From Pseudobdellovibrionaceae bacterium (GTDB lineage Bacteria; Bdellovibrionota; Bdellovibrionia; Bdellovibrionales; Bdellovibrionaceae), in contig JABWCN010000009.1 in assembly GCA_013359135.1 (NCBI GenBank), forward strand, positions 1 to 64,000: a stretch of 64,000 nt of DNA, given 5' to 3'. Positions 1-64,000 of the stretch are shown here, piece after piece (position 1 is the first letter of the stretch; each line of letters opens with the position of its first letter). Under the pieces are notes generated by a model that made no database searches, was not told the DNA's origin, and saw only the letters and a list, made by a program, of their open reading frames with translations. Position numbers and translations under genes: made by a program.

Positions 1-96
1 AAAGAGTCTGACACAGCTTTAGTCTATTTTTAGACGAGCATGAGGTCCTTTTGTGGATGATTCCATCTAGGGGATGCTCGCTTTCTTACATTGTCT
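1..96. repeat. Left copy of ~95-bp hairpin repeat
   Basis: About 87% identical by eye to 2569-2663, in the same orientation. The copies start together at aaag(a/g)gtctgacacag and stop matching just after ttacattgtct. Inside are inverted arms CGAGCAT (35-41) and ATGCTCG (74-80), a hairpin architecture like IS200/IS605-type subterminal palindromes. The left boundary may lie outside the window. The unit interrupts a TnpA reading frame here, so it is probably a small non-autonomous mobile element; that is inference. Confidence 0.75.
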
Positions 97-197
97 TTTT
101 CATGCGCAAGCGTCATTACCCTCTTACGATATTTCGTAGACCAGACAATGTGATACTGACATTCAAAAACGGAGTGACTGCTTCTGTGAAATCCCAT
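30..197 (-). pseudogene. tnpA: IS200-type TnpA (Y1 transposase), N-terminal fragment
   Basis: Reading the minus strand from the ATG at 197 gives a 55-residue frame whose first ~33 residues match the start of IS200/IS605-family TnpA: RSSHSVFECQYHIVW then STKYRKRVM. The frame then runs into the 1-96 repeat and stops at 30. A full TnpA is about 130-155 residues, so the metal-binding HxH motif and the catalytic tyrosine are absent. The fragment cannot be an active transposase. The frame was too short to be called by length and was found by reading the antisense of 100-197. GC-rich hairpins at 244-296 lie just upstream, as expected for the left end of such an element. Confidence 0.75.
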
Positions 198-243
198 AAT
201 CCGACCTATAACACAAAACGGGCTTGAAACCTAGGTGGAGAAT

Positions 244-296
244 GGGGCTACGCCCCCTTCAACCCCCGCTTATATCCCACGCGGCAAGCCGCGGGG
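244..296. repeat. Two GC-rich hairpins, probable IS200-type left end
   Basis: GGGGC (244-248) and GCCCC (252-256) form a tight hairpin. CGCGGC (280-285) and GCCGCG (288-293) form a second one, extended by CCC/GGG with one bulged A. They lie 47-99 bases upstream of the TnpA fragment start. IS200/IS605 elements carry subterminal palindromes in this place, recognised by TnpA, and a further hairpin that can mask the tnpA ribosome site. Assignment to this element is by position and shape. Confidence 0.5.
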
Positions 297-318
297 CCCT
301 ACGCTTCAGACGGTAGAG

Positions 319-832
319 CTATCTGATCAAGGTTGAGTGCGAACGCTCTTTTAAAAAAAGAAGTAGAGCTAGAATAATTAACCCGACTTCAATAAAAAAA
401 GTCCAATGAAAGATAAAACTCATAACCCACCAACTGTGAGTAGGCGGAATGTTCACCAATTGAATAGCTTGATTTGAAAATGGCCAAGCCCAGCGGATCT
501 GCCCAGCAATTGTGTCGAGGGCTAAATGCAGCATCAGGCTCATCCAGAGCCCTAAAGTAAAAACTCTCAGCTTTTGTAACTTTGTAATTTTGGAAAGCAT
601 GTATAAGAAGACACAGATCCCGCTCCAAAAGAATGGTGTATGAGTCCAATAACTATGATGAAACCTCACTTCTATCAGAAATAAAGTAGAACCAAAAAGT
701 ATCAACATCAGGCAATATGCTTCCGAGTAAAATGCCTACAAGTTGCGATTTTTTTGATTCTTTAGGGAAGATCGGTTTTTGATTTGCACCTTTAAATAAA
801 ATATAGCCAGCATGAAGGTGTGCTATAAGCAT
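319..832 (-). pseudogene. Frameshifted DUF457/YdjM-type membrane metallohydrolase
   Basis: Two overlapping minus-strand frames together encode one protein. The upstream frame starts at the ATG at 832 (MLIAHLHAGYILFK) and carries LLGSILPDVDTFWF before stopping at 653. The other frame continues with HHSYWTHTPFFW and several hydrophobic segments to 319. The D-x-D plus H...THT arrangement is typical of the YdjM/YbcI (DUF457) inner-membrane metal-dependent hydrolases. Dropping one base of the A-run at 661-663 joins the halves as SEV-HHSYWTHT, about 170 residues. It follows the 83-residue membrane gene at 837 by 4 bases, like an operon. Either a real +1 frameshift mutation or a sequencing error in a homopolymer. 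No function is known beyond the family. Confidence 0.6.
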
Positions 833-836
833 TTTG

Positions 837-1088
837 TTAATTCTTACCTGGTGATCGCGAAAGAAAATAAACTGCTGGTAATCCCAAAAGCAGAATGCCG
901 CCAGTAACAAGGCTAAATGTCATAACCACAAGAAAATAAAAATCCGATGTGGGGACCCCATCAATATGAAACTCATCTTGTGGGTTGTGGCTCCACGACG
1001 CTTCACCAAAGAAAAAAGCCGCAAAAATTCCTAAAATGATTGCGACGACTAAGGTTTTCTTAGCTCTAGACTTAAACAATGGGCTCAT
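837..1088 (-). CDS. Small membrane protein, unknown
   Basis: 83 residues. One hydrophobic segment at about 11-28 (TLVVAIILGIFAAFFF) follows a basic start, and a second lies at about 50-77 (FYFLVVMTFSLVTGGILLLG). They are separated by a hydrophilic loop with EFHIDGVPT. The likely topology has both ends in the cytoplasm. It ends 4 bases before the ATG of the frameshifted DUF457-type gene, so the two were probably co-transcribed. No obvious Shine-Dalgarno sequence precedes the ATG at 1088. I do not recognise a family. Confidence 0.5.
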   Translation of the reverse strand: MSPLFKSRAKKTLVVAIILGIFAAFFFGEASWSHNPQDEFHIDGVPTSDFYFLVVMTFSLVTGGILLLGLPAVYFLSRSPGKN

Positions 1089-1147
1089 TCATTTAATTTC
1101 AAAGCAAAGCTGAAAACCGGTCAACAAAGAAATGAATAACAGTAGCA

Positions 1148-1250
1148 GGCGGTCACCGCCGGAGAGTCTTCCTGAACCGAGTTGAGTTATAAAACCCCGG
1201 TTGACTATGAAGAAGACTTTGCTAAAGTGCCCAACAACGAGTCCGTTGTT
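1148..1250. repeat. Two palindromes upstream of the HEAT gene
   Basis: GGCGGT-C-ACCGCC is a perfect palindrome at 1148-1160. AACAACG (1233-1239) pairs with CGTTGTT (1244-1250). Neither is followed by a T-run, so they are not clear terminators. They sit in the otherwise gene-free 1089-1303 interval before the ATG at 1304 and could be regulatory or remnants of transferred DNA. Confidence 0.4.
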
Positions 1251-1303
1251 CTCAGATAAGATAAATTCGTGAATTCCTGAGCCAACAGAAAAAGGAAGTA
1301 GCC

Positions 1304-1879
1304 ATGAACTCCAACCATTGCATCGTCCTGATGCCAGAGGTGGCAAGGACGGAGGTGCAGAGCGCGCTGGCACTGCTCGGTCTGACCCACCACCACACGT
1401 GGGAGCAGGATGCAGCGGGCGAGGGTTATGAAGAAGTATGGACGAACTCTGCCCGCGATATTGCCGTCAATTATGTCGAATCTAGGCTCTTCAACGTTGC
1501 GTATCTGACCATAAGGGGAGAGCGATCGGATGCCTTGTGCGCTGATATTGAGATCATGTTGCGCGTCTTTAGCCCATCTGAACTGCTGGACGCCGTAAGA
1601 GCTGGCAAGACCCACAATGAGCGGGTACAGGCTCTGTCCAAACTTGCGGCCATGTTCCCCAGTTACGATGAGCAGACGTATAGGGTGTTCGTCGCGGCGG
1701 CGACCCAGCATGAAAATACCCTCCTCCAGGAGGCAGCGATTAATGCGATGGGGTATCGGGGCTGGCCGCAATACATCCCAGTATTGGAGGCCATCGCCGC
1801 AGGCGACCCGTCTGAGAGCGTGCGGAACCGTGCCGTTTTGACCTTAATACATGTGATAGGTGAGAAATTTGTTAAGTGA
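1304..1879 (+). CDS. HEAT-repeat protein, GC-rich, probably transferred
   Basis: 191 residues with a good ribosome site (aggaag, 6-8 bases before the ATG). The C-terminal half has helical repeats of HEAT type: LLQEAAINAMGYRGW, then YIPVLEAIA followed by ESVRNRAVLTLIHVI. The N-terminal ~90 residues (CIVLMPEVARTEVQSAL... and IAVNYVESRLFNVAYLTI) are not a domain I can name. There is no signal peptide. Base composition is strikingly different from the neighbours: line 1321-1380 is about two thirds G+C, whereas most of the window is near one third. Codons use many C/G third positions. This and the repeat-bounded setting point to recent transfer. A scaffold or immunity-type role is possible, but nothing in the sequence proves it. 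Confidence 0.75.
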   Translation: MNSNHCIVLMPEVARTEVQSALALLGLTHHHTWEQDAAGEGYEEVWTNSARDIAVNYVESRLFNVAYLTIRGERSDALCADIEIMLRVFSPSELLDAVRAGKTHNERVQALSKLAAMFPSYDEQTYRVFVAAATQHENTLLQEAAINAMGYRGWPQYIPVLEAIAAGDPSESVRNRAVLTLIHVIGEKFVK

Positions 1880-2239
1880 CGGTGATTCAATCTCCCTACC
1901 GCCTTCCATAGACTTGACCGACTCTGTTTGCATCACCATGTCAAACTGAAGTAGAGTTTGAGAAGCTTATATAAAAGTTCCCTCTTTAGCGGCAGGACGA
2001 TTGTTTCTACCGCGGAATTTTGCGTCTAGCAAGCCGGCTCATTTTCTTCTGGTAATGTATATAGATTTACAACGGTTTTGTTGCGCTACGGGACGTGCGT
2101 GAGATTTTACTCTTGATCTTGAAGTCGACAGTAACTGGGGCTTTCCAATTTGCTAGCTCTGGTAATTTGAAAGCCTCTCCGAAAAATCTGATCAAACTGT
2201 GTGATTGTGTCGAAGGGTCGCCAGCAGCTTTAAAGAATT
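1880..2239. other. Gene-free interval in the accessory patch
   Basis: 360 bases between the HEAT gene and the small minus-strand gene. No long frame, no clear hairpin plus T-run terminator and no tRNA-like segment was seen. Base composition falls from the GC-rich gene towards the local average, consistent with a junction between acquired and resident DNA. Confidence 0.4.
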
Positions 2240-2509
2240 TCAGGACGTCTTCATAGCTCGATGCGGGACAACCTCTTTGCCGCCCATGAGTTCCATTATA
2301 AGTTGTTCAAAGATTTTTTTGAGAGCTTTGGCTTCTTGATTTTCAGAGAGTGCGCCTTTTTCCTCTTCCATACGTGCAACGCACAGGTTTTCGGTTTTCT
2401 CCAAAAGGGTGATAAAGTTATTGGCGTCAACAGCGTCAATAAAATAATACTTTATATTTTCGGGGCCTCCTAGCCCCTGATATATGCGGAGTCCTATATA
2501 ATATTTCAT
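2240..2509 (-). CDS. Small hypothetical protein
   Basis: 89 residues if started at the ATG at 2509 (MKYYIGLRIYQGLG). This start is preceded by AAGGAGG with about 9 bases of spacing; the longer frame to 2563 would place the Shine-Dalgarno sequence inside the gene. Visible content: a beta-rich start, YYFIDAVDANNFITLLEKTENL, then a charged helix with EEEKGALSENQEAKALKKIFEQLIMELMGG. Cytoplasmic, with no transmembrane segment. Not recognised. It ends inside the accessory patch, 60 bases left of the second hairpin repeat. Confidence 0.5.
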   Translation of the reverse strand: MKYYIGLRIYQGLGGPENIKYYFIDAVDANNFITLLEKTENLCVARMEEEKGALSENQEAKALKKIFEQLIMELMGGKEVVPHRAMKTS

Positions 2510-2568
2510 AAGCGGCATCCTCCTTCGGATTAAATTAAGGTTAACTCTTAATTTTACATCCACTCCCG

Positions 2569-2663
2569 AAAGGGTCTGACACAGCTAACGTCTATTTTTA
2601 GGCTAGCATGAGGTCCATTTGTGGATGTTCCCCTCAGGGGATGCTCGCTTTCTTACATTGTCT
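2569..2663. repeat. Right copy of ~95-bp hairpin repeat
   Basis: Direct-orientation partner of 1-96, with about a dozen differences and one single-base gap. The inverted arms are shorter here (AGCAT/ATGCT). The copy runs into the coding frame of the S33-type hydrolase and supplies its ATG and next 13-14 codons. Repeats in the same orientation 2.5 kb apart could recombine and delete the patch between them. Confidence 0.75.
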
Positions 2664-3979
2664 ATGCTATCAATAGAGACAATAAAGAATTTAAAAACTT
2701 TGCTAGTACATTACCAAAAGATTTTACTTATGGCTTTATAAAAGTTCCTGAAGATTGGAATAAGCCTAATGGTAAACATATCGAAATTTTTTACTATGGA
2801 CGTATTAAAGGGAGTGGAGTTTATAAAAATCTCCCACCAACAGTTTTTTTTAATGGTGGTCCAGGAAACGATAGTCACTATTCCTATCACAAATTAATAG
2901 AATCTGAAATTAGTTTTGATAAACAGCCAATCATTTTTATAGACCAACGTGGCACAGGTTTTTCAAGTAAATACCCGGACATTACTACTAATTATGGTCC
3001 TAGCAAAGTTTTTGATTACTATGGCAGTGAGGGTATAGTCAGAGATGCAGAAGAAATTCGGAAAGCTCTATTTCAAAACAAGTCATGGAATATTTTTGGA
3101 CAAAGTTATGGGGCCATAGTGGTTTATCGCTATTTAAAACTTTTCCCAGAAAGTATTCTCTCTTCAACAACCGATGGCTTTGCTCTTCACTCTCAACCTG
3201 AAGATAAGCTTCTATACTATAAATCACAAATGAAAATTAAGTTAGTTTCCGATTTTTTTAAAAAGTTTCCTTCAAATGTGTCTAGAGTAAAAAAAATTAA
3301 AACGCAAATTGAAGGTAAAATCTCTACTGGTCTTTATAAGAATAATGACTTTGTAGATCTTATTTTAACAAGAGGAATTCAAGACACCAGCAGTTCGGAT
3401 TCCGTAAACGATTTTTTACTAAAAGTTGCACCAGATAGTCAATTTCAAATTGATTTAGATTTTTTAAAAAAATTCATTTTTACTTATTTTCGGGAGGAAA
3501 TTAACTTAAGAACATTTAGTCTATCTTTACCCAGCACTTTTATTCACTATTCTGAAATTGGAGACTGCTATAATTTATTTTTTGAAAAATATTTGAAAAA
3601 AATTATGGCAGAAGATGAAACTCTAAAAGAATTGCCTATTTTTCCATTAACTGATGAACTTTTACTAAAAGAAGATGTTTCAAAGTTACGTGGATTAAAG
3701 TTTTTAAAGAATAAAATTTTCTTTAATGATATCACTCAAGCCCTTGTTAGAAATCCTGATTTAAAAATATATTTCTTTATAGGTAAAGAAGATGTCTATA
3801 CACCGCCTGCAGCGTATGATGAAATGAGGGAGTATTTTTCGTCAGAGAGTAGAATAAAATTCATTGCTAGAGATGGAGATCATTTTAACTTTTTTAAAGA
3901 ATTATTAAATTTAAATGCATTCCTAAAACAAAGCGATAAAAAAAAGAATTCACTTTCCTGTAAAAAATATTATTTTTGA
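2621..3979 (+). CDS. S33-type alpha/beta hydrolase with repeat-derived N-terminus
   Basis: 452 residues related to proline iminopeptidase and tripeptidyl aminopeptidases of family S33. Oxyanion motif GGPG at 79-82, DQRGTG at 109-114, nucleophile elbow GQSYG with Ser162, candidate acid Asp391 (IGKEDVYTPP) and His421 (DGDHF). The family removes N-terminal residues, often proline, from peptides. The first ~14 residues (MDVPLRGCSLSY...) are encoded by the hairpin repeat at 2569-2663, and no Shine-Dalgarno sequence precedes the ATG. The native 5' end, possibly with a signal peptide, therefore seems to have been replaced. The gene may be silent or expressed as a chimera. A terminator follows at 4068. 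Confidence 0.7.
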   Translation: MDVPLRGCSLSYIVYAINRDNKEFKNFASTLPKDFTYGFIKVPEDWNKPNGKHIEIFYYGRIKGSGVYKNLPPTVFFNGGPGNDSHYSYHKLIESEISFDKQPIIFIDQRGTGFSSKYPDITTNYGPSKVFDYYGSEGIVRDAEEIRKALFQNKSWNIFGQSYGAIVVYRYLKLFPESILSSTTDGFALHSQPEDKLLYYKSQMKIKLVSDFFKKFPSNVSRVKKIKTQIEGKISTGLYKNNDFVDLILTRGIQDTSSSDSVNDFLLKVAPDSQFQIDLDFLKKFIFTYFREEINLRTFSLSLPSTFIHYSEIGDCYNLFFEKYLKKIMAEDETLKELPIFPLTDELLLKEDVSKLRGLKFLKNKIFFNDITQALVRNPDLKIYFFIGKEDVYTPPAAYDEMREYFSSESRIKFIARDGDHFNFFKELLNLNAFLKQSDKKKNSLSCKKYYF

Positions 3980-4067
3980 CTCAATAAAACATTAATCTCA
4001 TTTTGGTAATGATTTATCTTTATCATGAATTTTAAACTTAAAAGCTGCCACTATGTAAGGATCGAAA

Positions 4068-4100
4068 GTCTGAACGCTTGAATACCGTTCAGACCTTTTT
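4068..4100 (+). terminator. Rho-independent terminator after the S33 hydrolase
   Basis: Perfect 9-bp stem GTCTGAACG (4068-4076) with CGTTCAGAC (4086-4094), a 9-base loop, then CTTTTT. It lies between two convergent genes (S33 hydrolase and mscL). The T-run favours the plus strand; on the minus strand only TTTC follows. Confidence 0.8.
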
Positions 4101-4159
4101 ATAAAAAATTGTACAAACCTACTTGAAACAAAAAATACTTCAAAATATCAAAAAAAATA

Positions 4160-4525
4160 CTAAGCCTTTTTTTCTTCTGATTTAAGTTTGTTAAAAGCTC
4201 TAACAATCAGAAAAACAGCGAAAGCAATGATAGTAAATGTAATCATCGTCGTCACAAAAACTCCGATATTCATTGTAACGGCACCAGCTTTCTGAGCGTC
4301 TGCTAGGGTTGCGTAGGGACCAGCCTGTGTTGCTCCTTCTTTTAAAGTTACAAACAAGTTTTTAAAATCGATACCACCAATGATTAATCCAATTGGTGGC
4401 ATAATAACATCTTGTACCATCGAGTTAACAATTTTACCAAATTCAGCACCGATAATTAAACCTACTGCCAAATCTAAAACATTACCTTTTACTGCAAACT
4501 CTTTAAATTCTTGTAGCATTCCCAT
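4160..4525 (-). CDS. mscL: Large-conductance mechanosensitive channel MscL
   Basis: 121 residues, close to the usual ~130. The N-terminal helix and first membrane span carry the family signature ([20 protein letters not shown] then AEFGKIV). A periplasmic loop contains GGIDFKNLF, and the second span is near 88-110 ([19 protein letters not shown]), ending in a charged C-terminal helix KLKSEEKKA. MscL forms a homopentamer in the inner membrane and opens under high tension to release solutes on osmotic downshock. It follows the DUF481 gene by 21 bases on the same strand. DUF481 proteins are often salt- or stress-linked, so the pair may be an osmotic-stress unit. Confidence 0.95.
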
Positions 4526-4546
4526 AATCTAATCCAATCTATTTTA

Positions 4547-5263
4547 TTAAAACTTAGCAACTAAGGCTGTTGTAAATGTTGTATCTTCTTTTTTTTCAGA
4601 GTCAGTTTTTGTTTTGTTATGATATTTAACTAAATAAGAAACCTTCAAAGACAAAATTTGATTCATCATAACATTGATAGAAGGCTCATAGTTTAATAAG
4701 TAATCATCAGATTCACTGCTTTTCAAATTTGGAAGATACTCAAGCCAGATCTTTCCTGTTACTGACTCATTCAGTTTTACTCCATACTCTAAATAGACAC
4801 GTGCAGAATTTGAAAAACTAACATCTCCAGCAACGAATTGTGTCTTAGTATAACGATAACCTAACTCACCAAAAAAATTCCTATCAGCTTCTTTTAAAAA
4901 AAAGTACTTTCCACCCATGTCAGTATTATCTCTTTGAACATATCCTGCAAAAGTATCGTTTTCAGCACCATGCTGTAAAAAAACTCCCCATTTTTCCCCT
5001 AGCTCTTTTTCATATCTCAAAGAGGCATCCCATTGTTTTGCTGTTTCAAGTTGATTTGCTTTAGCCTGCAAGTACCTAGCTGAACCGGTCAAAACATGAG
5101 TTTCAATTTTGTAGCTAGTTTTTTGCTTTGCGCTATAGCTTTCTGATGTTGTATTACCACCGACTTGTACTACCGAAGCTTCTGATTCATGCTTCCAAGA
5201 ACTGTCTTCGGCTGCAAATGCAGTTATTCCGAGCAGAATAACTAAAAAAAATATCTTCTTCAT
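4547..5263 (-). CDS. DUF481-family outer-membrane protein
   Basis: 238 residues with a signal peptide (MKKIFFLVILLGITAFA then AEDSSW). The mature part alternates beta strands typical of the DUF481/YdiY family: SSWKHESEASVVQVGGNTTS at the start, YEKELGEKWGVFLQHGAEND, an LGYRYTKTQF strand, and an aromatic C-terminus ending VAKF suited to BAM insertion. The family is predicted to form an outer-membrane beta-barrel; YdiY of E. coli responds to acid and salt stress. Start supported by gaaagg upstream. Transcribed before mscL. Confidence 0.85.
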   Translation of the reverse strand: MKKIFFLVILLGITAFAAEDSSWKHESEASVVQVGGNTTSESYSAKQKTSYKIETHVLTGSARYLQAKANQLETAKQWDASLRYEKELGEKWGVFLQHGAENDTFAGYVQRDNTDMGGKYFFLKEADRNFFGELGYRYTKTQFVAGDVSFSNSARVYLEYGVKLNESVTGKIWLEYLPNLKSSESDDYLLNYEPSINVMMNQILSLKVSYLVKYHNKTKTDSEKKEDTTFTTALVAKF

Positions 5264-5586
5264 AAAAAACCTTTCTTGTTTTCATTTTGTTTATGGAAAA
5301 TGCTTGATTGTTAAATTACAGTCAAATCAATAAATTAAATTAGGATTTGTTGCCGTTTTGTCCTGAAGAGTCAAAGGGGTTTTATCTTTTAAAATTTGAA
5401 TGACCTCCACCCTCAAAATCAACAATTAAAAAAGACAAGCCAACCATTTCTGGCTACGAAGGTCTGAAGTTTTATATTATGCATTGAGGTTGGCTCAAAA
5501 ACTATAAAGACACTTTAGTTAGTTTCTGACTCCTGAAAATAAAAAAAATAAAGTCATTAATGTGATTTCTTCAATACCTTAAGTAC
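5264..5586. other. Gene-free interval between lipB and the DUF481 gene
   Basis: 323 AT-rich bases. It holds the probable lipB terminator (5428-5495) and must contain the promoter of the DUF481-mscL unit. No -35/-10 pair is convincing enough to mark. No frame of useful length and no RNA gene was seen. Confidence 0.4.
5428..5495 (-). terminator. Probable terminator of the guaA-lipB run
   Basis: On the minus strand AGCCAACC (5495-5488) can pair with GGTTGGCT (5445-5438), followed by TGTC and a six-T run. A shorter alternative stem, AGCCA/TGGCT, lies nearer the T-run. It is about 90 bases beyond the lipB stop. The long loop of the outer pairing makes this moderate. Confidence 0.45.
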
Positions 5587-6249
5587 TCAAGAAACCTGCA
5601 TCTTAAAGATTTCTATCCACTCATTAAAAAGTAAATTTAGAGAATCGTCTTGATTTAACTTTTGGTGATTTTCTATTTTGTCGTGGTGTTGACACTTAAT
5701 TCCACAAGAAAGGATATGATCAAATAGCCCTAAATCATTACTCACGTTAATAGAAATTCCGTGCCTCACCACACCATGATCTACCTTTAGACCAACAAAC
5801 GCAATTTTTCCATGATCTGTGTATAACCCTGGTTTTTCTTGATCGTAGTGGTTAACAACTCCTTGGCGTGTCAATAACTCAGAAGTACAACTAAAAAGTA
5901 AATCAATAAAATTCTTAATTCCTAAATGACGATACTTCAAATCTACCATAGGATAAATAACCAATTGTCCAGGTGAGTGAACTGTTGCAAGTCCTCCACG
6001 ATCTGTAGTTTCAATAGTCAATCCCTCTGACTCCACGTCCTTAGAGCTTAATAAAATAAGATCGTGACTTTGTTGAGCAGCTCTATGACCTAAAGTAATG
6101 ACAGGAAGAAACTCCATACCTAAAATAAATATTTTATCAGTCCCAGAAACTTCAGCGACAAGGCGTCTTTGTTGCTGATCAATTTCTTTAAAAGATTTTA
6201 AACCAAGAAAGTTCTGGTGAAAGTTTTTCCCTAAAGCAAACGACTTCAT
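5587..6249 (-). CDS. lipB: Octanoyl-(ACP):protein N-octanoyltransferase LipB
   Basis: 220 residues from the ATG at 6249, directly after the upstream stop (TAACATG). An earlier ATG at 6273 would overlap the upstream gene by 23 bases. LipB moves octanoate from acyl carrier protein to lipoyl domains; LipA then inserts sulfur. Family motifs in order (numbered from 6249): RGG at 84-86, HSPGQLVIYP at 91-100, GKIA with Lys148, HG at 163-164, and LSCGI with catalytic Cys182. The usual YHGPGQ is VHSPGQ here, a mild variation. Last gene of a minus-strand run that starts at guaA. Confidence 0.92.
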   Translation of the reverse strand: MKSFALGKNFHQNFLGLKSFKEIDQQQRRLVAEVSGTDKIFILGMEFLPVITLGHRAAQQSHDLILLSSKDVESEGLTIETTDRGGLATVHSPGQLVIYPMVDLKYRHLGIKNFIDLLFSCTSELLTRQGVVNHYDQEKPGLYTDHGKIAFVGLKVDHGVVRHGISINVSNDLGLFDHILSCGIKCQHHDKIENHQKLNQDDSLNLLFNEWIEIFKMQVS

Positions 6250-6250
6250 G

Positions 6251-7171
6251 TTAGTACAACTCAACTCTATCATTTTCTCTAAATCCGGCCCCGGAGTGAA
6301 TGACTGCTATTGCGCCATCTTGACCAAAAAAACTAACAACCTCTAGAGTTCCCTTGAGTCTTCCTGGACTTTTCCCGATAAAATTTCCAGTTTCAGTGTC
6401 ATAGATTTCTTCGCCTTCATCAACTACACGAAGTAAGTCACCTACATTTAACCCAGAAATTTTCCCCACATTTAAAAATAATCGTTCACCCTGAACGGAA
6501 GCAATACGCCCTTCCCATGATACAGTCTCTAAAGACTTTACTATTTGAGGGACAAACTCATAAAGAGTGTCTTTAATTAATGTTCCCACAAGTTTTGAAG
6601 GATTATCTACTTCCTCAGCTAAACTACCCTCTTGATCCTTGTAGGTTACCGTCTTCATTGTGTTGTAAAGCTCTTTGCCTGACTGATTTACAACCTTAAC
6701 CACCACAGAACATTCATACTCAGTCTTAACCGTCTTTAAAAGACCTTTTTGAGGAATTGATTTTCTAATTTTTAAATCATAAACTTGAGCCTCAAGACCA
6801 CTATGTACCGAGAACTCTTTCAACGTCTTTTGTATGTCTTTAAAGTCATAATTGCCTTGGATAGTAATTTTAGGAATAGATATCTTCAAATCTTCACTAT
6901 CAAAAGCAATGACCTCGTCATTACGATTAAGCTCTTTAAGAAAACCTTTTTTTATGGCTTTCGACAAATCCTCTGGAAGAACTTTCTTAGGATCAAGAAT
7001 TGGCAACACCATCAATCTTTTTTTAATCATCTGATGATCTGGATTCTTACTCAGAGGAATATCTTTAACCATTCTTACTGGTGATGAATTTGAATGCTTC
7101 ATTTGCGTGGTACAAGAAAGCAAACCTATCACTAATAAAGAACATACAAAAATAATTATTTTTTTCATCAT
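6251..7171 (-). CDS. Lipoprotein with FlgT-like middle and C-terminal domains
   Basis: 306 residues. Lipobox LLSC at 17-20 predicts a diacylated Cys20. Residues about 50-215 resemble a TolB-like fold (KKRLMVLPILDPKK..., amphipathic helix, beta strands). The last ~85 residues match the FlgT C-terminal domain: RLFLNVGKISGLNVGDLLRV and YDTETGNFIGK, an SH3-like barrel. FlgT of Vibrio is a periplasmic protein that builds the H-ring around the flagellar basal body. The neighbouring upstream gene encodes an exported protein with a FlgT-N-like start, so the two may form a split FlgT. An alternative is a general LPP20/CsgG-like envelope lipoprotein. The domain match is by eye. Confidence 0.6.
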   Translation of the reverse strand: MMKKIIIFVCSLLVIGLLSCTTQMKHSNSSPVRMVKDIPLSKNPDHQMIKKRLMVLPILDPKKVLPEDLSKAIKKGFLKELNRNDEVIAFDSEDLKISIPKITIQGNYDFKDIQKTLKEFSVHSGLEAQVYDLKIRKSIPQKGLLKTVKTEYECSVVVKVVNQSGKELYNTMKTVTYKDQEGSLAEEVDNPSKLVGTLIKDTLYEFVPQIVKSLETVSWEGRIASVQGERLFLNVGKISGLNVGDLLRVVDEGEEIYDTETGNFIGKSPGRLKGTLEVVSFFGQDGAIAVIHSGAGFRENDRVELY

Positions 7172-7209
7172 TTTTATTCCTTTTTTATCACTACGTCACA
7201 CTTACTAAG

Positions 7210-8373
7210 TTACTTTAATTCGAAACTCATCTCTTTATCCGAAGACTTCAAAAAACTAAGTTTTCCAGGACTCACATCAAGAACTAGTAATTTATTTTTA
7301 ATTTCTTCAGGACTGCCAGCAAACTCCATCTCATAAGTCACGCCCTGAGCTGTAATTTCACGTTCTTTAAGAGCCTTCACATTAGCAATTGAGTTTCTAA
7401 TTTTTTCTTTCATCCACTCCATTTTCAAGGGTTGAGCCCCCATCACAATTTGTAACTTCATAGTTTGAGTATTTAAAATTCCGCGCTGTAAAATTTCATC
7501 TAATTGCTGATAAAGTTCCAAAGTCAAGGATTCAACTTCTTCTTTAAATTTATTTTCCACAGCACTTTCCAAACGTAAAGCTTCTTTACTAACAGGGAAA
7601 TCATATTGTCTTTGTATATCAACGAGTACTTTTGTTTGAGTTGAAGGCTGAGACAAGTTTAATTTTAACACCACAAAACCTTGATTTGATTTCTTTTCAT
7701 TGCCTTTGATTATCACAGACCCTGTGAGTAAAAAATTAGCTTTATGCCATTTACATAAAGGGATAAGATCGTCGACATTTAAAACACTTTCCCGAATAAA
7801 GCTTTGAGGCGTAGAACTTAAGTAATCAAAAGTAGCTGGACGATGAAAAAAAATTCCATTTTTTAAAAGATTTTTTTGAAACTGTTCTTCAAACAAAAGT
7901 GCCAATTTCTTATATCCTTCATCCTGTTTTGACCACCATTTGTATCTTTTATTGGTTAATTGATTTTCGAAAGAGACATAAGGAATAATTGTCAGTCTTT
8001 GATTAAACTCTTCAAGCAACTTATTCTCTTTTAACAAAGTCTTAAGCTCGTTCACATTAATTTTTAAATTCACTGTCTGGCTGTAGGTTTTTTCTTTTAA
8101 GTCTAACTCAGAGCCTTTAGAGAAAGGAATAAATCTAACAGCCTTAGCAATAATTTTACTCTGTATAAGGTTCTTATTTTTTTGGACTCTTTCTTCACCA
8201 ATAAGTTCCTTACAAAGCTCTAAAACAGCTTCTTGAAAAGCTTTTTCTTGGATTTCTTTTTTTGCTTCGATCACGGATTCTTTTTCACTAGTAAGGGTAA
8301 AATTTCTTTCAATCAGCTGCTGAGCCTTCACTTGTATGGCTAAAAACAATAGTGCCAACAGTATATTTATCAT
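7210..8373 (-). CDS. Exported FlgT-N-like protein
   Basis: 387 residues with a short signal peptide (MINILLALLFLAIQVKAQQ). The N-terminal domain has EAKKEIQEKAFQEAVLELCKELIG followed by QTVNLKINVNELKTLLKEN. This helix-then-strand pattern is seen in the N-terminal domains of FlgT and related exported proteins. A central block (RLTIIPYVSFENQ, LLFEEQFQKNLLKNGIFF, ANFLLTGSVIIKG) resembles TolB-like N-terminal folds. The rest is mixed alpha/beta. A strong ribosome site (ggagg) lies 8 bases before the ATG. It is followed by the lipoprotein gene at 6251-7171. A role in the flagellar or envelope ring is inference from these partial likenesses. Confidence 0.5.
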   Translation of the reverse strand: MINILLALLFLAIQVKAQQLIERNFTLTSEKESVIEAKKEIQEKAFQEAVLELCKELIGEERVQKNKNLIQSKIIAKAVRFIPFSKGSELDLKEKTYSQTVNLKINVNELKTLLKENKLLEEFNQRLTIIPYVSFENQLTNKRYKWWSKQDEGYKKLALLFEEQFQKNLLKNGIFFHRPATFDYLSSTPQSFIRESVLNVDDLIPLCKWHKANFLLTGSVIIKGNEKKSNQGFVVLKLNLSQPSTQTKVLVDIQRQYDFPVSKEALRLESAVENKFKEEVESLTLELYQQLDEILQRGILNTQTMKLQIVMGAQPLKMEWMKEKIRNSIANVKALKEREITAQGVTYEMEFAGSPEEIKNKLLVLDVSPGKLSFLKSSDKEMSFELK

Positions 8374-8393
8374 TTGATTTTCCTCCGTATTAT

Positions 8394-11300
8394 CTAATTT
8401 CTTAATTCCATAAAATCAGTTCTACCAAATGAGTTTTGAATCGAATCAAAAAAATCATTGTTGATAGCAACGCCTTTTAAATCTTCAGGTTCAAACTCAA
8501 CAATGCGATCATAATCTTTTAATTTCATTTTTAAAGTCACTGGGACTTGCCCTTGAAACTCTTTTAATAACAAACTCAAACGTTCCAATTCTTCTTCATT
8601 TAGCAATTCTAAGTTAAAAATTATTTTTTTTGATTTTTTCAATATGTCATCAAGGCTTGCTACATTGTCGACCATAATTTTAAAAACACCCTCGTTGTCC
8701 TCAACCATACCAGCAATCAACACCGGTTTATCATCCTTAAAAACAGGCTCAAACTTAGCGTAAGCATCAGGAAAAACCACGAGCTCACAACTCCCAGTTA
8801 AATCCTCAAGCTTTGCAAAGGCCATTCTCGTTCCTTTTTTAGTAATCATTTCTCTAAACTCAGTAATAATTCCTGAAAGTATGACACGTTTTCTTTGATC
8901 CTTGCGGCGATCATATGGATTTGGACTTGGAGAAGGCACAATCGGGTCTGGCTTTTTACTCAGTTCTGGTAGATCCTTAACTGCACCATTAGTCCAAATC
9001 TTGGCCAATTTCTCATAGCCATTTAATGGGTGATCACTTAAATAAAATCCAAGCACTTCTTTTTCAAAACCCAACTGAGCCATTCTCGGCCACGGCTTAA
9101 TTTTAGGAAGCTTAATTTCTGTTTTTTCAACCTCATCTAAATCAAATAAAGAAGTTTGTCCTAATTCTTTATCTTTTTGCGTTTCAAAAGCTCGGTCCAA
9201 AAACAAAGAATATCCACTCAGTAGTTCTGCACGATGATAACCAAATCCATCAAAAGCTCCTGATTTAATCAAGCATTCGATAACTTTTTTATTTACACGA
9301 CGAAGATCAACACTATTAAAAAAGTCGCTGATATCCGTAAATTTTTGATCTGGTTTTTGAGCCCTAGCTTCAAGGATAGAATCCACAGCCGCTTGACCAA
9401 CTCCTTTAATAGCACCAAGTCCAAAGTAAATTTGACTACCCTTCACCGTAAATAAATAATCTGAAACATTAATATGAGGGGTCACCACCTCTATATGATG
9501 TTTTTGCGCATCCTTAACATATTTTACCACCTTATCTGTATCACTGATCTCAGTCGATAATAGCGCTGCAAAAAATTCTGCAGGATAATAATGCTTAATC
9601 CAAGCTGTTTGAGCCGTAATAACCGAGTAAGCTGCTGCATGGGATTTATTAAATCCGTAATCAGCAAACTTATACATCAGCTCAAAAAGTTCTTCTGATC
9701 TTTTTGTATCATGCCCCTTAGCTTTTGCGCCCCGAAGAAAACGTTCACGATGTTGATCCATTTCTTCTTTGATCTTTTTCCCCATGGCTCTTCGGAGCAT
9801 ATCCGCTTCACCCAAACTATAACCGGCAATGATCGAGGCAATACCCATAACCTGTTCTTGATAAACCATAATACCATAGGTTTCTTCCAGTACTTTTTTA
9901 GTATCCTCTAACAGATACTCAATAGGGGATTCACCATGCTTCCTTTTTGTGTATTCAGGAATATTTGCCATAGGACCTGGACGGTACAGTGAAGTGATCG
10001 CAGTGATATCGGCAAAAGAAGAGGGTTTAATTTTTCGAGTAGCATCACTAATACCTTCGCCCTCGAACTGAAAAATTCCAGCAGTGTCTCCTCGAGATAA
10101 TAACTCATATATTTTTGAATCTGTTAATGGAATGTGATGAGATTTAACACTCACCCCTCTATTCTTTTTTACCATTTCTAATGCATAGTGAATATGAGTC
10201 AGAGTTTTTAATCCCAAAAAATCAAACTTAATCAATCCTATTTTTTCAGCATGTTTCATATCATACTGAACCACATTTTCACCGTCAGCACCCTTGTACA
10301 ATGGCGCATGTTTGCGCAATTGTCCGTCAGCAATGATCACTCCCGCAGCGTGAATTCCAGCGTGTCTCACCATTCCTTCCACTTTTTGAGCCAAATCCAT
10401 TAATGTCGCAACTGTTGGATTAGATTCCATCATCTCGCCAATTCGAGGCTCCATTTCTAAAGCTTCTTTGAGATGAATACCAAGCTTATCGGGAACCAAC
10501 TTCGTCACCAAATCCACTTCAGCAAAAGTCATCCCTAAAACACGCCCCACATCTTTGATCGCCGCACGTGCTTGAAGTTTTCCATAGGTGATAATTTGCG
10601 AAACCGATGCCTCTCCATATTTTTCGGTCACATAACGAATCACCTCTCCACGACGATCTTGACAGAAATCGATATCGAAATCTGGCATACTAATACGTTC
10701 TGGGTTCAAAAAACGCTCAAACAGTAAATAATTAGGTAACGGATCAAGATCCGTAATCTTCAACGAGTAGGCTACCAGTGAACCAGCTCCAGATCCCCGC
10801 CCTGGCCCAACGGGAATATTATTTCTTTTTGCCCAATTGATGAAATCTTGTACGATTAAAAAATAACCGTTAAACCCCATGCGATCGATGATGCCTAGCT
10901 CATACTGAAGTCTTGCTTCATAATCCGATTTCTTCTCTTCAGGAACTGCTTCGTTACGAAGAGATGCCTCTTCGTAACGCTCATTTAGACCCAAATGAGC
11001 TCTGTAAGAAATCTCTTCCTTGATTGTTCTTCCCGCTTCCGTCGGAAATGTTGGAAGGTGGTAAATGGCCTTACCATTGGCATCTTTTAAGTTAAATTTG
11101 ATATCTATTTTTTCGGCGATCTTTAAAGTATTTTCTACCGCTTCTGGTAAATCAGCAAAAAGCTCCAGCATCACATGGGGAGCTTTAAAATAAAACTCAC
11201 TAGATCCCAGTTTTTGCCTGTGTTCATCAGATAGAGTTCTGTTTGTCCCAATACAAACCAAAACCTCCTGAGCAATTTGTTCATCTTGATTCAAATAATA

Positions 11301-11951
11301 AACATCATTAGTAGCTACCAAAGGAATATTAAGCTCTTTGGACGACTGAACAAGGAAGTCTTCTAGAGGCTGATTTTCTTTTCCCACCACCATGGATTTG
11401 GGTAAGCCCATACGATTAATTTCAAGGTAAAAGTCTTCACCAAAAATTTCCTTCAACTGCAGAATTTTAGCCTTCGCAGCTTCAGCTCCTTCTTTAAGAA
11501 AGCAATCACTTACTTCGCCCCTTAAACTACCACTTAGGCAAATCAAATCACCAGAAAATGTCCTTAAAGTTTCATAATCGATCCGAGGCTTCCAATAAAA
11601 ACCCTCTTGGTATCCAATCGAACTTAAAGCGCAAAGATTCTGATAACCCTTGAAACTCTTAGCTAACAAAACTAACCGTCTTGGCCCGAGACTCGCTTCT
11701 TTTTCTTGTTTTTTTTCAAAACGATTTTCACAAATATAAGCGTCAAGACCAATGATTGGTTTCACATTGTTGTCTTTACATGCAAAGTAGAACTCAATAG
11801 CACCAAACATATTGCCATTATCTGTTAAAGCGACAGCTGGCATTCCATAACCCGCAGCTTTTTTTGCGATCCCCTTGACTCGGCAAGCGGCTTCTAAAAG
11901 AGAGTATTCCGAATGCACATGAAGATGAACAAAAGGTTTTATTTCAGACAT
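8394..11951 (-). CDS. dnaE: DNA polymerase III alpha subunit
   Basis: 1185 residues, the normal DnaE1 length. The PHP domain starts at residue 8 (HLHVHSEYSLLEA). The polymerase palm has GRGSGAGS near 383 and the catalytic aspartates in PDFDIDF near 423-429. A helix-hairpin-helix (GLGAIKGVGQAAVDSI) follows in the C-terminal half, and the OB fold (VILSGIITEFREM...) is near 1018. It is the replicative polymerase, working with the beta clamp. It lies 9 bases after guaA, so the two are probably co-transcribed; the Shine-Dalgarno sequence lies in the guaA 3' end. Confidence 0.97.
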   Translation of the reverse strand: MSEIKPFVHLHVHSEYSLLEAACRVKGIAKKAAGYGMPAVALTDNGNMFGAIEFYFACKDNNVKPIIGLDAYICENRFEKKQEKEASLGPRRLVLLAKSFKGYQNLCALSSIGYQEGFYWKPRIDYETLRTFSGDLICLSGSLRGEVSDCFLKEGAEAAKAKILQLKEIFGEDFYLEINRMGLPKSMVVGKENQPLEDFLVQSSKELNIPLVATNDVYYLNQDEQIAQEVLVCIGTNRTLSDEHRQKLGSSEFYFKAPHVMLELFADLPEAVENTLKIAEKIDIKFNLKDANGKAIYHLPTFPTEAGRTIKEEISYRAHLGLNERYEEASLRNEAVPEEKKSDYEARLQYELGIIDRMGFNGYFLIVQDFINWAKRNNIPVGPGRGSGAGSLVAYSLKITDLDPLPNYLLFERFLNPERISMPDFDIDFCQDRRGEVIRYVTEKYGEASVSQIITYGKLQARAAIKDVGRVLGMTFAEVDLVTKLVPDKLGIHLKEALEMEPRIGEMMESNPTVATLMDLAQKVEGMVRHAGIHAAGVIIADGQLRKHAPLYKGADGENVVQYDMKHAEKIGLIKFDFLGLKTLTHIHYALEMVKKNRGVSVKSHHIPLTDSKIYELLSRGDTAGIFQFEGEGISDATRKIKPSSFADITAITSLYRPGPMANIPEYTKRKHGESPIEYLLEDTKKVLEETYGIMVYQEQVMGIASIIAGYSLGEADMLRRAMGKKIKEEMDQHRERFLRGAKAKGHDTKRSEELFELMYKFADYGFNKSHAAAYSVITAQTAWIKHYYPAEFFAALLSTEISDTDKVVKYVKDAQKHHIEVVTPHINVSDYLFTVKGSQIYFGLGAIKGVGQAAVDSILEARAQKPDQKFTDISDFFNSVDLRRVNKKVIECLIKSGAFDGFGYHRAELLSGYSLFLDRAFETQKDKELGQTSLFDLDEVEKTEIKLPKIKPWPRMAQLGFEKEVLGFYLSDHPLNGYEKLAKIWTNGAVKDLPELSKKPDPIVPSPSPNPYDRRKDQRKRVILSGIITEFREMITKKGTRMAFAKLEDLTGSCELVVFPDAYAKFEPVFKDDKPVLIAGMVEDNEGVFKIMVDNVASLDDILKKSKKIIFNLELLNEEELERLSLLLKEFQGQVPVTLKMKLKDYDRIVEFEPEDLKGVAINNDFFDSIQNSFGRTDFMELRN

Positions 11952-11960
11952 AGATAAAAA

Positions 11961-13562
11961 CTACTCCCACTCAATGGTTGCTGGTGGTTTACTTGTAATA
12001 TCATAAACCACGCGAGAAATTCCTTTTACTCGGTTAGTAAGCCGAGTGGAAATTTCTTTCAGTTCCGAAGCTTTAAACTCATACCAGTCGGCTGTCATTC
12101 CGTCCTTAGCCGTCACAGCTCTTACAGCTAAAACGTATTCATAAGTTCTTCCATCGCCCATAACACCCACTGTTTGAATAGGTGTCAAAACACAAAAAGC
12201 TTGCCAAATTTGATCATAGAGGTTTTTTTCTTTTAAGTAACTAATGAACTCGTAATCAGCCTCTCTTAAAACTTTCAGCCGCGACTCCGTCACTTCTCCA
12301 ATCACTCGAATACTTAAACCAGGCCCCGGGAAAGGATGACGCTTTATAATCGCATCAGGAGCCCCTAGCTCACGACCTAAGTTCCTAACCTCATCCTTAA
12401 ACAATAATCGCACTGGCTCTAAAAGTTTAAAGTTAAGACGCTCAGGCAAACCTCCCACATTATGGTGCGATTTAATAGTCACCGAACTCCCCGTCGTCGA
12501 AACACTCTCAATAACATCAGGATAAAGAGTTCCTTGCGCTAACCATTGAATTTCTGTGTGGGTTTGGCTTTTAATCGACGCTACGGCCTCTTCAAAAACC
12601 TCAATAAAAATTCTACCAATAGCTTTTCTTTTAAGTTCTGGATCTATCAATGTTTTTAATCCTTGAAGGAACTTATCGCTCGCATCAACACCCAGAACAT
12701 TTAACCCCAAATTTTCGTAGGATTTTAACACTTCAACATATTCATTTTTTCGCAGTAAACCATTATTTACAAATACACAATGCACACGGTCTTTACCTAA
12801 AAGACGCGTTAGCATGACCGCAACAACACTAGAATCAACTCCTCCAGAAAGTCCACAGAGAACATGATCGGAACTTCTCACTTGCTGTAAAACTTGTTGA
12901 TTCAACTCCTCTAGCATGTTTTTGGTTTCCCAATTTTTTTTTGCTCCACACTTTTTAACAAAGTATTCTAAAACTTTTTCACCCGCCTCAGTGTGAACCA
13001 CTTCTGGATGAAACTGCACTGCGAATACTCGCTCGTTTTCTATAGCCGCAGGATGGTCTTCAGTGATAGCTAATAACTCAAATCCAGAAGGAATTTCCGT
13101 AACCACATCCCCATGACTCATCCACACGTTCTGTCCGAAAGGAAAATCCTTCGAAAGTGGCGTCAAAACATTTGAAATTGTCTGTAAAGAAGAAGTGGAA
13201 CTAGAAAAAATATCTTTCTTCCACAGCACCGTTTTATAACCATACTCACGATTTTTAGCTGACTCTACTTTACCACCAAGATCATGGCATATCAGCTGCA
13301 TCCCATAACAAATTCCCATAAGAGGAGCTACTTTTTGTAATTCTTTTACAGAACTGTAAGGAGCCCCAGCTTCATAAACAGAACTTGGACCGCCACTTAA
13401 AATAATACCGGCATATTTTTTTTGCTGAATTTGCTCTATTGGAGTTGAGAAATGTTTAATTTCTGAATAAAATCCCATTTCCCTGAGTCTTCGAGCAATA
13501 AGTTGAGTGACTTGCGAACCAAAATCAAGAATTAAAAACCCGTTATCTAATACTTTTGTCAT
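11961..13562 (-). CDS. guaA: GMP synthase (glutamine-hydrolysing)
   Basis: 533 residues. Class-I glutamine amidotransferase domain at ~1-200, with ILSGGPSSVYE, nucleophile in GICYGMQ (Cys about 84) and FHPEVVHT. The ATP pyrophosphatase domain follows with P-loop LSGGVDSS near 232, and the C-terminal dimerisation domain ends with KPPATIEWE, the family's conserved tail. It converts XMP to GMP. The preceding enzyme of the pathway, guaB, is encoded 1.5 kb away beyond dbpA but not in the same operon. First gene of the run to lipB. Confidence 0.97.
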   Translation of the reverse strand: MTKVLDNGFLILDFGSQVTQLIARRLREMGFYSEIKHFSTPIEQIQQKKYAGIILSGGPSSVYEAGAPYSSVKELQKVAPLMGICYGMQLICHDLGGKVESAKNREYGYKTVLWKKDIFSSSTSSLQTISNVLTPLSKDFPFGQNVWMSHGDVVTEIPSGFELLAITEDHPAAIENERVFAVQFHPEVVHTEAGEKVLEYFVKKCGAKKNWETKNMLEELNQQVLQQVRSSDHVLCGLSGGVDSSVVAVMLTRLLGKDRVHCVFVNNGLLRKNEYVEVLKSYENLGLNVLGVDASDKFLQGLKTLIDPELKRKAIGRIFIEVFEEAVASIKSQTHTEIQWLAQGTLYPDVIESVSTTGSSVTIKSHHNVGGLPERLNFKLLEPVRLLFKDEVRNLGRELGAPDAIIKRHPFPGPGLSIRVIGEVTESRLKVLREADYEFISYLKEKNLYDQIWQAFCVLTPIQTVGVMGDGRTYEYVLAVRAVTAKDGMTADWYEFKASELKEISTRLTNRVKGISRVVYDITSKPPATIEWE

Positions 13563-13720
13563 AGCTTGACATTTTCTATTGAAATCATTGATTTAACAAG
13601 AAGAATTCTACACCTATGCACTGCCTGAAACACAAAATAGTTCTTGCCATTCTTGTTTAATTTTCACAAGCGGCATTCCTTGTTGCAAGCAACCAATTCT
13701 TTCTTTAAAACTAAGCACTT
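13563..13720. promoter_or_regulatory. Divergent promoter region guaA/dbpA
   Basis: 158 bases between divergent starts. A consensus -35 TTGACA lies at 13567-13572 on the plus strand, but the -10 at proper spacing (GATTTA) is weak. On the minus strand TTGTGT followed by TAGAAT with a 19-base gap is a candidate for guaA. No purine-riboswitch-like structure was recognised. Confidence 0.35.
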
Positions 13721-15109
13721 ATGAACACAAACTCTGAAATTAAACTCAAAGCTGAACTTAAATCTGTATTAACTGAAATTGGTTACCAAAAGTTCACTCC
13801 TATTCAAGAACAATCCATCCCCTTACTACTTTCAAAACAAGATTTTATTGGTAAATCAAAGACAGGCAGTGGTAAAACTGCAGCTTTTTGCCTGCCAATT
13901 CTACAACATTTGGAATTGAATTTAAAAATGCCCCAAACTCTAATATTGTGCCCCACTAGAGAGTTAGCTCAACAAGTTGCTCAAGAAATGCGTAAACTAG
14001 GAAGACGGCTTGAGGGATTACAAGTGCTTCTCTTGGCAGGCGGTGTCCCCGCTCGTGAACAGGCCTTTCAATTACGCAAAGGTGTTCATATTACTGTTGG
14101 AACCCCGGGACGTGTTTTAGATCTAATATACAAAGGTGAACTCATTTTAGAAGCCATCACCTCAGTGGTTTTGGATGAGGCAGATAAAATGCTCGAATTA
14201 GGTTTTGAGCCTGACATCAATGCCATTTTAGATCATTGTCCGCAAAAAAAACAAACTGTACTTTTTTCAGCTACATTTCCTGAAAATATCAAAAGCTTAA
14301 CCAAACGCTACCTGCACAAACCTAATGAGATAAGCATAGAAGAATCGGAAGAAAATCTCTCTACTATAGAACTTATGGCCTATGAATACCCTACTTCTGA
14401 AGATCGCTTCTCTATTCTTATTCGCGTTTTATTACAACACCCTGAAGAATCCATATTGATTTTTTGCAATCAACGCACTGTCGTTGACGAAATCGTCGCT
14501 GAATTACAGGAGAAAAACATCAGCTGCCTAGGGCTTCACGGGCTCCATGAACAACAAGACCGAGAGAAGACTTTGACTCTTTTTAAAAACCAATCTCTGC
14601 GTGTACTAGTTGCAACCGATGTCGCGGCCCGTGGAATTGACATAGAAAACTTGGCTCTTGTTATCAATTACGATTTTCCTTTAAATGAAGATACCTTCAT
14701 TCACCGCATTGGACGAACAGGTCGAAACGGAGCCTCTGGAAAAGCGATCACCTTAATCAAGGACTTCGAAGAAAAAACTCTACTTGATTACGCCTCTCAA
14801 AAAAAATTAAACCTAATTAAACCAACTCTTGGCTTTAAAGGTCAGTTTGGCTTTCCAGAAGGACATCTTCAAGCAAAAAACCAAACACTTTTAATTTCAG
14901 CCGGAAGGAAAAATAAACTCCGTCCAGGCGACATTCTGGGAGCCCTTACGGGCCCCGAAGTTAGGCTTGAAGCCTCTGCAATTGGTAAAATTGATATTAA
15001 AGATTTTGTGTCCTATGTGGCCATAAAGAGGGACTTAGCTATAAGCACATGGAATAAATTAAAAGAAGCTCGCATCAAAGCCCAAAGGTTTTCTATACGC
15101 TTACTCTAA
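13721..15109 (+). CDS. dbpA: DEAD-box RNA helicase DbpA
   Basis: 462 residues. Helicase motifs in order: Q motif FTPIQEQSIP, motif I SKTGSGKTA, PTRELAQQ, DEAD in VLDEADKML, SATFP, and HRIGRTGR. The C-terminal ~75 residues form the DbpA-type RNA-binding domain (KLRPGDILGALTG, IGKIDIKDFVSYVAI, ending with an RFSIRLL strand). This domain directs E. coli DbpA to hairpin 92 of 23S rRNA during 50S assembly. The gene converges on guaB and their coding ends overlap by 9 bases (15101-15109). Confidence 0.92.
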   Translation: MNTNSEIKLKAELKSVLTEIGYQKFTPIQEQSIPLLLSKQDFIGKSKTGSGKTAAFCLPILQHLELNLKMPQTLILCPTRELAQQVAQEMRKLGRRLEGLQVLLLAGGVPAREQAFQLRKGVHITVGTPGRVLDLIYKGELILEAITSVVLDEADKMLELGFEPDINAILDHCPQKKQTVLFSATFPENIKSLTKRYLHKPNEISIEESEENLSTIELMAYEYPTSEDRFSILIRVLLQHPEESILIFCNQRTVVDEIVAELQEKNISCLGLHGLHEQQDREKTLTLFKNQSLRVLVATDVAARGIDIENLALVINYDFPLNEDTFIHRIGRTGRNGASGKAITLIKDFEEKTLLDYASQKKLNLIKPTLGFKGQFGFPEGHLQAKNQTLLISAGRKNKLRPGDILGALTGPEVRLEASAIGKIDIKDFVSYVAIKRDLAISTWNKLKEARIKAQRFSIRLL

Positions 15110-16564
15110 ACGATAATTTGGAGCTTCCTTCGTTATACTCACATCGTGAACATGCGACTCCTTCAACCCCTGAGGAGAAATTTGCACGAAGCGTGCACGA
15201 TGTTGTAATTCATCAACATTTCTAGCTCCCAAATACCCCATCCCCGACTTTAACCCACCAACAAGTTGATGGATAATTCCTGAAGCATTTCCTTTATAAG
15301 GAACCTTACCTTCAATTCCCTCTGGGACTAACTTATCAAGATCATTCACATCCATCTGCCCATAACGATCTTTTGATCCTTTAGACATAGCACCTAATGA
15401 TCCCATCCCTCGATACATTTTGTATGTTCGTCCTTGATACAAGATCGTTTCTCCTGGGGACTCTTCAGCACCAGCTAGCAAGTTTCCAATCATAACACAA
15501 TTTGCCCCCAATGCGAGAGCCTTAGTAATATCTCCCGAGTACTTAATCCCTCCGTCAGCAATGATCGTTTTTCCTTTTTTTCTGGCAACTTCTGAACACT
15601 CTACGATAGCAGAAATCTGCGGCATTCCAACTCCCGCTACGACTCGAGTAGTACAAATACTTCCAGGCCCAACACCCACTTTTACCACATCAGCGCCGGC
15701 CTCAATCAAGGCTTGAGTTCCATCCGCAGTAACTACATTCCCAGCCACAAACACCACATCTTTGTATTTCTGACTAAGATAATTAAGGTTAGTTATCACA
15801 TTTTTTGAGTGTCCATGGGCTGTATCAATACAAATCACATCAGCATGTGCAGCACAAAGAGCCTCGGCTCGATCGATGCCCTCTTTGCCAACACTCACCG
15901 CAGCCCCCACAGAAAGTCGACCTCGTGAGTCTTTGGTCGCCTGAGGATAAGCTTGTGCTTTTTCGATATCTTTAATTGTGATCAAACCTTTTAATTCTCC
16001 CTTAGCATTCACCACCGGGAGCTTTTCAATTCTGTGCTTTTGAAGAATTTTTTTGGCCTGCTCTAGAGTTGTCCCCTCGACTGCTGTGACCAGATTTTCT
16101 TTGGTCATTAGATTTTCAATCGGCTGATCAAAATTAGTTTCAAAACGAATATCTCTGTTGGTTAAAATTCCAACCAGTACTTTGTTGACCGTCACTGGAA
16201 CACCACTTATAGAGTACTTGCTCATAATCTCTAAAGCTTGACTGACTTTTTCTTTTGGTCCCAAAGTGATGGGATCTTGAATCATTCCACTTTCGTATTT
16301 TTTAACTCTCTCTACTTCTAAGCACTGCTGTTCCACTGACATGTTTTTGTGAATAAATCCAATGCCACCCATTTGGGCCATAATTCTTGCAATTTTATTT
16401 TCCGTCACTGTATCCATAGCTGAAGATAAAATAGGCGTGTTAAGATACCTGCCCTTGGCAAAAAAACTTCGCGGCGTAACCTCTGTTGGCACGACCTCAG
16501 AATATTGAGGAATTAGCAAGATATCATCAAAAGTTAAAGCATAGGGTATGGTTTTTATTTCCAT
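15101..16564 (-). CDS. guaB: IMP dehydrogenase
   Basis: 487 residues from the ATG at 16564, chosen because AAAGGA lies 7 bases upstream; a longer frame begins at 16579. TIM-barrel start [16 protein letters not shown], two CBS domains at ~90-205 (ISGVPVT, EKLPVVN), the catalytic loop GPGSICTTR with Cys near 303, then the flap and the GMGYLGARN segment near the end. It oxidises IMP to XMP with NAD+, the committed step to GMP. The start is close to the usual 488 residues. Confidence 0.96.
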
Positions 16565-16597
16565 TTCAATTCCTTTCATTCTGCAACAATTAATATC

Positions 16598-17107
16598 TTA
16601 ACGATACCAGCTCACGTAGAAATCATAATTAGCTGCTGATTTTGGTAAAAAACTAAGTTCCTCTTCAGTTAATGGACGAATCAAACGTGCAGGTCTACCT
16701 AATATCAATGATCCTGGAGGAAATTTAGCACCCTCTGTAACTAGCGAACCGGCTCCAACGATGGAGTTTTTCCCGATATGACTTCCATCCATCAATACAC
16801 TACCCATACCAATCAAACACAGATCTTCAATGGTTGTTCCATGCAATACTACCTGATGACCGATAGTGACTCTAGCCCCAATCGTTGTACCCCATTTTTC
16901 ATAAGTTCCATGAATAATAGTTCCATCTTGAATATTCGTATGTTCGCCAATTTGAATTGGCATAACATCTCCCCTTAGTACTGTTTGATACCATATGGAA
17001 GCATTTTTATGAATGGTGACGTTACCTATAAGAGTTGCATTTTCAGCAAGAAAAACGGACTCATGAATTTGCGGATTAAACCCTCGAAGCGATTTGATAA
17101 CTGCCAT
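16598..17107 (-). CDS. Gamma-carbonic-anhydrase-like hexapeptide protein
   Basis: 169 residues of left-handed beta-helix repeats, with the YrdA/PaaY-type order: NATLIGNVTI, SIWYQTVLRGD, INIQ-like HTNIQDGTIIH, TIGHQVVLHG, CLIGMGSVLMDG, SIVGAGSLVTEG, GSLILGRPARLIR. The three metal-ligand histidines expected in the family can be matched to H65 (IIHG) and the pair in GHQVVLHG. Such proteins are trimeric zinc or iron enzymes or homologues without activity; hydration of CO2 is not proven here. It lies about 30 bases upstream of the guaB start on the same strand. Confidence 0.85.
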   Translation of the reverse strand: MAVIKSLRGFNPQIHESVFLAENATLIGNVTIHKNASIWYQTVLRGDVMPIQIGEHTNIQDGTIIHGTYEKWGTTIGARVTIGHQVVLHGTTIEDLCLIGMGSVLMDGSHIGKNSIVGAGSLVTEGAKFPPGSLILGRPARLIRPLTEEELSFLPKSAANYDFYVSWYR

Positions 17108-17265
17108 GATTAAGGGTATTAAAAATGATTTTTTCAGGCAAGAAAAAAGGATAAAGGCTAGGACACTAAAGACCTTATGTTACATTCATATTAAGCTACC
17201 GATTATTAAAACCCATTAACGAATCACAATCATCAGAGCTGTGTTTACTTATGAAAACAGATCAA

Positions 17266-17874
17266 CTACTGAAGATAACTTGAATTCTTTACCATCAATT
17301 TCTGATTATCTAAAAGCCCCTTAGAAACACCATCAATTTGTGCGTTTAACAACTTGCTTTGATTAATCATTTTTTTGGTAGCATAAATAGGAACATTCAT
17401 AGAAATACAAAGACTTAAAGCTTGATCCGCCTGAATCTTAATAGAGTTTAATTTATTGTGTCCCTGAAAGTAAATCCTCACCCATTGCTTAGCACCTTGA
17501 ATTTGAACAAACACACACTGGAGCATTTTTATATCCAATGATTGAAGAACTTGCACTAAAAACTGATGAGGATTATAGGGCTTATTTTGTTTGTTACCAA
17601 AATTAAGAACCGAACTAGCCTCGATAGGATGTATGGCCACGGGCATAGTCAAATCCAAAGATTTGTCTTTAAGTAGCACAAAGGGGTTCATTAAATCAGG
17701 AGTTAGAGACACACCAAAAGGAAAAAGCTGAATCAGATCATCCTGATGAAAAACTTCTTCCTCATCTGTGGATGAAGAAAAAAGCATATGCCCACCAACA
17801 ACCTGCTGGATATCAGGAACTTGAAAGTCGGCTGCTATCGTCACCTTTTTAGTTAATTCTGCCAATGTATTCAC
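17266..17874 (-). CDS. DUF151 (bifunctional nuclease)-like protein
   Basis: 202 residues starting at a GTG inside the last codons of miaB (overlap of 26 bases). The segment QADQALSLCISMNVPIYATKKMI fits the DUF151/BFN pattern around RPSDALALALR..PI. Earlier parts (PHQFLVQVLQSLDIKM, CVFVQIQGAKQWVRIYFQG) match its strand order. The key RPSD is reduced to ADQ, so nuclease activity is doubtful. DUF151 genes very often sit beside miaB in delta-proteobacteria-like genomes, which supports the call. Confidence 0.65.
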   Translation of the reverse strand: MNTLAELTKKVTIAADFQVPDIQQVVGGHMLFSSSTDEEEVFHQDDLIQLFPFGVSLTPDLMNPFVLLKDKSLDLTMPVAIHPIEASSVLNFGNKQNKPYNPHQFLVQVLQSLDIKMLQCVFVQIQGAKQWVRIYFQGHNKLNSIKIQADQALSLCISMNVPIYATKKMINQSKLLNAQIDGVSKGLLDNQKLMVKNSSYLQ

Positions 17875-19324
17875 CTCTAAAAACGGCAGGAAAAGCCTTT
17901 GTGATGTTAATACTCACTGTTTTTCCAACCAATGTTAAATCCGCTGGTGCCTCAAAATGCACCAATTTGTTTTGCGTACTTCTTCCTGAAAACTTCTTCA
18001 TTCCGTTAATATGCTTATCAACCTCAGAAGACTCTTCTTTTTCAACAAGTACTTTCAATATGCGTCCTTCATATTTTTTGGCAAGCTCAAAAGCCAAGTC
18101 ATTATGAAAATCAAATAATCTCTGCAAACGATCTGACTTCACATCTTCTTGTACTTGATCCTCGAACTTAGCTGCCTTAGTATTGGGTCGTGGTGAGTAT
18201 TTAAAGGCAAAAATAGTCTCAAAACCAACTTCCTTCACCAAAGACATCGTGTCTTGAAACTCTTCTTCAGTTTCTCCAGGAAAGCCCACGATAATATCAG
18301 TAGACAACACCACATTTGGAATAATTTTCTTAATCTGAGTTATCTTCTCAAGATACTCTTCACGAGTATAACCACGATTCATCCGCTCTAAGATTCTGGA
18401 ATTCCCACTCTGGAAAGGCAAGTGAATGTATTCACAAATTTTTTCTTGGTGATCAGCCATAACCTGCATCAGTTTCTCGTCAAAATCTTTTGGATGACTT
18501 GTGGTATACCTAATTCTCTCTACATCTGTCTCCGTAGCTACTTTTTTTAGCAAATCAGCGAAGTCAGCGCCACATTCACTTTCATAAGAATTCACGTTTT
18601 GTCCCAGTAAAGTGACTTCTTTAACACCACGCTTAAGCAAACTTTTAATATCCACTAAAACATGGGATAAAGGTCTACTTTTTTCACGTCCACGCGTAAA
18701 TGGCACTACACAGAATGTGCAAAAATTATCACAACCTTTGGTAATATTAACAAATGTCGAGACTCCAGGATTTCTAACTAGCGTTTCAACATGGTAAGGT
18801 TCTCTATGAGCAAATTGAGCTTTTACGATTTTTCCTTGGGATGGCTTTCCCTTTTGCTCTAATAACTCCTGTTCTTTACGGTAAAGATCATTTAAAAGCT
18901 CAGGAAGAGAATCTATAGCATCCGTACCAAAAACGAAATCTATCATAGGTTGATTTTTGATAAGCTTTTCCTTCTCTTGTTGCCCAACACAACCACCAAC
19001 TCCAATTTTCAAATTTGGATTTTGCTCCTTCATCTTGCGATAAGTACCCACTTCAGAATAGACTTTATGTACTGGTTTTTCTCGAATAGAGCAGGAATTA
19101 ATAATAATCACACTAGCGTCTTTGACATCATCCACAGGCACAAAATTCACCATCTCAAGCAGGGCTAGCATACGATCAGAATCATTCACATTCATTTGAC
19201 AACCATAGGTTGAAATATATACGCCTCTGCCTTTTCCGATATCTTGATTGGAAAAATTCCTAGTCCCTATTTCCGGCACAGACTCTTGACCTTGTTGTGT
19301 TTGAGGTTGCATTTGGATTTCCAT
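17849..19324 (-). CDS. miaB: tRNA-2-methylthio-N6-dimethylallyladenosine synthase MiaB
   Basis: 491 residues. N-terminal UPF0004 domain with three cluster cysteines (TYGCQMN, NSCSIRE, GGCVGQQE). Radical-SAM triad in GCDNFCTFC near 197-204, then GREKSRP and the LGQNVNSY motif. A C-terminal TRAM domain ends near GEYIGRIN. It methylthiolates i6A37 in tRNAs reading UNN codons, using two 4Fe-4S clusters. The N-terminal ~30 residues (QPQTQQGQESVPE) are an unconserved extension. GGGAG lies about 7 bases before the start. It precedes and overlaps the DUF151-like gene. Confidence 0.95.
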   Translation of the reverse strand: MEIQMQPQTQQGQESVPEIGTRNFSNQDIGKGRGVYISTYGCQMNVNDSDRMLALLEMVNFVPVDDVKDASVIIINSCSIREKPVHKVYSEVGTYRKMKEQNPNLKIGVGGCVGQQEKEKLIKNQPMIDFVFGTDAIDSLPELLNDLYRKEQELLEQKGKPSQGKIVKAQFAHREPYHVETLVRNPGVSTFVNITKGCDNFCTFCVVPFTRGREKSRPLSHVLVDIKSLLKRGVKEVTLLGQNVNSYESECGADFADLLKKVATETDVERIRYTTSHPKDFDEKLMQVMADHQEKICEYIHLPFQSGNSRILERMNRGYTREEYLEKITQIKKIIPNVVLSTDIIVGFPGETEEEFQDTMSLVKEVGFETIFAFKYSPRPNTKAAKFEDQVQEDVKSDRLQRLFDFHNDLAFELAKKYEGRILKVLVEKEESSEVDKHINGMKKFSGRSTQNKLVHFEAPADLTLVGKTVSINITKAFPAVFRGEYIGRIN

Positions 19325-19455
19325 GTCTTGACTCCCATTAAGATTATGCTAATAGCAAAATGGGCCTATATTTGGGCAAAAAACTCATTGTGTCAATGCA
19401 ATCTTTCGGGTATAGGTTCCAGTCTAACTATACACTCTTTATTACGAGGTTAATG

Positions 19456-20034
19456 ATGACTCCCAGACGCCCAGATTCAAAGAAATGGACCCATTTCCCC
19501 TCTGATCTTCTTATGCAAATTGAAGAGGCAACTCAGGAGTTCTTCGCAGAAGAGTTTAAGAAACAACTCACTGAAACTCAATTTATCGTAGAGGGACAGA
19601 TTTTTCCACAAGAAGTCCTTCTTCGCTTAGGATTAAGTCAAAAAAATACTCTTAAACAACCTAATTTTGAAATTTCTTTTGATATTGGAGACAATAAAGA
19701 CGAGGTATGGCAACGACTTAGAATCGCTTTAGACTTTCTACAGGGAGTTATGGTTGACTACCTATCAGGAAAAACAGCTAGCTCTGAAGAGGAGTCTACA
19801 GAGTTAGAACTACCTCTTTCTTGGAAAAAAGTGAATTTTAAGAATGACACTTTCTTTTTTCAATACTCCACTACGAACTCAAAACTTGAAGCCTTGGCCG
19901 ACCAACTTCTTGGCATCAACGAAAAAAGTCTGGTCGGTGAAAATGACTCGATCGAAGACGATGCCTTTGAACTTGCCGATATTGAATCCGAGGAAGTTTT
20001 AGCTCATCTTAAAGACAAAAATCATTTGCACTAA
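19456..20034 (+). CDS. Conserved-looking hypothetical protein
   Basis: 192 residues from the second of two adjacent ATGs (19453, 19456), placed 6 bases after GAGG. A longer frame from 19360 lacks a ribosome site. Content: MTPRRPDSKKWTHFPSDLL, an EEATQEFFAEEFKKQL helix, VEGQIFPQEVLLRLGL, a central region LPLSWKKVNFKNDTFFFQYSTTN and an acidic tail (EDDAFELADIESEEVL). Soluble and cytoplasmic; no known motif. It diverges from miaB and shares its 130-base promoter interval. Confidence 0.6.
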   Translation: MTPRRPDSKKWTHFPSDLLMQIEEATQEFFAEEFKKQLTETQFIVEGQIFPQEVLLRLGLSQKNTLKQPNFEISFDIGDNKDEVWQRLRIALDFLQGVMVDYLSGKTASSEEESTELELPLSWKKVNFKNDTFFFQYSTTNSKLEALADQLLGINEKSLVGENDSIEDDAFELADIESEEVLAHLKDKNHLH

Positions 20035-20109
20035 AAATCAACTCCACAGACATACTAGAAGTATTAGCAACTGTTACTGAAGAATGATTTCCTTTTTATC
20101 GCAACAGAA

Positions 20110-21015
20110 TTAATTAGATATTTGTTTCAATATCCAAGATTTAAAAGTTTGAGCTTTAACCACTGAACTTGCACTTTTACAAGTCCCTTTACTATCAGAG
20201 TTTTTGTTCAAAACAACCACTCCCTGATTTATCCCAACTAAATAATACTTACCCTGATAAAGATAAACAGCAGGACCGCCAGAATCTCCTGAGCAAATAC
20301 CTTTACCATTTTTTTGATCCAGCAAAAAATTAGTCCCCTCATCGCTTTGGATAGGGATATTTTCAGCTTTTGCTAAGGTACTTGATGAGCTAATCCCATA
20401 ATCAACTTTACTTCCATAGCCCAAAACGGTCAATTGATCCCCTTCTTTGAGCTCAATAGAATAGGGTAAAAATTCTATTGGCAAAGCTGTACTTGGAATT
20501 TTTTCAAACAACTCTAAAACTGCTAAATCAAAAAATCGCAAGCGATAGAAACTATAGTTTGGATGAACACTAACACTCTTTGCAAAAATCTTATTTGTCT
20601 TGCTACTAGCTTCTGTCACATTTGAATTATTAAAATACACTTCAGCAGCTAAAATTTCTTTTGCTTTAGCTCCCTCTGCAACTGTTGAATTGGTGTTACC
20701 CGTTTTTATTTCACCTGGTTCTTCTCTGTAAACACAATGACCCGCCGTAAGAATATGATACTCATCTATTATAATTCCAGTGCAAAGATAAAAATTATCT
20801 GGCTTAGGATCTCCTATTTTTTTTAGAGAATAAACATGAATTTTTACTACAAACTTACTGATCGAATCCATTGTAGCTACTTCACTACCACCAATGATTC
20901 CATACTGATCCTCTAAAATATTTAACCCATCACGATCATGACTACTTTTACAAGAGAGCAAGCCCCCTCCCATAATAAGATAAATAGTAAATAACAAAAC
21001 TAATACTCTTCCCAC
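20110..21015 (-). CDS. Trypsin-like serine protease lipoprotein (S1)
   Basis: 301 residues from a GTG start. Lipobox LLSC with Cys22 makes it a lipoprotein. A short propeptide is followed by IIGGSE (40-45), the zymogen cleavage site. Catalytic triad: His93 in LTAGHC, Asp163 in FFDLAVLEL and Ser245 in GDSGGP. Cysteine pairs C78/C94 and C241/C282 fit trypsin-type disulfides. It would act in the periplasm or at the outer-membrane surface, degrading protein; such proteases are numerous in predatory bacteria, though that role is inference. The 322 bases upstream hold its promoter. Confidence 0.9.
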   Translation of the reverse strand: MGRVLVLLFTIYLIMGGGLLSCKSSHDRDGLNILEDQYGIIGGSEVATMDSISKFVVKIHVYSLKKIGDPKPDNFYLCTGIIIDEYHILTAGHCVYREEPGEIKTGNTNSTVAEGAKAKEILAAEVYFNNSNVTEASSKTNKIFAKSVSVHPNYSFYRLRFFDLAVLELFEKIPSTALPIEFLPYSIELKEGDQLTVLGYGSKVDYGISSSSTLAKAENIPIQSDEGTNFLLDQKNGKGICSGDSGGPAVYLYQGKYYLVGINQGVVVLNKNSDSKGTCKSASSVVKAQTFKSWILKQISN

Positions 21016-21337
21016 GAAACCCCCGAAACCCCATAGAACAATAAAAACACAGATAGCACTGATGCAGAAAAAAAATCAACAAAAGCTTAACATTTTTTAC
21101 TCTTGCGTATTTGCAATATAGAGACCTCTCCAAATCAAACCTGATCGAAATGTTAACGGCTTAACTGACAAATAAAAAAACAAAAAAGAAAAAAATTCAA
21201 AACTTAAAAAAAAATAAATTATTAAATTACAGTGTCCTTAATTTCGCAAAATCTATTCAGAATTTTTTTCTTTTTCAGATTATAGCAGTAGCTCTCATCT
21301 TTATTTCACTCATTTTTTATCATGATGATATCACTCA
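21016..21337. other. AT-rich gene-free interval
   Basis: 322 bases between the S1 protease start and the end of the next minus-strand gene, very rich in A-runs. It should hold the protease promoter and the terminator of the gene at 21338-22621, but no perfect hairpin plus T-run was found. A palindrome-like tcatgatgatatcatcat stretch (about 21320) is weak. Confidence 0.35.
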
Positions 21338-22621
21338 CTACCAACGCAACAAATCACTATCACTATGTTCATTTCTATTTTTTTCTTGTCTCAATGATCG
21401 AATTTTATCCCTGATTTCAATCTGATATCGTGGATTTTCTTCAAGAACTTTATAAATAGAAACCAATAAACTCTCAATAATTTCCCCATGCATAAAGGTA
21501 GGCTTAATCACTTGCGGATTTTGTAAAAATTTTCGATATGCTGATTGAAAACCATTCAAGGATTGTAATTCGTAACCCCCACCCGTAGCTTTAACAATGT
21601 CAGACATCCTGTCAAAATTAGTTTTTGAATAGCTCCCTAAAACTTCAGAGTTATTCATAAAAAACACAGGAACACCAGCGGTAGTTGGCTCAACGATATT
21701 ATTAGGGCCGCTAACATAAGCTGCATTTGCTACATTTAAAATACTTGGCATGACTCCCTCCATATCATTCAATACAATGAATTTTTGCCCTGCAACGTAT
21801 TGTTCTGCCCACTTCGATATTGAAATTACTTTATAATCTTTTAATCGTTCATCGGCAGGTTTTTTAAACGATAAATAATTTCCACCCCCCTCTGAAATAA
21901 AAAACAATGCTGGTGGTTCTTCTGAAACTCGATCTATTGCTGTCAAAATTTCTTGAATTACCATAGCTGCAGTGGGAGCCTTTAGCGATGGTTTTTCTGG
22001 AGATTTATTATAAATACTAAAAACCGTATCGTTGCTAGGAATACCCAATCTTTTTCGAAACCAACTCCGCGGAACTCTTGTGACTCCAGGATTTGCCAAT
22101 TTAATTTTTGACATGTCAATATTTAAAGAAGTGGGTTCAAAAACATTATTAGTAGTATCAGACAAAGAAATTGCAAATCTTTTTTTCTGTGAATACGCCA
22201 TCTCAAATGCATTCAAAACCTGATTTTGCTGCCAATAATTTTGCGAAGTGATATCGAAGTATTTCTCGGCAATTGTAACTTTCGGATACAGAGTTTTAAG
22301 TATTTGAGCAATATATTGAGCTGCGATGTGTCTGCCTAGAGAATACATTCCTGAAGAGATATCAGAAATAGTGATCACTGCGTCCTCTCCCTCACCAAGC
22401 CCCAGCGGCTCAAATAGTTTTTTGTATTCTAAAATAACTTTTTTTAATTCTTCAGGCATCTCAATCCTAGTGGCTTTAGGAAGAGACTCAAATCCTCTAT
22501 GAATGGTGTCGATATAGTAACTAGAACATTTCCTTTTCATATGATCCAGAGACATGGCAATTGAAATTTCTAAATGAACAAAGATACTAACAAAAAGTAT
22601 TAACTTAGCTGTCAATTTCAT
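21338..22621 (-). CDS. Exported GT-B-like protein resembling WaaA C-terminal half
   Basis: 427 residues from the ATG at 22621, which gives a clean signal peptide (MKLTAKLILFVSIFV...ISIA). The frame is open further upstream to a TTG at 22669. Residues about 302-321, AAYVSGPNNIVEPTTAGVPVFF, followed by KTNFDRMSDIVKATGGGYEL, closely resemble the donor-site segment of Kdo transferase WaaA and other GT-B enzymes (GGHN..EP...G.PV..GP..NF). Upstream, ALFFISEGGGNYL and KVISISKWAEQY fit a Rossmann half. Enzymes of this type use cytosolic nucleotide sugars, so an apparently exported form is odd. It could be membrane-anchored with a cytosolic domain, or the family reading may be wrong. Divergent from the IucA/IucC-like gene. 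Confidence 0.45.
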   Translation of the reverse strand: MKLTAKLILFVSIFVHLEISIAMSLDHMKRKCSSYYIDTIHRGFESLPKATRIEMPEELKKVILEYKKLFEPLGLGEGEDAVITISDISSGMYSLGRHIAAQYIAQILKTLYPKVTIAEKYFDITSQNYWQQNQVLNAFEMAYSQKKRFAISLSDTTNNVFEPTSLNIDMSKIKLANPGVTRVPRSWFRKRLGIPSNDTVFSIYNKSPEKPSLKAPTAAMVIQEILTAIDRVSEEPPALFFISEGGGNYLSFKKPADERLKDYKVISISKWAEQYVAGQKFIVLNDMEGVMPSILNVANAAYVSGPNNIVEPTTAGVPVFFMNNSEVLGSYSKTNFDRMSDIVKATGGGYELQSLNGFQSAYRKFLQNPQVIKPTFMHGEIIESLLVSIYKVLEENPRYQIEIRDKIRSLRQEKNRNEHSDSDLLRW

Positions 22622-22669
22622 AAAGATAATCATAAGCAACAAGCATACCATCCTAATTGAAATGAACAA

Positions 22670-22690
22670 AATGTTTCAAAATGAAACATT
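22670..22690. promoter_or_regulatory. Palindromic candidate operator between divergent genes
   Basis: AATGTTTC (22670-22677) and GAAACATT (22683-22690), perfect 8-bp arms around AAAAT. It lies in the 144-base interval between the GT-B-like gene and the IucA/IucC-like gene, about 50 bases from the first start and 76 from the second, where a shared operator would be expected. No T-run, so not a terminator. Confidence 0.45.
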
Positions 22691-22765
22691 ACTAGAAATA
22701 GCTATACACAATCTATCATTACAGCCACAAATGGTTTAGTTTTTGCAAATTACCTAAAGTAAGTT

Positions 22766-24397
22766 ATGAGCAAAAAATTATTAATATTCTTTTTAATACT
22801 TAACTCCATTGAGCTTCCTGCTACTGAAATTACAGAACAAGTTCTTGATCGCTTGTATTTAAGCAGTTTTTTCAATGTGAGTTTGAGAAGATCTGATGGA
22901 GAAAACGTTTTACCTAGCAACAAAAAAGCTTTACCAATTTCTATCTATGAATTCCAAGTTCCAACTCAGTATGTAACCTCTTTATCTGAAACAAAAATAA
23001 ATGGTGATTATATCACTCTTGAAATTCCTGAAAACCATCCTTCTTTTAAAGCACTCAATGCGCGCTTTAAAATGACTCCAATTGCTAGCTCCTACCGCGT
23101 TCTTTCAAGATCAACCGTTTTAGTTGATACAAAAAATCCTTACTATCTCAAACCCAGAATGAAAAAAGAAGAATTAGAAAGAGGCATTGAGATCTCAGAA
23201 TACATAAAAAAGACGGCGCCTGTGGACTCTAGATATTTACACCAATTAGATGAGTACGAAGGTTACTCTCTAGTTCTAGAGGGTATAGAGTATAGCTATA
23301 CAAAAAGAAGATTCCTACCTCAAAGTTTTAAATTAAAAGCAAATCAAAAAGTAATTCCGTTAACAGCTTTATTCGGGAACTCAGACTCGCAAGAAAGTAT
23401 CCATGGCATGAGGGGCGAAACTCTTGCAAAAAAATATGCTCGCATCGCAGGAATGTCCTATAAAGAATGGCTTATCAATGAATACAGTTCTAAATTTGGT
23501 CACTACGTGGGGGAATTCACCTCCCTACTTGGAATAATGCCACTTTCTCACATGCAAAACACATTTGCCGTCTTAAATGAATCCACAGGAAAAATTGAAA
23601 CTTTTTTTTCTCAAGATTTGGGGGATTCACTTGTTTTCACCTTTATACCTGACTCCTTACAAAAAACACAAAAACCTTTTTTAAGTCCATTACTAAGAAA
23701 AACAGATCATCGCCTCTATTCAAAATATAAAGGTGAGATGACTGGTATTAGCCAACCAGAAAATTTCTTTTTATATAACATTTTTCAATCAATTAGATTT
23801 CTTTTTGAAGAACTTTCAACTAAAGAATACAACTTCATGATTCAGTCATTGGGCTTTTATATGGAAGCGTATTTATCTGAAGTTTTTAAACACCTTCATG
23901 TGAATCAAAATGCAGAACACTGGAAAAAAGTTAAAGACCTAATTGCAGTCATGAAAGAAGGACAAAGTGAAACCTTTAGCTATATGAAAAAAACTTATGG
24001 CTACGTTAACATCTCTGTGGAATTAATCAACAACGACCTCATATCTTCTATATTTGAAAATCTATTTTTGGAAATTAGAAACAATTTTACCACCAACATA
24101 AACACAGACCTAACTTATCAGATGAAAATGCTTCAAAGATGGATTGATAACGAAAAATCAAACAATCTAAGTTTTGCTAATTCCATGGCCCCAAAAATTA
24201 ACTTTTCTAATTACAGTTATTTTCCAAGTGAATATTTATTCCATGAAACAAAAATTGGCCTACTCTTGCTAAAAAGAGCTGTCTTACACACTCAAGATCC
24301 TCCTACACTAGCTGCAATTATGCACATCCCACCCACTAATAAATGCCACCAACACTATTTATCTCCGTGGGTAACGAAAATAATTTGGGATTATTAA
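22766..24397 (+). CDS. Exported protein with IucA/IucC-like motifs
   Basis: 543 residues with a signal peptide (MSKKLLIFFLILNSIELPAT). Two segments resemble NIS siderophore synthetases of the IucA/IucC family: FKMTPIASSYRVLSRSTV at 101-118 (family: KL.L...ITSA.R.L) and GIMPLSHMQNTFAVL at 256-270 followed by QDLGD at 283-287 (family: G...EAH.QN......RD..G). The Arg of the usual RD motif is Gln here. Synthetases need cytosolic ATP, so a signal peptide is at odds with activity. It may be a repurposed or inactive homologue, or an unrelated fold. The C-terminal 200 residues are helical without known motifs. Confidence 0.45.
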   Translation: MSKKLLIFFLILNSIELPATEITEQVLDRLYLSSFFNVSLRRSDGENVLPSNKKALPISIYEFQVPTQYVTSLSETKINGDYITLEIPENHPSFKALNARFKMTPIASSYRVLSRSTVLVDTKNPYYLKPRMKKEELERGIEISEYIKKTAPVDSRYLHQLDEYEGYSLVLEGIEYSYTKRRFLPQSFKLKANQKVIPLTALFGNSDSQESIHGMRGETLAKKYARIAGMSYKEWLINEYSSKFGHYVGEFTSLLGIMPLSHMQNTFAVLNESTGKIETFFSQDLGDSLVFTFIPDSLQKTQKPFLSPLLRKTDHRLYSKYKGEMTGISQPENFFLYNIFQSIRFLFEELSTKEYNFMIQSLGFYMEAYLSEVFKHLHVNQNAEHWKKVKDLIAVMKEGQSETFSYMKKTYGYVNISVELINNDLISSIFENLFLEIRNNFTTNINTDLTYQMKMLQRWIDNEKSNNLSFANSMAPKINFSNYSYFPSEYLFHETKIGLLLLKRAVLHTQDPPTLAAIMHIPPTNKCHQHYLSPWVTKIIWDY

Positions 24398-24483
24398 GCC
24401 TATGTCCTATTTTATTTTTTAAAAGACAAACCTAGACTTAGCTCAGATTGAATAAAATTTGTTTAACTTTTACTATAGAATTC

Positions 24484-25134
24484 ATGAGAAAAAACCAAAA
24501 TATTTCCCTAATCTGTGTTACTTTTTTCTTAGTTCTTTTTATTAGTGAAAAAACATTATGCAAAGGACAACAGACATCTTTAATCTCTATCCCCGTAAGA
24601 CTCAATGTTTTTGCTGGCTACTTAAATGGATCCTCTTCTTTTAATTTAGATAAAAAAAATATTTCTAATAATGGCTTTCTAGGAGGGATTGATTTCAATG
24701 TTCCCATCCCTGCTATAAATACTCTTATTGGTGGTAATATGTGGTTTCTACCCGCAGCTAAATCAGATGATATCAATTCCAAACTTCTCTTTATTGGTCC
24801 TTACCTTGGTTACTCTAAGGGAAAAAATGATCTTTTTATAGGTCTTGGTGTTGCCGTCACGGAATCCACACTAAAGGAAACTGCAGCTGCCCCAAACACA
24901 GAAATCAGTTTGAGCAAAAATATAGGTTGCGGATTCCTCGGATGGCGAAACTACTTTGGTAAAAGCCAAACCATGGGCGTTGGTCTAACAGGCTATGCCT
25001 GCCAAGCAAGTGATTACTCAAAAGTCGTCGACTCTCAAACAGCAGCCAAAATTACCGTCGCTGACAAGGCTTCTTTAAATGGTGCTTTATTATTTCTTTT
25101 CTTCTCATGGGGAGAGGAAAGGACTTTAATATAA
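24484..25134 (+). CDS. Predicted outer-membrane beta-barrel protein
   Basis: 216 residues from the ATG at 24484, which gives a normal signal peptide (MRKNQNISLICVTFFLVLF...). The longer frame starts with TTG at 24448. The mature part is Gly- and aromatic-rich with alternating strands: VRLNVFAGYLNGSSSF, NGFLGGIDFNVP, LLFIGPYLGYSKG, DLFIGLGVAV, and MGVGLTGYAC. This fits an eight-strand barrel, although it ends GEERTLI rather than in an aromatic residue. Two cysteines (GCGFLG, GYACQA) may pair. Function unknown. The stop lies 14 bases from the convergent papain-like gene. Confidence 0.6.
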   Translation: MRKNQNISLICVTFFLVLFISEKTLCKGQQTSLISIPVRLNVFAGYLNGSSSFNLDKKNISNNGFLGGIDFNVPIPAINTLIGGNMWFLPAAKSDDINSKLLFIGPYLGYSKGKNDLFIGLGVAVTESTLKETAAAPNTEISLSKNIGCGFLGWRNYFGKSQTMGVGLTGYACQASDYSKVVDSQTAAKITVADKASLNGALLFLFFSWGEERTLI

Positions 25135-25148
25135 ATCAAAATACAATC

Positions 25149-26348
25149 TTAACGAGTTTTGACCGAAATTAGTACAACATGATTGGATAAATCAGAGAGC
25201 CAGTTATACTCTCTAAGAATAATTCTTTTGGCGTAATGTGTGTAGGACCCCGGGTTCTTAAGATCGTATTTATAAATCTCTTCACTTGCATCAGGATACT
25301 GGGAATCTCTAACATAGAACATTCCCTTAGCTCTACATCCACCATTACGTTGATGAACCTTTTCCAACTTTTTCTCATTGTTAACAAGTTCCGTATATTT
25401 CTTTTTAAGCTCCTGAAGAAGCTGATCGTCACTAGCTCTGGATATCTCTGCTTGAGTTCTACTTCTTTCAGAAGCAAAGTACTCTTTGGTTTCTCGGATA
25501 AAATAACAGTTATAGGTTGGTAGCTCATCGTCATATCCAACTATAAAAACGGAATGCCAATAACCCAAATGATTGTAGACAACTTGAATAGGTGCTTTGT
25601 AGGTCTGCAACAAAGACTTCACCTTGTCCACAGCTGCAAAGGTAAGACCGCCAAATTGCCACGGGTTTTGATCAGGATCCTTATAAATAACGGTTCTTTC
25701 AAATTTAGGTAAACTCATGGTTTTAGGCTTAAACAAGTCAATTTCATCAATCCAATTGTAAAGGGTACCATAATTAGCACCACCCTCATTAGGTTTAGCT
25801 TTAACTGTTTTTCCCCAAGAAGTCTTTGACCACCCCTTTGTGTAACGATAATCAACATTCAAAACAGCTGGTGATTGATTAAATAGATAAATAGTATCTG
25901 TAATCCAATTATCAATAGCTACACGACTTCTTTTAAAGCGATCATTAACATTTACCCACCAACGTTCACTCAAATCCGTTGGACCATCCTGTACAAATTT
26001 AACATTACTAAGTTTTGCTAACCACCACTCAACAATACCTGTTAAGGACATAAATAGACAAGTACCTGCATCCTCCTGATCTGGTGAGGGACTAACAAAA
26101 GGAACAAGTTCATTGAACCCTCGAAGGTCAGCAGGATCTTGAGGCGCTGGAGCACCTTGATCGCGGAAGGGTTTGTATACTTCTCGACGAAGTGATCTGT
26201 ATAACTGAAGACGTTTTTGTTCAGCAGCTTCTGACAATAAGTACTGATTTTGACTCTTAGGAAGGACTTTAGCTGGCAATGTAAATGTTTGTGCTTGCAG
26301 CTTAAGAAAAAATAAAATTAAGATAAAAGAGATCATTAATTTTTTCAT
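25149..26348 (-). CDS. Exported papain-like (C1-fold) protein
   Basis: 399 residues with a signal peptide (MKKLMISFILILFFLKLQAQ). DQEDAGTCLFMSLTGIVEWW (90-109) parallels the papain nucleophile helix DQG.CGSCWAF, with Cys97. YWHSVFIVGYDDE at 263-275 supplies His265. The third catalytic position, usually Asn in NSWG, reads VRDSQYP (Asp348), and the first Cys of CGSC is Gly or Thr. The long charged insert ~290-335 is unusual. It may be an active peptidase with an Asp in the triad, or a degenerate one. Substrate would be periplasmic or external protein. Divergent from the MFS gene. Confidence 0.65.
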   Translation of the reverse strand: MKKLMISFILILFFLKLQAQTFTLPAKVLPKSQNQYLLSEAAEQKRLQLYRSLRREVYKPFRDQGAPAPQDPADLRGFNELVPFVSPSPDQEDAGTCLFMSLTGIVEWWLAKLSNVKFVQDGPTDLSERWWVNVNDRFKRSRVAIDNWITDTIYLFNQSPAVLNVDYRYTKGWSKTSWGKTVKAKPNEGGANYGTLYNWIDEIDLFKPKTMSLPKFERTVIYKDPDQNPWQFGGLTFAAVDKVKSLLQTYKAPIQVVYNHLGYWHSVFIVGYDDELPTYNCYFIRETKEYFASERSRTQAEISRASDDQLLQELKKKYTELVNNEKKLEKVHQRNGGCRAKGMFYVRDSQYPDASEEIYKYDLKNPGSYTHYAKRIILREYNWLSDLSNHVVLISVKTR

Positions 26349-26429
26349 AGACTAAAATCTAGGTGCGAAAAAAGAATTTGTCTAGAACAAAAATACTAGA
26401 AAACAAAATTAAAACAATGAGTGAATTTT

Positions 26430-27632
26430 ATGCAAGCAAGAATGTTATTTATATTAATTACCCTCTCTCTGGACATGATTGGCATTGGTATCATTATCCC
26501 CTCCCTGCCAGACATTTTAAAAAAATTCATTGCTGATCCTGAGCTTGCCACTCAAAGTTTTGGTTATTTTATTTCAATCTATGCCATCATGCAGTTTCTA
26601 GCCTCACCTTTACTGGGTGCCATTTCAGACTGGAAAGGACGAAGACCTGTTTTACTTGTTTCACTGTTGATGGCTGGAATTGATTACCTGGTTATGGCTT
26701 TTGCTCCTAATCTCACAATTCTTTTTGCGGGCAGAGTGTTAGCTGGCCTCACCGGAGCTAATTTCACCGTAGCCATGGCCTATATTTCTGATGTGAGTAA
26801 CGACGAGAATCGTGCAAAAAATTTTGGCTTATCGGGTGCCGCTTTTGGACTTGGTTTTATAATCGGCCCAGCTATCGGTGGTTGGCTAGGGGGAATAGAC
26901 CCTCATTATCCTTTCCTGGTAGCCGCCGTGATGAACTTACTTAATTTTGCTTTTGGTCTTTTTATTTTACCCGAATCACTTCCCAAAGAAAAAAGAAGGG
27001 TCTTTACAAAAAACCAAATTAATCCCTTTAAATCATTAGGAAAGCTCTTAGGAAATAAAGAACTCCTAGTCTTTTTTCTAATTCACTTCTGCTTGCAATT
27101 GGCAGGACAAACTCACCCCTCTATCTGGAGTCTCTACACCCACAGCCGTTTCGAGTGGAGCCCCTCCCAAATTGGTGCCTCTCTAGCTGTTGTTGGAATT
27201 ATGTCTGCACTCACTCAAGGTTTTTTAACCCCTAAGATTATTGCATTTCTCGGCGAGAAAAAAACTGTAGTTTTTGGAGCCCTTGGAAATAGTTTTGGTT
27301 TTTTGTTTTTTGGTTTAGCAAATCAAGGGTGGATGATTTATCTATTATTAATTATTACTTCTATTTTTTGGACCGCAGGGCCTGCACTTCAATCACTGAT
27401 TTCTAAACAGGTCCCACCAAGTGAACAAGGTGAACTACAAGGATCATTATTTAGCCTCACAAGTCTTGCTAGTATTTTATGCCCGGTAATTAGCACTCAA
27501 GCTTTTGCTTACTTTAGTCACCAAAATACTCTAGGAATAAAGTTGCCAGGAGCTCCCTATTTTTTTGCATTTATTGTGGCTTTTACAGCCTTCACCCTTG
27601 CAGTGAAAGCTAAAGAAAAACAAAGCTTATAA
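26430..27632 (+). CDS. Tet(A)-type MFS exporter
   Basis: 400 residues from the ATG at 26430; a GTG 9 bases earlier is also in frame. Twelve hydrophobic spans. The first span carries [18 protein letters not shown], typical of the TCR/TetA group (DHA1). The loop 2-3 signature [14 protein letters not shown] follows, then [19 protein letters not shown] and the span-5 motif [12 protein letters not shown]. Such proton antiporters export tetracyclines or other small molecules; the substrate cannot be read from sequence. No TetR-type regulator gene adjoins it, unlike classical tet loci, so a general efflux role is likely. Confidence 0.85.
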
Positions 27633-27660
27633 ATATTAAACTCTTTATAGGCTCATTAAT

Positions 27661-28431
27661 TTACTTGAAAAATTGCCTCACTCTTCGAACATCAAAGGCA
27701 AGATTCTCTAAGCGCTCTTGAAAAGAATCAATCTTGTGAATAACTTGCTTGATTTCTTTTTCTTTGAGATTTTCTTTTTTTACAAAGGCTTTTAAACCCT
27801 TCAACGCTGTTCTAGCTCCCTCAATTGAAAAACGATCCCTATGAAGTAACTTTCGAATTAGAAAGGCATTCTCAACATCTTTTTTGGTATACAGTCTTTG
27901 GTTATTATGAGCTTTTTTAGGTTTTAAAATTTCAAATTCACTTTCCCAATACCTCAGAACATACTGTTTAATACCCAGTAAATCAGCAACATCCCCAATC
28001 TTAAATCCCATTTTATCTGGAATAGTGTTCAACTCCTGCAATAACTGATCATCACAGAGGGCTGCTGGCATGGATAGTGGCTCTGTAGCCATCAAAGGCG
28101 CCTCTAAACTATCAATAGCAGGTAGATTTTCTAAAGGTTCATTTTCTAAGTTTACCGAGAGCAGCAATTCATTACCTAACTCATGTTCTAAATTTATCAT
28201 ATCTGAACTTGAAGATGCCAAGGTCGTGTTAGGATTTTCCATAGTCGACTCCATTGAAGGCAAAGCAGAATATTCTCCACAAGAATCCGCTGGAGCTACC
28301 ACCACTTGATTAGCAATCGTAAATTCCATCTGTTCTTCTTTATAATCTAGAGGTAGTTGAATCTCTGGCAAGGTTCCCTGTGGATTATGTGCAGAGATTT
28401 TTTCTTGGCAATCTTTATTAGTTGTCGTCAT
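27661..28431 (-). CDS. MerR-family transcriptional regulator with long N-terminal extension
   Basis: 256 residues from the ATG at 28431 (AAAGGA five bases upstream), overlapping ihfA by 14 bases. The first ~140 residues are acidic and low in complexity (EYSALPSMESTMENPNTT, SLENLPAIDS-type). The MerR helix-turn-helix lies near 151-215: MGFKIGDVADLLGIKQYVLRYWESEF, LKPKK, QRLYTKKDVENAFLIRKLLH. A coiled coil follows (KENLKEKEIKQVIHKIDSF). It lacks effector cysteines. MerR genes directly after ihfA are common in delta-proteobacteria. The N-terminal extension is uncommon. Confidence 0.88.
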   Translation of the reverse strand: MTTTNKDCQEKISAHNPQGTLPEIQLPLDYKEEQMEFTIANQVVVAPADSCGEYSALPSMESTMENPNTTLASSSSDMINLEHELGNELLLSVNLENEPLENLPAIDSLEAPLMATEPLSMPAALCDDQLLQELNTIPDKMGFKIGDVADLLGIKQYVLRYWESEFEILKPKKAHNNQRLYTKKDVENAFLIRKLLHRDRFSIEGARTALKGLKAFVKKENLKEKEIKQVIHKIDSFQERLENLAFDVRRVRQFFK

Positions 28432-28762
28432 CCTCATCCTTTAACTGAGAATAATCTTCACCATTAAGCATAGCTCTTAACACTTGAGATGGTTTGAAGG
28501 TCAATTTTTTTCTGGCAGAAATCATAATCTGATCTCCAGTTTGAGGATTCCTTCCTACCCTTTCATGTTTCTGAGTCACAACAAAGTTTCCAAAACCGGA
28601 AATTTTGATTTTTTCGCCTTTGTTAAGTTCATCTTTAATAGAATTAAAAACCAACTCTACGAGCTCACTAGCCTCTTTTTTTGAAAATCCAATTTTTTCA
28701 TAAACTTTTTCAACAATATCAGCTTTTGTCATTGTTGACTTCCAAACGTTTTGACCAGCCAT
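28418..28762 (-). CDS. ihfA: Integration host factor alpha subunit
   Basis: 114 residues. Family start TMTKADIVEKVYEKIGFSKKEA, then LNKGEKIKISGFGNFVVTQK, and the beta-arm GRNPQTGDQIMI with the intercalating Pro, ending KLTFKPSQVLRAML and an acidic tail KDEDDDN. It bends DNA sharply at specific sites as a heterodimer with IhfB; IhfB is not in the window. GGAG lies 6 bases before the ATG. It follows pheT after a 178-base spacer that holds a tandem octamer tract and a palindrome, suggesting its own promoter besides read-through from pheST. Confidence 0.93.
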   Translation of the reverse strand: MAGQNVWKSTMTKADIVEKVYEKIGFSKKEASELVELVFNSIKDELNKGEKIKISGFGNFVVTQKHERVGRNPQTGDQIMISARKKLTFKPSQVLRAMLNGEDYSQLKDEDDDN

Positions 28763-28783
28763 AGTTTTCTCCGTGTTGCTATT

Positions 28784-28795
28784 CTCTTATAAGAG
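28784..28795. promoter_or_regulatory. Perfect 12-bp palindrome before ihfA
   Basis: CTCTTATAAGAG, centred 27 bases upstream of the ihfA ATG. It is symmetrical without loop, as for a dimeric repressor, and contains a TATAA core that could overlap a -10 box. Autoregulation of ihfA is known in E. coli, but the site here differs and the link is inference. Confidence 0.35.
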
Positions 28796-28861
28796 TTTAT
28801 TCTATCTACAAGCTTAACAAAATCAAGAAGTTAGAAGTATCCCCTCAAGCAGCGCGTCTAT

Positions 28862-28915
28862 TTTTTCCATTTTTCCATTTTTCCATTTTCCTATTTTTCT
28901 ATTCTTTTATTCATC
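28862..28915. repeat. Degenerate TTTTCCAT octamer tandem tract
   Basis: Units read ttttccat three times, then tttcctat, ttttctat and tcttttat with one or two substitutions each. On the coding (minus) strand this is a purine tract of repeated ATGGAAAA. It starts 26 bases after the pheT stop and lies in the spacer to ihfA. The units decay with distance from 28862. Confidence 0.7.
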
Positions 28916-28940
28916 GTCTTCAGTTTAATGGAACTAAGTT

Positions 28941-31424
28941 TTAGCGTAAATGAATTCCATATTGAGTTTTTAACTGAATCAAAATCTGTTCTTGCAATTG
29001 ATTCACCTGAGCCTCCTCTAATGTTTTCTCATGATCTTGAAGCTTAATTCTTAAAGCGACACTTTTTTTACCAGTATCTAGTTTTTCACCTTCATAGACA
29101 TCAAAAACATCCATTTTCAAGAGTGTTTTCCCAGCAGCTTTCTTTATCGTCTCAAATACTAAATCAATTGGTTGATATTTATCCATCACCAACGATAAAT
29201 CTCTTTCCACAATGGGAAAACGAGAAATATTTGTAACCCTTTTCACTCGGGCTACAGCGGGCAACATACCATCAAAATCAAACTCTCCAAAAGCCACGGG
29301 CACTCGTACTTTTTCTTCTTCCAAAAGCATAGGATGAACACTGCTAATGTATCCTCTTTTTCTACCTTCAACAATCAATACCGCTGTTTGGTAAGGATGA
29401 GCAAACTCTGGCAAATTCAACTCGTTGACTTTAGAAAACTCAGCTTGCTTCCAAGCAAAAGATTTAATTTTAAATTCTTTTAAAAGATTTTCAACAGCTT
29501 CCTTCAAACAGTATATCTGAGGAGCTTGAGACTGTGATCCCCATAAATCTTTTTCATTGCCCCAAGTAATTATACCCATATTCATTTTTTCAATGGAAGC
29601 TCCATTTTTAGAATGAAAAACCTTTCCAACCTCGAAAAGTTTTCCGGCTTCATTGCCATAACGAAGATTTGTTAGCGCATTTTTAAAAAGCCCCCAAAAC
29701 AACAAGGGTCTCATTACATTTAAATCCTCATTCAAAGGATTTTTTAGTTTTACAAGCATTTCAAATTTTTCAAGACCTAATCCAGAAAAATCAAAACCCT
29801 TATCTAAGTTCTGTTTTTTCAAATCTTTTTCGGCCAAAAAAGAATAATTAAAGGCGTGATTGAAACCAAAACTTTTCAAAAGACCATAAGTTTTAATCAT
29901 GTTAATATAAGTAGGATCATGGGCCGACGGTTTAGAGTGAAGTGGAGGAATCGACTCTGGTATCAACTCATAGCCTTCAAGACGAGCATATTCTTCGACT
30001 AAATCCATCTCTGTTTCTAGATCCACTCGAAAGCTTGGAGGCGTAATTCTAAACTCAACTTCAGAAATCTTTTCAACCTTACAAAAAAGCCTCTCAAGCC
30101 AGCTTACTAATTTATCAGCTTTGGCTTCAAACCCTAGCCTGTCTGTCAATGTTTGCAGCTGAATAGTGATTGTTTTACTACCAACAGGAGATGGGTAGAT
30201 ATCATAATGATCTCCGTAAACCTCGCCACCAGCTATTTTTTGAATTAAAAAAGCGGCACGATTAAGAGCCTCTAAAGTAATTTGTGGATCTACACCTCTT
30301 GAAAATCGATAAGCCGACTCACTCTCAACACCCAACAAACGAGAGGTCTTTCGAACTGAGTGAGATAAAAAGTAGGCTGACTCAAGAAACAGATTCTGAG
30401 TCTCATCAACGACACCTGAGTTTTTTCCACCAATTACTCCAGCAAGACACAAGGTTTTTTGATTCTTGTCTTTAATAGAAAGCTCTTCACCTGTTAAAAT
30501 CAGTTCAGTTCCATCAAGAGTCGTAAATTTTTCATCCTTGATAGGATGCCCCACCTTAAGAGTTCCTTGATCTATTTTATCAGCATCAAATGCATGCAGT
30601 GGCTGACCTAAATCCTGAAGAACAAAATTAGTAACATCGACAATATTATTAATAGATTTTAAACCTAATATTTCTAGTCTTTGCTTAAGCCATTCTGGAG
30701 ATGGACCTACCTTGACGCGTGCTAAAAACCGCCCAGAATATCTAGGACAAAGTGTATTATCTTCAACAGTGAGTTGAATTTTCTGTTTTGTCGATTTGTC
30801 CTCAATCATCCACTTTGTGTTTTCTTGCATTTCTTTTTGAAAGTCTGAAACCTTCAAAGATTTATTTAACAAACAGGAAAGTTCTCTAGCTAATCCAAAA
30901 TGACTTAATACATCAGCTCTATTAGGTGTAACTTTAATCTCAAATACCACATCATTTAATCCCTTATAGTCTGCAAAAGCAGTCCCCACCGGAGCTTCAC
31001 TATCGAGAATTGCAATTCCATCTGACGTGTCAGCCATCCCTAACTCTTTGTAGGAACAGAGCATACCATAAGATTCTACACTTCTAATCACGGATTTCTG
31101 AATCGCAAAGTTCCCAGGAAGCAGAGCCCCTGGCAAAGCCACAATCACACGGTCTCCTGTTTTATGATTTTGGGCCCCACAGACTATTTGGTGTACAATT
31201 CCTTGCCCCGTAGTCACTCGACACAAAGAAAGTTTATCGGCATTAGGATGTTTGTCTTTTTCCAAGATCAAACCAATCACCACGTTCTCAAAGTCTTTTG
31301 ATTTATTTTCTATACCTTCCACCTCTAAACCTGCTTTAGTTAATACCTCAGCTAAAACATCGGGTTTTTTGTAGTAGTCAGACAAATCTAAATAATCACT
31401 TAACCAATTCAATGAAATTTTCAT
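28941..31424 (-). CDS. pheT: Phenylalanyl-tRNA synthetase beta subunit
   Basis: 827 residues from the ATG at 31424 (GAGG seven bases upstream); a TTG further up adds four. N-terminal B1 (MKISLNWLSDYLDLS) and EMAP/tRNA-binding domain (VVIGLILEKDKHPNADKLSLCRV, IVCGAQN). The B3/B4 domain follows (EIKVTPNRADVLSHFGLARE), then B5, the catalytic-like core, and the C-terminal ferredoxin-like anticodon-binding domain (RFPIVERDLSLVMDK... KLDTGKKSVALRIKLQD). It forms the alpha2-beta2 enzyme with PheS, including editing of Tyr-tRNAPhe in B3/B4. pheS lies 57 bases upstream. Confidence 0.97.
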   Translation of the reverse strand: MKISLNWLSDYLDLSDYYKKPDVLAEVLTKAGLEVEGIENKSKDFENVVIGLILEKDKHPNADKLSLCRVTTGQGIVHQIVCGAQNHKTGDRVIVALPGALLPGNFAIQKSVIRSVESYGMLCSYKELGMADTSDGIAILDSEAPVGTAFADYKGLNDVVFEIKVTPNRADVLSHFGLARELSCLLNKSLKVSDFQKEMQENTKWMIEDKSTKQKIQLTVEDNTLCPRYSGRFLARVKVGPSPEWLKQRLEILGLKSINNIVDVTNFVLQDLGQPLHAFDADKIDQGTLKVGHPIKDEKFTTLDGTELILTGEELSIKDKNQKTLCLAGVIGGKNSGVVDETQNLFLESAYFLSHSVRKTSRLLGVESESAYRFSRGVDPQITLEALNRAAFLIQKIAGGEVYGDHYDIYPSPVGSKTITIQLQTLTDRLGFEAKADKLVSWLERLFCKVEKISEVEFRITPPSFRVDLETEMDLVEEYARLEGYELIPESIPPLHSKPSAHDPTYINMIKTYGLLKSFGFNHAFNYSFLAEKDLKKQNLDKGFDFSGLGLEKFEMLVKLKNPLNEDLNVMRPLLFWGLFKNALTNLRYGNEAGKLFEVGKVFHSKNGASIEKMNMGIITWGNEKDLWGSQSQAPQIYCLKEAVENLLKEFKIKSFAWKQAEFSKVNELNLPEFAHPYQTAVLIVEGRKRGYISSVHPMLLEEEKVRVPVAFGEFDFDGMLPAVARVKRVTNISRFPIVERDLSLVMDKYQPIDLVFETIKKAAGKTLLKMDVFDVYEGEKLDTGKKSVALRIKLQDHEKTLEEAQVNQLQEQILIQLKTQYGIHLR

Positions 31425-31481
31425 TTTAATCCTCAAAAACTTGCATCATTTTATTACCACTTATTTAAAAAGTGGATCCAT

Positions 31482-32504
31482 TTAAAATTGTTTTAAAAAA
31501 GACAAATTATTCTCCGGCAACAAACGAATATCTGGAATACCATACTTTATTACAGCCATCCTTTCGATACCAAAACCAAAGGCAAAACCGGTCCACTCTG
31601 GATATTTAATTTTAGCTGCTTGTAAAACCTTAGGATTCATAAGACCAGCTCCTCCGATTTCAATCCAACCCGTCTGCTTACACAAACTACAACCAGCACC
31701 TTTACAAATTGGGCACTGGCAATCCACTTCGGCTGAAGGCTCTGTAAAAGGGAAAAAACTTGGACGAAAACGTGTTTTTAACTCGGAACCAAAAAATTCC
31801 CGCACAAAAAAGGAAATAGTTCCCTTTAGATCCGCCATAGAAATCTTTTTATCCACACACATTCCTTCGATTTGGTGAAAATTAGGTAAATGTGAAATAT
31901 CGCTATCACAACGAAATACAGGTCCTGTTCCTAAAATTCTTAATGGTAGTTCTTCTTTTTCAAGAGCATGAATTTGAATCGGCGAAGTGTGAGTTCTAAG
32001 CACCTGAGTATCATCAACAAAAAAAGTATCTTGCATATCGCGAGCTGGATGATTTTTAGGGATATTAAGAGCTTCAAAATTATAATAATCACTCTCTATT
32101 GAGGGCCCCAATCTCAGCGAGTACCCAAGCCTTGATAATACTTGAACAATCTCTTCCGTTACAAGGTACACCGGATGAGCCGCACCAACTCCTTTAGCTG
32201 TTGATGGCAAACTTAGATCTAAATACTCTGATTTCATTTGCTCTAGAATTTCATTCTTTTTTAAACGTTCAAAACACTGATCATGAATTTGCTCAAGAGC
32301 TTGCTTCACCTCATTGACTTTCTTTCCAAAGACCGGCTTTTCTTCTTTGGAAAGTTTAGCCATTTCTTTCATGATCTCGGTGAATTCTCCTGTTTTACCA
32401 AGATATTGAACCTTCATTTGATAAAGCTCATCACGGTTTGTGGCTGAGTTTAATTGTTTCATTGCTTTGTCATGTATTTCTTGTAACTTTTCGTAAATAG
32501 TCAT
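31482..32504 (-). CDS. pheS: Phenylalanyl-tRNA synthetase alpha subunit
   Basis: 340 residues, usual length. An N-terminal coiled coil is followed by the class II catalytic core: motif 1 region [31 protein letters not shown], motif 2 [21 protein letters not shown], and motif 3 [41 protein letters not shown] adds four cysteines that can bind zinc. This insertion occurs in many bacterial PheS proteins. First gene of pheS-pheT-ihfA-merR. No leader peptide with phenylalanine codons was seen upstream. Confidence 0.97.
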
Positions 32505-32697
32505 GTTTTAGACTATGACAGGCACCCCCATAGGACGCAAGGAATTTCTTACCATCAGCTCCTTCGTAGATGCCTATTTGGTTAGCTTTTTTTTAACAAT
32601 TTCCTTTGGTAAAATTCATAGCCTTGTAGATTTTTTTTGCCTTTACTCCTCAATATCAGTATTTAAGTTCTATAGAAATCAAGTGAAAGGATCTTCC

Positions 32698-33369
32698 ATG
32701 GAAACCTTCAACAGTTTTCCGGCCCCAAATGACCAAACCCCTCAAGAGACGATGACGGCACATCCCATTTCCAAAGAGTTTATTTATGCTGGTTTTTGGA
32801 GACGTCTGATTGCAGCTATGATTGACGGTGCTATTCTTGCTGTTCCTGCGCTGATTTTTAATATCGCCATTCCTTATGTTGGAGGTGCTATACTAGCCCT
32901 CTTTTTTAGACCCATATTTGATGCGTCACCGATTGGCGCAACTCCAGGACGAGCTTTCATGGGACTTAAAATGATAGACCTTAATGGCGGCAAGGTCAGC
33001 TATAAGCAAGCCTACATCCGTTACTTTGGCTCTATTTTATCTGCAATGCTGTGTGGTTTTGGCTACTTCATAAGTCTCTTTTCAAAAAAAAGACAAACCC
33101 TTCACGACATGATTGCTGGTACTTTAGTAATCGAAAAGGAAATTCCAGAGTCAACTCACTTTTTTAAACTTTGGATCAATGAAATTTCCAAACTTTTTAC
33201 CCGTATGGATGAAGATTTAATTCCAAACTCTGGAGCTTCTACAGCAAACACTTCCCCGTTAACAGACTTAGAAAGACAACTATCAAGTCTTAAAAGTTTA
33301 ATGGATCAGGGGCTAATCACCCCCGACGACTATGAAAGAAAAAAAACGGAACTTTTAAGTAAAATTTAA
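32698..33369 (+). CDS. RDD membrane protein with SHOCT-like tail
   Basis: 223 residues from the ATG at 32698, preceded by AAAGGA seven bases upstream; the open frame to 32515 lacks a ribosome site. The RDD domain is at about 30-130: FWRRLIAAMIDGAILAVPAL with the Arg-Arg-Asp signature, ATPGRAFMGLKMIDLNGG, and a second and third span, ending KKRQTLHDMIAGT. A C-terminal helix pair, LERQLSSLKSLMDQGLITPDDYERKKTELL, is a SHOCT-type oligomerisation motif. RDD proteins are poorly known, some being Na+/H+ antiporters. A 193-base gap separates it from divergent pheS. Confidence 0.8.
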   Translation: METFNSFPAPNDQTPQETMTAHPISKEFIYAGFWRRLIAAMIDGAILAVPALIFNIAIPYVGGAILALFFRPIFDASPIGATPGRAFMGLKMIDLNGGKVSYKQAYIRYFGSILSAMLCGFGYFISLFSKKRQTLHDMIAGTLVIEKEIPESTHFFKLWINEISKLFTRMDEDLIPNSGASTANTSPLTDLERQLSSLKSLMDQGLITPDDYERKKTELLSKI

Positions 33370-33407
33370 TTTCTAGTTTATGCTAAATATTATAAAACTT
33401 GCTCTAT

Positions 33408-33878
33408 TTATTTATTTGTAACATTAAAAATATAAGTTTCATTTGTTGATGTTTTGGTTATCAAACTGAATGATTTTGCAGATTGTCTTTTTACATCAAC
33501 AATTTCATAGGTTTTAAAACTAAAACCACCTTTAATTATCATGAGATTGAAAACAAGATATTTTGTACCTTTTTGGAGAACACCTATGACAAAACTATAT
33601 CCTGGTTGAGGCGAATGGAAAAAATTAAAGTATCCTGCACCTTTTACATCATTATCTGAAAAGAGATACCTATCTGCAATTTTATCCGTTAGTTGTTTCT
33701 CCAAAAGAATGTAATTTTCTATTGTGTCATTAGTATCTAAGTCACCTTCTTTATGAACTCTTACTTCCCCATCAAAAGACAAACTCAATGGTTGGTATTG
33801 ACGAATATTTTTAGATACTTGAGCTTCAGAAAAAAAAGATATCGTTAATAATAAAGCAAAAAGATTTAAAATTTTCAT
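33408..33878 (-). CDS. Secreted hypothetical protein
   Basis: 156 residues from the ATG at 33878, which has AAGGAGG about 6 bases upstream and gives a signal peptide (MKILNLFALLLTISFFSEAQ). The mature part is beta-rich: LSLSFDGEVRVHKEG, a KQLTDKIADRYLFSDNDVKGAGYF segment, YSFVIGVLQKGTKYLVFNLMII, and a final TSTNETYIFNVTN. No family recognised. It converges on the RDD gene. Confidence 0.6.
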   Translation of the reverse strand: MKILNLFALLLTISFFSEAQVSKNIRQYQPLSLSFDGEVRVHKEGDLDTNDTIENYILLEKQLTDKIADRYLFSDNDVKGAGYFNFFHSPQPGYSFVIGVLQKGTKYLVFNLMIIKGGFSFKTYEIVDVKRQSAKSFSLITKTSTNETYIFNVTNK

Positions 33879-34108
33879 ACCTAGCCTCCTTAAAGAATAG
33901 GACCCATCATACATGATCCCCTAAAAAAATTCTCCTGTAGATTTTTAGACACTTTTTGCCTTTCTATAATTACTTAACTTCTCTAGTAATGCTTTAGAAC
34001 TAACTGACTGCCAAGGGATCTTAAGATAGCCTAGATTCTTCGTCATTTTTTGGCAGTTTGTCTATTTATCTACAGTTTTATTTTTATATAAACTCTAAAG
34101 TAGGCACT

Positions 34109-34297
34109 ATGAATAATGACTCAAAAGTGCTTGATCCTATTATTTTACTCTCCAATGATTCCTACACTCCCATTTATCAAAGCCTTCTGCACTACTTAAA
34201 TTCAAAAGCAAATGATAAAGAACTGAATCAATATCTAATGGATTTTTTTAGCGGAATCCTCGCTAAAAAACCTCATAGAAAGGATTCTTATAGCTAA
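34109..34297 (+). CDS. Small hypothetical protein, 62 residues
   Basis: The ATG at 34109 is preceded by gtaggc; a longer frame opens at 34058. The peptide (MNNDSKVLDPIILLSND... QSLLHYLNSKANDKELNQYL... GILAKKPHRK) is soluble and helical. It ends immediately at a long inverted repeat that may be its terminator. Coding status rests only on frame, spacing and this downstream hairpin. Confidence 0.35.
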   Translation: MNNDSKVLDPIILLSNDSYTPIYQSLLHYLNSKANDKELNQYLMDFFSGILAKKPHRKDSYS

Positions 34298-34298
34298 A

Positions 34299-34372
34299 AA
34301 AAATCAATGGTCTCTAACGCACTCAACATTTTCAAATATTCATCAGTGCTTTAGATTCTACCATTGATTTTT
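34299..34372. terminator. Long inverted repeat, bidirectional terminator-like
   Basis: AAATCAATGGT with preceding A-run (to 34311) pairs perfectly with ACCATTGATTT and its T-run (from 34360). Inside, GCACT (34319-34323) pairs with AGTGC (34345-34349). The A-run before the left arm gives T's on the minus strand, the T-run after the right arm gives T's on the plus strand. It lies between the small ORF and the convergent C1A peptidase and so could stop both. Confidence 0.6.
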
Positions 34373-34378
34373 ATATCA

Positions 34379-35914
34379 TTAAGGATTATTTACCTGTACG
34401 AAAACTGATGGGGACTGAAATTGATATTTCAACTTTTCTGTCTGGATTTTACCTACCACCCAAACTTCATACTTACCATTTTTTAATTGCCCTGTAGCCC
34501 AAGTTAAATCCATAACTTCAGATTGACTTTTAGTTTGTCTGACAACTTCATAACCTTCTGCATTTTTAAAATGAAACTCAATATCGGTTAATGGTACCGA
34601 TTGGCTTCGCGCCTGGATTTGCACTTCCACTCGACCGCTAAGAACATTCAAGCTTTGAGTGTTTTTGAATTTAAAACTAACATCAACTACCGGTTGCTGA
34701 TTAAGTATATAAAATACATGAGGTCTTGAGGTCAAAGTGATTCGCCCCTGTTCATCTCTACTTGTAATAACAACTTCATACTTGCCATCTTTAAGTGTCG
34801 TCGTATCTAATTCTACGTCCTCATTTAACCGAGAGGTTAAGGTCTTAAGTTCTAAACTTCTACTGGAAAGATCTTTTATTGTGTAGTTTAAACTTTCTGT
34901 TTCTTTGAGACCACTTGTTGTCAATTTAAATTTAATATTCTGCGATAAAATATCTTGATTTCTTGGGTACTCGAGCACTAAATACTTAGAGCTCGTTGGC
35001 ACTTCATATAACCATGTCTGATTTCCAATACCAGAAATATCTTCGTAAGAGATATAACCAAAACCTTTTTCGCCCCACGAATCTCCCCAACTATTACGAA
35101 TCAAAAAAGCTTGTTTCTCGTCATCATAACCTACTAAAGAAATAGCATGTCCCCCAAGAGCTGGTCCCTTAACATGCTTGTAAACTCCATGGCTGTATGC
35201 TAAAAAATCTTCATATACTTTCATGGTTGTGACTAATGGACCTTTCAAAAGAGCTTTTTTAACTTTTTCTTTATTTTTAAAAAACCATGTTGGCCTTTCA
35301 AAATCGATAATTTTAACTACTCTAGAATCGCTATCTTGACAGCGACTTTGACATGCCTGATCGTCACCTTGAGCACCTGAAATATAAGGCATACAAGCCT
35401 CATCAACCACGCCCGTTTTTTTCAAAAACTTAGCTGCAGGCTCTGGCCGCCAACCGTAACTGCATTTCCCACCTCCGCAGGAAAATAAATGCTGAGGAGA
35501 AAGTTGTAAATTTAAAAATGGATTCACAGCTGTCACATTAATTTGAGTCTCTAAGGTTGCTACCGCTGCAAAAGCCACGCAGGAACCACAGACTCCTTGA
35601 TTTTTTACAGGTGATACCCAATTTTTCCCAGCGACATCGCGCCAATCCCATTTGCTAGGTCTGACATTTGCTTTCTCCAAGACATCAATCTCTTGAAACT
35701 CAACAAGCTTGTCATCCACTTCTAAATTGAACATCTGCCTTAACTGTTTTTCTGTTAAAGATGTTAACCAATTTTCCTTTGCATACCAGGAATTCTGATT
35801 CAGTGCCTTAGTATTCTGACTGGTTTGCTCAATGGCTTTATTAATAGCTTTGACATCAATTTCTTTACCCCAGGTCAGCATCGCTAACATGAATACCAAA
35901 ATAGTAATCTTCAT
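34379..35914 (-). CDS. Secreted C1A papain-family cysteine peptidase
   Basis: 511 residues: signal peptide (MKITILVFMLAMLTWG), propeptide to ~85, mature papain domain ~88-300, then two Ig-like beta domains (about 305-510). Catalytic residues are complete: Gln106, Cys112 in GVCGSCVAF, His256 in GGHAISLVGYDD and Asn274 in RNSWGDSWG. Paired cysteines (C146/C151, C174/C188/C192) fit disulfides in a periplasmic or secreted enzyme. The repeated tail units YEVVITSRDEQGRI and YEVWVVGKI resemble each other and may bind substrate or cell surface. Strong AGGAGG ribosome site. It lies just after the terminator of the clostripain gene on the same strand. Confidence 0.93.
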   Translation of the reverse strand: MKITILVFMLAMLTWGKEIDVKAINKAIEQTSQNTKALNQNSWYAKENWLTSLTEKQLRQMFNLEVDDKLVEFQEIDVLEKANVRPSKWDWRDVAGKNWVSPVKNQGVCGSCVAFAAVATLETQINVTAVNPFLNLQLSPQHLFSCGGGKCSYGWRPEPAAKFLKKTGVVDEACMPYISGAQGDDQACQSRCQDSDSRVVKIIDFERPTWFFKNKEKVKKALLKGPLVTTMKVYEDFLAYSHGVYKHVKGPALGGHAISLVGYDDEKQAFLIRNSWGDSWGEKGFGYISYEDISGIGNQTWLYEVPTSSKYLVLEYPRNQDILSQNIKFKLTTSGLKETESLNYTIKDLSSRSLELKTLTSRLNEDVELDTTTLKDGKYEVVITSRDEQGRITLTSRPHVFYILNQQPVVDVSFKFKNTQSLNVLSGRVEVQIQARSQSVPLTDIEFHFKNAEGYEVVRQTKSQSEVMDLTWATGQLKNGKYEVWVVGKIQTEKLKYQFQSPSVFVQVNNP

Positions 35915-35926
35915 TCTTTCCCCTCC

Positions 35927-35979
35927 TAAAAAAATAAAAACAATAAGAACCTTATATTAAATACTAGGTTCTTATTGTT
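35927..35979 (-). terminator. Strong rho-independent terminator after clostripain gene
   Basis: Perfect 14-bp stem: AACAATAAGAACCT (35939-35952) with AGGTTCTTATTGTT (35966-35979), 13-base loop. On the minus strand the stem is followed by TTTTTATTTTTTT. It directly precedes the AGGAGG ribosome site of the downstream C1A gene, so that gene needs a promoter inside or beyond the terminator, or read-through. Confidence 0.88.
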
Positions 35980-36043
35980 AGCTTAAGCTTGTCTATGGAT
36001 GTTTTCACAACAGGCCATAGGTCTTGCTTTACTTCTTTAGGAC

Positions 36044-37240
36044 TTAGAATTCTAATTTTTTGAGAAACTCAAGCCAACCTGAATTTTGGTTGAATTTGAG
36101 TTTTTCATAGCGTTCAGCATTTCGACCTCGTTGCCATTCTGAGTCTGGTAACCAAATTGAAATCCCCTTTGCTTCCGCGTAGGCTGGACTGACTTGATTT
36201 GAAATCACTAACTGCTCAAGCGTTTTTGTATAATTATACATAGTTTCAGCCGTCACCAGTTGCTTGTCGTTAAGTAACTTTAAAAAATGTCCTAAATCCT
36301 TATAATCTGAATAAGTAAAACTAAGCGTATTGTACGCTGCCTCAACACTTTGCTTTAGTTGCTCTGATGACAACAATTGTAGCTCCTTACTCAATCCGGC
36401 GACAAACTGCTCATAGTCACCCATACGATCCAAATCTAAAACACTGAATGTCACATCACCAGATGTGTAAACCCCATTTTCTGAGTAGGCCTTTAAATAT
36501 TGTTCAGCAAGAATTTTTCCAACTCCGGCGCCATCTATTTCTGCTCTTTGAGTCCACTCACTCAAAAAAGGACTGTAAGGCCAACCATCACCAGGCTCAA
36601 CCTCTTGGGAACCAGCAAAGTAATGAACTGAGTCTTTCACTTCCGAAGCTACCTCTGCCATAGACATCAAACAAGCATCACTACCAAGAACATCAATCTT
36701 TCGCCCTAATTCTGTAGTGAAATCTTTTAATACCACTCCAAGCTGTTCCGTCGTGATTTTATTTCCTGTTTTATCATCATAAGAAATATCATTCACATGC
36801 AGATCGGTTTTACTTTTGTACCAACCATTCCCGTGATTCCACAAAGAGACAAAGTATTTTTTTGCTGGAAATTTTTCTTTTCCCCATTTTAAAAACTTCA
36901 AGAACTCATTCTGATCACCCATGTCTACAGCTCCTAGATCCTCTATTACCGGCGAAATGATTTGATCTTTATTTTCTGAGTTATTTTTTTGAATTAGCAT
37001 TCTCTTCACAGAAGGTCGCTTCATCGAACCCCATTGAACCACTATGTTAATTTTATCAGTAGAGCCAATTTCTTCCATCTGCTTTAAATTTAAATCGCCA
37101 TAGTAATCCAAGTTGTTATTGGCATTCAAAAATATCAAGAATGTCCATTCTTTTTCCTCTTCCGCTAGCGCTGAAAACGCCATCGTCATTAGACATAAAA
37201 ATATTCCTAACATTAATTTCTTAACATGGTAGTTCTTCAA
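36044..37240 (-). CDS. Clostripain-family (C11) cysteine peptidase
   Basis: 398 residues from a TTG at 37240, chosen because AGGAGG lies 6 bases upstream and the start then gives a signal peptide (MKNYHVKKLMLGIFLCL...SALA). An ATG at 37264 is an alternative but places the Shine-Dalgarno sequence inside the gene. Caspase-like core: WTFLIFLNANNNLDYYG, dyad His136 in SLWNHGNGW and Cys190 in LGSDACLMSMAEV. C11 enzymes cleave after Arg or Lys and often self-process. With the C1A gene it forms a pair of exported cysteine peptidases. Confidence 0.9.
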   Translation of the reverse strand: MKNYHVKKLMLGIFLCLMTMAFSALAEEEKEWTFLIFLNANNNLDYYGDLNLKQMEEIGSTDKINIVVQWGSMKRPSVKRMLIQKNNSENKDQIISPVIEDLGAVDMGDQNEFLKFLKWGKEKFPAKKYFVSLWNHGNGWYKSKTDLHVNDISYDDKTGNKITTEQLGVVLKDFTTELGRKIDVLGSDACLMSMAEVASEVKDSVHYFAGSQEVEPGDGWPYSPFLSEWTQRAEIDGAGVGKILAEQYLKAYSENGVYTSGDVTFSVLDLDRMGDYEQFVAGLSKELQLLSSEQLKQSVEAAYNTLSFTYSDYKDLGHFLKLLNDKQLVTAETMYNYTKTLEQLVISNQVSPAYAEAKGISIWLPDSEWQRGRNAERYEKLKFNQNSGWLEFLKKLEF

Positions 37241-37267
37241 AAATCCCCTCCTTTTTGATAACATCAA

Positions 37268-37619
37268 ACTTTTATAGTTTGCATGATTAGCATACAGGAG
37301 CTGATACTCTACTCTAGGGTCTAGAAAAAAAATATCCCCTTCATTCTGAATTTAAGTCTGAGTTTTTTCTGCTGCAAAGTACTTTGTACTAGGCAGTTTT
37401 ATCACTTGAGTTATTCACTTTAACACTTTGATCTTTATCAAGAATTGCTGCCTCTTACCAGCGCAAGGGCTGGTTTCAAAAAATATTATATTGATTATTA
37501 CGATTGCAGTTTTAAATCATTTCCTAACAATTCACCGAGCGTCTAAACCAAATCCTAAATTGAACGTTGTCTAAAAGTGAATCATAAATCGGCCACAACA
37601 ATTTTAATTGGGAGTTTAA
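37268..37619. other. Regulatory interval before the TonB operon
   Basis: About 350 gene-free bases between the C11 gene and the divergent nine-gene operon. Two hairpins are visible: CTGC..AGTAC (37369-37382) with GTACT..GCAG (37386-37396) followed by TTTT, and ACCAGC (37457-37462) with GCTGGT (37469-37474). The first looks like a weak terminator of an unseen short transcript or a leader element. No cobalamin-riboswitch signature was found by reading. Confidence 0.45.
37560..37588 (+). promoter_or_regulatory. Candidate promoter of the TonB operon
   Basis: TTGAAC at 37560-37565 and CATAAA at 37583-37588, 17 bases apart, 31 bases before the start codon. A GGGAG ribosome site sits 6 bases before the ATG at 37620. 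The -10 box is imperfect, so other start sites remain possible. Confidence 0.4.
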
Positions 37620-38873
37620 ATGAAAAAGGTTTTACTTTCTTCTTTGCTTATGACTGGTAGTTTATGGGCCGCTTGCCCTTCTGGAACCACGTCGCTTGGC
37701 CTTACAAACAAAACAGAAAGATGTGCCTTAAAAGGCAAATATCTTTCGACTCAAATCACCTTAACTGCAAAAAATGAATACGTACTACAAGATGGTGTTT
37801 TTATCGGTGGTGACAACGAACAAAGCTCGAAACTATACATCGAAGCTGGAACCAAAATTCTTGGACTACCTGGATCTTTCCTTGTCGTTATGAGAGGCTC
37901 TCAAATTTACGCTCAAGGGACAGCTACAAAACCAATCGTTTTTACTTCAGCTCAAGCAGAACCTAAACGTGGTGACTGGGGTGGTTTAGTTCTTAACGGA
38001 AATGCACCTATCAATGCCTGCGCTCAAGGTGCTACTGTTTGTGAAGCCATTTCTGAAGGAATCAAAGTTGAAGCTGTTAAATTTGGCGGTAACAATCCTA
38101 CTGACAACAGTGGAGTTATTAAATATGCCCGCTTTGAATATGGCGGTTACCCTATTTCTCCCGATAACGAACTTAATGGTATCACCTTTAATGGAGTTGG
38201 TAATAAAACACTAATCGACTACGTTCAAGTTCACCGAAACTCCGATGACGGTGTTGAGTTTTTTGGCGGAACTGTGGATGTAAAACATTTGGTGCTAACA
38301 GAAAATGAAGATGATTCTCTTGATTGGGATATGGGCTGGGTTGGTAGAGCTCAATACCTTCTTATGGTTCAAGCAAATGATATTGCTGATAATGGAATCG
38401 AAGCCGACAACTTGAAGTCTCCAATGAATGCACTTCCTAGATCGAATCCTACAATCTCAAACATGACAATTATTGGTTCGCCCAAATCAGGCTATGGAAT
38501 GCTTTTAAGACGTGGAACTTCAGCTAGCATTATGAACTCTATCGTTGCAGGTAGCGGTAAAGGTTGCGTAGATATCGATGATAATGAAACTTTCAAAAAC
38601 AATGGCGTCAAAATCACAAGCACTCTTTTTCAATGTGCCAAAAACTTCGAACTAGAAGCTGGTGATTTATGGTCAACAGAAGATCTTATTAAAACTGACA
38701 AAACGAACCTTTTAATGTCTGCAGATCTAAACAAACACTTACCAACTGCAACTAGCCCTATCTTTAACAAAACGACAATCTCTGATGATTTATTTTTTGA
38801 CGAAGTGAGCTACATCGGTGCTATTGAAAGTGCAAAACAAGATTGGACTAAAGGCTGGACTGTAGGTCTATAA
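37620..38873 (+). CDS. Secreted beta-helix protein paired with TonB receptor
   Basis: 417 residues with a signal peptide (MKKVLLSSLLMTGSLWA then ACPSG). The mature protein has beta-helix repeats with family-like blocks: GDWGGLVLNGNAPIN, SGVIKYARFEYGGYPI, ELNGITFNGVGN, DYVQVHRNSDDGVEFFGGTV, DDSLDWDMGWVGRAQYL. This type occurs beside TonB-dependent receptors in several phyla, and the DWD and EFFGG blocks are strongly conserved there. Some cysteines (C134/C141, C317/C333) may form disulfides. It lies 3 bases before the receptor, so it is probably a surface or periplasmic partner that binds the same ligand. Ligand unknown. Confidence 0.75.
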   Translation: MKKVLLSSLLMTGSLWAACPSGTTSLGLTNKTERCALKGKYLSTQITLTAKNEYVLQDGVFIGGDNEQSSKLYIEAGTKILGLPGSFLVVMRGSQIYAQGTATKPIVFTSAQAEPKRGDWGGLVLNGNAPINACAQGATVCEAISEGIKVEAVKFGGNNPTDNSGVIKYARFEYGGYPISPDNELNGITFNGVGNKTLIDYVQVHRNSDDGVEFFGGTVDVKHLVLTENEDDSLDWDMGWVGRAQYLLMVQANDIADNGIEADNLKSPMNALPRSNPTISNMTIIGSPKSGYGMLLRRGTSASIMNSIVAGSGKGCVDIDDNETFKNNGVKITSTLFQCAKNFELEAGDLWSTEDLIKTDKTNLLMSADLNKHLPTATSPIFNKTTISDDLFFDEVSYIGAIESAKQDWTKGWTVGL

Positions 38874-38876
38874 TCC

Positions 38877-41408
38877 ATGACAAAACTCTTTGCTGTTCAT
38901 TTTATAAGTCTTTTGCTCCTGATAGAAGCAAAGACTGCCAAAGCAGAAAACATATCCTCTTCCGGGTTAACAACGGAAGAGGATATTGTTGTTAAAGCAC
39001 CCAAAATCAAAGGCTCCTTAAATGAACTTTTACAACTAAGAAAAAAAGACCTACAAGTCAGCGAAGGGTTAAGCGCGGAACAAATGAAAGTTACAGGTGA
39101 TAGTGATTCGGCTCAAACCTTAAGGCGGGTCACTGGTCTGACGCTGATGAATGGAAAATACATTTATGTTCGAGGTTTAGGAGAACGCTACTCGAGTGTT
39201 CTTTTAAACGACCTTTCCATTCCATCACCAGAGCCTTCTCGACGAATTATCCCCTTGGATCTTTTTCCGGTCAGTCTGCTGGATTCAGTTCAAGTGAAAA
39301 AAAGTTATTCCACAGATCTTCCTGCAGAATTTGGAGGAGGAACTATCTTATTAAAAACAAAATCGCTTCCTAGAGAAAGAGTTTTACAAATTAAATTAGG
39401 AATGCAAAATGCCACTAGCAAAGAAGGCTTTTTTCCACAAGGTGCACAAAATGATTTCCTTGGACATGATAGCGGTTATCGGGCCATGCCAGTGATTTTG
39501 AAATCACAAATAGACAACCAAAAAAAAATCATCGAAAAAGTTCCTGGTTTTTCGGAGGATGGTTTCACCAAAGAAGAACTTTCTAGTTTTGGACATGCAT
39601 TAAAAAACAACTATAATCTTTACCCAAGAAAGTTAAATAACAACATTCCTTCACTGCAACTTTCCTATGGGGATATTTGGAAAACTGAAAGTCTAAGTTT
39701 TGGAACTCTTCATTCACTGCAATATTCTAATAACTATGATGCTAAAACCACTCTAGTTAAAAAGTTCAATGCACAAAATGACACAGATTTAGTACTTGAT
39801 GAATCAGGACAAATTAATAGCTATGAAAATAATATTAAAACCTCTTACAATGCTGATTTTGGAATTAAGTTTTCAGAAAATAAACTGAATTTTAACTATC
39901 TAAATCTTTTAGACACAAGTCATGAAGTCGCTATTAAAAACTATTCTGTTGTCGGAGACTCAGTGGATGCACGACGAAAAAGTAGCTCTGAATGGGCAGA
40001 AAGAAATCTTGAAAGAAAACAACTCCAAGGTGAACATCCTCTCTTCACAGGATTAACCATAGATTGGAAGTTACAAAGTTCTGAAGCCAAAAGAACGGCA
40101 CCAGACTACAAAGAAGTCACCTACCTAAAACGCTCTACTCAATTTGAACTTAATACCGACACCACTGGTAATCGCAGACAGTATGACTATCTTAATGATC
40201 ACACGGAAGAGCAAAGTTTAGCACTAGAAAGTAAGTGGTTAAATCAAAAAACAAAAATTGGCTTGCTTGTTTCACAAAGAAAAAGAATCTCTGACACTTA
40301 CCGTTTCCATTTTAAGAATAAAACCAATGATACCAACCAAATGGATTTAACCAAGGACTTTGATACCTTACTTAACGAAGAGAAAAAACTTAACGGTTTT
40401 GAATTGATGAGCATAACTGATTCAGCCGATAGCTATCAAGGAGAACAAAACTTAAGTTCGCGCTTTATTTGGCATGAAGTTGACTGGAGCGATAAAGTTC
40501 AGTTTGGCCTTGGTTTGCGTGAGGAAAACAATCTCACGCAAGTGCAAACGTTTTACTACTATGACCGCAATAATCCCCTATCTTCGTCTCAAGTAAAAAC
40601 TAAGGATCTACTCCCTGCTGCTAATATTTCTTATAGTTTTAATGAAAACTTAAAGGCCCGTTTAGCTTTTTCAAAAACTTTAGCTCGCCCCGATTTTAGG
40701 GAGCTTTCCACAGCCCCTTTCATCGATCCTGATTCAGGATTTGAAACGATTGGAAATCCATTTCTAAAAACTACCGTCATTGAAAACTGGGACCATCGCT
40801 ATGAATATTATTGGAAAACTGATGAGTATATTTCTTTGGGTTATTTCTTGAAAAAATTTACCCACCCAATTGAATCGCAATTTGAACCAAGCCCCAATCT
40901 TAGAAAAACTTTTGCTAACTCAAAAACAGCAACTAATCACGGAGTGGAATTTGAAACAAGAAACAACCTACGGTCCTTAACCAGAGACCTTCGTTGGTTT
41001 TATTTTCAGTCAAACTTAGCTTTGATTGACTCTAAAGTCGATCTCTCTGAAGACTTGCTTGGCTTACAAACATCAAAAAATAGACCCCTTCAAGGACAAT
41101 CTCCCTATATTTTTAATTTGCAATTGATCTATGAAAACAAGAAAGAAAAACTTTCTGCAGCACTTATTTACAACGAGATTGGTAAACGCATCACTGAAGT
41201 AGGAACTCAAGGACGACCTGACGTTTATGAGATGGAGAATGGTCAATTTGATTTTAACTCTAACTATACGTTTAATTCTAGTAGCCAATTCAATTTTAAA
41301 ATTAAAAACTTATTTGATCCTGAAATCAAATCCCAGCAAGGAAATGAAATCGTCAAATCCTACAAGAAAGGAACTCAGTTTGCACTCAGTTGGTCTTACA
41401 CAATGTAG
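38877..41408 (+). CDS. TonB-dependent outer-membrane receptor
   Basis: 843 residues. Signal peptide, then a plug domain containing SAEQMKVTGDSDSAQTLRRV, NGKYIYVRGLGERYSS, PSPEP and IPLDLFPVSLLDSVQV, ending at EFGGGTILLKTK. The 22-strand barrel follows, ending GTQFALSWSYTM with an aromatic-rich last strand. The plug type (VRGLGERY... LPSPEP) belongs to receptors for large or carbohydrate-like ligands rather than classical catecholate siderophores; the ligand is not readable. The TonB-box candidate EEDIVVKA lies near residue 33-41. Second gene of the operon; it overlaps the next gene by 65 bases. Confidence 0.92.
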   Translation: MTKLFAVHFISLLLLIEAKTAKAENISSSGLTTEEDIVVKAPKIKGSLNELLQLRKKDLQVSEGLSAEQMKVTGDSDSAQTLRRVTGLTLMNGKYIYVRGLGERYSSVLLNDLSIPSPEPSRRIIPLDLFPVSLLDSVQVKKSYSTDLPAEFGGGTILLKTKSLPRERVLQIKLGMQNATSKEGFFPQGAQNDFLGHDSGYRAMPVILKSQIDNQKKIIEKVPGFSEDGFTKEELSSFGHALKNNYNLYPRKLNNNIPSLQLSYGDIWKTESLSFGTLHSLQYSNNYDAKTTLVKKFNAQNDTDLVLDESGQINSYENNIKTSYNADFGIKFSENKLNFNYLNLLDTSHEVAIKNYSVVGDSVDARRKSSSEWAERNLERKQLQGEHPLFTGLTIDWKLQSSEAKRTAPDYKEVTYLKRSTQFELNTDTTGNRRQYDYLNDHTEEQSLALESKWLNQKTKIGLLVSQRKRISDTYRFHFKNKTNDTNQMDLTKDFDTLLNEEKKLNGFELMSITDSADSYQGEQNLSSRFIWHEVDWSDKVQFGLGLREENNLTQVQTFYYYDRNNPLSSSQVKTKDLLPAANISYSFNENLKARLAFSKTLARPDFRELSTAPFIDPDSGFETIGNPFLKTTVIENWDHRYEYYWKTDEYISLGYFLKKFTHPIESQFEPSPNLRKTFANSKTATNHGVEFETRNNLRSLTRDLRWFYFQSNLALIDSKVDLSEDLLGLQTSKNRPLQGQSPYIFNLQLIYENKKEKLSAALIYNEIGKRITEVGTQGRPDVYEMENGQFDFNSNYTFNSSSQFNFKIKNLFDPEIKSQQGNEIVKSYKKGTQFALSWSYTM

Positions 41409-42093
41409 TTTCCTGGTTTTATTGACTTTTAGTTTTTATCTTACTTCCTGTTCCCGTCATGAAGCTGAATATGTTACTTTTAATCAATCAGATAAGGATC
41501 TTTCACGACAAATAGTTAAAAATGAATCAGAAAATATCTCTGAATACATTCAAAATGAAAACCCTGAAAAACTTAAAAATTCATTATCTAATGCAAGACT
41601 TTTAAACCAGCTTCTGCCCAATGGTAGAACCCCGTTAATGGAAGCTATCTATTGGAATAAAAAGTCCATGGTAACCCTGCTTATTGAAATGGGTTCGAAT
41701 TTAGATGTAAAAGACGAAGCTGGTCATAGGGCAGAAGATTATGCTAATGACAAAAAAGAACTTTTATTTCTTTTAAATCCAACACTTTTAACTAGCACTC
41801 GCCAAAGCCTTTATGACTCAATAATTAAAAATGATATCACCACCATAAAACAATTACTTGAGGAAGGGCTTAATCTTAATTTTCTATTTTCCACAGGCGA
41901 AAGCCCTCTGATTTTGACATTAAAAACCAAGAAAGAAAGTCTTGTACGATTACTTCTTCAGTATCCTGATCTCTTGGATATTGATTTCAAAGACCAAGAC
42001 CATTTAACAGCCAGTGATTGGGCTATCAACTTAGATCTTAAACGTAGTCAAAAAATAATTGAAAACTTTAAAAAGGAAAACTCCAATGAATGA
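41344..42093 (+). CDS. Ankyrin-repeat lipoprotein
   Basis: 249 residues from the ATG at 41344, which lies inside the receptor gene and has AAGGAA directly upstream. The signal sequence ends with lipobox YLTSC (Cys36). Ankyrin-type repeats: NGRTPLMEAIYWNKKSMVTLLIEMG, VKDEAGHRAEDYA, then a second pair (SLYDSIIKNDITTIKQLLEEG, STGESPLILTLKTKKESLVRLLL). Such repeats bind proteins, so it may tether the receptor, TonB or the TPR protein in the periplasm. The overlap implies translational coupling to the receptor. An ankyrin lipoprotein within a TonB operon is unusual. Confidence 0.7.
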   Translation: MKSSNPTRKELSLHSVGLTQCSFLVLLTFSFYLTSCSRHEAEYVTFNQSDKDLSRQIVKNESENISEYIQNENPEKLKNSLSNARLLNQLLPNGRTPLMEAIYWNKKSMVTLLIEMGSNLDVKDEAGHRAEDYANDKKELLFLLNPTLLTSTRQSLYDSIIKNDITTIKQLLEEGLNLNFLFSTGESPLILTLKTKKESLVRLLLQYPDLLDIDFKDQDHLTASDWAINLDLKRSQKIIENFKKENSNE

Positions 42094-42733
42094 AAAAATT
42101 TTTCAAATAGCCCATCTTGCTGATCAGGCCGTTCTTTACCTACTACTAACGGTTTGTACCCTTTGTCTAATAATGATTGTAAATCGCTATTTCGTTTTAA
42201 ATAAAACCTTTAATGCATGCATTCATCTAAAAAATGAAATTGAAACGGCTTTAAATCAAACCCTACCCATTGAAACGAAGACATTTTTTGAAAAAATTAA
42301 TACCAGTTTAAACCCTCAAATACTTCCTTACCGCTATTTTACCATCGGACAAAATCATATAAGTCATCAAGGACTACAAGGACTTGATGAGCTAACAGAA
42401 AGTTTTAAAAATATTCATAAGTCTAAACTTGAAAAATACTTAAGCTTTATGGCCACAGTTGGTAGTAATTCGCCCTATATAGGTTTATTCGGAACAGTTC
42501 TTGGAATTATGAAATCTTTTAATGATATGGCACAAACTCAAGCCGGAGGTAATGGTTCTGTTATGGCCGGAATTTCTTCGGCTCTTATCGCTACAGCAGC
42601 TGGACTACTTGCAGCGATTCCTGCGGTCCTTGCTTATAACTATTTTCAAAAACAAGTAAAATACATTTTTGAGACCATCGATTTGATCCAAACATATCTT
42701 ACTCTTAATTTTAAAAGGACCCACCATGGCTAG
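42086..42733 (+). CDS. exbB: ExbB/TolQ-family proton-channel subunit
   Basis: 215 residues from the ATG at 42086 (AAGGA about 8 bases upstream), overlapping the preceding stop by 8 bases. First span YLLLTVCTLCLIMIV, then a cytosolic region. The family signature starts FMATVGSNSPYIGLFGTVLGIMKSF and continues AGISSALIATAAGLLAAIPAVLAYNYF. It forms the inner-membrane pentamer around ExbD and converts proton flow to TonB motion. A MotA/TolQ homologue, but the neighbouring exbD and tonB identify the role. Confidence 0.92.
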   Translation: MNEKIFQIAHLADQAVLYLLLTVCTLCLIMIVNRYFVLNKTFNACIHLKNEIETALNQTLPIETKTFFEKINTSLNPQILPYRYFTIGQNHISHQGLQGLDELTESFKNIHKSKLEKYLSFMATVGSNSPYIGLFGTVLGIMKSFNDMAQTQAGGNGSVMAGISSALIATAAGLLAAIPAVLAYNYFQKQVKYIFETIDLIQTYLTLNFKRTHHG

Positions 42734-43142
42734 TGTCAATAAAGGTTCAAGTGAAGAATCTATCTCTGATATTAACATTGTCCCCCTTGTTGATATTATT
42801 CTTGTAGTTTTAATCATTTTTATGGTCACAGTCCCTACAGCGGTAAAACCTTCTATGGATTTAAACCTTCCTGAAGCCGCTTCTGGTGAAACCAAAGAAT
42901 CCACTGTTTTGAACTTTTATGTAACGCAAGAAGGAAGTGTTTTCCATAACAATATAGAAGTCACGGAAGAAGACGTAAAAAAAATTTCCGTAGAAGAACT
43001 CAATAAAAATCCAGAGGTCACGGCTGTGGTTAGCGCCGACAAAAACCTTGTCTACGGTCGCGCCATAGAGCTTCTTGATTGGATAAAGTCAAGTGGTATT
43101 AAAACTCTCTCTGTCACAACGGACTCCAATGGTAATCATTAA
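42726..43142 (+). CDS. exbD: ExbD/TolR-family subunit
   Basis: 138 residues. N-terminal ISDINIVPLVDIILVVLIIFMV is the ExbD span with the protonatable Asp (LVDIILV). A periplasmic domain follows with LNLPEA, VLNFYVTQEGSVFHNN and VVSADKNLVYGRAIELLDWIKSSGI. It overlaps exbB by 8 bases. It is energised with ExbB and contacts TonB in the periplasm. Confidence 0.95.
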   Translation: MASVNKGSSEESISDINIVPLVDIILVVLIIFMVTVPTAVKPSMDLNLPEAASGETKESTVLNFYVTQEGSVFHNNIEVTEEDVKKISVEELNKNPEVTAVVSADKNLVYGRAIELLDWIKSSGIKTLSVTTDSNGNH

Positions 43143-43167
43143 AAAGTTTAAAAGAAAGGATAACGCC

Positions 43168-43923
43168 ATGTCTTGCCAAATTTTATTCCTATCTCTAGTG
43201 ATAGCTTTTCTATTTGTTTCTAATTCCTCTGCAAAGGATTGGGAAGATATCTCTAAAGAACGAGCCGAACTAGAACTGCTGGTGCAAAAAATTAATCTTT
43301 TACAAAAAAATAAAAATCAACAAATAGAACTCCTGCTAAATCAAAAAACAGAACTTGAAGCAGAAAACTCTCTTCTACACTCTTCGCTGAGCGAATCAAA
43401 AAAAAATTATGAAAAAACGCTTATCAAAGCCACAATTCATCAAACAAAAATAAACACCAAAGAGTGGGAGTCGATTCTAGATATTATTACTAAAAAATAT
43501 GATAACACCACAGCTCCTGATTTTTTAAATTATAATTTAAAAAAGAAAACTCTAGTTTCCATTAAAGAATCTTTTAAAAATCCTAAAGATTCTATTGAAA
43601 CGAGTTTGAGCTTACTCCTTACGTTTTTAGAAAAAGAATACAAAGAAAGTAAAAGTTTTGAATATATGGTAACAGAACTTGATCTAGAAGGAAGAAAACA
43701 AACCGTCGAACTAATCCGCCTTGGAGAGGTTCTTGGTTACTATCGCACGAGCCATAAAAAAAATGGTATTTGGTTTAAAGATCAAAAACAAAAATTTATC
43801 ACTGAAGATGTTAATGACTCTATAACGGCTGGTCACATTGACCAATTTTTCTTGGATATTAAAAATCAAAAAAAATGGGGACTCCATGAGAATCTTATTC
43901 TTCCCAAAAACCTCTTAAATTAA
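43168..43923 (+). CDS. Exported coiled-coil protein (DUF3450-like)
   Basis: 251 residues from the ATG at 43168 (GAAAGGA about 8 bases upstream), which gives a signal peptide (MSCQILFLSLVIAFLFVSNSSA). A long coiled coil follows (ELELLVQKINLLQKNKNQQIELLLNQK, in pieces), then a globular end with RLGEVLGYYRTSHKKNGIWF. DUF3450 proteins, coiled coil plus small domain, occur in TonB operons with TtpC, ExbB and ExbD, and the order here fits. It would be periplasmic and may bridge the energiser and the receptor. The family assignment is by architecture. Confidence 0.6.
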   Translation: MSCQILFLSLVIAFLFVSNSSAKDWEDISKERAELELLVQKINLLQKNKNQQIELLLNQKTELEAENSLLHSSLSESKKNYEKTLIKATIHQTKINTKEWESILDIITKKYDNTTAPDFLNYNLKKKTLVSIKESFKNPKDSIETSLSLLLTFLEKEYKESKSFEYMVTELDLEGRKQTVELIRLGEVLGYYRTSHKKNGIWFKDQKQKFITEDVNDSITAGHIDQFFLDIKNQKKWGLHENLILPKNLLN

Positions 43924-43935
43924 GGATATTCATAT

Positions 43936-44790
43936 ATGAAATTAATACCTTCACTAATAATATTTTCTTTAGTTGTTCTAGTTTCTTTCAAAACCAGAGC
44001 CCAAAATCAAACACTCACTTGGGAAAACTCCTTGAAGCGAGAATTTGAATTTATTGATTCACAAAAAAAAGCATTAAAATTTCAAATTCAAGAGCTTGAA
44101 AAAAATTATGACAAAGAAATGCAGGAAATATCTAAAAAAAATGAAACTCTTAGAAAAGACAATCTAAGTCTCAAAGAAGAAATTTTGATTTGGAATAACA
44201 AGAATGAGGAAATAAAAAAATGGCAAAGCTTTAAAATCGAAAAATTTGCAAGTCGAATTAATAAACTACATAAAGAGATTTTGAACTCTGTTTTACAAAA
44301 AAATTCTAGTTTCAAAGAAAATCAAATAAACCGCATTGATGATTTCAAAAATGATTTCTTAAGTCTTGCCAAAAATATAGACGCGTTAACACAAACCCGC
44401 CTTATTCCAACAACGATTCTTAACATCCAACAAAGTCTTGAAGAAGGCACCCTCTTGGCTCTTGGTCCACTGATAAGTTTTAAAGTTTCAGAAGGCCTCG
44501 AAGCTCAAACCTCTCCCAAACAATCTTTAGCAGGAAAATCATTTTTTTCGGTACTTATTCCTAGTGAGTTTGGGTATTTAAATAACTCTTCTATTAAAAA
44601 TGAACTCACACCCATTGCTGGTCGCTACTTTAAAACCAATGCCTTTATCTATGATAATTTTTCTAAATCCTATAAGCTCTTAAAAGAGAAAAATTTCGCC
44701 GATAAACTAGCCGACTTTTTGCCAGCCGCTTTTCTTTTGCTGGTGTTTTCTTTTGTTGGCTGGATCTTTCTAGTTTTAACTAAAGTTTAA
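43936..44790 (+). CDS. Periplasmic coiled-coil protein with C-terminal anchor (TtpC N-half-like)
   Basis: 284 residues. Signal peptide (MKLIPSLIIFSLVVLVSF...), coiled coil ~25-110 (SLKREFEFIDSQKKALKFQI and ELEKNYDKEMQEI), a globular region with LALGPLISFKVSEG, and one hydrophobic C-terminal segment (FLPAAFLLLVFSFVGWIFLVL). In TonB2-type systems TtpC joins such a coiled-coil periplasmic half to a MotA/ExbB-like channel half. Here the frame stops after the single span, so the channel half is missing or supplied by the separate ExbB. That relation is inference. It lies 12 bases after the DUF3450-like gene. Confidence 0.55.
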   Translation: MKLIPSLIIFSLVVLVSFKTRAQNQTLTWENSLKREFEFIDSQKKALKFQIQELEKNYDKEMQEISKKNETLRKDNLSLKEEILIWNNKNEEIKKWQSFKIEKFASRINKLHKEILNSVLQKNSSFKENQINRIDDFKNDFLSLAKNIDALTQTRLIPTTILNIQQSLEEGTLLALGPLISFKVSEGLEAQTSPKQSLAGKSFFSVLIPSEFGYLNNSSIKNELTPIAGRYFKTNAFIYDNFSKSYKLLKEKNFADKLADFLPAAFLLLVFSFVGWIFLVLTKV

Positions 44791-44807
44791 TTTTAGGGGA
44801 AATCTAT

Positions 44808-45428
44808 ATGAAATATTTTTTCCTTTTGATTATTAACTCTTTAGTTCTTATGGGTTTAGTTGTTTTAATTTTTTCCCAAAAGGAATACATTGAAGAAAGT
44901 ACCAAGAATAGCAAAAAAGAAACTAAAACCTTTCAAGTCAAAACTGAAAAAAAAATAGAAGAGTTGAAAAAACAAAGTATTCCCAAAATTATAGAACCAA
45001 AACTTAAAGCTAAGCCTATGATTTCCTCCTTGCTTTCTTCACAAACCCAAATCCTGGGAAAAGCCTTTGAAGGAGGCCAAGGAACTGGTGCCCAAGTCAG
45101 TTCTTCTGGTTCAAGTTTTTCCGAACAAATTTCAGCACAAACTCAACAAAAAGAAGAAACGGCTCAGATTATTAACTTTTCTCAGCCTAAATACCCGGAA
45201 CATGCTCGAAGTAAAAATATAGAGGGCTTTATCAAGGTCAAATTATATATTTCGGACTTAGGAAAACTGCAATCCTTTGAGATTCTAGACTCTGAACCTA
45301 AAGGAATATTTGAAGATTCTTTGAAAAATGCCTTATCTGAATGGACTTTTAAACCGGCTCTTTCAAAAGGTAAATCCATCGCTGGAGTATTAATACGAAA
45401 GATTTATTTTAAAATGGATCAACTATGA
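44808..45428 (+). CDS. tonB: TonB
   Basis: 206 residues. N-terminal anchor (MKYFFLLIINSLVLMGLVVLIF), a Lys/Glu/Ser-rich periplasmic spacer instead of the classical Pro-Glu/Pro-Lys repeat, and a C-terminal TonB domain: FSQPKYPEHARSKNIEGFIKV, then ISDLGKLQSFEIL, DSLKNALSEWTFKPAL and a final VLIRKIYFKM strand. YPEHARSKNIEG is the conserved YP..A...G.EG. It spans the periplasm to the receptor's TonB box. The last codon overlaps the next ATG (ATGA). Confidence 0.92.
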   Translation: MKYFFLLIINSLVLMGLVVLIFSQKEYIEESTKNSKKETKTFQVKTEKKIEELKKQSIPKIIEPKLKAKPMISSLLSSQTQILGKAFEGGQGTGAQVSSSGSSFSEQISAQTQQKEETAQIINFSQPKYPEHARSKNIEGFIKVKLYISDLGKLQSFEILDSEPKGIFEDSLKNALSEWTFKPALSKGKSIAGVLIRKIYFKMDQL

Positions 45429-46540
45429 AATTTAACCTAAAAAGCTCAATTATTTTTTCTTTTTGTTTTTTTCCACTTCTAGTTTTTAGCGAGTTAAAGC
45501 CTGAATCAGATCCTACACTGAAAGAAAAATATGATTTTTTTGAAAATGAAGCTTTGGTATTTAAACTCATAGAAGATAATGAAGTTACAGCCGCTCTTAA
45601 TTATCTAGAAAAAATTCCCACAAAGCAACTAAAGCCAGAGAATCGTTTTTTCTTTGAAGCTCTTAAGAGTTCCCATAAAGGCTTCCAAGAGCAAGCACTT
45701 GATTTCTACTTAAAATCTTTGAACCTAACCTCACAGCCTTTAGTTTTGCATTTATTTCTTAAACTTTGGCATCAAACATTTCAGAATAACCCTCAAATAC
45801 TTTGTCAAATTAAGGAGTGGTCTTTCTTAAAATCCTTACCTTCAGCTGCTGAGAACTCTTATGTTACTCTATCTAAATCATGTCTTCTTGGGAAAAAATC
45901 AGAAGACTTTTATAATCTTAATGAGCAACTTTTATCTTCCACACTAAAACCAGATACGGAATCCTCAGAGCTCACCTCTCAAGCTTATTTTGAAATCTTT
46001 TACATGAATGTTCAGTTTTTACTACAACATCAGCTAGTTCAGATGGCCTATGAAAAATGCAAAAAAGAATTTACAAAAGACAACAAAATTTCTATTTTTC
46101 ACAAACTCCAAATTGTTGAAAGTTTCAAGGGAAATTATTATCATCAAGAGGCTATCAACTTGCTTGAAATTCTTAGACTCATAGCTCCCGATAATGAAGA
46201 TGTTAAATTATCTCTGGCTCAAATGCATCTGAGTAGGGAGAACTACTACACATCTAGTTTGTTTTTAGCTGAGATGAAAAACCCCAACTCTTTGATAGAA
46301 TCCATTATTGCTGAATTAATGAACAAAACGAATCGATCTCAAATGGCAATCTTTTACCGTTCTCTTATACCTGACAACAAAGAGTACTTGAAAAACCATC
46401 TGACTTATTTAATTCAAAATGAAAAATGGCTAGAAGTTCTCTCACATAAAGAAAATACAGAACGTATATCTTTAAAAAACAAAGACATCGACTATGCCAT
46501 CGATTTTAGCATAGATCTATTGAAACCACCTTCACTCTAA
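45425..46540 (+). CDS. Exported TPR-like protein
   Basis: 371 residues, start overlapping the tonB stop as ATGA. Signal peptide (MKFNLKSSIIFSFCFFPLLVFS). Helical repeats of TPR type: ENEALVFKLIEDNEVTAALNYLEKI, QEQALDFYLKSLNL, YHQEAINLLEILRLIAPDNEDVKLSLAQMH. It is probably a periplasmic scaffold. A TPR gene downstream of tonB is typical of TtpC-type operons in marine Gram-negatives. Last gene of the operon; its end overlaps the convergent hydrolase by 9 bases. Confidence 0.75.
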   Translation: MKFNLKSSIIFSFCFFPLLVFSELKPESDPTLKEKYDFFENEALVFKLIEDNEVTAALNYLEKIPTKQLKPENRFFFEALKSSHKGFQEQALDFYLKSLNLTSQPLVLHLFLKLWHQTFQNNPQILCQIKEWSFLKSLPSAAENSYVTLSKSCLLGKKSEDFYNLNEQLLSSTLKPDTESSELTSQAYFEIFYMNVQFLLQHQLVQMAYEKCKKEFTKDNKISIFHKLQIVESFKGNYYHQEAINLLEILRLIAPDNEDVKLSLAQMHLSRENYYTSSLFLAEMKNPNSLIESIIAELMNKTNRSQMAIFYRSLIPDNKEYLKNHLTYLIQNEKWLEVLSHKENTERISLKNKDIDYAIDFSIDLLKPPSL

Positions 46541-47881
46541 AATTCCTAAAATTAAACTCTTCAAAAACTCAAGATTATAGGCGTATAGAAATGAACAGTG
46601 ATTACCTTTATCAAATAAAAAGAAAAATTGTTTTTCTGATTCCAAAGGCTTCAAAAAATCATAGTTTAAAGTCGTTGGTACTAGAACATCTGTTTTTGTG
46701 GCCCAAAGATAAAAATGATCAGGTAACACCTTAATTTTTTTAAAAAAATCTACATCTTTTTCAAAATCTCCAGAATAATACTTTTCTCCAAAACCTTTAT
46801 ACAGAGTTGGCTCTATGGTATAATCCCTTTTTACAAGTTCGTAATAGCCAGTAATATTTCTAGGAGTTAAATTGAAAATACCTTGCCAAAATCCCATTGG
46901 AAAGGCTTGTCTCTGTGATAAAATATATGTAAATCTTTGAGCTGACCACAAGTCCTTTATTAAATTCCAAAGACTTGGGCTAAGGCTCTGTTGATAAGTC
47001 GTTTTTAGATCAATTAATGGACAAAACAAGAGTGTTTTTTCAAAAAAACTATAGTGGTTTTCTGCATTGATCAAACTCGCTAAAAGAACCCCATTACCTC
47101 CAAGACTCATTCCAAAAAGATGAATCTTATTTATTAATTTTGAAAAAAAAGGATGACTCCTTAATTCCTTTATCAAGTAGATGTTCTCAAAAGCTTCTTT
47201 GGCTCCACCAAGAAAAACTTTTTTATTATGAAATAAATGATCAGAACTTGTTGAACTCTCTAGATAAATCACATTGAATGGCGACAATTCATAAAGCAAG
47301 ATCAGTAAATACTTCTCTGCAATAATCTCGTTCGTAGAGGCAAATATTCCAGGACGTATGACAATCCAATCGCGTTTTTTATTGTCTTTAAGACCTAACA
47401 ACGCTTGTGTTTTTATACCTCCAGGAAAATGTAAAGTGACCCGACGATAACCTTTTTCTTGGGGAAAATCGTGAATTTGAGAAATATTTTTTAACACCGT
47501 CCATGGATTGTTATTAGATTCTACAGGTGAACAAGTTTTCAAAAAGTCTTCAAGATACCTTTTTTTATTGCTGGGAAGTTCACTCTTCAACAGCTTTTCA
47601 TAAAAAGCACCGAATCGCTGTGAACACCTAGATTCTTGTCCTAATGATTTCTCTGGGATCCAACCAATCGTTTTTTCCAAAATCCATTTAAAAGATTCAG
47701 GATAACGACCACCTGCCTGGTCTTCAAGATCTTCTAACTTTGCCTCTTGAATAAAATCGTTAACCCATAAGGAGGGGTTCCAAACTTTCCTGTCTTGAGT
47801 GTGCTGATTTGCGACCGCAGAAAAAAAATTAAAACTTATACCTATAAAAAGAAAAATTAAAGTTTTTAATTTCATCTCCAT
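46532..47881 (-). CDS. Exported alpha/beta hydrolase
   Basis: 449 residues from the ATG at 47881, giving a signal peptide ([20 protein letters not shown]). Nucleophile elbow GMSLGGNG (Ser259 in this numbering) after a beta strand IHLFG, acid in ATKTDVLVP, base in [22 protein letters not shown] and WIVIRPGIF precede the elbow. The large N-terminal ~140 residues ([10 protein letters not shown]..., KTCSPVESN) are not familiar. Likely a lipase or esterase in the periplasm; substrate unknown. Confidence 0.75.
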
Positions 47882-47978
47882 AAGGATTATTTTGGATTTT
47901 ATAAATAGCAAGTTTTTTTTTGCTCTTTTTTTTTGTAAATATCTTGTTTTAAAGACTTTTTTATATCAGCATTTAGTT

Positions 47979-48710
47979 ATGACAACATTACAAGATCACT
48001 CCCAAATTCAAAGCTCTCATAAAGAAAATCCATTTATTAATATCTTATTTAATATTCTTATCCCCATTATGATTCTTAATAAAGGCAGTAAGTACTTTAC
48101 TCCTACCAACGCTTTGATATTGGCCCTTGCTTTTCCTATTATCTACGGAATTTATGATTACTGGAAGCAAAGGAAAACTAATTACATTTCTATTCTTGGC
48201 ATTATCAATGTTGGTTTTACGGGAAGTCTTGCCTTACTGCATATTGAAGGACTCTGGTTTGCCGTAAAAGAAGCTGCTTTTCCTCTTTTAGTCGGGTCTT
48301 TTGTTTTCTTTTCCGCTTTTACAAAAAATCCATTTATCAAAACACTTTTTTTAAACCCTCAAGTTTTAAATATGGACCTAATAACTCACTCTATCTCTAG
48401 CAATGAAAAAGAAAAAGAGTTTGAACATCTGTTAATTTTAGGAACTAAACTACTTTCTTTGTCTTTTGTTTTAAGCGCTGTCCTGAATTTTATCTTAGCC
48501 TCAAATATTTTTTCGCCTATAGATATAGCTCTTGTTGGAGATGCAAGAACTCAAGCCCTAAATGAACAAATTGCCACAATGACTAAATGGTCATTTGCCG
48601 TAATTATGCTGCCCTCAATGATAGCACTCATGGGAATTCTTTTTTTTATAATTAATAAGCTCAAGCATATCACCGGACTAACCCAAGAACAGTTATTTAA
48701 AACTCAATAA
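47979..48710 (+). CDS. VC0807-like membrane protein
   Basis: 243 residues from the ATG at 47979. Five to six hydrophobic segments. [16 protein letters not shown] and [23 protein letters not shown] open it, then [19 protein letters not shown], a cytosolic stretch with [11 protein letters not shown], and a final [23 protein letters not shown]. The layout resembles the VC0807 family and, more distantly, septation protein A/IspZ-type proteins. No function is known. The start of the frame at 47892 adds an improbable N-terminus. Divergent from the hydrolase gene. Confidence 0.6.
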
Positions 48711-48726
48711 CACCAACGAGGCGTTT

Positions 48727-49932
48727 TTAAATCCAACTCTTTAACCACATCATTTGCTGGAAATGTTTATGTTCTATATATTCTCCTGTTAAAAGAGGAA
48801 AAAAATACAGAAAAAAACCAAACGAAATAAGACATATAATCAAAAATATATAATTACTTTTTTTTGCTCCAAACCACTCCCGCAAGCAAATAGGAATTAA
48901 CAAAGAATAAACTAATGCCGTAGGAAAAAAATAATAGAAATAACTTATCTTCCTTGGAATCACGGCCCATATAAAAAAAGTTAAAATAAAAAACAAAAGT
49001 ACACGCTGACTTTGTTTTTCAATTTGGAAAAACTTGATCACTAAAAAAACGACACTCAAAAGACCCAAAAGCATTTGTAGAGGATTACCTAACAACAAAA
49101 CACCCTTGATAAAATCTCCCCAAACAGGGTCTTCAAAATAAAACCAAATAGGTCTATACATCAATGGCCAGGTATACCATTCGCTTTGATAAGGATGACT
49201 GCCAGAAACTGATTTTTGTAGTTCATACATTTCCAAAGGAAGATCAAAAAAAATTTGCTTAAAACTACGGTGAAGAACTGTCTTAGTATAAAAATAGGGC
49301 AAAAAAGTCACAAAATAAGTGACACCACTAATTATAAAAACAGGAACACTTTGCCATTTTCTTTTTATTAACAATGTCAGCATGAAAGGAAGCAATAGAA
49401 TTAGGGCTGACCACTTAGAGGCTACAGCTAGACCCCAAAAAAATCCAGCGACAAAAAAGTTACGTTTATTTTTTTTTATCTCAGCATTCAGAGCGTAGTA
49501 AATACCGGCCAAAGAAAAACTCACAAAATATATTTCTAAAAGAGCCACCCTTGAGAAAATATAAATCCAAAAGTTACTAAGGGTAAAAAAACCTATCATC
49601 AAAGCTAATTTCTTATCCTTAAATATAAGACTAGAAATCTTCATTAAAAAAAAAATAGCCAAAGAGCCAAGTAAGGCAGAGGGAAATCTCCATCCCATAG
49701 AGTTATTACCAAAAAACTTAATACTGGCCGCCATTAACAGTTTGGCTAGTGGAGGGTGCTCCAAATTAGTTGTTGGAATATTTTTAAGCCAATCCATAGC
49801 TGCTGGGATATAGTGCTGCTCATCAAAATAAAGCTGACTCACATTGGAAATATTAAAACTTAAAAATACCAAAGAAAAAAACCATACAATTGAAAAGGCT
49901 TTTTTTTCAATCTGTTGAAAAAAATTTATCAA
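48727..49932 (-). CDS. PMT-family (GT39) glycosyltransferase
   Basis: 401 residues from a TTG at 49932, just after the stop of the acyl-CoA synthetase gene and preceded by AGGG; an ATG at 50001 would overlap that gene by 68 bases. Eight or more spans. The first periplasmic loop has YFDEQHYIPAAMDWL with the catalytic Asp-Glu and NLEHPPLAKLLMAAS; VASKWSALILLLP follows later. PMT/ArnT-type enzymes move a sugar from polyprenyl phosphate to protein or lipid A. Co-transcription with the synthetase is likely from the 1-base spacing. Confidence 0.8.
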   Translation of the reverse strand: MINFFQQIEKKAFSIVWFFSLVFLSFNISNVSQLYFDEQHYIPAAMDWLKNIPTTNLEHPPLAKLLMAASIKFFGNNSMGWRFPSALLGSLAIFFLMKISSLIFKDKKLALMIGFFTLSNFWIYIFSRVALLEIYFVSFSLAGIYYALNAEIKKNKRNFFVAGFFWGLAVASKWSALILLLPFMLTLLIKRKWQSVPVFIISGVTYFVTFLPYFYTKTVLHRSFKQIFFDLPLEMYELQKSVSGSHPYQSEWYTWPLMYRPIWFYFEDPVWGDFIKGVLLLGNPLQMLLGLLSVVFLVIKFFQIEKQSQRVLLFFILTFFIWAVIPRKISYFYYFFPTALVYSLLIPICLREWFGAKKSNYIFLIICLISFGFFLYFFPLLTGEYIEHKHFQQMMWLKSWI

Positions 49933-49933
49933 T

Positions 49934-51559
49934 CTACTTAACCCTTTTACGCAGTAAAAATTTTTGAATTTTCCCTGTTGAGGTCTTAGGAACAGTTCCA
50001 AAAACTACATATTTTGGACACTTATAATGAGCTAGTTTTTCTTTACAAAATTTAATGATTTCCTCTTCGTTAGTCACTTGGCCTTCCTTAAGTTCAATAA
50101 AAGCACATGGAGTTTCTCCCCATTTTTCATCAGGCTTTGCAACCACTGCGGCAATCATAACTGCAGGATGACGATGTAAAACATCTTCCACTTCCAAAGA
50201 GGAAATATTTTCTCCACCAGAGATAATAATATCTTTAGAGCGATCTTTTATTTTTACATAACCATCTCTCTCGACTACGGCTAAGTCTCCCGAATGGAAC
50301 CACCCTCCCTTGAAGGCCTCATCAGTAGCTTGTTTATTTTTTAAATACCCTTTCATCGTAATATTACCACGAAACATGATCTCACCCATAGTTTCTCCGT
50401 CCCAAGGAACTGGCTTCATTGTCTCTGGATCTAGCACCGTCATTTCCTCTTGAAGTAAATAAGGAACTCCCTGACGTCCATTTTTCATAGCACGTTCTTC
50501 AAGAGATAAGGCCATCCATTGAGGATGTTTAGCCGCTCCAGCTGCGGGACCATAGGTTTCTGTTAAACCATAGACATGAGTTAAATCAAACCCCATGCGA
50601 TCCATTCCTTCGATCACTGTCAGAGGTGGAGCCGCCCCAGCTACCAAAGCAGAAACTCCCCGCACCCCTTGCTTCAATTCTTCTGGCGCATTAATTAAAG
50701 ACGCATGGACAATAGGAGCACCACAATAGTGAGTGACTTTGTGTTTTCTCATCAGCTCGAAAACTTTAACAACATCCACTTTCCTAAGACACACATTTGT
50801 GCCTACGGCTGAAGCCACCGTCCACGGAAAACACCAACCGTTGCAATGAAACATGGGTAAGGTCCATAGATAAATGGGATGCCTAGGCATACCCCATTCT
50901 AAAATATTATTTACAGCGTTAATAGCAGCTCCACGATGATGATAGACAACCCCTTTGGGATTGCCTGTAGTCCCAGAGGTATAGTTCAAAGAAATAGCTT
51001 CCCATTCATCAGCAGGCAGTGAAGGCGTAAAATCTACCTCACCAGACAAAAGAAAATCTTCATATTCTAGTTCACCCAAAAACTCATTGGCAGAAATATG
51101 ACGATCTTCTACATCAATAATTATTGGTTTAGCTTTACAAAGTGACAAAGCTTTCCTAATTAATGGTACAAACTCTTGATCCACAAACAAAACCTTAGCT
51201 TCGCCATGGTCTAACATGAAGGCAATCGCCTCGGCATCAAGACGAATATTAATAGTGTTTAATACGGCTCCTATCATTGCTGGGCCAAAATGTAATTCGA
51301 CCATTGCAGGGATATTAGGTAGCACTGCCGCGACAGTATCACCTTTTTTTATTCCAACTTTTTGCAAAGCCGAGGCTAGACGGCATGAACGTGTATAAAC
51401 ACTCTTCCAGGTAAACCTAATTTCCTCATAAATAGTTGCTATCCTGTTAGGATATACAGCAGCTGCTTTTCTGATAAAACTGATCGGCGAAAGAGCTAAA
51501 TAATTAGCAGAGTTTTTTTCCAAATTTAATTCATATTTATCTAGTATCATTGTTTCCAT
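49934..51559 (-). CDS. Acyl-CoA synthetase (AMP-binding)
   Basis: 541 residues. A3 motif NYTSGTTGNPKGVVYHH, A5-like VYGLTETYG, GWFHSGDLAV, and C-terminal KIKDRSKDIIISGGENISS with the catalytic Lys in TSTGKIQKFLLRKRV. Length and motifs fit the medium/long-chain fatty-acyl group of ~540 residues rather than acetyl-CoA synthetase. It forms acyl-AMP and then acyl-CoA. The terminal KRVK lies 1 base before the PMT-type gene. Confidence 0.9.
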   Translation of the reverse strand: METMILDKYELNLEKNSANYLALSPISFIRKAAAVYPNRIATIYEEIRFTWKSVYTRSCRLASALQKVGIKKGDTVAAVLPNIPAMVELHFGPAMIGAVLNTINIRLDAEAIAFMLDHGEAKVLFVDQEFVPLIRKALSLCKAKPIIIDVEDRHISANEFLGELEYEDFLLSGEVDFTPSLPADEWEAISLNYTSGTTGNPKGVVYHHRGAAINAVNNILEWGMPRHPIYLWTLPMFHCNGWCFPWTVASAVGTNVCLRKVDVVKVFELMRKHKVTHYCGAPIVHASLINAPEELKQGVRGVSALVAGAAPPLTVIEGMDRMGFDLTHVYGLTETYGPAAGAAKHPQWMALSLEERAMKNGRQGVPYLLQEEMTVLDPETMKPVPWDGETMGEIMFRGNITMKGYLKNKQATDEAFKGGWFHSGDLAVVERDGYVKIKDRSKDIIISGGENISSLEVEDVLHRHPAVMIAAVVAKPDEKWGETPCAFIELKEGQVTNEEEIIKFCKEKLAHYKCPKYVVFGTVPKTSTGKIQKFLLRKRVK

Positions 51560-51731
51560 ACCTAAACTTGATTCTCTATAAATACTTTAGTCAACATTTT
51601 TCTAGTTAGGAATCTGGAAACTTAGAGATTGGAAGCCATAAAAATAAAGGGAGCAGACTCTGATCGAAAAAATTGACATTTCATAAATCATTTTGCGATC
51701 TAAGTAACTGCCGCCTCAACAGTATTAGTTT

Positions 51732-52190
51732 TTAAAAGACATTCAGTTTTTGAATTTTTATTTTAATTGCAGAGTCAGTAATAATACTTCTGTTCATATA
51801 AGGAATATCACATAATTGCGTATATGCCGATTCTGCCCAAGTAATATTTTTAATTATTAGCTCATTTTGGCTGGCCGTAAGGATGGTTTTATTTTGGGCA
51901 GCTCTTTCTCTAGATAAATCAATTGTCATATATAAATTTTCACATTTGTTTTTTAATTCTACATCTGTTTTCCCAGACAAATATTCACCGACACCAAAAT
52001 ATAAACCACATGTGGCATTGTGAATTTCCAAATTTATTTTTGTTCCTAAACTATCATTTTTAAGCTTAGCATTTTGGTTTATCAACGCCGTACACATCTC
52101 ACTAGCAACTTGAATTTTGGTTGAAAACTCAACGGCCATGGACATCGTCCCATAAAAACTCAACAAAATTAATATTTTCTTCTTTAGCAT
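51732..52190 (-). CDS. Secreted hypothetical protein
   Basis: 152 residues with a signal peptide (MLKKKILILLSFYGTMSMAVEF). Four or five cysteines in the mature part (EMCTAL, ATCGLY, KCENLY, LCDIPY) may make two disulfides. Helical middle with YLSGKTDVELKNKCENLYMTID. No family recognised. The 274 bases upstream hold a duplicated 14-mer and a hairpin. Confidence 0.55.
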   Translation of the reverse strand: MLKKKILILLSFYGTMSMAVEFSTKIQVASEMCTALINQNAKLKNDSLGTKINLEIHNATCGLYFGVGEYLSGKTDVELKNKCENLYMTIDLSRERAAQNKTILTASQNELIIKNITWAESAYTQLCDIPYMNRSIITDSAIKIKIQKLNVF

Positions 52191-52255
52191 TTTAACCTCT
52201 CTTTATTTTTAAATTATTTAAGTCACACAATACCAATACTTAGCGACAACAACTA

Positions 52256-52302
52256 AATACAGCAACACGAATACAGCAACACGAGTGCCATAAGGCATCG
52301 TG
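52256..52302. repeat. Tandem 14-mer with adjoining hairpin
   Basis: AATACAGCAACACG occurs twice, back to back (52256-52269 and 52270-52283). The second copy runs into CACGAGTGCC-ATAA-GGCATCGTG (52280-52302), a near-perfect hairpin with one bulge. No T-run follows on either side. It may control the secreted protein at 51732. Confidence 0.6.
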
Positions 52303-52464
52303 AAATCCAGCTTTAAACCATCCCTTGGGATTCATCTATTTTAATGAGAACAAAAAACGTCAGTACTCTGTCAATGAAACTGACAGCTAGTTCAGCTTCA
52401 TATTCAATCATTTTAGCCTATTTTAAAAAACTTTGGAGTAAGTTTTGCATCCATCCTTTATTAT

Positions 52465-52680
52465 ATGGTAAAGGAAATGATTTTACTTACAGTTTTTATG
52501 GTTATGAACACTCTTGTAATCACAGGTATCTTACTGCAAACGGAGCAAGACCTCAGAGAAAAAACTAGAAGCAATGAAAAAATCTTGCTTCAATCAGATG
52601 AAATTGAAAAACGTTATCTAATCCAATCTGAAAAGATAAAATCAGGGCGCAGGAATTACCAACAACCCTATACACTCTAA
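52465..52680 (+). CDS. Possible small single-span membrane protein
   Basis: 71 residues: a hydrophobic segment (MILLTVFMVMNTLVITGILL) followed by a charged coiled coil (EQDLREKTRSNEKILLQSDEIEKRYLIQSEKI). This shape is plausible for a real small membrane protein. There is no good ribosome site; AAGGA lies only just before a second in-frame ATG. Its stop overlaps the convergent hydrolase stop by 4 bases. Confidence 0.35.
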   Translation: MVKEMILLTVFMVMNTLVITGILLQTEQDLREKTRSNEKILLQSDEIEKRYLIQSEKIKSGRRNYQQPYTL

Positions 52681-53981
52681 TTATTATTTAGAGTTACCGA
52701 TTTAAGCAATGCCTTATTAATAGGAAAAGAAAAATTTCCACAATGTCCACCGAAAGGAAATAAAAAAGCCCTTTCTTTAAAGGTTGTTTCTATAAAGTGA
52801 AAGTCTTTATGGCTAAGTAAAAAGTCATCCTCATTGTGGAAAATATAAAATCTGTTATCCTTAGCAAATAAGTCTTTATAGTTATATAAATCATAGCCCT
52901 TCAATAATTGTTCAAGATTTGAAAAGCTTTCTTTTTTCTCCAAAGAATTAACCTTTACTAACAAAACATCTTCTAAATATTGTCTGTAGGAAAAAGATCT
53001 GGCTTCTTGCATACGAGCACTTCTCTCGGACCTGGAAACTGGGGTTTTCAATAAAGGAGATGGCTCCAAAGCAGCGATGGTAAAAATCATTTCCGTTAAA
53101 CTATCCCTGTAAACACTACCAATGATAAACTGCTTTTGAACTGTAGTTAAATTAAACTCTTTCACTAATTCAGGAAGTGGTTTTTTACTATTTAAAACCT
53201 TGTTTCCAAATCCATAAATATAGCCCATGACTGAGTCTCTATACTCAAGACTCCAATCCTTACCAACGCTATAAAAAGTGTCTAATTTATCCACTCCAAG
53301 AATGATATCTAGAGGTGGATTCATCAAAATAGCCTTTTTAAATTTAAAATATCCTTGTTCGTCATCATAGCGCACAAGTGATGGTAACAATGCCCCACCC
53401 AAAGAAAAGCCAATAAGGTTATAAGAGCTAATTTTTAGGCCTCTAGCTTTTAATTCTGTTACAACTAACTTCATCAATTCATGGCTGTCCTTGATATCCC
53501 ATGGTAAAAATCCAGTTGTGATATTGGTAGAAGCTCCAATTACAAATTGCCATGATAATGGATTCGCCAAAGAGACTACATGATTTCCATTATCGTGAAG
53601 TTGTTGCATAAGACCGTCAACAACTGGTCCTCCCCCAACACCACCAACTCCTGGTAGAATAAAATAAAGTGGTGCTTCTGAAGCTTCTTCCTGTGCTATG
53701 TAGTTCAAGATCAATTTATAATTTTTTTCAAACAGATAGGTCTGATTACGCTCTTCAAAACGCGTAAGTCTGATCTCTTTAAAGTCTTTGGTTCGAGTTA
53801 CTGGGATCTGTGATGCCATTGTTGCAATTTCTGAGTTCTGAATAGGAAAAGGGTACTCCGATTTAGAGAAGGTGGTCGCTTGAGAATGGTTAACAGTAAC
53901 CCCAAGTTGATGGGAAAAAGATTCCGTTAAATTAAAGATACTAATAAGAAAAACCGAAAAAATCATTACTAAAGATTTCAT
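52677..53981 (-). CDS. Exported alpha/beta hydrolase
   Basis: 434 residues with a signal peptide (MKSLVMIFSVFLISIFNLTESFS). PLYFILPGVGGVGGGPVVDG gives the oxyanion loop; GFSLGGALLPS supplies the nucleophile Ser. FHNEDDFLLS and FGGHCGNFS supply likely acid and base. Related in style to the hydrolase at 46532-47881 (both have signal peptides and G.SLGG), but sequence likeness outside the motifs is not visible. Substrate unknown. Confidence 0.75.
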   Translation of the reverse strand: MKSLVMIFSVFLISIFNLTESFSHQLGVTVNHSQATTFSKSEYPFPIQNSEIATMASQIPVTRTKDFKEIRLTRFEERNQTYLFEKNYKLILNYIAQEEASEAPLYFILPGVGGVGGGPVVDGLMQQLHDNGNHVVSLANPLSWQFVIGASTNITTGFLPWDIKDSHELMKLVVTELKARGLKISSYNLIGFSLGGALLPSLVRYDDEQGYFKFKKAILMNPPLDIILGVDKLDTFYSVGKDWSLEYRDSVMGYIYGFGNKVLNSKKPLPELVKEFNLTTVQKQFIIGSVYRDSLTEMIFTIAALEPSPLLKTPVSRSERSARMQEARSFSYRQYLEDVLLVKVNSLEKKESFSNLEQLLKGYDLYNYKDLFAKDNRFYIFHNEDDFLLSHKDFHFIETTFKERAFLFPFGGHCGNFSFPINKALLKSVTLNNN

Positions 53982-54178
53982 AAAGCACGCCCTGAAAGTC
54001 TGTTTTCCTTGGTTTTAACTCAAATATAAAAAAAAACAAGCTCGAGAATCTCTTAGCAAGATTAACTCTTAGGATAGTAAATTTTATTCAATTTTAGATT
54101 GAGTAATTGTTCAATTTTTTGTCAGTCGACAGTGATGTTCTCAAACAGATAAAATTTGATACCAACCTTTAGAGCTCT

Positions 54179-55411
54179 CTACGAGTGGTGTTGAAATTCG
54201 CTAGAAAGCTTTTCGCCTTCCCAACGCGAAACCACCGTTGTTGCTACGCAATTTCCCAATAAATTTACCGTAGTTCTAGCCATATCCATAAATTCGTCAA
54301 CACCCATGATCAACACAACACCCTCTAAAGGTAAACCAAAAGAGGTTAAAGTTGCCGACAAAACAACCATAGATGCCCTAGGAACAGCCGCAACACCCTT
54401 TGTCGTTAACATTAACATGAGCATCATCGCAAGTTGCGTTTGTATGCTTAGGTCAATTCCAGCAGCCTGAGCAATAAACACGGAGGCCATCGCTAAATAC
54501 AGGGTTGAACCATCCAAATTAAAGCTATACCCCAAAGGCAAAACAAAACTAGCTATGCGATTAGATACTCCCATCTTCTCTAAAGATTTAAGTGCATCCG
54601 GGTAGGCAGACTCACTAGATGTCGTGGCAAAAGCTAAAATTAAACTGGGTCTTAACTCTATCAAAAATTCCTTCACTTTTATCTTTGCCCACTTAAGAGC
54701 TGGAATCAAAGTGATCAAAACAAAAGTGATTAAAGCTAAATACAAGACCCCGACGAGCTTTGCCATCGGTAAAAGAACATCAATTCCATGTTCAGCTATA
54801 GCACTTGCCATGGCTGCACCAACACCAATAGGAGCTAAACTCATCACAAGTTCTGTGAATTTGAACATCACTTGGTTTAGCCCTTCACAAAAATTTAATA
54901 CTGGCTTCGCCTTTTCACCAGCCATCAACACGGCCATACCAAATACAATAGAAAAAAGAACCAATTGTAAAACATCTCCCTTAACCACAGCCTCAGCAAA
55001 ATTAGTTGGCAAAAGATGTTCGACAAATCCACCCATTGACATTTTATTCTGAGCTGCTTGCGTAACTTTAGGATCAACAACTGTTCCAATACTTAAGCCC
55101 GCCCCAGGTTTGAAGAAGTTAACAAAAAACAGACCTACACCTAAAGCCACAGTCGTCGCCACTTCAAACCAAATAATAGCCCGCAGCCCCATCTTACCTA
55201 ATCCGTTAATGGACCCAGCAGAACATATCCCCACAACAATTGATGAAAAAATAAGCGGTGCAATAATACACTTTACTCCGTTAATGAATAAAGTTCTAAA
55301 TGGTTTTAATCCATGCCCAACATCTGGGAACCAAACGCCAACGATAAAACCCAATACAAGCGCTACAAGAATCCACAAAGTTAGTTTTGATGATTTTGAA
55401 TGTTTTTTCAT
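54179..55411 (-). CDS. Dicarboxylate/amino-acid:cation symporter (DAACS)
   Basis: 410 residues. Family signature: ATTSSESAYPDALKSLEKMG, containing the first re-entrant hairpin (SSES). Then PLGYSFNLDGSTLYLAMASVFIAQAA with the NMDG-like NLDGS, and GVAAVPRASMVVLSATL. The last core helix is VDEFMDMARTTVNLLGNCVA. Secondary transporter of C4-dicarboxylates or acidic amino acids with Na+ or H+. Substrate is not decided by eye. Confidence 0.93.
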   Translation of the reverse strand: MKKHSKSSKLTLWILVALVLGFIVGVWFPDVGHGLKPFRTLFINGVKCIIAPLIFSSIVVGICSAGSINGLGKMGLRAIIWFEVATTVALGVGLFFVNFFKPGAGLSIGTVVDPKVTQAAQNKMSMGGFVEHLLPTNFAEAVVKGDVLQLVLFSIVFGMAVLMAGEKAKPVLNFCEGLNQVMFKFTELVMSLAPIGVGAAMASAIAEHGIDVLLPMAKLVGVLYLALITFVLITLIPALKWAKIKVKEFLIELRPSLILAFATTSSESAYPDALKSLEKMGVSNRIASFVLPLGYSFNLDGSTLYLAMASVFIAQAAGIDLSIQTQLAMMLMLMLTTKGVAAVPRASMVVLSATLTSFGLPLEGVVLIMGVDEFMDMARTTVNLLGNCVATTVVSRWEGEKLSSEFQHHS

Positions 55412-55534
55412 ATCCCCCCACTAGACCTAACCACATTAATGGGCATTTAACTTTAACTCAATCAATTTGTTTCTTACACTTCACTCTTGAGTTTCGCCTA
55501 TTTGTCTGGTTAACCTTAACCTAAAAGGAAACTT

Positions 55535-56059
55535 ATGGACTGCCCTTGTGGATCATCAAAAAGTTATGAATCTTGTTGCGACCCCTTTATCAAAAGACAG
55601 CAACTACCAAAAACAGCTGAAGAGCTTATGCGCTCTCGTTACAGTGCTTATACAAAACTAGAAATGAAGTACCTAAAGGACACTTTAGCGCCTGAATCCC
55701 AATCTGATTTTGATCTGCTTGGTGCTAAAAAATGGGCCAGAGAATCAGAATGGCTTGGACTTAAAATTCTATCTACTGAAAAAGGTACCTATGATGACAC
55801 CACAGGAAGGGTTGAGTTCATTGCAAGTTACAAACAAAAAAATCAAATTTTTCACCATCATGAAAATTCTGTTTTTCGTAAAACTCCTCAAGGCCAGTGG
55901 TTATTTGTCTCTGGAGAGTCAGAGACAAAAGAAGATGGTGCTGAAAAAACTTCTGAAACTCAAAAACCACAAACTCTAGTTCGCGAGTCTGAAAAAATTG
56001 GTAGAAACGATCCATGCCCCTGCGGCAGCGGAAAAAAATATAAAAAATGTTGCGGCTAA
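55535..56059 (+). CDS. YchJ-family SEC-C protein
   Basis: 174 residues. N-terminal SEC-C motif ([19 protein letters not shown]), central YchJ domain ([59 protein letters not shown]) and a second SEC-C motif at the C-terminus ([19 protein letters not shown]). The zinc-binding C-x-C...CC motif is complete at both ends. SEC-C domains bind zinc and proteins, as in SecA; YchJ itself has no proved function. A likely AAGGAAA ribosome site precedes the ATG. Confidence 0.88.
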
Positions 56060-56137
56060 ATTTTCAGAATCTAAATATAAAAATGGGAGAGCCACCACAC
56101 TCCCCCATCTTCACGTAAAAGTCTCTTTAACTGAATG

Positions 56138-56836
56138 TTACTCTATGTCATATAAAGTATTAATGGCATTACCATTAAGTGATCTGACATGAAGAAGATA
56201 ACGACCGCTTCTGACATTATTAATGGTGAAAGTATGCTCAAAAGGATACTGACCATTCACACATCCTGCAGGTCTTTGATCGATAGCTGCGATGGGCTGA
56301 ACAGCAATGACTCTAGGTTGCACTTGCGGATTTACTTGAGCTAATCTCATGCATGAATTTGTAAACACTCCAGAAATTGTAATTGTAACTTGTCCATTAT
56401 GACTTTTTAAATAAGCCTGAGATATAGGAGCATACAAAAAATCATCAGGAGAAGTTTTAGTAGCCCTAGTCACGTTCAAAAGACCTAGTTTTTTTCCTCC
56501 AGATTGAAGAACACTGTAGTTGCCGCTAGCCATAACCCCTAAATTAATAACTTCATCATGAGGGACCAAAACATCCAAGCAAGGTCCTTGATAACGGTAT
56601 TCATAAGACACCAATTCGATAGTTCGTGAAGAAGGATTTATTTTAAATCTAGTTCCTGCAGGTTTAGAGCAAGTGTCTCTGTAAACACCCTCAACAACAA
56701 ATTGTACATTATCGTTAGAATCAAACCCAACAGGAATGTAACCATTTTCTAATGTTGAAAATCTAAGAGTGGGTAACTCTTGAGCCCATGTTAATCCTGA
56801 TACTAAAAACGCTAAACTTAAAATCATTTTTTTCAT
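56138..56836 (-). CDS. Secreted hypothetical protein, duplicated beta domain
   Basis: 232 residues from the ATG at 56836 (AAGGAGG about 6 bases upstream); the longer frame to 56899 lacks a ribosome site. Signal peptide MKKMILSLAFLVSGLTWA. Two beta-domain halves of similar layout: VQFVVEGVYRDTCSKPAG... and VTITISGVFTNSCMRLAQ... each with a V/I-rich strand, a Cys and a later Cys (GPCLDV, AGCVNG), so each may hold one disulfide. No family recognised. Confidence 0.7.
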   Translation of the reverse strand: MKKMILSLAFLVSGLTWAQELPTLRFSTLENGYIPVGFDSNDNVQFVVEGVYRDTCSKPAGTRFKINPSSRTIELVSYEYRYQGPCLDVLVPHDEVINLGVMASGNYSVLQSGGKKLGLLNVTRATKTSPDDFLYAPISQAYLKSHNGQVTITISGVFTNSCMRLAQVNPQVQPRVIAVQPIAAIDQRPAGCVNGQYPFEHTFTINNVRSGRYLLHVRSLNGNAINTLYDIE

Positions 56837-56973
56837 TTTTGCCTCCTTGATAAAGATATGCTCCACCCTTAAGTCCTGAAGTAATATGATGACAATCATT
56901 AATGCGATGAGTTTTTACTCTTCTCAACTTTAAAGGTTAATTTTTTTTAATTTCACTTATTCCTCTTTTTGAG

Positions 56974-56986
56974 CTGTACTGTACAG
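56974..56986. promoter_or_regulatory. Palindrome CTGTAC-T-GTACAG
   Basis: A perfect 13-base palindrome, ending 5 bases before the TTG start of the next gene, in a 155-base interval between divergent genes. It may be an operator. It differs from the E. coli LexA box spacing (CTGT-N8-ACAG) by three bases. If the start were really downstream, the site would lie in the leader. Confidence 0.35.
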
Positions 56987-56991
56987 TTACT

Positions 56992-58044
56992 TTGGAAAAA
57001 TATAACTTTTTAATAAAATTTTATCTTCTCCTAGCCTATCTTATAACTCTGAGTTTTTCTCCGTTTTTAAGAGCTAGCTCTTCCTATGGGGCTTACCAGA
57101 CAACCACTAGTGCAGGTTCCCTAACTCTTGAAGAGGAGTTTACCCCAATAGCGATCCCTCACCTCCCCCAAAGAAAAGGGAAAAAAATATTAAATTTCCG
57201 CGGCGGCACTCAAACATCCTTTAATGATGAAATTCAGATCAATAATGCTGGCGTGGGAAAAATAAAAAACACCAATAATCACTTTTATGCAATCGATATC
57301 TTTTTAGACAGATTAGGCTTAAGTTTAAAACAACTAACCCCTTACTCAGTAAAACTAGAAAATGTTTTTGCACGTAATCGTAAAGAAATTGAAATCTCAC
57401 AATCTGTATTAAATATAACTTTTTGTCCCTTAAGTTATTTATGCTTAAGTGATTCTCTCATCGCCGCCAAAGGCAAACAGTTTTACATGTCAGAAACCGA
57501 AACTTCCTCATTAACCCAAGAGGAATGGCAATGGGGACAAGCCTATGGTGTATCCTTACAATGGAGTGAATCATTTGGATTCAAATACAGTCTCACCAAT
57601 TCTTTTTACTGGAGTTTTAATGAAACCAAATCCAACTACTTTAATTCTCTTATGTCTCCAGTAAAGGAAAATCTTAGTTTTTTTTATTCTTGGCCTCAGC
57701 CACAATGGAAAATAACATTAGAAACTGAAAAATTCCAAGCGCCAGGAAAGAATGTGTACTCGTTTGAATCAAATGAATATACTAACTTAATGAGTTTTAG
57801 AGACACTGCTCTTTCTTCCTATCGTTTAGTACTTGAAAAAAAATGGAATCTGAGATCTTGGTGGCAATTAGCTTTAAAATCTGGATACTACTTCGAACCA
57901 TCGCGAATACTTTCAGTTCTAGATCGACATCACTATACAGCAGGACTAATACTTTTTTTTCCAAACTTTCAAGTATCATTAGCAACTGACCAAGCCAGAG
58001 ATTTTTGGACATCTTCAGTATCAGTTAGCGCAGCTGCTTTTTAA
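56992..58044 (+). CDS. Exported beta-strand-rich protein, probably outer membrane
   Basis: 350 residues from a TTG; no ATG lies near. Signal peptide MEKYNFLIKFYLLLAYLITLSFSPF...RA. The mature part is rich in aromatic strands (QWGQAYGVSLQWSESFGFKY, YWSFNETKSNYF, NLSFFYSWPQPQWKITLETE, WWQLALKSGYYF), and the last, FQVSLATDQARDFWTSSVSVS, ends with AAF. It would form a barrel of 10-14 strands. No family recognised. A palindrome lies just upstream. Confidence 0.65.
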   Translation: MEKYNFLIKFYLLLAYLITLSFSPFLRASSSYGAYQTTTSAGSLTLEEEFTPIAIPHLPQRKGKKILNFRGGTQTSFNDEIQINNAGVGKIKNTNNHFYAIDIFLDRLGLSLKQLTPYSVKLENVFARNRKEIEISQSVLNITFCPLSYLCLSDSLIAAKGKQFYMSETETSSLTQEEWQWGQAYGVSLQWSESFGFKYSLTNSFYWSFNETKSNYFNSLMSPVKENLSFFYSWPQPQWKITLETEKFQAPGKNVYSFESNEYTNLMSFRDTALSSYRLVLEKKWNLRSWWQLALKSGYYFEPSRILSVLDRHHYTAGLILFFPNFQVSLATDQARDFWTSSVSVSAAAF

Positions 58045-58194
58045 ATTTTATTTTTTAACCCCACTCTCGAATAAAAAAACAGAGCACTCGCTCTAACTAG
58101 TCGCAAGACAAAATTAAGATTTTGTTTTTTTTCTTTCTTTATTTTTTTTTGTTCGGTACCAATTAAGAACTCTAAAGTTAAACAAGGAAATGCG

Positions 58195-59829
58195 ATGAAC
58201 ACAAAGACGACGACAACTAATGAATCTTTACTTCATTATAACAAAGTCACCCATTCCTATGGAGCTTTTAATCCATTTGAAAAAACAATTGATGAAATTC
58301 AACAAGAAATTCTTTCAAAGGAAGCTTTAGAGTTTCTCGTTGCTCTACAAAATAAATTTAATTTTCGTCGTCAAGAACTTCTTAGACTACGAACAGAAAA
58401 AGCACTCAAGATTAACCAAGGGGAACTGCCTTCTTTTTTAAAAGAAACTGAAAACATAAGAAGTTCAACTTGGCAAGTGGCCCCTTGCCCTGCTGATTTA
58501 CAAAAACGTCATGTAGAAATCACTGGACCTGCTGATGCTAAAATGATCATCAATGCACTTAACTCTGGAGCTGATATTTTCATGGCTGACCTTGAAGATG
58601 CACTCTCTCCAACATGGGAAAATGTTATTCTTGGACAAAAATCCTTAAAAGAAGCTGTATCTAAAAGTTTAAAATTTAAAAATGAAACTGAAAAATGGTA
58701 TGAGCTTAAAGAGACTACAGCGACTCTACTTGTTAGACCCAGAGGCTTGCATTTAGAAGAGAAAAACATCACTCTGAATGGAAATCCTTTAAGCGCCTCT
58801 CTTGTTGATTTTGGTCTTTATTTTTTCCACAATGCTAAAAAAAGATTAGAACTTGGGACTGGCCCTTATTTTTATTTACCTAAGATGGAATCTCACCTTG
58901 AAGCTAGATGGTGGAATGAAGTTTTTATATTTTCTCAAGAATTTTTAAAAATTCCACAGGGTAGTATTCGCGCAACCATGCTGATTGAAACCTGCTTAGC
59001 AGCCTTGGAAATGGAAGAAATGCTTTTTGAATTAAAGGATCACACCTCGGGTTTAAATGCTGGACGCTGGGATTATATATTTAGTTTTATAAAAAAATTC
59101 AAAAACCACATAGATTTTGTTTTTCCTGACAGGAGCCAAGTCACTATGAGCACCCCTTTCATGCAAGCCTATTGTGAGCTCTTGGTTAAGACTTGTCATC
59201 GTCGCGGAGCCCATGCCATTGGTGGAATGGCGGCTTTTATTCCCAACCGTAAAGAACCAGAGATCACAGAGAAAGCTCTTATACAAGTCAGAGCAGACAA
59301 GTCCAGAGAGGCTAATCTTGGCTTTGATGGCACCTGGGTTGCTCATCCTGATTTAGTTACCATAGCTAGAGCCGAATTTGAGAAAGTTCTTGGGGTGAAA
59401 GCTAACCAAAAGGAAAAACAAATTGGTAAAAATATTTTAGCGTCTGAGATCTTAAATATCAAAATTCCTCATGGTAAAATTACTGAAACTGGAATCAGAA
59501 CTAATATTAATGTGGCTCTCCTATATCTAGATCGTTGGCTTCATGGAACAGGAGCGGCGGCTTTGTACAACCTAATGGAGGATGCTGCTACTGCCGAAAT
59601 CTCCCGCAGTGAGCTTTGGCAATGGCTAAAGTTTGAGTCTAAACTTGATGATGGAAGAGTTTTTAATAAAAATCTTTATCTTTCATTAAAAAATGAAGAA
59701 GTTCAAAAAATTCTTGAACAAAAACTAGCAATTGATTTGAAACTTTCCATAGAAATTTTAGATTGCTTAGTTTTAGACACTCAATTTCACGAATTTTTGA
59801 CGACTTTTGCTTATCCTCACCTTCACTAG
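58195..59829 (+). CDS. aceB: Malate synthase A
   Basis: 544 residues, near E. coli AceB (533). Motifs: VEITGPADAKMIINALNSGAD (in pieces), FMADLEDALSPTWEN, LLVRPRGLHLEEKNI with the catalytic Arg, IRATMLIETCLAALEMEE, LNAGRWDYIFSFIKKF and FMQAYCELLVKTCHRRGAHAIGG. The catalytic Asp lies in the MEDAAT-type C-terminal segment (LYNLMEDAATAEISR). It condenses glyoxylate and acetyl-CoA to malate. It lies 90 bases before aceA. Confidence 0.96.
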   Translation: MNTKTTTTNESLLHYNKVTHSYGAFNPFEKTIDEIQQEILSKEALEFLVALQNKFNFRRQELLRLRTEKALKINQGELPSFLKETENIRSSTWQVAPCPADLQKRHVEITGPADAKMIINALNSGADIFMADLEDALSPTWENVILGQKSLKEAVSKSLKFKNETEKWYELKETTATLLVRPRGLHLEEKNITLNGNPLSASLVDFGLYFFHNAKKRLELGTGPYFYLPKMESHLEARWWNEVFIFSQEFLKIPQGSIRATMLIETCLAALEMEEMLFELKDHTSGLNAGRWDYIFSFIKKFKNHIDFVFPDRSQVTMSTPFMQAYCELLVKTCHRRGAHAIGGMAAFIPNRKEPEITEKALIQVRADKSREANLGFDGTWVAHPDLVTIARAEFEKVLGVKANQKEKQIGKNILASEILNIKIPHGKITETGIRTNINVALLYLDRWLHGTGAAALYNLMEDAATAEISRSELWQWLKFESKLDDGRVFNKNLYLSLKNEEVQKILEQKLAIDLKLSIEILDCLVLDTQFHEFLTTFAYPHLH

Positions 59830-59919
59830 CTCTAACTTTTACTTAATAGTTAAGGATTTAAAAATTTTAAATAAAGTAATTTTTCAAAAAACACAAAACA
59901 AGAAAAACAAGGAGGCTTT

Positions 59920-61230
59920 ATGCAACCCAACTTTGAACAACAAACAAAAACCCTAGAAACATCATGGACTAGCGACGCTCGCTGGAAAGGAATTAAAAGA
60001 AATTACACAGCTGCACATGTTGTGTCTTTAAGAACTTCTCTCCCAATAGAGCACTCCATAGCTAGCCACGGCTCTAAAAAACTATGGGGTTACTTAAATA
60101 CAGATCCTTATATCAACACTTTTGGCGCTCTTACAGGTGCTCAAGCTGTACAAATGGTTAAAGGCGGTCTTAAATCTATTTATCTTTCAGGATGGCAAGT
60201 TGCCGCAGATAACAACATGGCTGGACAAACCTACCCCGACCAATCTCTTTACCCTTCTAATTCAGTTCCGCAAGTTGTTCAAAGAATTAATAACGCTTTT
60301 CAAAGAGCAGATCAAATCGAAAGGCAAAACACAAAAGGTCCTTTTAAAGGAACTGATTGGTATGCTCCCATCGTGGCTGATGCTGAAGCTGGTTTTGGCG
60401 GCCCTCTTCACGCTTTTGAATTAATGAAATCAATGATCACAGCTGGAGCTTCTGGCGTCCACTTTGAAGATCAATTAGCAGCAGAAAAAAAATGCGGTCA
60501 CTTAGCAGGAAAGGTCTTAGTTCCTACCTCTACATTTACAAGAACCCTTCAATCAGCTCGTTTAGCTGCTGATGTTCTTAATGTTCCTTCTGTAATCATT
60601 GCAAGAACTGATGCTTTATCAGCTAACCTGATGACATCTGATATTGATCCTGCAGATAAACCTTTCTTAACCGGAGAAAGAACTCCTGAGGGTTACTACG
60701 TGATCAATGGCGGACTTGACTACGCGATTGCAAGAAGCTTAACTTATGCTCCTTATGCTGACGTTTTATGGTTTGAGACCTCAAAACCAGATTTGAAAGA
60801 AGCTGAGGCCTTTGCAAAAGCTATCCATGCAAAATATCCTGGTAAGCTTTTAGCCTATAACTGCTCTCCTTCTTTCAACTGGAAGTTAAACCTAAAAGAA
60901 GATGAAATTGCAAAATTTCAAAAACAACTTGGAGCTTGGGGTTATAAATTCCAGTTCATCACACTAGCTGGTTGGCATTTAATCAACTACCACACTTTCA
61001 ACTTAGCTCAAGGTTACGCAGCAACAGGCATGCCTGCTTATGTTGATCTTCAAGAAAGAGAATTCGCAGCAGCTCCTGAAGGCTACACAGCTGTAAAACA
61101 CCAGCAAGAAGTTGGTACTGGGTATTTTGATCAGGTATTAAATATTATCACCGAAGGAACCTCTTCAACTTCAGCTCTTAAAGGATCTACAGAGCACGAT
61201 CAGTTCCAAGAATCTCACAGACAACACTAG
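59920..61230 (+). CDS. aceA: Isocitrate lyase
   Basis: 436 residues, near the usual 434. Signature [17 protein letters not shown] with the catalytic Cys in [36 protein letters not shown]-type [15 protein letters not shown] with metal ligands; and a C-terminal lid with [21 protein letters not shown]. It cleaves isocitrate to succinate and glyoxylate, feeding aceB. aceK, the dehydrogenase kinase, is not in the window. GGAGG lies about 7 bases before the ATG. A strong terminator follows. Confidence 0.97.
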
Positions 61231-61267
61231 TAATAAATTTATTGGTATTTGTACGTTCGAGGATTAA

Positions 61268-61303
61268 AAGAGCGAGAGAAAAAACTCTCGCTCTTATTTT
61301 TTT
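61268..61303. terminator. Bidirectional terminator after aceA
   Basis: Perfect 11-bp stem AAGAGCGAGAG (61268-61278) with CTCTCGCTCTT (61285-61295), loop of six A's, then ATTTTTTT on the plus strand. On the minus strand the stem is followed by TTTT. It lies between convergent aceA and the methyltransferase gene and overlaps the last bases of that gene. Confidence 0.9.
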
Positions 61304-61863
61304 AACCGACATTCAAAAATCTTTATAGGTGGAAAATTAAGAAACTCGTAACTAGTGTCGACATTAAACTTGTCATAAAGTTTTTTTTGAAATTCGCGAC
61401 CGTCTTTGAAGAATAGGTGCGTAACAAAAAGATAAGTTTTAAAGTAGCCTCCTTTTTCAAGGTGGGCTTTAATTTGAACCAATATATTTTCTTGAACTGC
61501 TGAATCTAAGTTAAACCAAGACAATGTGCTAATAATCAAATCAAATTTTTGATGATTACAAATTTCTTCAATAGCTTCCACGGAAGCAGAGTAAAACTTT
61601 AACTCTGGATAACTCTTAGTTAGAAATTGAAAGAACCCTTCGTTAATTTCAATACCAATGTAATTATTTTTATTTTTTATAATTTTATTAATAGTATATG
61701 TTAGAGTTCCAACACCTGCCCCCAACTCTAAAACACGGCAATAACCATCTGCTTTAAGAGGGGAAAGTAATTTCCTCACCGTAAACGGTGAGGTTTTCCA
61801 TAAATTAGAAATCTGTGTTGGATTTCTCACCGCAACTTTTAAAAATTGAAGTGCTGATGACAT
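61294..61863 (-). CDS. SAM-dependent methyltransferase (PmtA/KsgA-like)
   Basis: 189 residues. Class I Rossmann motif I VLELGAGVGTLTYTINKI (44-61), motif II YIGIEINEGFFQFL and the acid-rich HQKFDLIISTLSWFNLD. The pattern is that of phospholipid N-methyltransferases and of rRNA adenine dimethyltransferases; the length and the region FLKVAVRNPTQISNL at the start favour the PmtA-like group. The gene end overlaps the aceA terminator stem. The acceptor is not decided. Confidence 0.7.
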   Translation of the reverse strand: MSSALQFLKVAVRNPTQISNLWKTSPFTVRKLLSPLKADGYCRVLELGAGVGTLTYTINKIIKNKNNYIGIEINEGFFQFLTKSYPELKFYSASVEAIEEICNHQKFDLIISTLSWFNLDSAVQENILVQIKAHLEKGGYFKTYLFVTHLFFKDGREFQKKLYDKFNVDTSYEFLNFPPIKIFECRLKK

Positions 61864-61871
61864 GATATTAT

Positions 61872-63125
61872 TTATTCAAATTCATCATCAATACTTGTAG
61901 CCTCGTTTATACCGCGAACTTCATCGATATATGTTTGAGTGTCCTCTTCAAATTCATTTTCAAGATTTGATTCATCAATTTCAAGTTCTTGGATGGCTGA
62001 CACAAAGTCCTTCTGAGTTCTTAAGTCTCTACGAATCATTTCTAAAAACTTATCAGGATATCGAGAAGTCAACTCTTCCACATAACGTTCTAATTTACCA
62101 TCCGTCAGAATTTTCTTTCTTACCTGGATTTTTTTCCAGTAAAGTAAATAATGATACCGACAGTAACCATCAACATTTGCAATCTGGTCGCAGTCTCGGG
62201 CTCGACATAATAAATTCCCCTCAGCGTCGGTAAGATTAATCTCTTCAAAATTTTTCTCTTTAACTTCAGTTTCAAAAATTATAGTTTCATCAACTTCAAG
62301 ATCAGCCTCTTCCACAGCCTTAAGATCTTCTGCGTACTCCTCTATTTCACTTGCCTCATCATCGCTCAAAAAAGCATCATCTAACTCATCTTCTTCTTTA
62401 GGCTTCGTATTTTTACTTTTCTTATCTTTACTCGTCGCTGAAACAGCAGCCTTTGAGTCTTGCTTTTTATTCTTGCTTTCATCCTTATCTTCAAAAACGA
62501 CTTTAGGCTCTTTATGAGAGGTCATTTCTTTAGAGATCACTTTCGCAGCAACAGTAGCACCTTTGTTAATTTCTTTAGCTTGCTGATTTTTAACAGATTC
62601 ATGACTACCACTAGAGGGTCTATTTTTTTCTGGGGCTTTAAAATGATTTTTTTCAGTGCCTTTTTTAGCATTTTTATGGTCAGAGAACTTACCTCCAGCA
62701 CCTTTAAAATTCTGACGGTGAGGATGCTGTTGAGGCTCCTTAGCTTTCTGGAAATCTCTTTTTTCCTGTTCTTTTTTCTTAAGTTCTTGCTTTCTTAGAT
62801 GCTCTTTTTTAAAGGAAGAAACTTCTAATTTGACTTCTTTTTTCTGACTTTTTACAGAATTTGCTGACACGAAATGAGAGCTTTTTTTCACCTCACCTTT
62901 TTTTTCTTTATCTTGAGCACCCTTAACGCCCGATTTATGAGCATGAGCAAAAGAATTTTTCTTTTTAAAATCAAAATCCTTCTTTGCCTTAGATGCGTCC
63001 TTTGAATGGGACTTTGCTTCTATTTTTTTAGGCAAACCTTTGGATTGATTAGACTTTTGAGATTTGTTATTTTTAGAACTGTGAGGTTTGGCTTTGTGTG
63101 TCGTTTTCATTTTGTTATTTCCCAT
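61872..63125 (-). CDS. Lys-rich disordered protein with conserved C-terminal Cys/His domain
   Basis: 417 residues. Residues 1-~230 are low in complexity and strongly basic (Lys, Ser, Gln, His), with repeats such as KAKPHSSKNNKSQ and KKEQEKRDF. About 235-290 is acidic (EEDELDDAFLSDDEASEIEE). A compact domain from ~295 contains LLCRARDCDQIANVDGYCRYHYLLYWKKI: a C-x4-C...C-x2-H motif that could bind zinc. It is followed by LERYVEELTSRYPDKFLEMIRRDL. The tail is probably DNA- or RNA-binding. No family is known to me; comparable genes are found in Bdellovibrio-like genomes as far as I recall, without function. It lies 8 bases upstream of the methyltransferase gene. Confidence 0.8.
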   Translation of the reverse strand: MGNNKMKTTHKAKPHSSKNNKSQKSNQSKGLPKKIEAKSHSKDASKAKKDFDFKKKNSFAHAHKSGVKGAQDKEKKGEVKKSSHFVSANSVKSQKKEVKLEVSSFKKEHLRKQELKKKEQEKRDFQKAKEPQQHPHRQNFKGAGGKFSDHKNAKKGTEKNHFKAPEKNRPSSGSHESVKNQQAKEINKGATVAAKVISKEMTSHKEPKVVFEDKDESKNKKQDSKAAVSATSKDKKSKNTKPKEEDELDDAFLSDDEASEIEEYAEDLKAVEEADLEVDETIIFETEVKEKNFEEINLTDAEGNLLCRARDCDQIANVDGYCRYHYLLYWKKIQVRKKILTDGKLERYVEELTSRYPDKFLEMIRRDLRTQKDFVSAIQELEIDESNLENEFEEDTQTYIDEVRGINEATSIDDEFE

Positions 63126-63178
63126 AATTAAGGCTTTAAATCAAATTCACTTTAAGTCAACAGGTAATTTTGTAATAA

Positions 63179-64000
63179 TTATTTGATTATAATCGCTGCG
63201 TTGTTTGTCTTCACTTCAATTTTAGTCAGAGTTTTCTCACCCAAGGTTCTTCCCTTGAAAGAGCTTTCTTGTTTGTTCTTGTTTGGCCTCATCGCTCCAG
63301 GTAAATACACATCTCCTTCCTGAGCTTTTAAATTTAAGAAAACACCGGTAACCCCATTAGTATTTACAAAAACCTTCCCTGCTTTGGTTCGAGCTATAAG
63401 CTCACTGTCTTTCGTCAAACGCACTTCCAAATTAGCATCTTCAGAAGTGAATTCTAAACGCCCCTGATGACTTATGGAAGAAACACTTCCCTTAATTGCA
63501 TCAATAACCATCCCCCCGGAAGTTTGACTCAAGTTGATCTGGCCTTGGTAGCATTGTATTTGCTGATGTCCCTGATTTTTATCTTCTTCAAGCTTCAAAG
63601 TCTGTACCTTTATATCCATATCAAGGTTTGAGTTTTTAGCTACGGTTCTAAGCTGATCCCCTTCTACGATGACTTTGCCGCTGGAGTTTTCCCAACTGAT
63701 CTCACCCGAAGTCAAAAGTATATTTTCATCACCTTGAGAATTAACGATTCTTACTTTTCCGCTAATAGCATTCAATTTAAAATCTTTTTTCAAATTTTCT
63801 ATTTGTAAGTCCACTTTAGCTGCAAAAACACTGACGTTAATGCTTGGCACCTGAATTATAAGCTTTTGCCTCATAACATCATCTCTCCCTTGATCAAAAG
63901 TTTTTTCCTCTAGAGTGAGAATCTTTAGTCCATCTGTTTTAAAGCTCCATTGTGACTTATCTGTAATTCCAACAACCTTAATAGTTTTACCAGAATACTC
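63179..64000 (-). CDS. DUF4097-like beta-helix protein, N-terminus beyond the window
   Basis: The frame continues without a stop from the ATG at 63874 to the window edge, giving at least 273 residues, so the gene is cut by the edge. The sequence is a ladder of short beta rungs: LNAISGKVRIVNSQG, ILLTSGEISWENSSGKVIVEG, IQCYQGQINLSQTSGG, VIDAIKGSVSSISHQG, LEVRLTKDSELIARTKAGKVFVNTNG, and KIEVKTNNAAIIIK at the end. This fits the DUF4097 putative adhesin family. The signal peptide, if any, is outside. The role cannot be read. Confidence 0.7.
   Translation of the reverse strand, partial: EYSGKTIKVVGITDKSQWSFKTDGLKILTLEEKTFDQGRDDVMRQKLIIQVPSINVSVFAAKVDLQIENLKKDFKLNAISGKVRIVNSQGDENILLTSGEISWENSSGKVIVEGDQLRTVAKNSNLDMDIKVQTLKLEEDKNQGHQQIQCYQGQINLSQTSGGMVIDAIKGSVSSISHQGRLEFTSEDANLEVRLTKDSELIARTKAGKVFVNTNGVTGVFLNLKAQEGDVYLPGAMRPNKNKQESSFKGRTLGEKTLTKIEVKTNNAAIIIK

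Follow-up and report, generated by a model that had tools for sequence, protein, structure and literature searches.

Do the two divergent genes at this locus form a functional pair of exported enzymes, or do two unrelated exported proteins lie side by side? The window, i.e., the whole stretch of DNA analyzed, is 64,000 nucleotides from a Pseudobdellovibrionaceae bacterium; the phylum Bdellovibrionota is known for predators of other bacteria. Both open reading frames (ORFs) are intact. P0001, of 427 amino acid residues, is encoded on the minus strand (21338–22621), and P0002, of 543 residues, on the plus strand (22766–24397), with a gap of 144 bp between them. The surroundings are a stretch of exported proteins: a trypsin-like protease is encoded at 20110–21015, and two more signal-peptide proteins at 24448–26348. 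No siderophore genes were seen when the window's ORF lists were read by eye, and no RNA families were found within 20000–26500. A promoter scan gave 2 sites, against 1.5 in shuffled sequence.

The signal peptides proposed for both proteins in the initial annotation are supported by their N-termini. The P0001 ORF was listed from a TTG at 22669; starting instead at the ATG at 22621 gives a better signal-peptide layout, with residues 1–22, MKLTAKLILFVSIFVHLEISIA (22556–22621, minus strand), forming a signal-peptide-like start with a hydropathy score of 2.76. In P0002, residues 1–19, MSKKLLIFFLILNSIELPA (22766–22822, plus strand), score 2.73. Under a hydropathy rule of our own, a hydrophobic N-terminal segment is called when the best 11-residue mean is at least 1.55. 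Such a segment is present in all three exported types related to P0002: the P0002-type (8/8), the B-type (12/13) and the T-type (5/5). The B-type exception is L040, the start of which, like that of L009, is uncertain. One could read the segments as membrane anchors, with the domains in the cytosol and both proteins ordinary cytosolic enzymes, much as known WaaA has an N-terminal membrane helix and a cytosolic catalytic domain. This reading seems very improbable, given that the segment has an A-x-A-like end in most members, that a Cys stands just after it in 9 of the 11 P0001-family members, that three relatives (L153, L033 and L036) appear lipoprotein-like by eye, and that canonical IucA/IucC proteins have no such segment (0/12; highest score 1.39).

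What, then, is P0002? NIS synthetases are familiar as siderophore enzymes that depend on ATP and work in the cytosol, and the IucA/IucC fold first suggested for P0002 from its motifs is borne out by three kinds of comparison. The first is structural. An AF2 model built from a 6-row alignment is mostly of low confidence (pTM 0.52; mean pLDDT 48, reaching at most 91 in core blocks). When this model was compared with the PDB by VIA-align, the first 22 of the 50 matches listed were all NIS synthetases (Z 13.3–11.0), led by AcsD-ATP (2w02; Z 13.3 over 243 residues at 4.1 Å); the next fold was the kinase-like PRPK, at Z 10.2. Foldseek placed AsbB on top (E 1.5e-4). The second is profile comparison. 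With hhalign, the P0002-type matched canonical IucA/IucC at 94.6% (E 7e-8) and the T-type at 98.6%, and the T-type matched canonical IucA/IucC at 97.6%. As decoys, the three NIS-like types were set against WaaA or the P0001 family, and every such comparison gave less than 1%. The third is a BLAST chain that leads to the canonical proteins (P0002 to L006, 1e-8; T_L080 to C_L020, 6e-6; T_L027 to canonical L057, 5e-9). Pfam models reach the family unevenly: at E ≤1, FhuF matched 18 of 24 members and IucA_IucC matched 3 (best 2.2e-8 and 2.1e-11, respectively). P0002 alone falls under the FhuF cut-off (18.5 vs. 25.2 bits) and has no PF04183 match in the Pfam scan, the curated cut-off of PF04183 being passed by other exported members; an NCBIfam search with P0002 returned nothing. 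By profile and predicted structure, P0002 is a diverged member of an exported branch of the NIS-synthetase (IucA/IucC) superfamily.

This branch extends well beyond the present genome. A three-member P0002 profile has matches in 41 of 290 Bdellovibrionota genomes, and the B-type, a second and strongly conserved exported type, is found in 59 of the 290. In a tree that took in 8 of the 13 B-type rows used in hhalign, 25 exported and 12 canonical proteins split on one branch (100/99). The canonical set here and in the hhalign comparisons was 12 of the 23 canonical loci (L055–L077), all from Bdellovibrionota. Scanned viral contigs held no relatives, and a plasmid search with a B-type protein gave no match. 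The initial annotation knew of no described counterpart to an exported pair of this sort. In our literature search, no account of any exported IucA/IucC protein turned up. Judged by sequence, the exported branch is widespread in Bdellovibrionota.

The genes near these loci, and the C-terminal ends of the proteins, were also compared. Some neighbors encode exported enzymes of protein-glutamine type: of 17 genomes, 2 have a TGase_elicitor (Pfam) gene beside the B-type gene, and a Gln_deamidase_2-like match, below cut-off, adjoins 2 of the 5 named P0002-type loci. Common locus ancestry of the P0002 and B-type genes was considered and rejected as too weak, with miaB close to the B-type gene in 1/14 regions and the DEAD-box gene likewise in 1/14. 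A Cys-containing C-terminal tail pattern, defined after seeing the tails, occurs in 15 of 21 exported IucA-like ORFs, in 5 of the 107 remaining ORFs with a signal peptide, and in 10 of 247 ORFs in which no signal peptide was detected; 6 of these 10 are IucA-like genes or fragments missed by the filter. On these counts, a general sorting tail was rejected: the pattern marks the IucA-like family and a few neighbors, rather than exported proteins at large.

Whether P0002 is still an enzyme depends on its nucleotide site. In alignments, AcsD residues H444, Q446, N447, and D464 are kept as H262, Q264, N265, and D284, the first three within HMQN (residues 262–265; 23549–23560, plus strand) and the last at 23615–23617 on the same strand. 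Across 24 distant exported members, these H-x-Q-N and D positions are retained with few exceptions or none (the alignment leaves aside the fragments L016, L017, L022, and L024). Two further AcsD residues have no counterpart: the R305 position lies opposite a gap in the P0002-type, and the E442 position in P0002 is not Glu. In addition, the residue before D284 is Gln instead of Arg. According to PMC3323832, AcsD needs R305 to form the adenylate, and E442 serves in acceptor binding. The missing R305 position in the P0002-type counts against catalysis through the known NIS mechanism. T-type members, on the other side, have both counterparts and keep every AcsD position that could be mapped, i.e., S-x-R-T, K, R, E-x-H-x-Q-N, and R-D. 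The HPWQ-type motif appears as HP in the T-type and as NPED in the B-type, and was not recognized in the P0002-type.

Since P0002 lacks the R305 and E442 counterparts, its chemistry is probably changed, or the protein may be a nucleotide- or ligand-binding pseudo-enzyme. A rival reading makes P0002, and P0001 with it, periplasmic or surface pseudo-enzymes. Their folds would do no chemistry on nucleotides and would only bind a partner protein or a ligand such as a carboxylate, siderophore, or glycan. The lost residues, the Gln for Arg, and the long branch of P0002 in the tree (2.83) all fit such an account, as does an altered motif in P0001 (see below). The near-universal H-x-Q-N and D do not, and neither does the T-type, in which a whole mapped site would be needless for a mere binding scaffold. 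We regard it as possible, if on balance unlikely.

For P0001, the proposed likeness to WaaA holds for one half of the protein. Profiles of the P0001 family matched WaaA in hhalign at 81.5% with 8 members and at 76.6% with 11 (77–82% profile probability overall), with decoys below 0.5%. The link spans about 82–84 C-terminal columns, in which VSGPNNIVEP (residues 303–312; 21686–21715, minus strand) aligns with the WaaA C-terminal motif of the GT-B half. Because a PDB profile match of the family to WaaA reached only E 0.67, we rate the WaaA-like C-terminal domain as of moderate strength. The Glu of the WaaA GE motif, in the N-terminal domain, has a catalytic role; GE is found in 7 of 11 family members, GG in three, and GR in P0001, within SLGR (residues 94–97; 22331–22342, minus strand). 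Five of five members gave no match to Pfam Glycos_transf_N (PF04413) at E ≤1. A single-sequence AF2 model of P0001 had a pLDDT of 33.6. Thus, P0001 is probably an exported protein with a WaaA-like GT-B C-terminal domain and, without the motif Glu, is likewise probably altered. That P0001 serves as the cell's WaaA was rejected: 29 of 29 relatives, among them the present genome, carry a canonical WaaA, which here is a separate PF04413 gene elsewhere (G000:C24).

Are the two genes nevertheless a pair? The argument would be that P0001 and P0002 work together under a regulator acting at a common palindrome. The genes are indeed divergent, and the gap between them holds a perfect 21 bp palindrome, AATGTTTCAAAATGAAACATT (22670–22690), a candidate operator. 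The palindrome, initially annotated as 8+5+8, is real and can also be read as 9+3+9, i.e., AATGTTTCA-AAA-TGAAACATT. In dinucleotide shuffles of the 144 bp gap, perfect 8-base arms arose in 90 of 2000 with a spacing of 0–12, and in 11 of 2000 with a spacing of exactly 5; 9-base arms arose in 275 of 20,000 mononucleotide shuffles. Comparable palindromes thus occur in about 1.4–4.5% of shuffled gaps. Genome-wide, there is a single perfect copy, and 8 places lie within 2 mismatches, against 5 for a reversed control, so that the copy search lends no support to a regulon. From these frequencies and counts, the palindrome is mildly unusual, without sign of a regulon.

P0001 profile matches were found in 10 of the 290 genomes of the phylum, and the present genome (G000) is the only one of the 290 matched by both the P0001 and P0002 profiles. 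Conserved pairing is therefore rejected, and in relatives each family sits in its own neighborhood. One genome, G191, is in both the P0001 and B-type lists, but on different contigs. A distant single-protein fusion, L153, joins an IucA/IucC domain to a possible GT-B domain, which might be taken to favor a functional pair; its N-terminal domain matched the P0001 family at 1.2% alone and 10.8% with four relatives, and was not accepted as a P0001 homologue. A functional pair is accordingly quite improbable, and P0001 and P0002 are most likely neighbors by chance in a stretch of exported proteins.

Our preferred account, to which we give an even chance, combines a diverged exported NIS-branch member (P0002), an unrelated exported WaaA-like protein (P0001), use of ATP from prey or bdelloplast, and chance proximity. 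Once outside the predator cytosol, exported NIS-like proteins would encounter nucleotides nowhere but in the prey or bdelloplast, and would there bind ATP through the conserved pocket. The T-type, with its intact site, would then make an acyl-adenylate and join it to an amine or alcohol group on a prey molecule, by the chemistry that NIS synthetases use in the cytosol. The scarcity of periplasmic ATP counts against reading exported proteins as ATP users. Both proteins are most likely independently acquired exported enzymes or pseudo-enzymes that would act on prey or envelope. A bolder proposal, which we consider rather unlikely, is that the NIS fold in Bdellovibrionota gave rise to delivered effectors, active in the T- and B-types and altered in the P0002-type. 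Drawing on ATP of the prey, these would attach small carboxylates or amines to its molecules. Exported transglutaminases, protein-glutaminase-like proteins, and exported GT-B proteins such as P0001 would act alongside them, and the Cys tail that many of them share may be a sorting signal.

A single-branch lineage with signal peptides and a conserved nucleotide pocket raises the question of where its ATP comes from and what substrate is ligated. If these proteins work inside prey, they would constitute a class of acyl-ligating, prey-directed enzymes, testable in cultured predatory Bdellovibrionota. For annotators, the label "siderophore biosynthesis protein" may be wrong for exported NIS-like genes.

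Among known systems, P0002 is closest to the NIS synthetases (AcsD, IucA, AsbB, DesD, and AlcC), with which it shares the palm fold and the H-x-Q-N ... D nucleotide site. It differs from them in that its branch carries a signal peptide and has the canonical N-terminal part largely replaced, and in that P0002 has no siderophore genes as neighbors and lacks the two AcsD counterparts. The model of FhuF ferric iron reductase (PF06276), touched by 18 of the 24 members, covers the H-x-Q-N domain; the iron-sulfur reductase function of FhuF needs a C-terminal Cys cluster, which is not seen here. The kinase-like glutamylase SidJ of Legionella, an effector with adenylate-type chemistry, is in the structural list of P0002 at Z 9.1, far below the NIS match; the similarity is one of broad kinase-like fold, not of sequence. 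SidJ is described as a delivered protein. The P0001 family resembles WaaA, the Kdo transferase (GT30, GT-B), in the C-terminal pattern NDt.G.MP...SD..VV.GP.N..EP..AG.P, set against vDqvGil..LY..AD.AFVGGS...HSVMEPLA.G.P, and in a GE...ILK..P motif that 7 of the 11 members carry. Unlike WaaA, it has a signal peptide with an A-x-A-like end followed by Cys.

P0001 (21338-22621, minus strand, 427 aa from the ATG at 22621) and P0002 (22766-24397, plus strand, 543 aa) are intact genes that point away from each other, and a perfect palindrome, AATGTTTCAAAATGAAACATT, lies between them at 22670-22690. The palindrome occurs once in the whole genome. Shuffling the gap gives similar palindromes with 8-base arms in 90 of 2000 cases (dinucleotide shuffles) and with 9-base arms in 275 of 20000 (mononucleotide shuffles). 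At 25149-26348 (minus strand) is a 399-aa signal-peptide protein with no Pfam match and, by eye, papain-like Cys and His motifs.

The main interest is not this pair of genes but the broader exported branch of NIS-fold proteins to which P0002 belongs. P0002 alone matches Pfam FhuF at 18.5 bits, under the cut-off; as a single query it picks up relatives in 2 of 58 other genomes. A three-member profile, made of P0002 and the relatives from those genomes, matches 41 of the 290 genomes in the phylum set; the named records in which P0002-type relatives occur belong to Bdellovibrionales, Bdellovibrionia, and Bacteriovoracaceae, which places the window in Bdellovibrionota. The matches fall into three types, here named C for P0002-like proteins of about 540-670 aa, B for a very conserved group of about 430-490 aa, and T for proteins of about 390-490 aa with an intact site. 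Among 24 members scanned against Pfam at E up to 1, 18 match FhuF and 3 match IucA_IucC. In profile comparisons, the C type scores 94.6% and the T type 97.6% against canonical IucA/IucC, and C scores 98.6% against T and 98.9% against B; the decoys, in which an NIS-like type is compared with WaaA or with the P0001 family, all stay below 1%. Stepwise plain BLAST links also join the types and canonical IucA/IucC. The AF2 model of P0002, from a six-row alignment, has a mean pLDDT of 48 and a pTM of 0.52 with a confident core. The first 22 VIA-align neighbors of the model are NIS synthetases (Z 13.3 to 11.0), followed by kinase-like folds from 10.2 downward, and Foldseek agrees (AsbB, E 1.5e-4). 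The initial annotation had called P0002 IucA/IucC-like, and these comparisons bear it out: by sequence profile and predicted model, P0002 is an NIS-synthetase fold protein.

The proposed signal peptide also holds for the P0002 type. A simple hydropathy rule finds signal-peptide-like segments in 8/8 C-type, 12/13 B-type, and 5/5 T-type proteins vs. 0/12 canonical ones. In a 37-protein tree, whose canonical set is from this phylum only and in which several rows, P0002 included, are long-branched, all 25 exported proteins lie together across one branch with support 100/99; because of this separation, the exported proteins may have a single origin. The B type is present in 59/290 genomes at E 1e-10. 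The genome of P0002, in which a PF04183 search gave no match, has a second exported member of 672 aa (L140:1443-3458, plus strand, contig G000:C43) with the motif SSPHSQN ... IRDLPD. At another locus, a P0002-type gene lies in two overlapping frames (L108:5223-6032 and 6019-6990, plus strand), a fragment or a frameshift.

Active-site residues were compared in AcsD numbering taken from a PDB alignment. The equivalents of S279, R281, T282, K293, R305, E442, H444, Q446, N447, R463, D464, and G467 are invariant in 5/5 T-type proteins. P0002 retains the H, Q, N, and D of the site and an aligned Lys, has S-R-S-T vs. S-P-R-T in the T type, has Gln at the R463 position, and lacks counterparts of R305 and E442. 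Of the substrate-side HPWQ-type motif, only HP is left in T, and B has NP. These changes argue that, if the NIS-like proteins are enzymes, they probably use a carboxylate other than the usual citrate, and that the chemistry of P0002 is probably altered.

Many exported IucA-like proteins terminate with a Cys and a short, partly hydrophobic stretch (e.g., SCQAVFR, SCSRTLLAI, SCNKIFQ, KCIGFYKN), and so do two transglutaminases and a GT-B-like candidate, all three exported. Such ends are found at L027, L034, L080, L106, L107, L140, L165, L171, and L181, and at 24335-24397 in P0002. The pattern, written after the tails had been seen, fits 15/21 IucA-like ORFs vs. 5/107 other signal-peptide ORFs. 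It is possibly a sorting tail.

A 1026-aa, lipoprotein-like protein (L153:2694-5771, minus strand) carries a T-type IucA/IucC domain (PF04183, E 1e-7) after a domain that is possibly GT-B. Its N-terminal domain is akin to another exported protein of the P0002 genome (L165:940-2721, minus strand, contig G000:C40; E 1.5e-10), and in L167:121-2550 (minus strand) and L168:100-2607 (plus strand) relatives of this domain are fused to a C-terminal part with 'SIDDD' or 'SVDDD' that looks by eye like a GT-A glycosyltransferase, with no convincing Pfam match. At L141:764-3625 (plus strand), in an ORF broken between two frames, the IucA/IucC domain follows a long N-terminal part, papain/NlpC-P60-like by eye. 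A 1257-aa ORF (L152:2-3772, minus strand) has an N-terminal B-type domain and a C-terminal part weakly matching Amidoligase_2 (E 0.014).

The P0001 family is found in 10/290 genomes. Its C-terminal part matches WaaA by profile at 81.5% with 8 members and 76.6% with 11 (decoys below 0.5%), which supports the WaaA-like fold proposed for P0001; it is probably a GT-B protein. In a low-threshold alignment, the family's 'GE...ILK..P' segment falls under the WaaA GE motif; GE is retained in 7/11 members and is GR in P0001. A Cys after the signal peptide is common to 9/11. A PDB profile search with P0001 reached WaaA at a mere E 0.67, and AF2 on the single sequence gave no usable model. The same genome has a normal WaaA gene (contig G000:C24).

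P0001 and P0002 had been taken as a pair, to be checked for conserved co-occurrence. This claim fails: their own genome is the only one in both the P0001 list (10/290) and the P0002 list (41/290), and in the flanks read for some relatives of each, the other gene is absent. B-type genes adjoin a class-I glutamine-amidotransferase-like gene, recognized by reading the sequence, in 12/17 genomes, including all 10 genus g6 genomes examined, and a transglutaminase-elicitor gene in 2/17. A Gln_deamidase_2-like exported gene, below the cut-off, adjoins 2/5 C-type loci, the two being near-identical. Directly downstream of two P0002-type genes is a conserved signal-peptide protein (L106:7000-10044 and L108:6990-8234, both plus strand); the L106 version combines ankyrin repeats with an FGE-sulfatase domain.

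The initial observation is nevertheless sound, and its fold assignments were good for a reading of the sequence alone. No description of exported IucA/IucC-like proteins was found in searches of the open-licence literature. In the main text of a Bdellovibrio predation proteome (PMC12546842), a word search finds no IucA, FhuF, or siderophore. A nucleotide pocket in exported proteins calls for a nucleotide source, which for an invading predator could be the prey; it follows that action on prey or bdelloplast molecules is favored. The intact subtypes would carry out acyl-adenylate ligation on these molecules, and P0002 may have an altered or binding role. Predator-secreted enzymes working in prey have been published, e.g., two nucleases (PMC7925074). 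A loose functional parallel to the exported NIS-like proteins is SidJ, a kinase-like effector.
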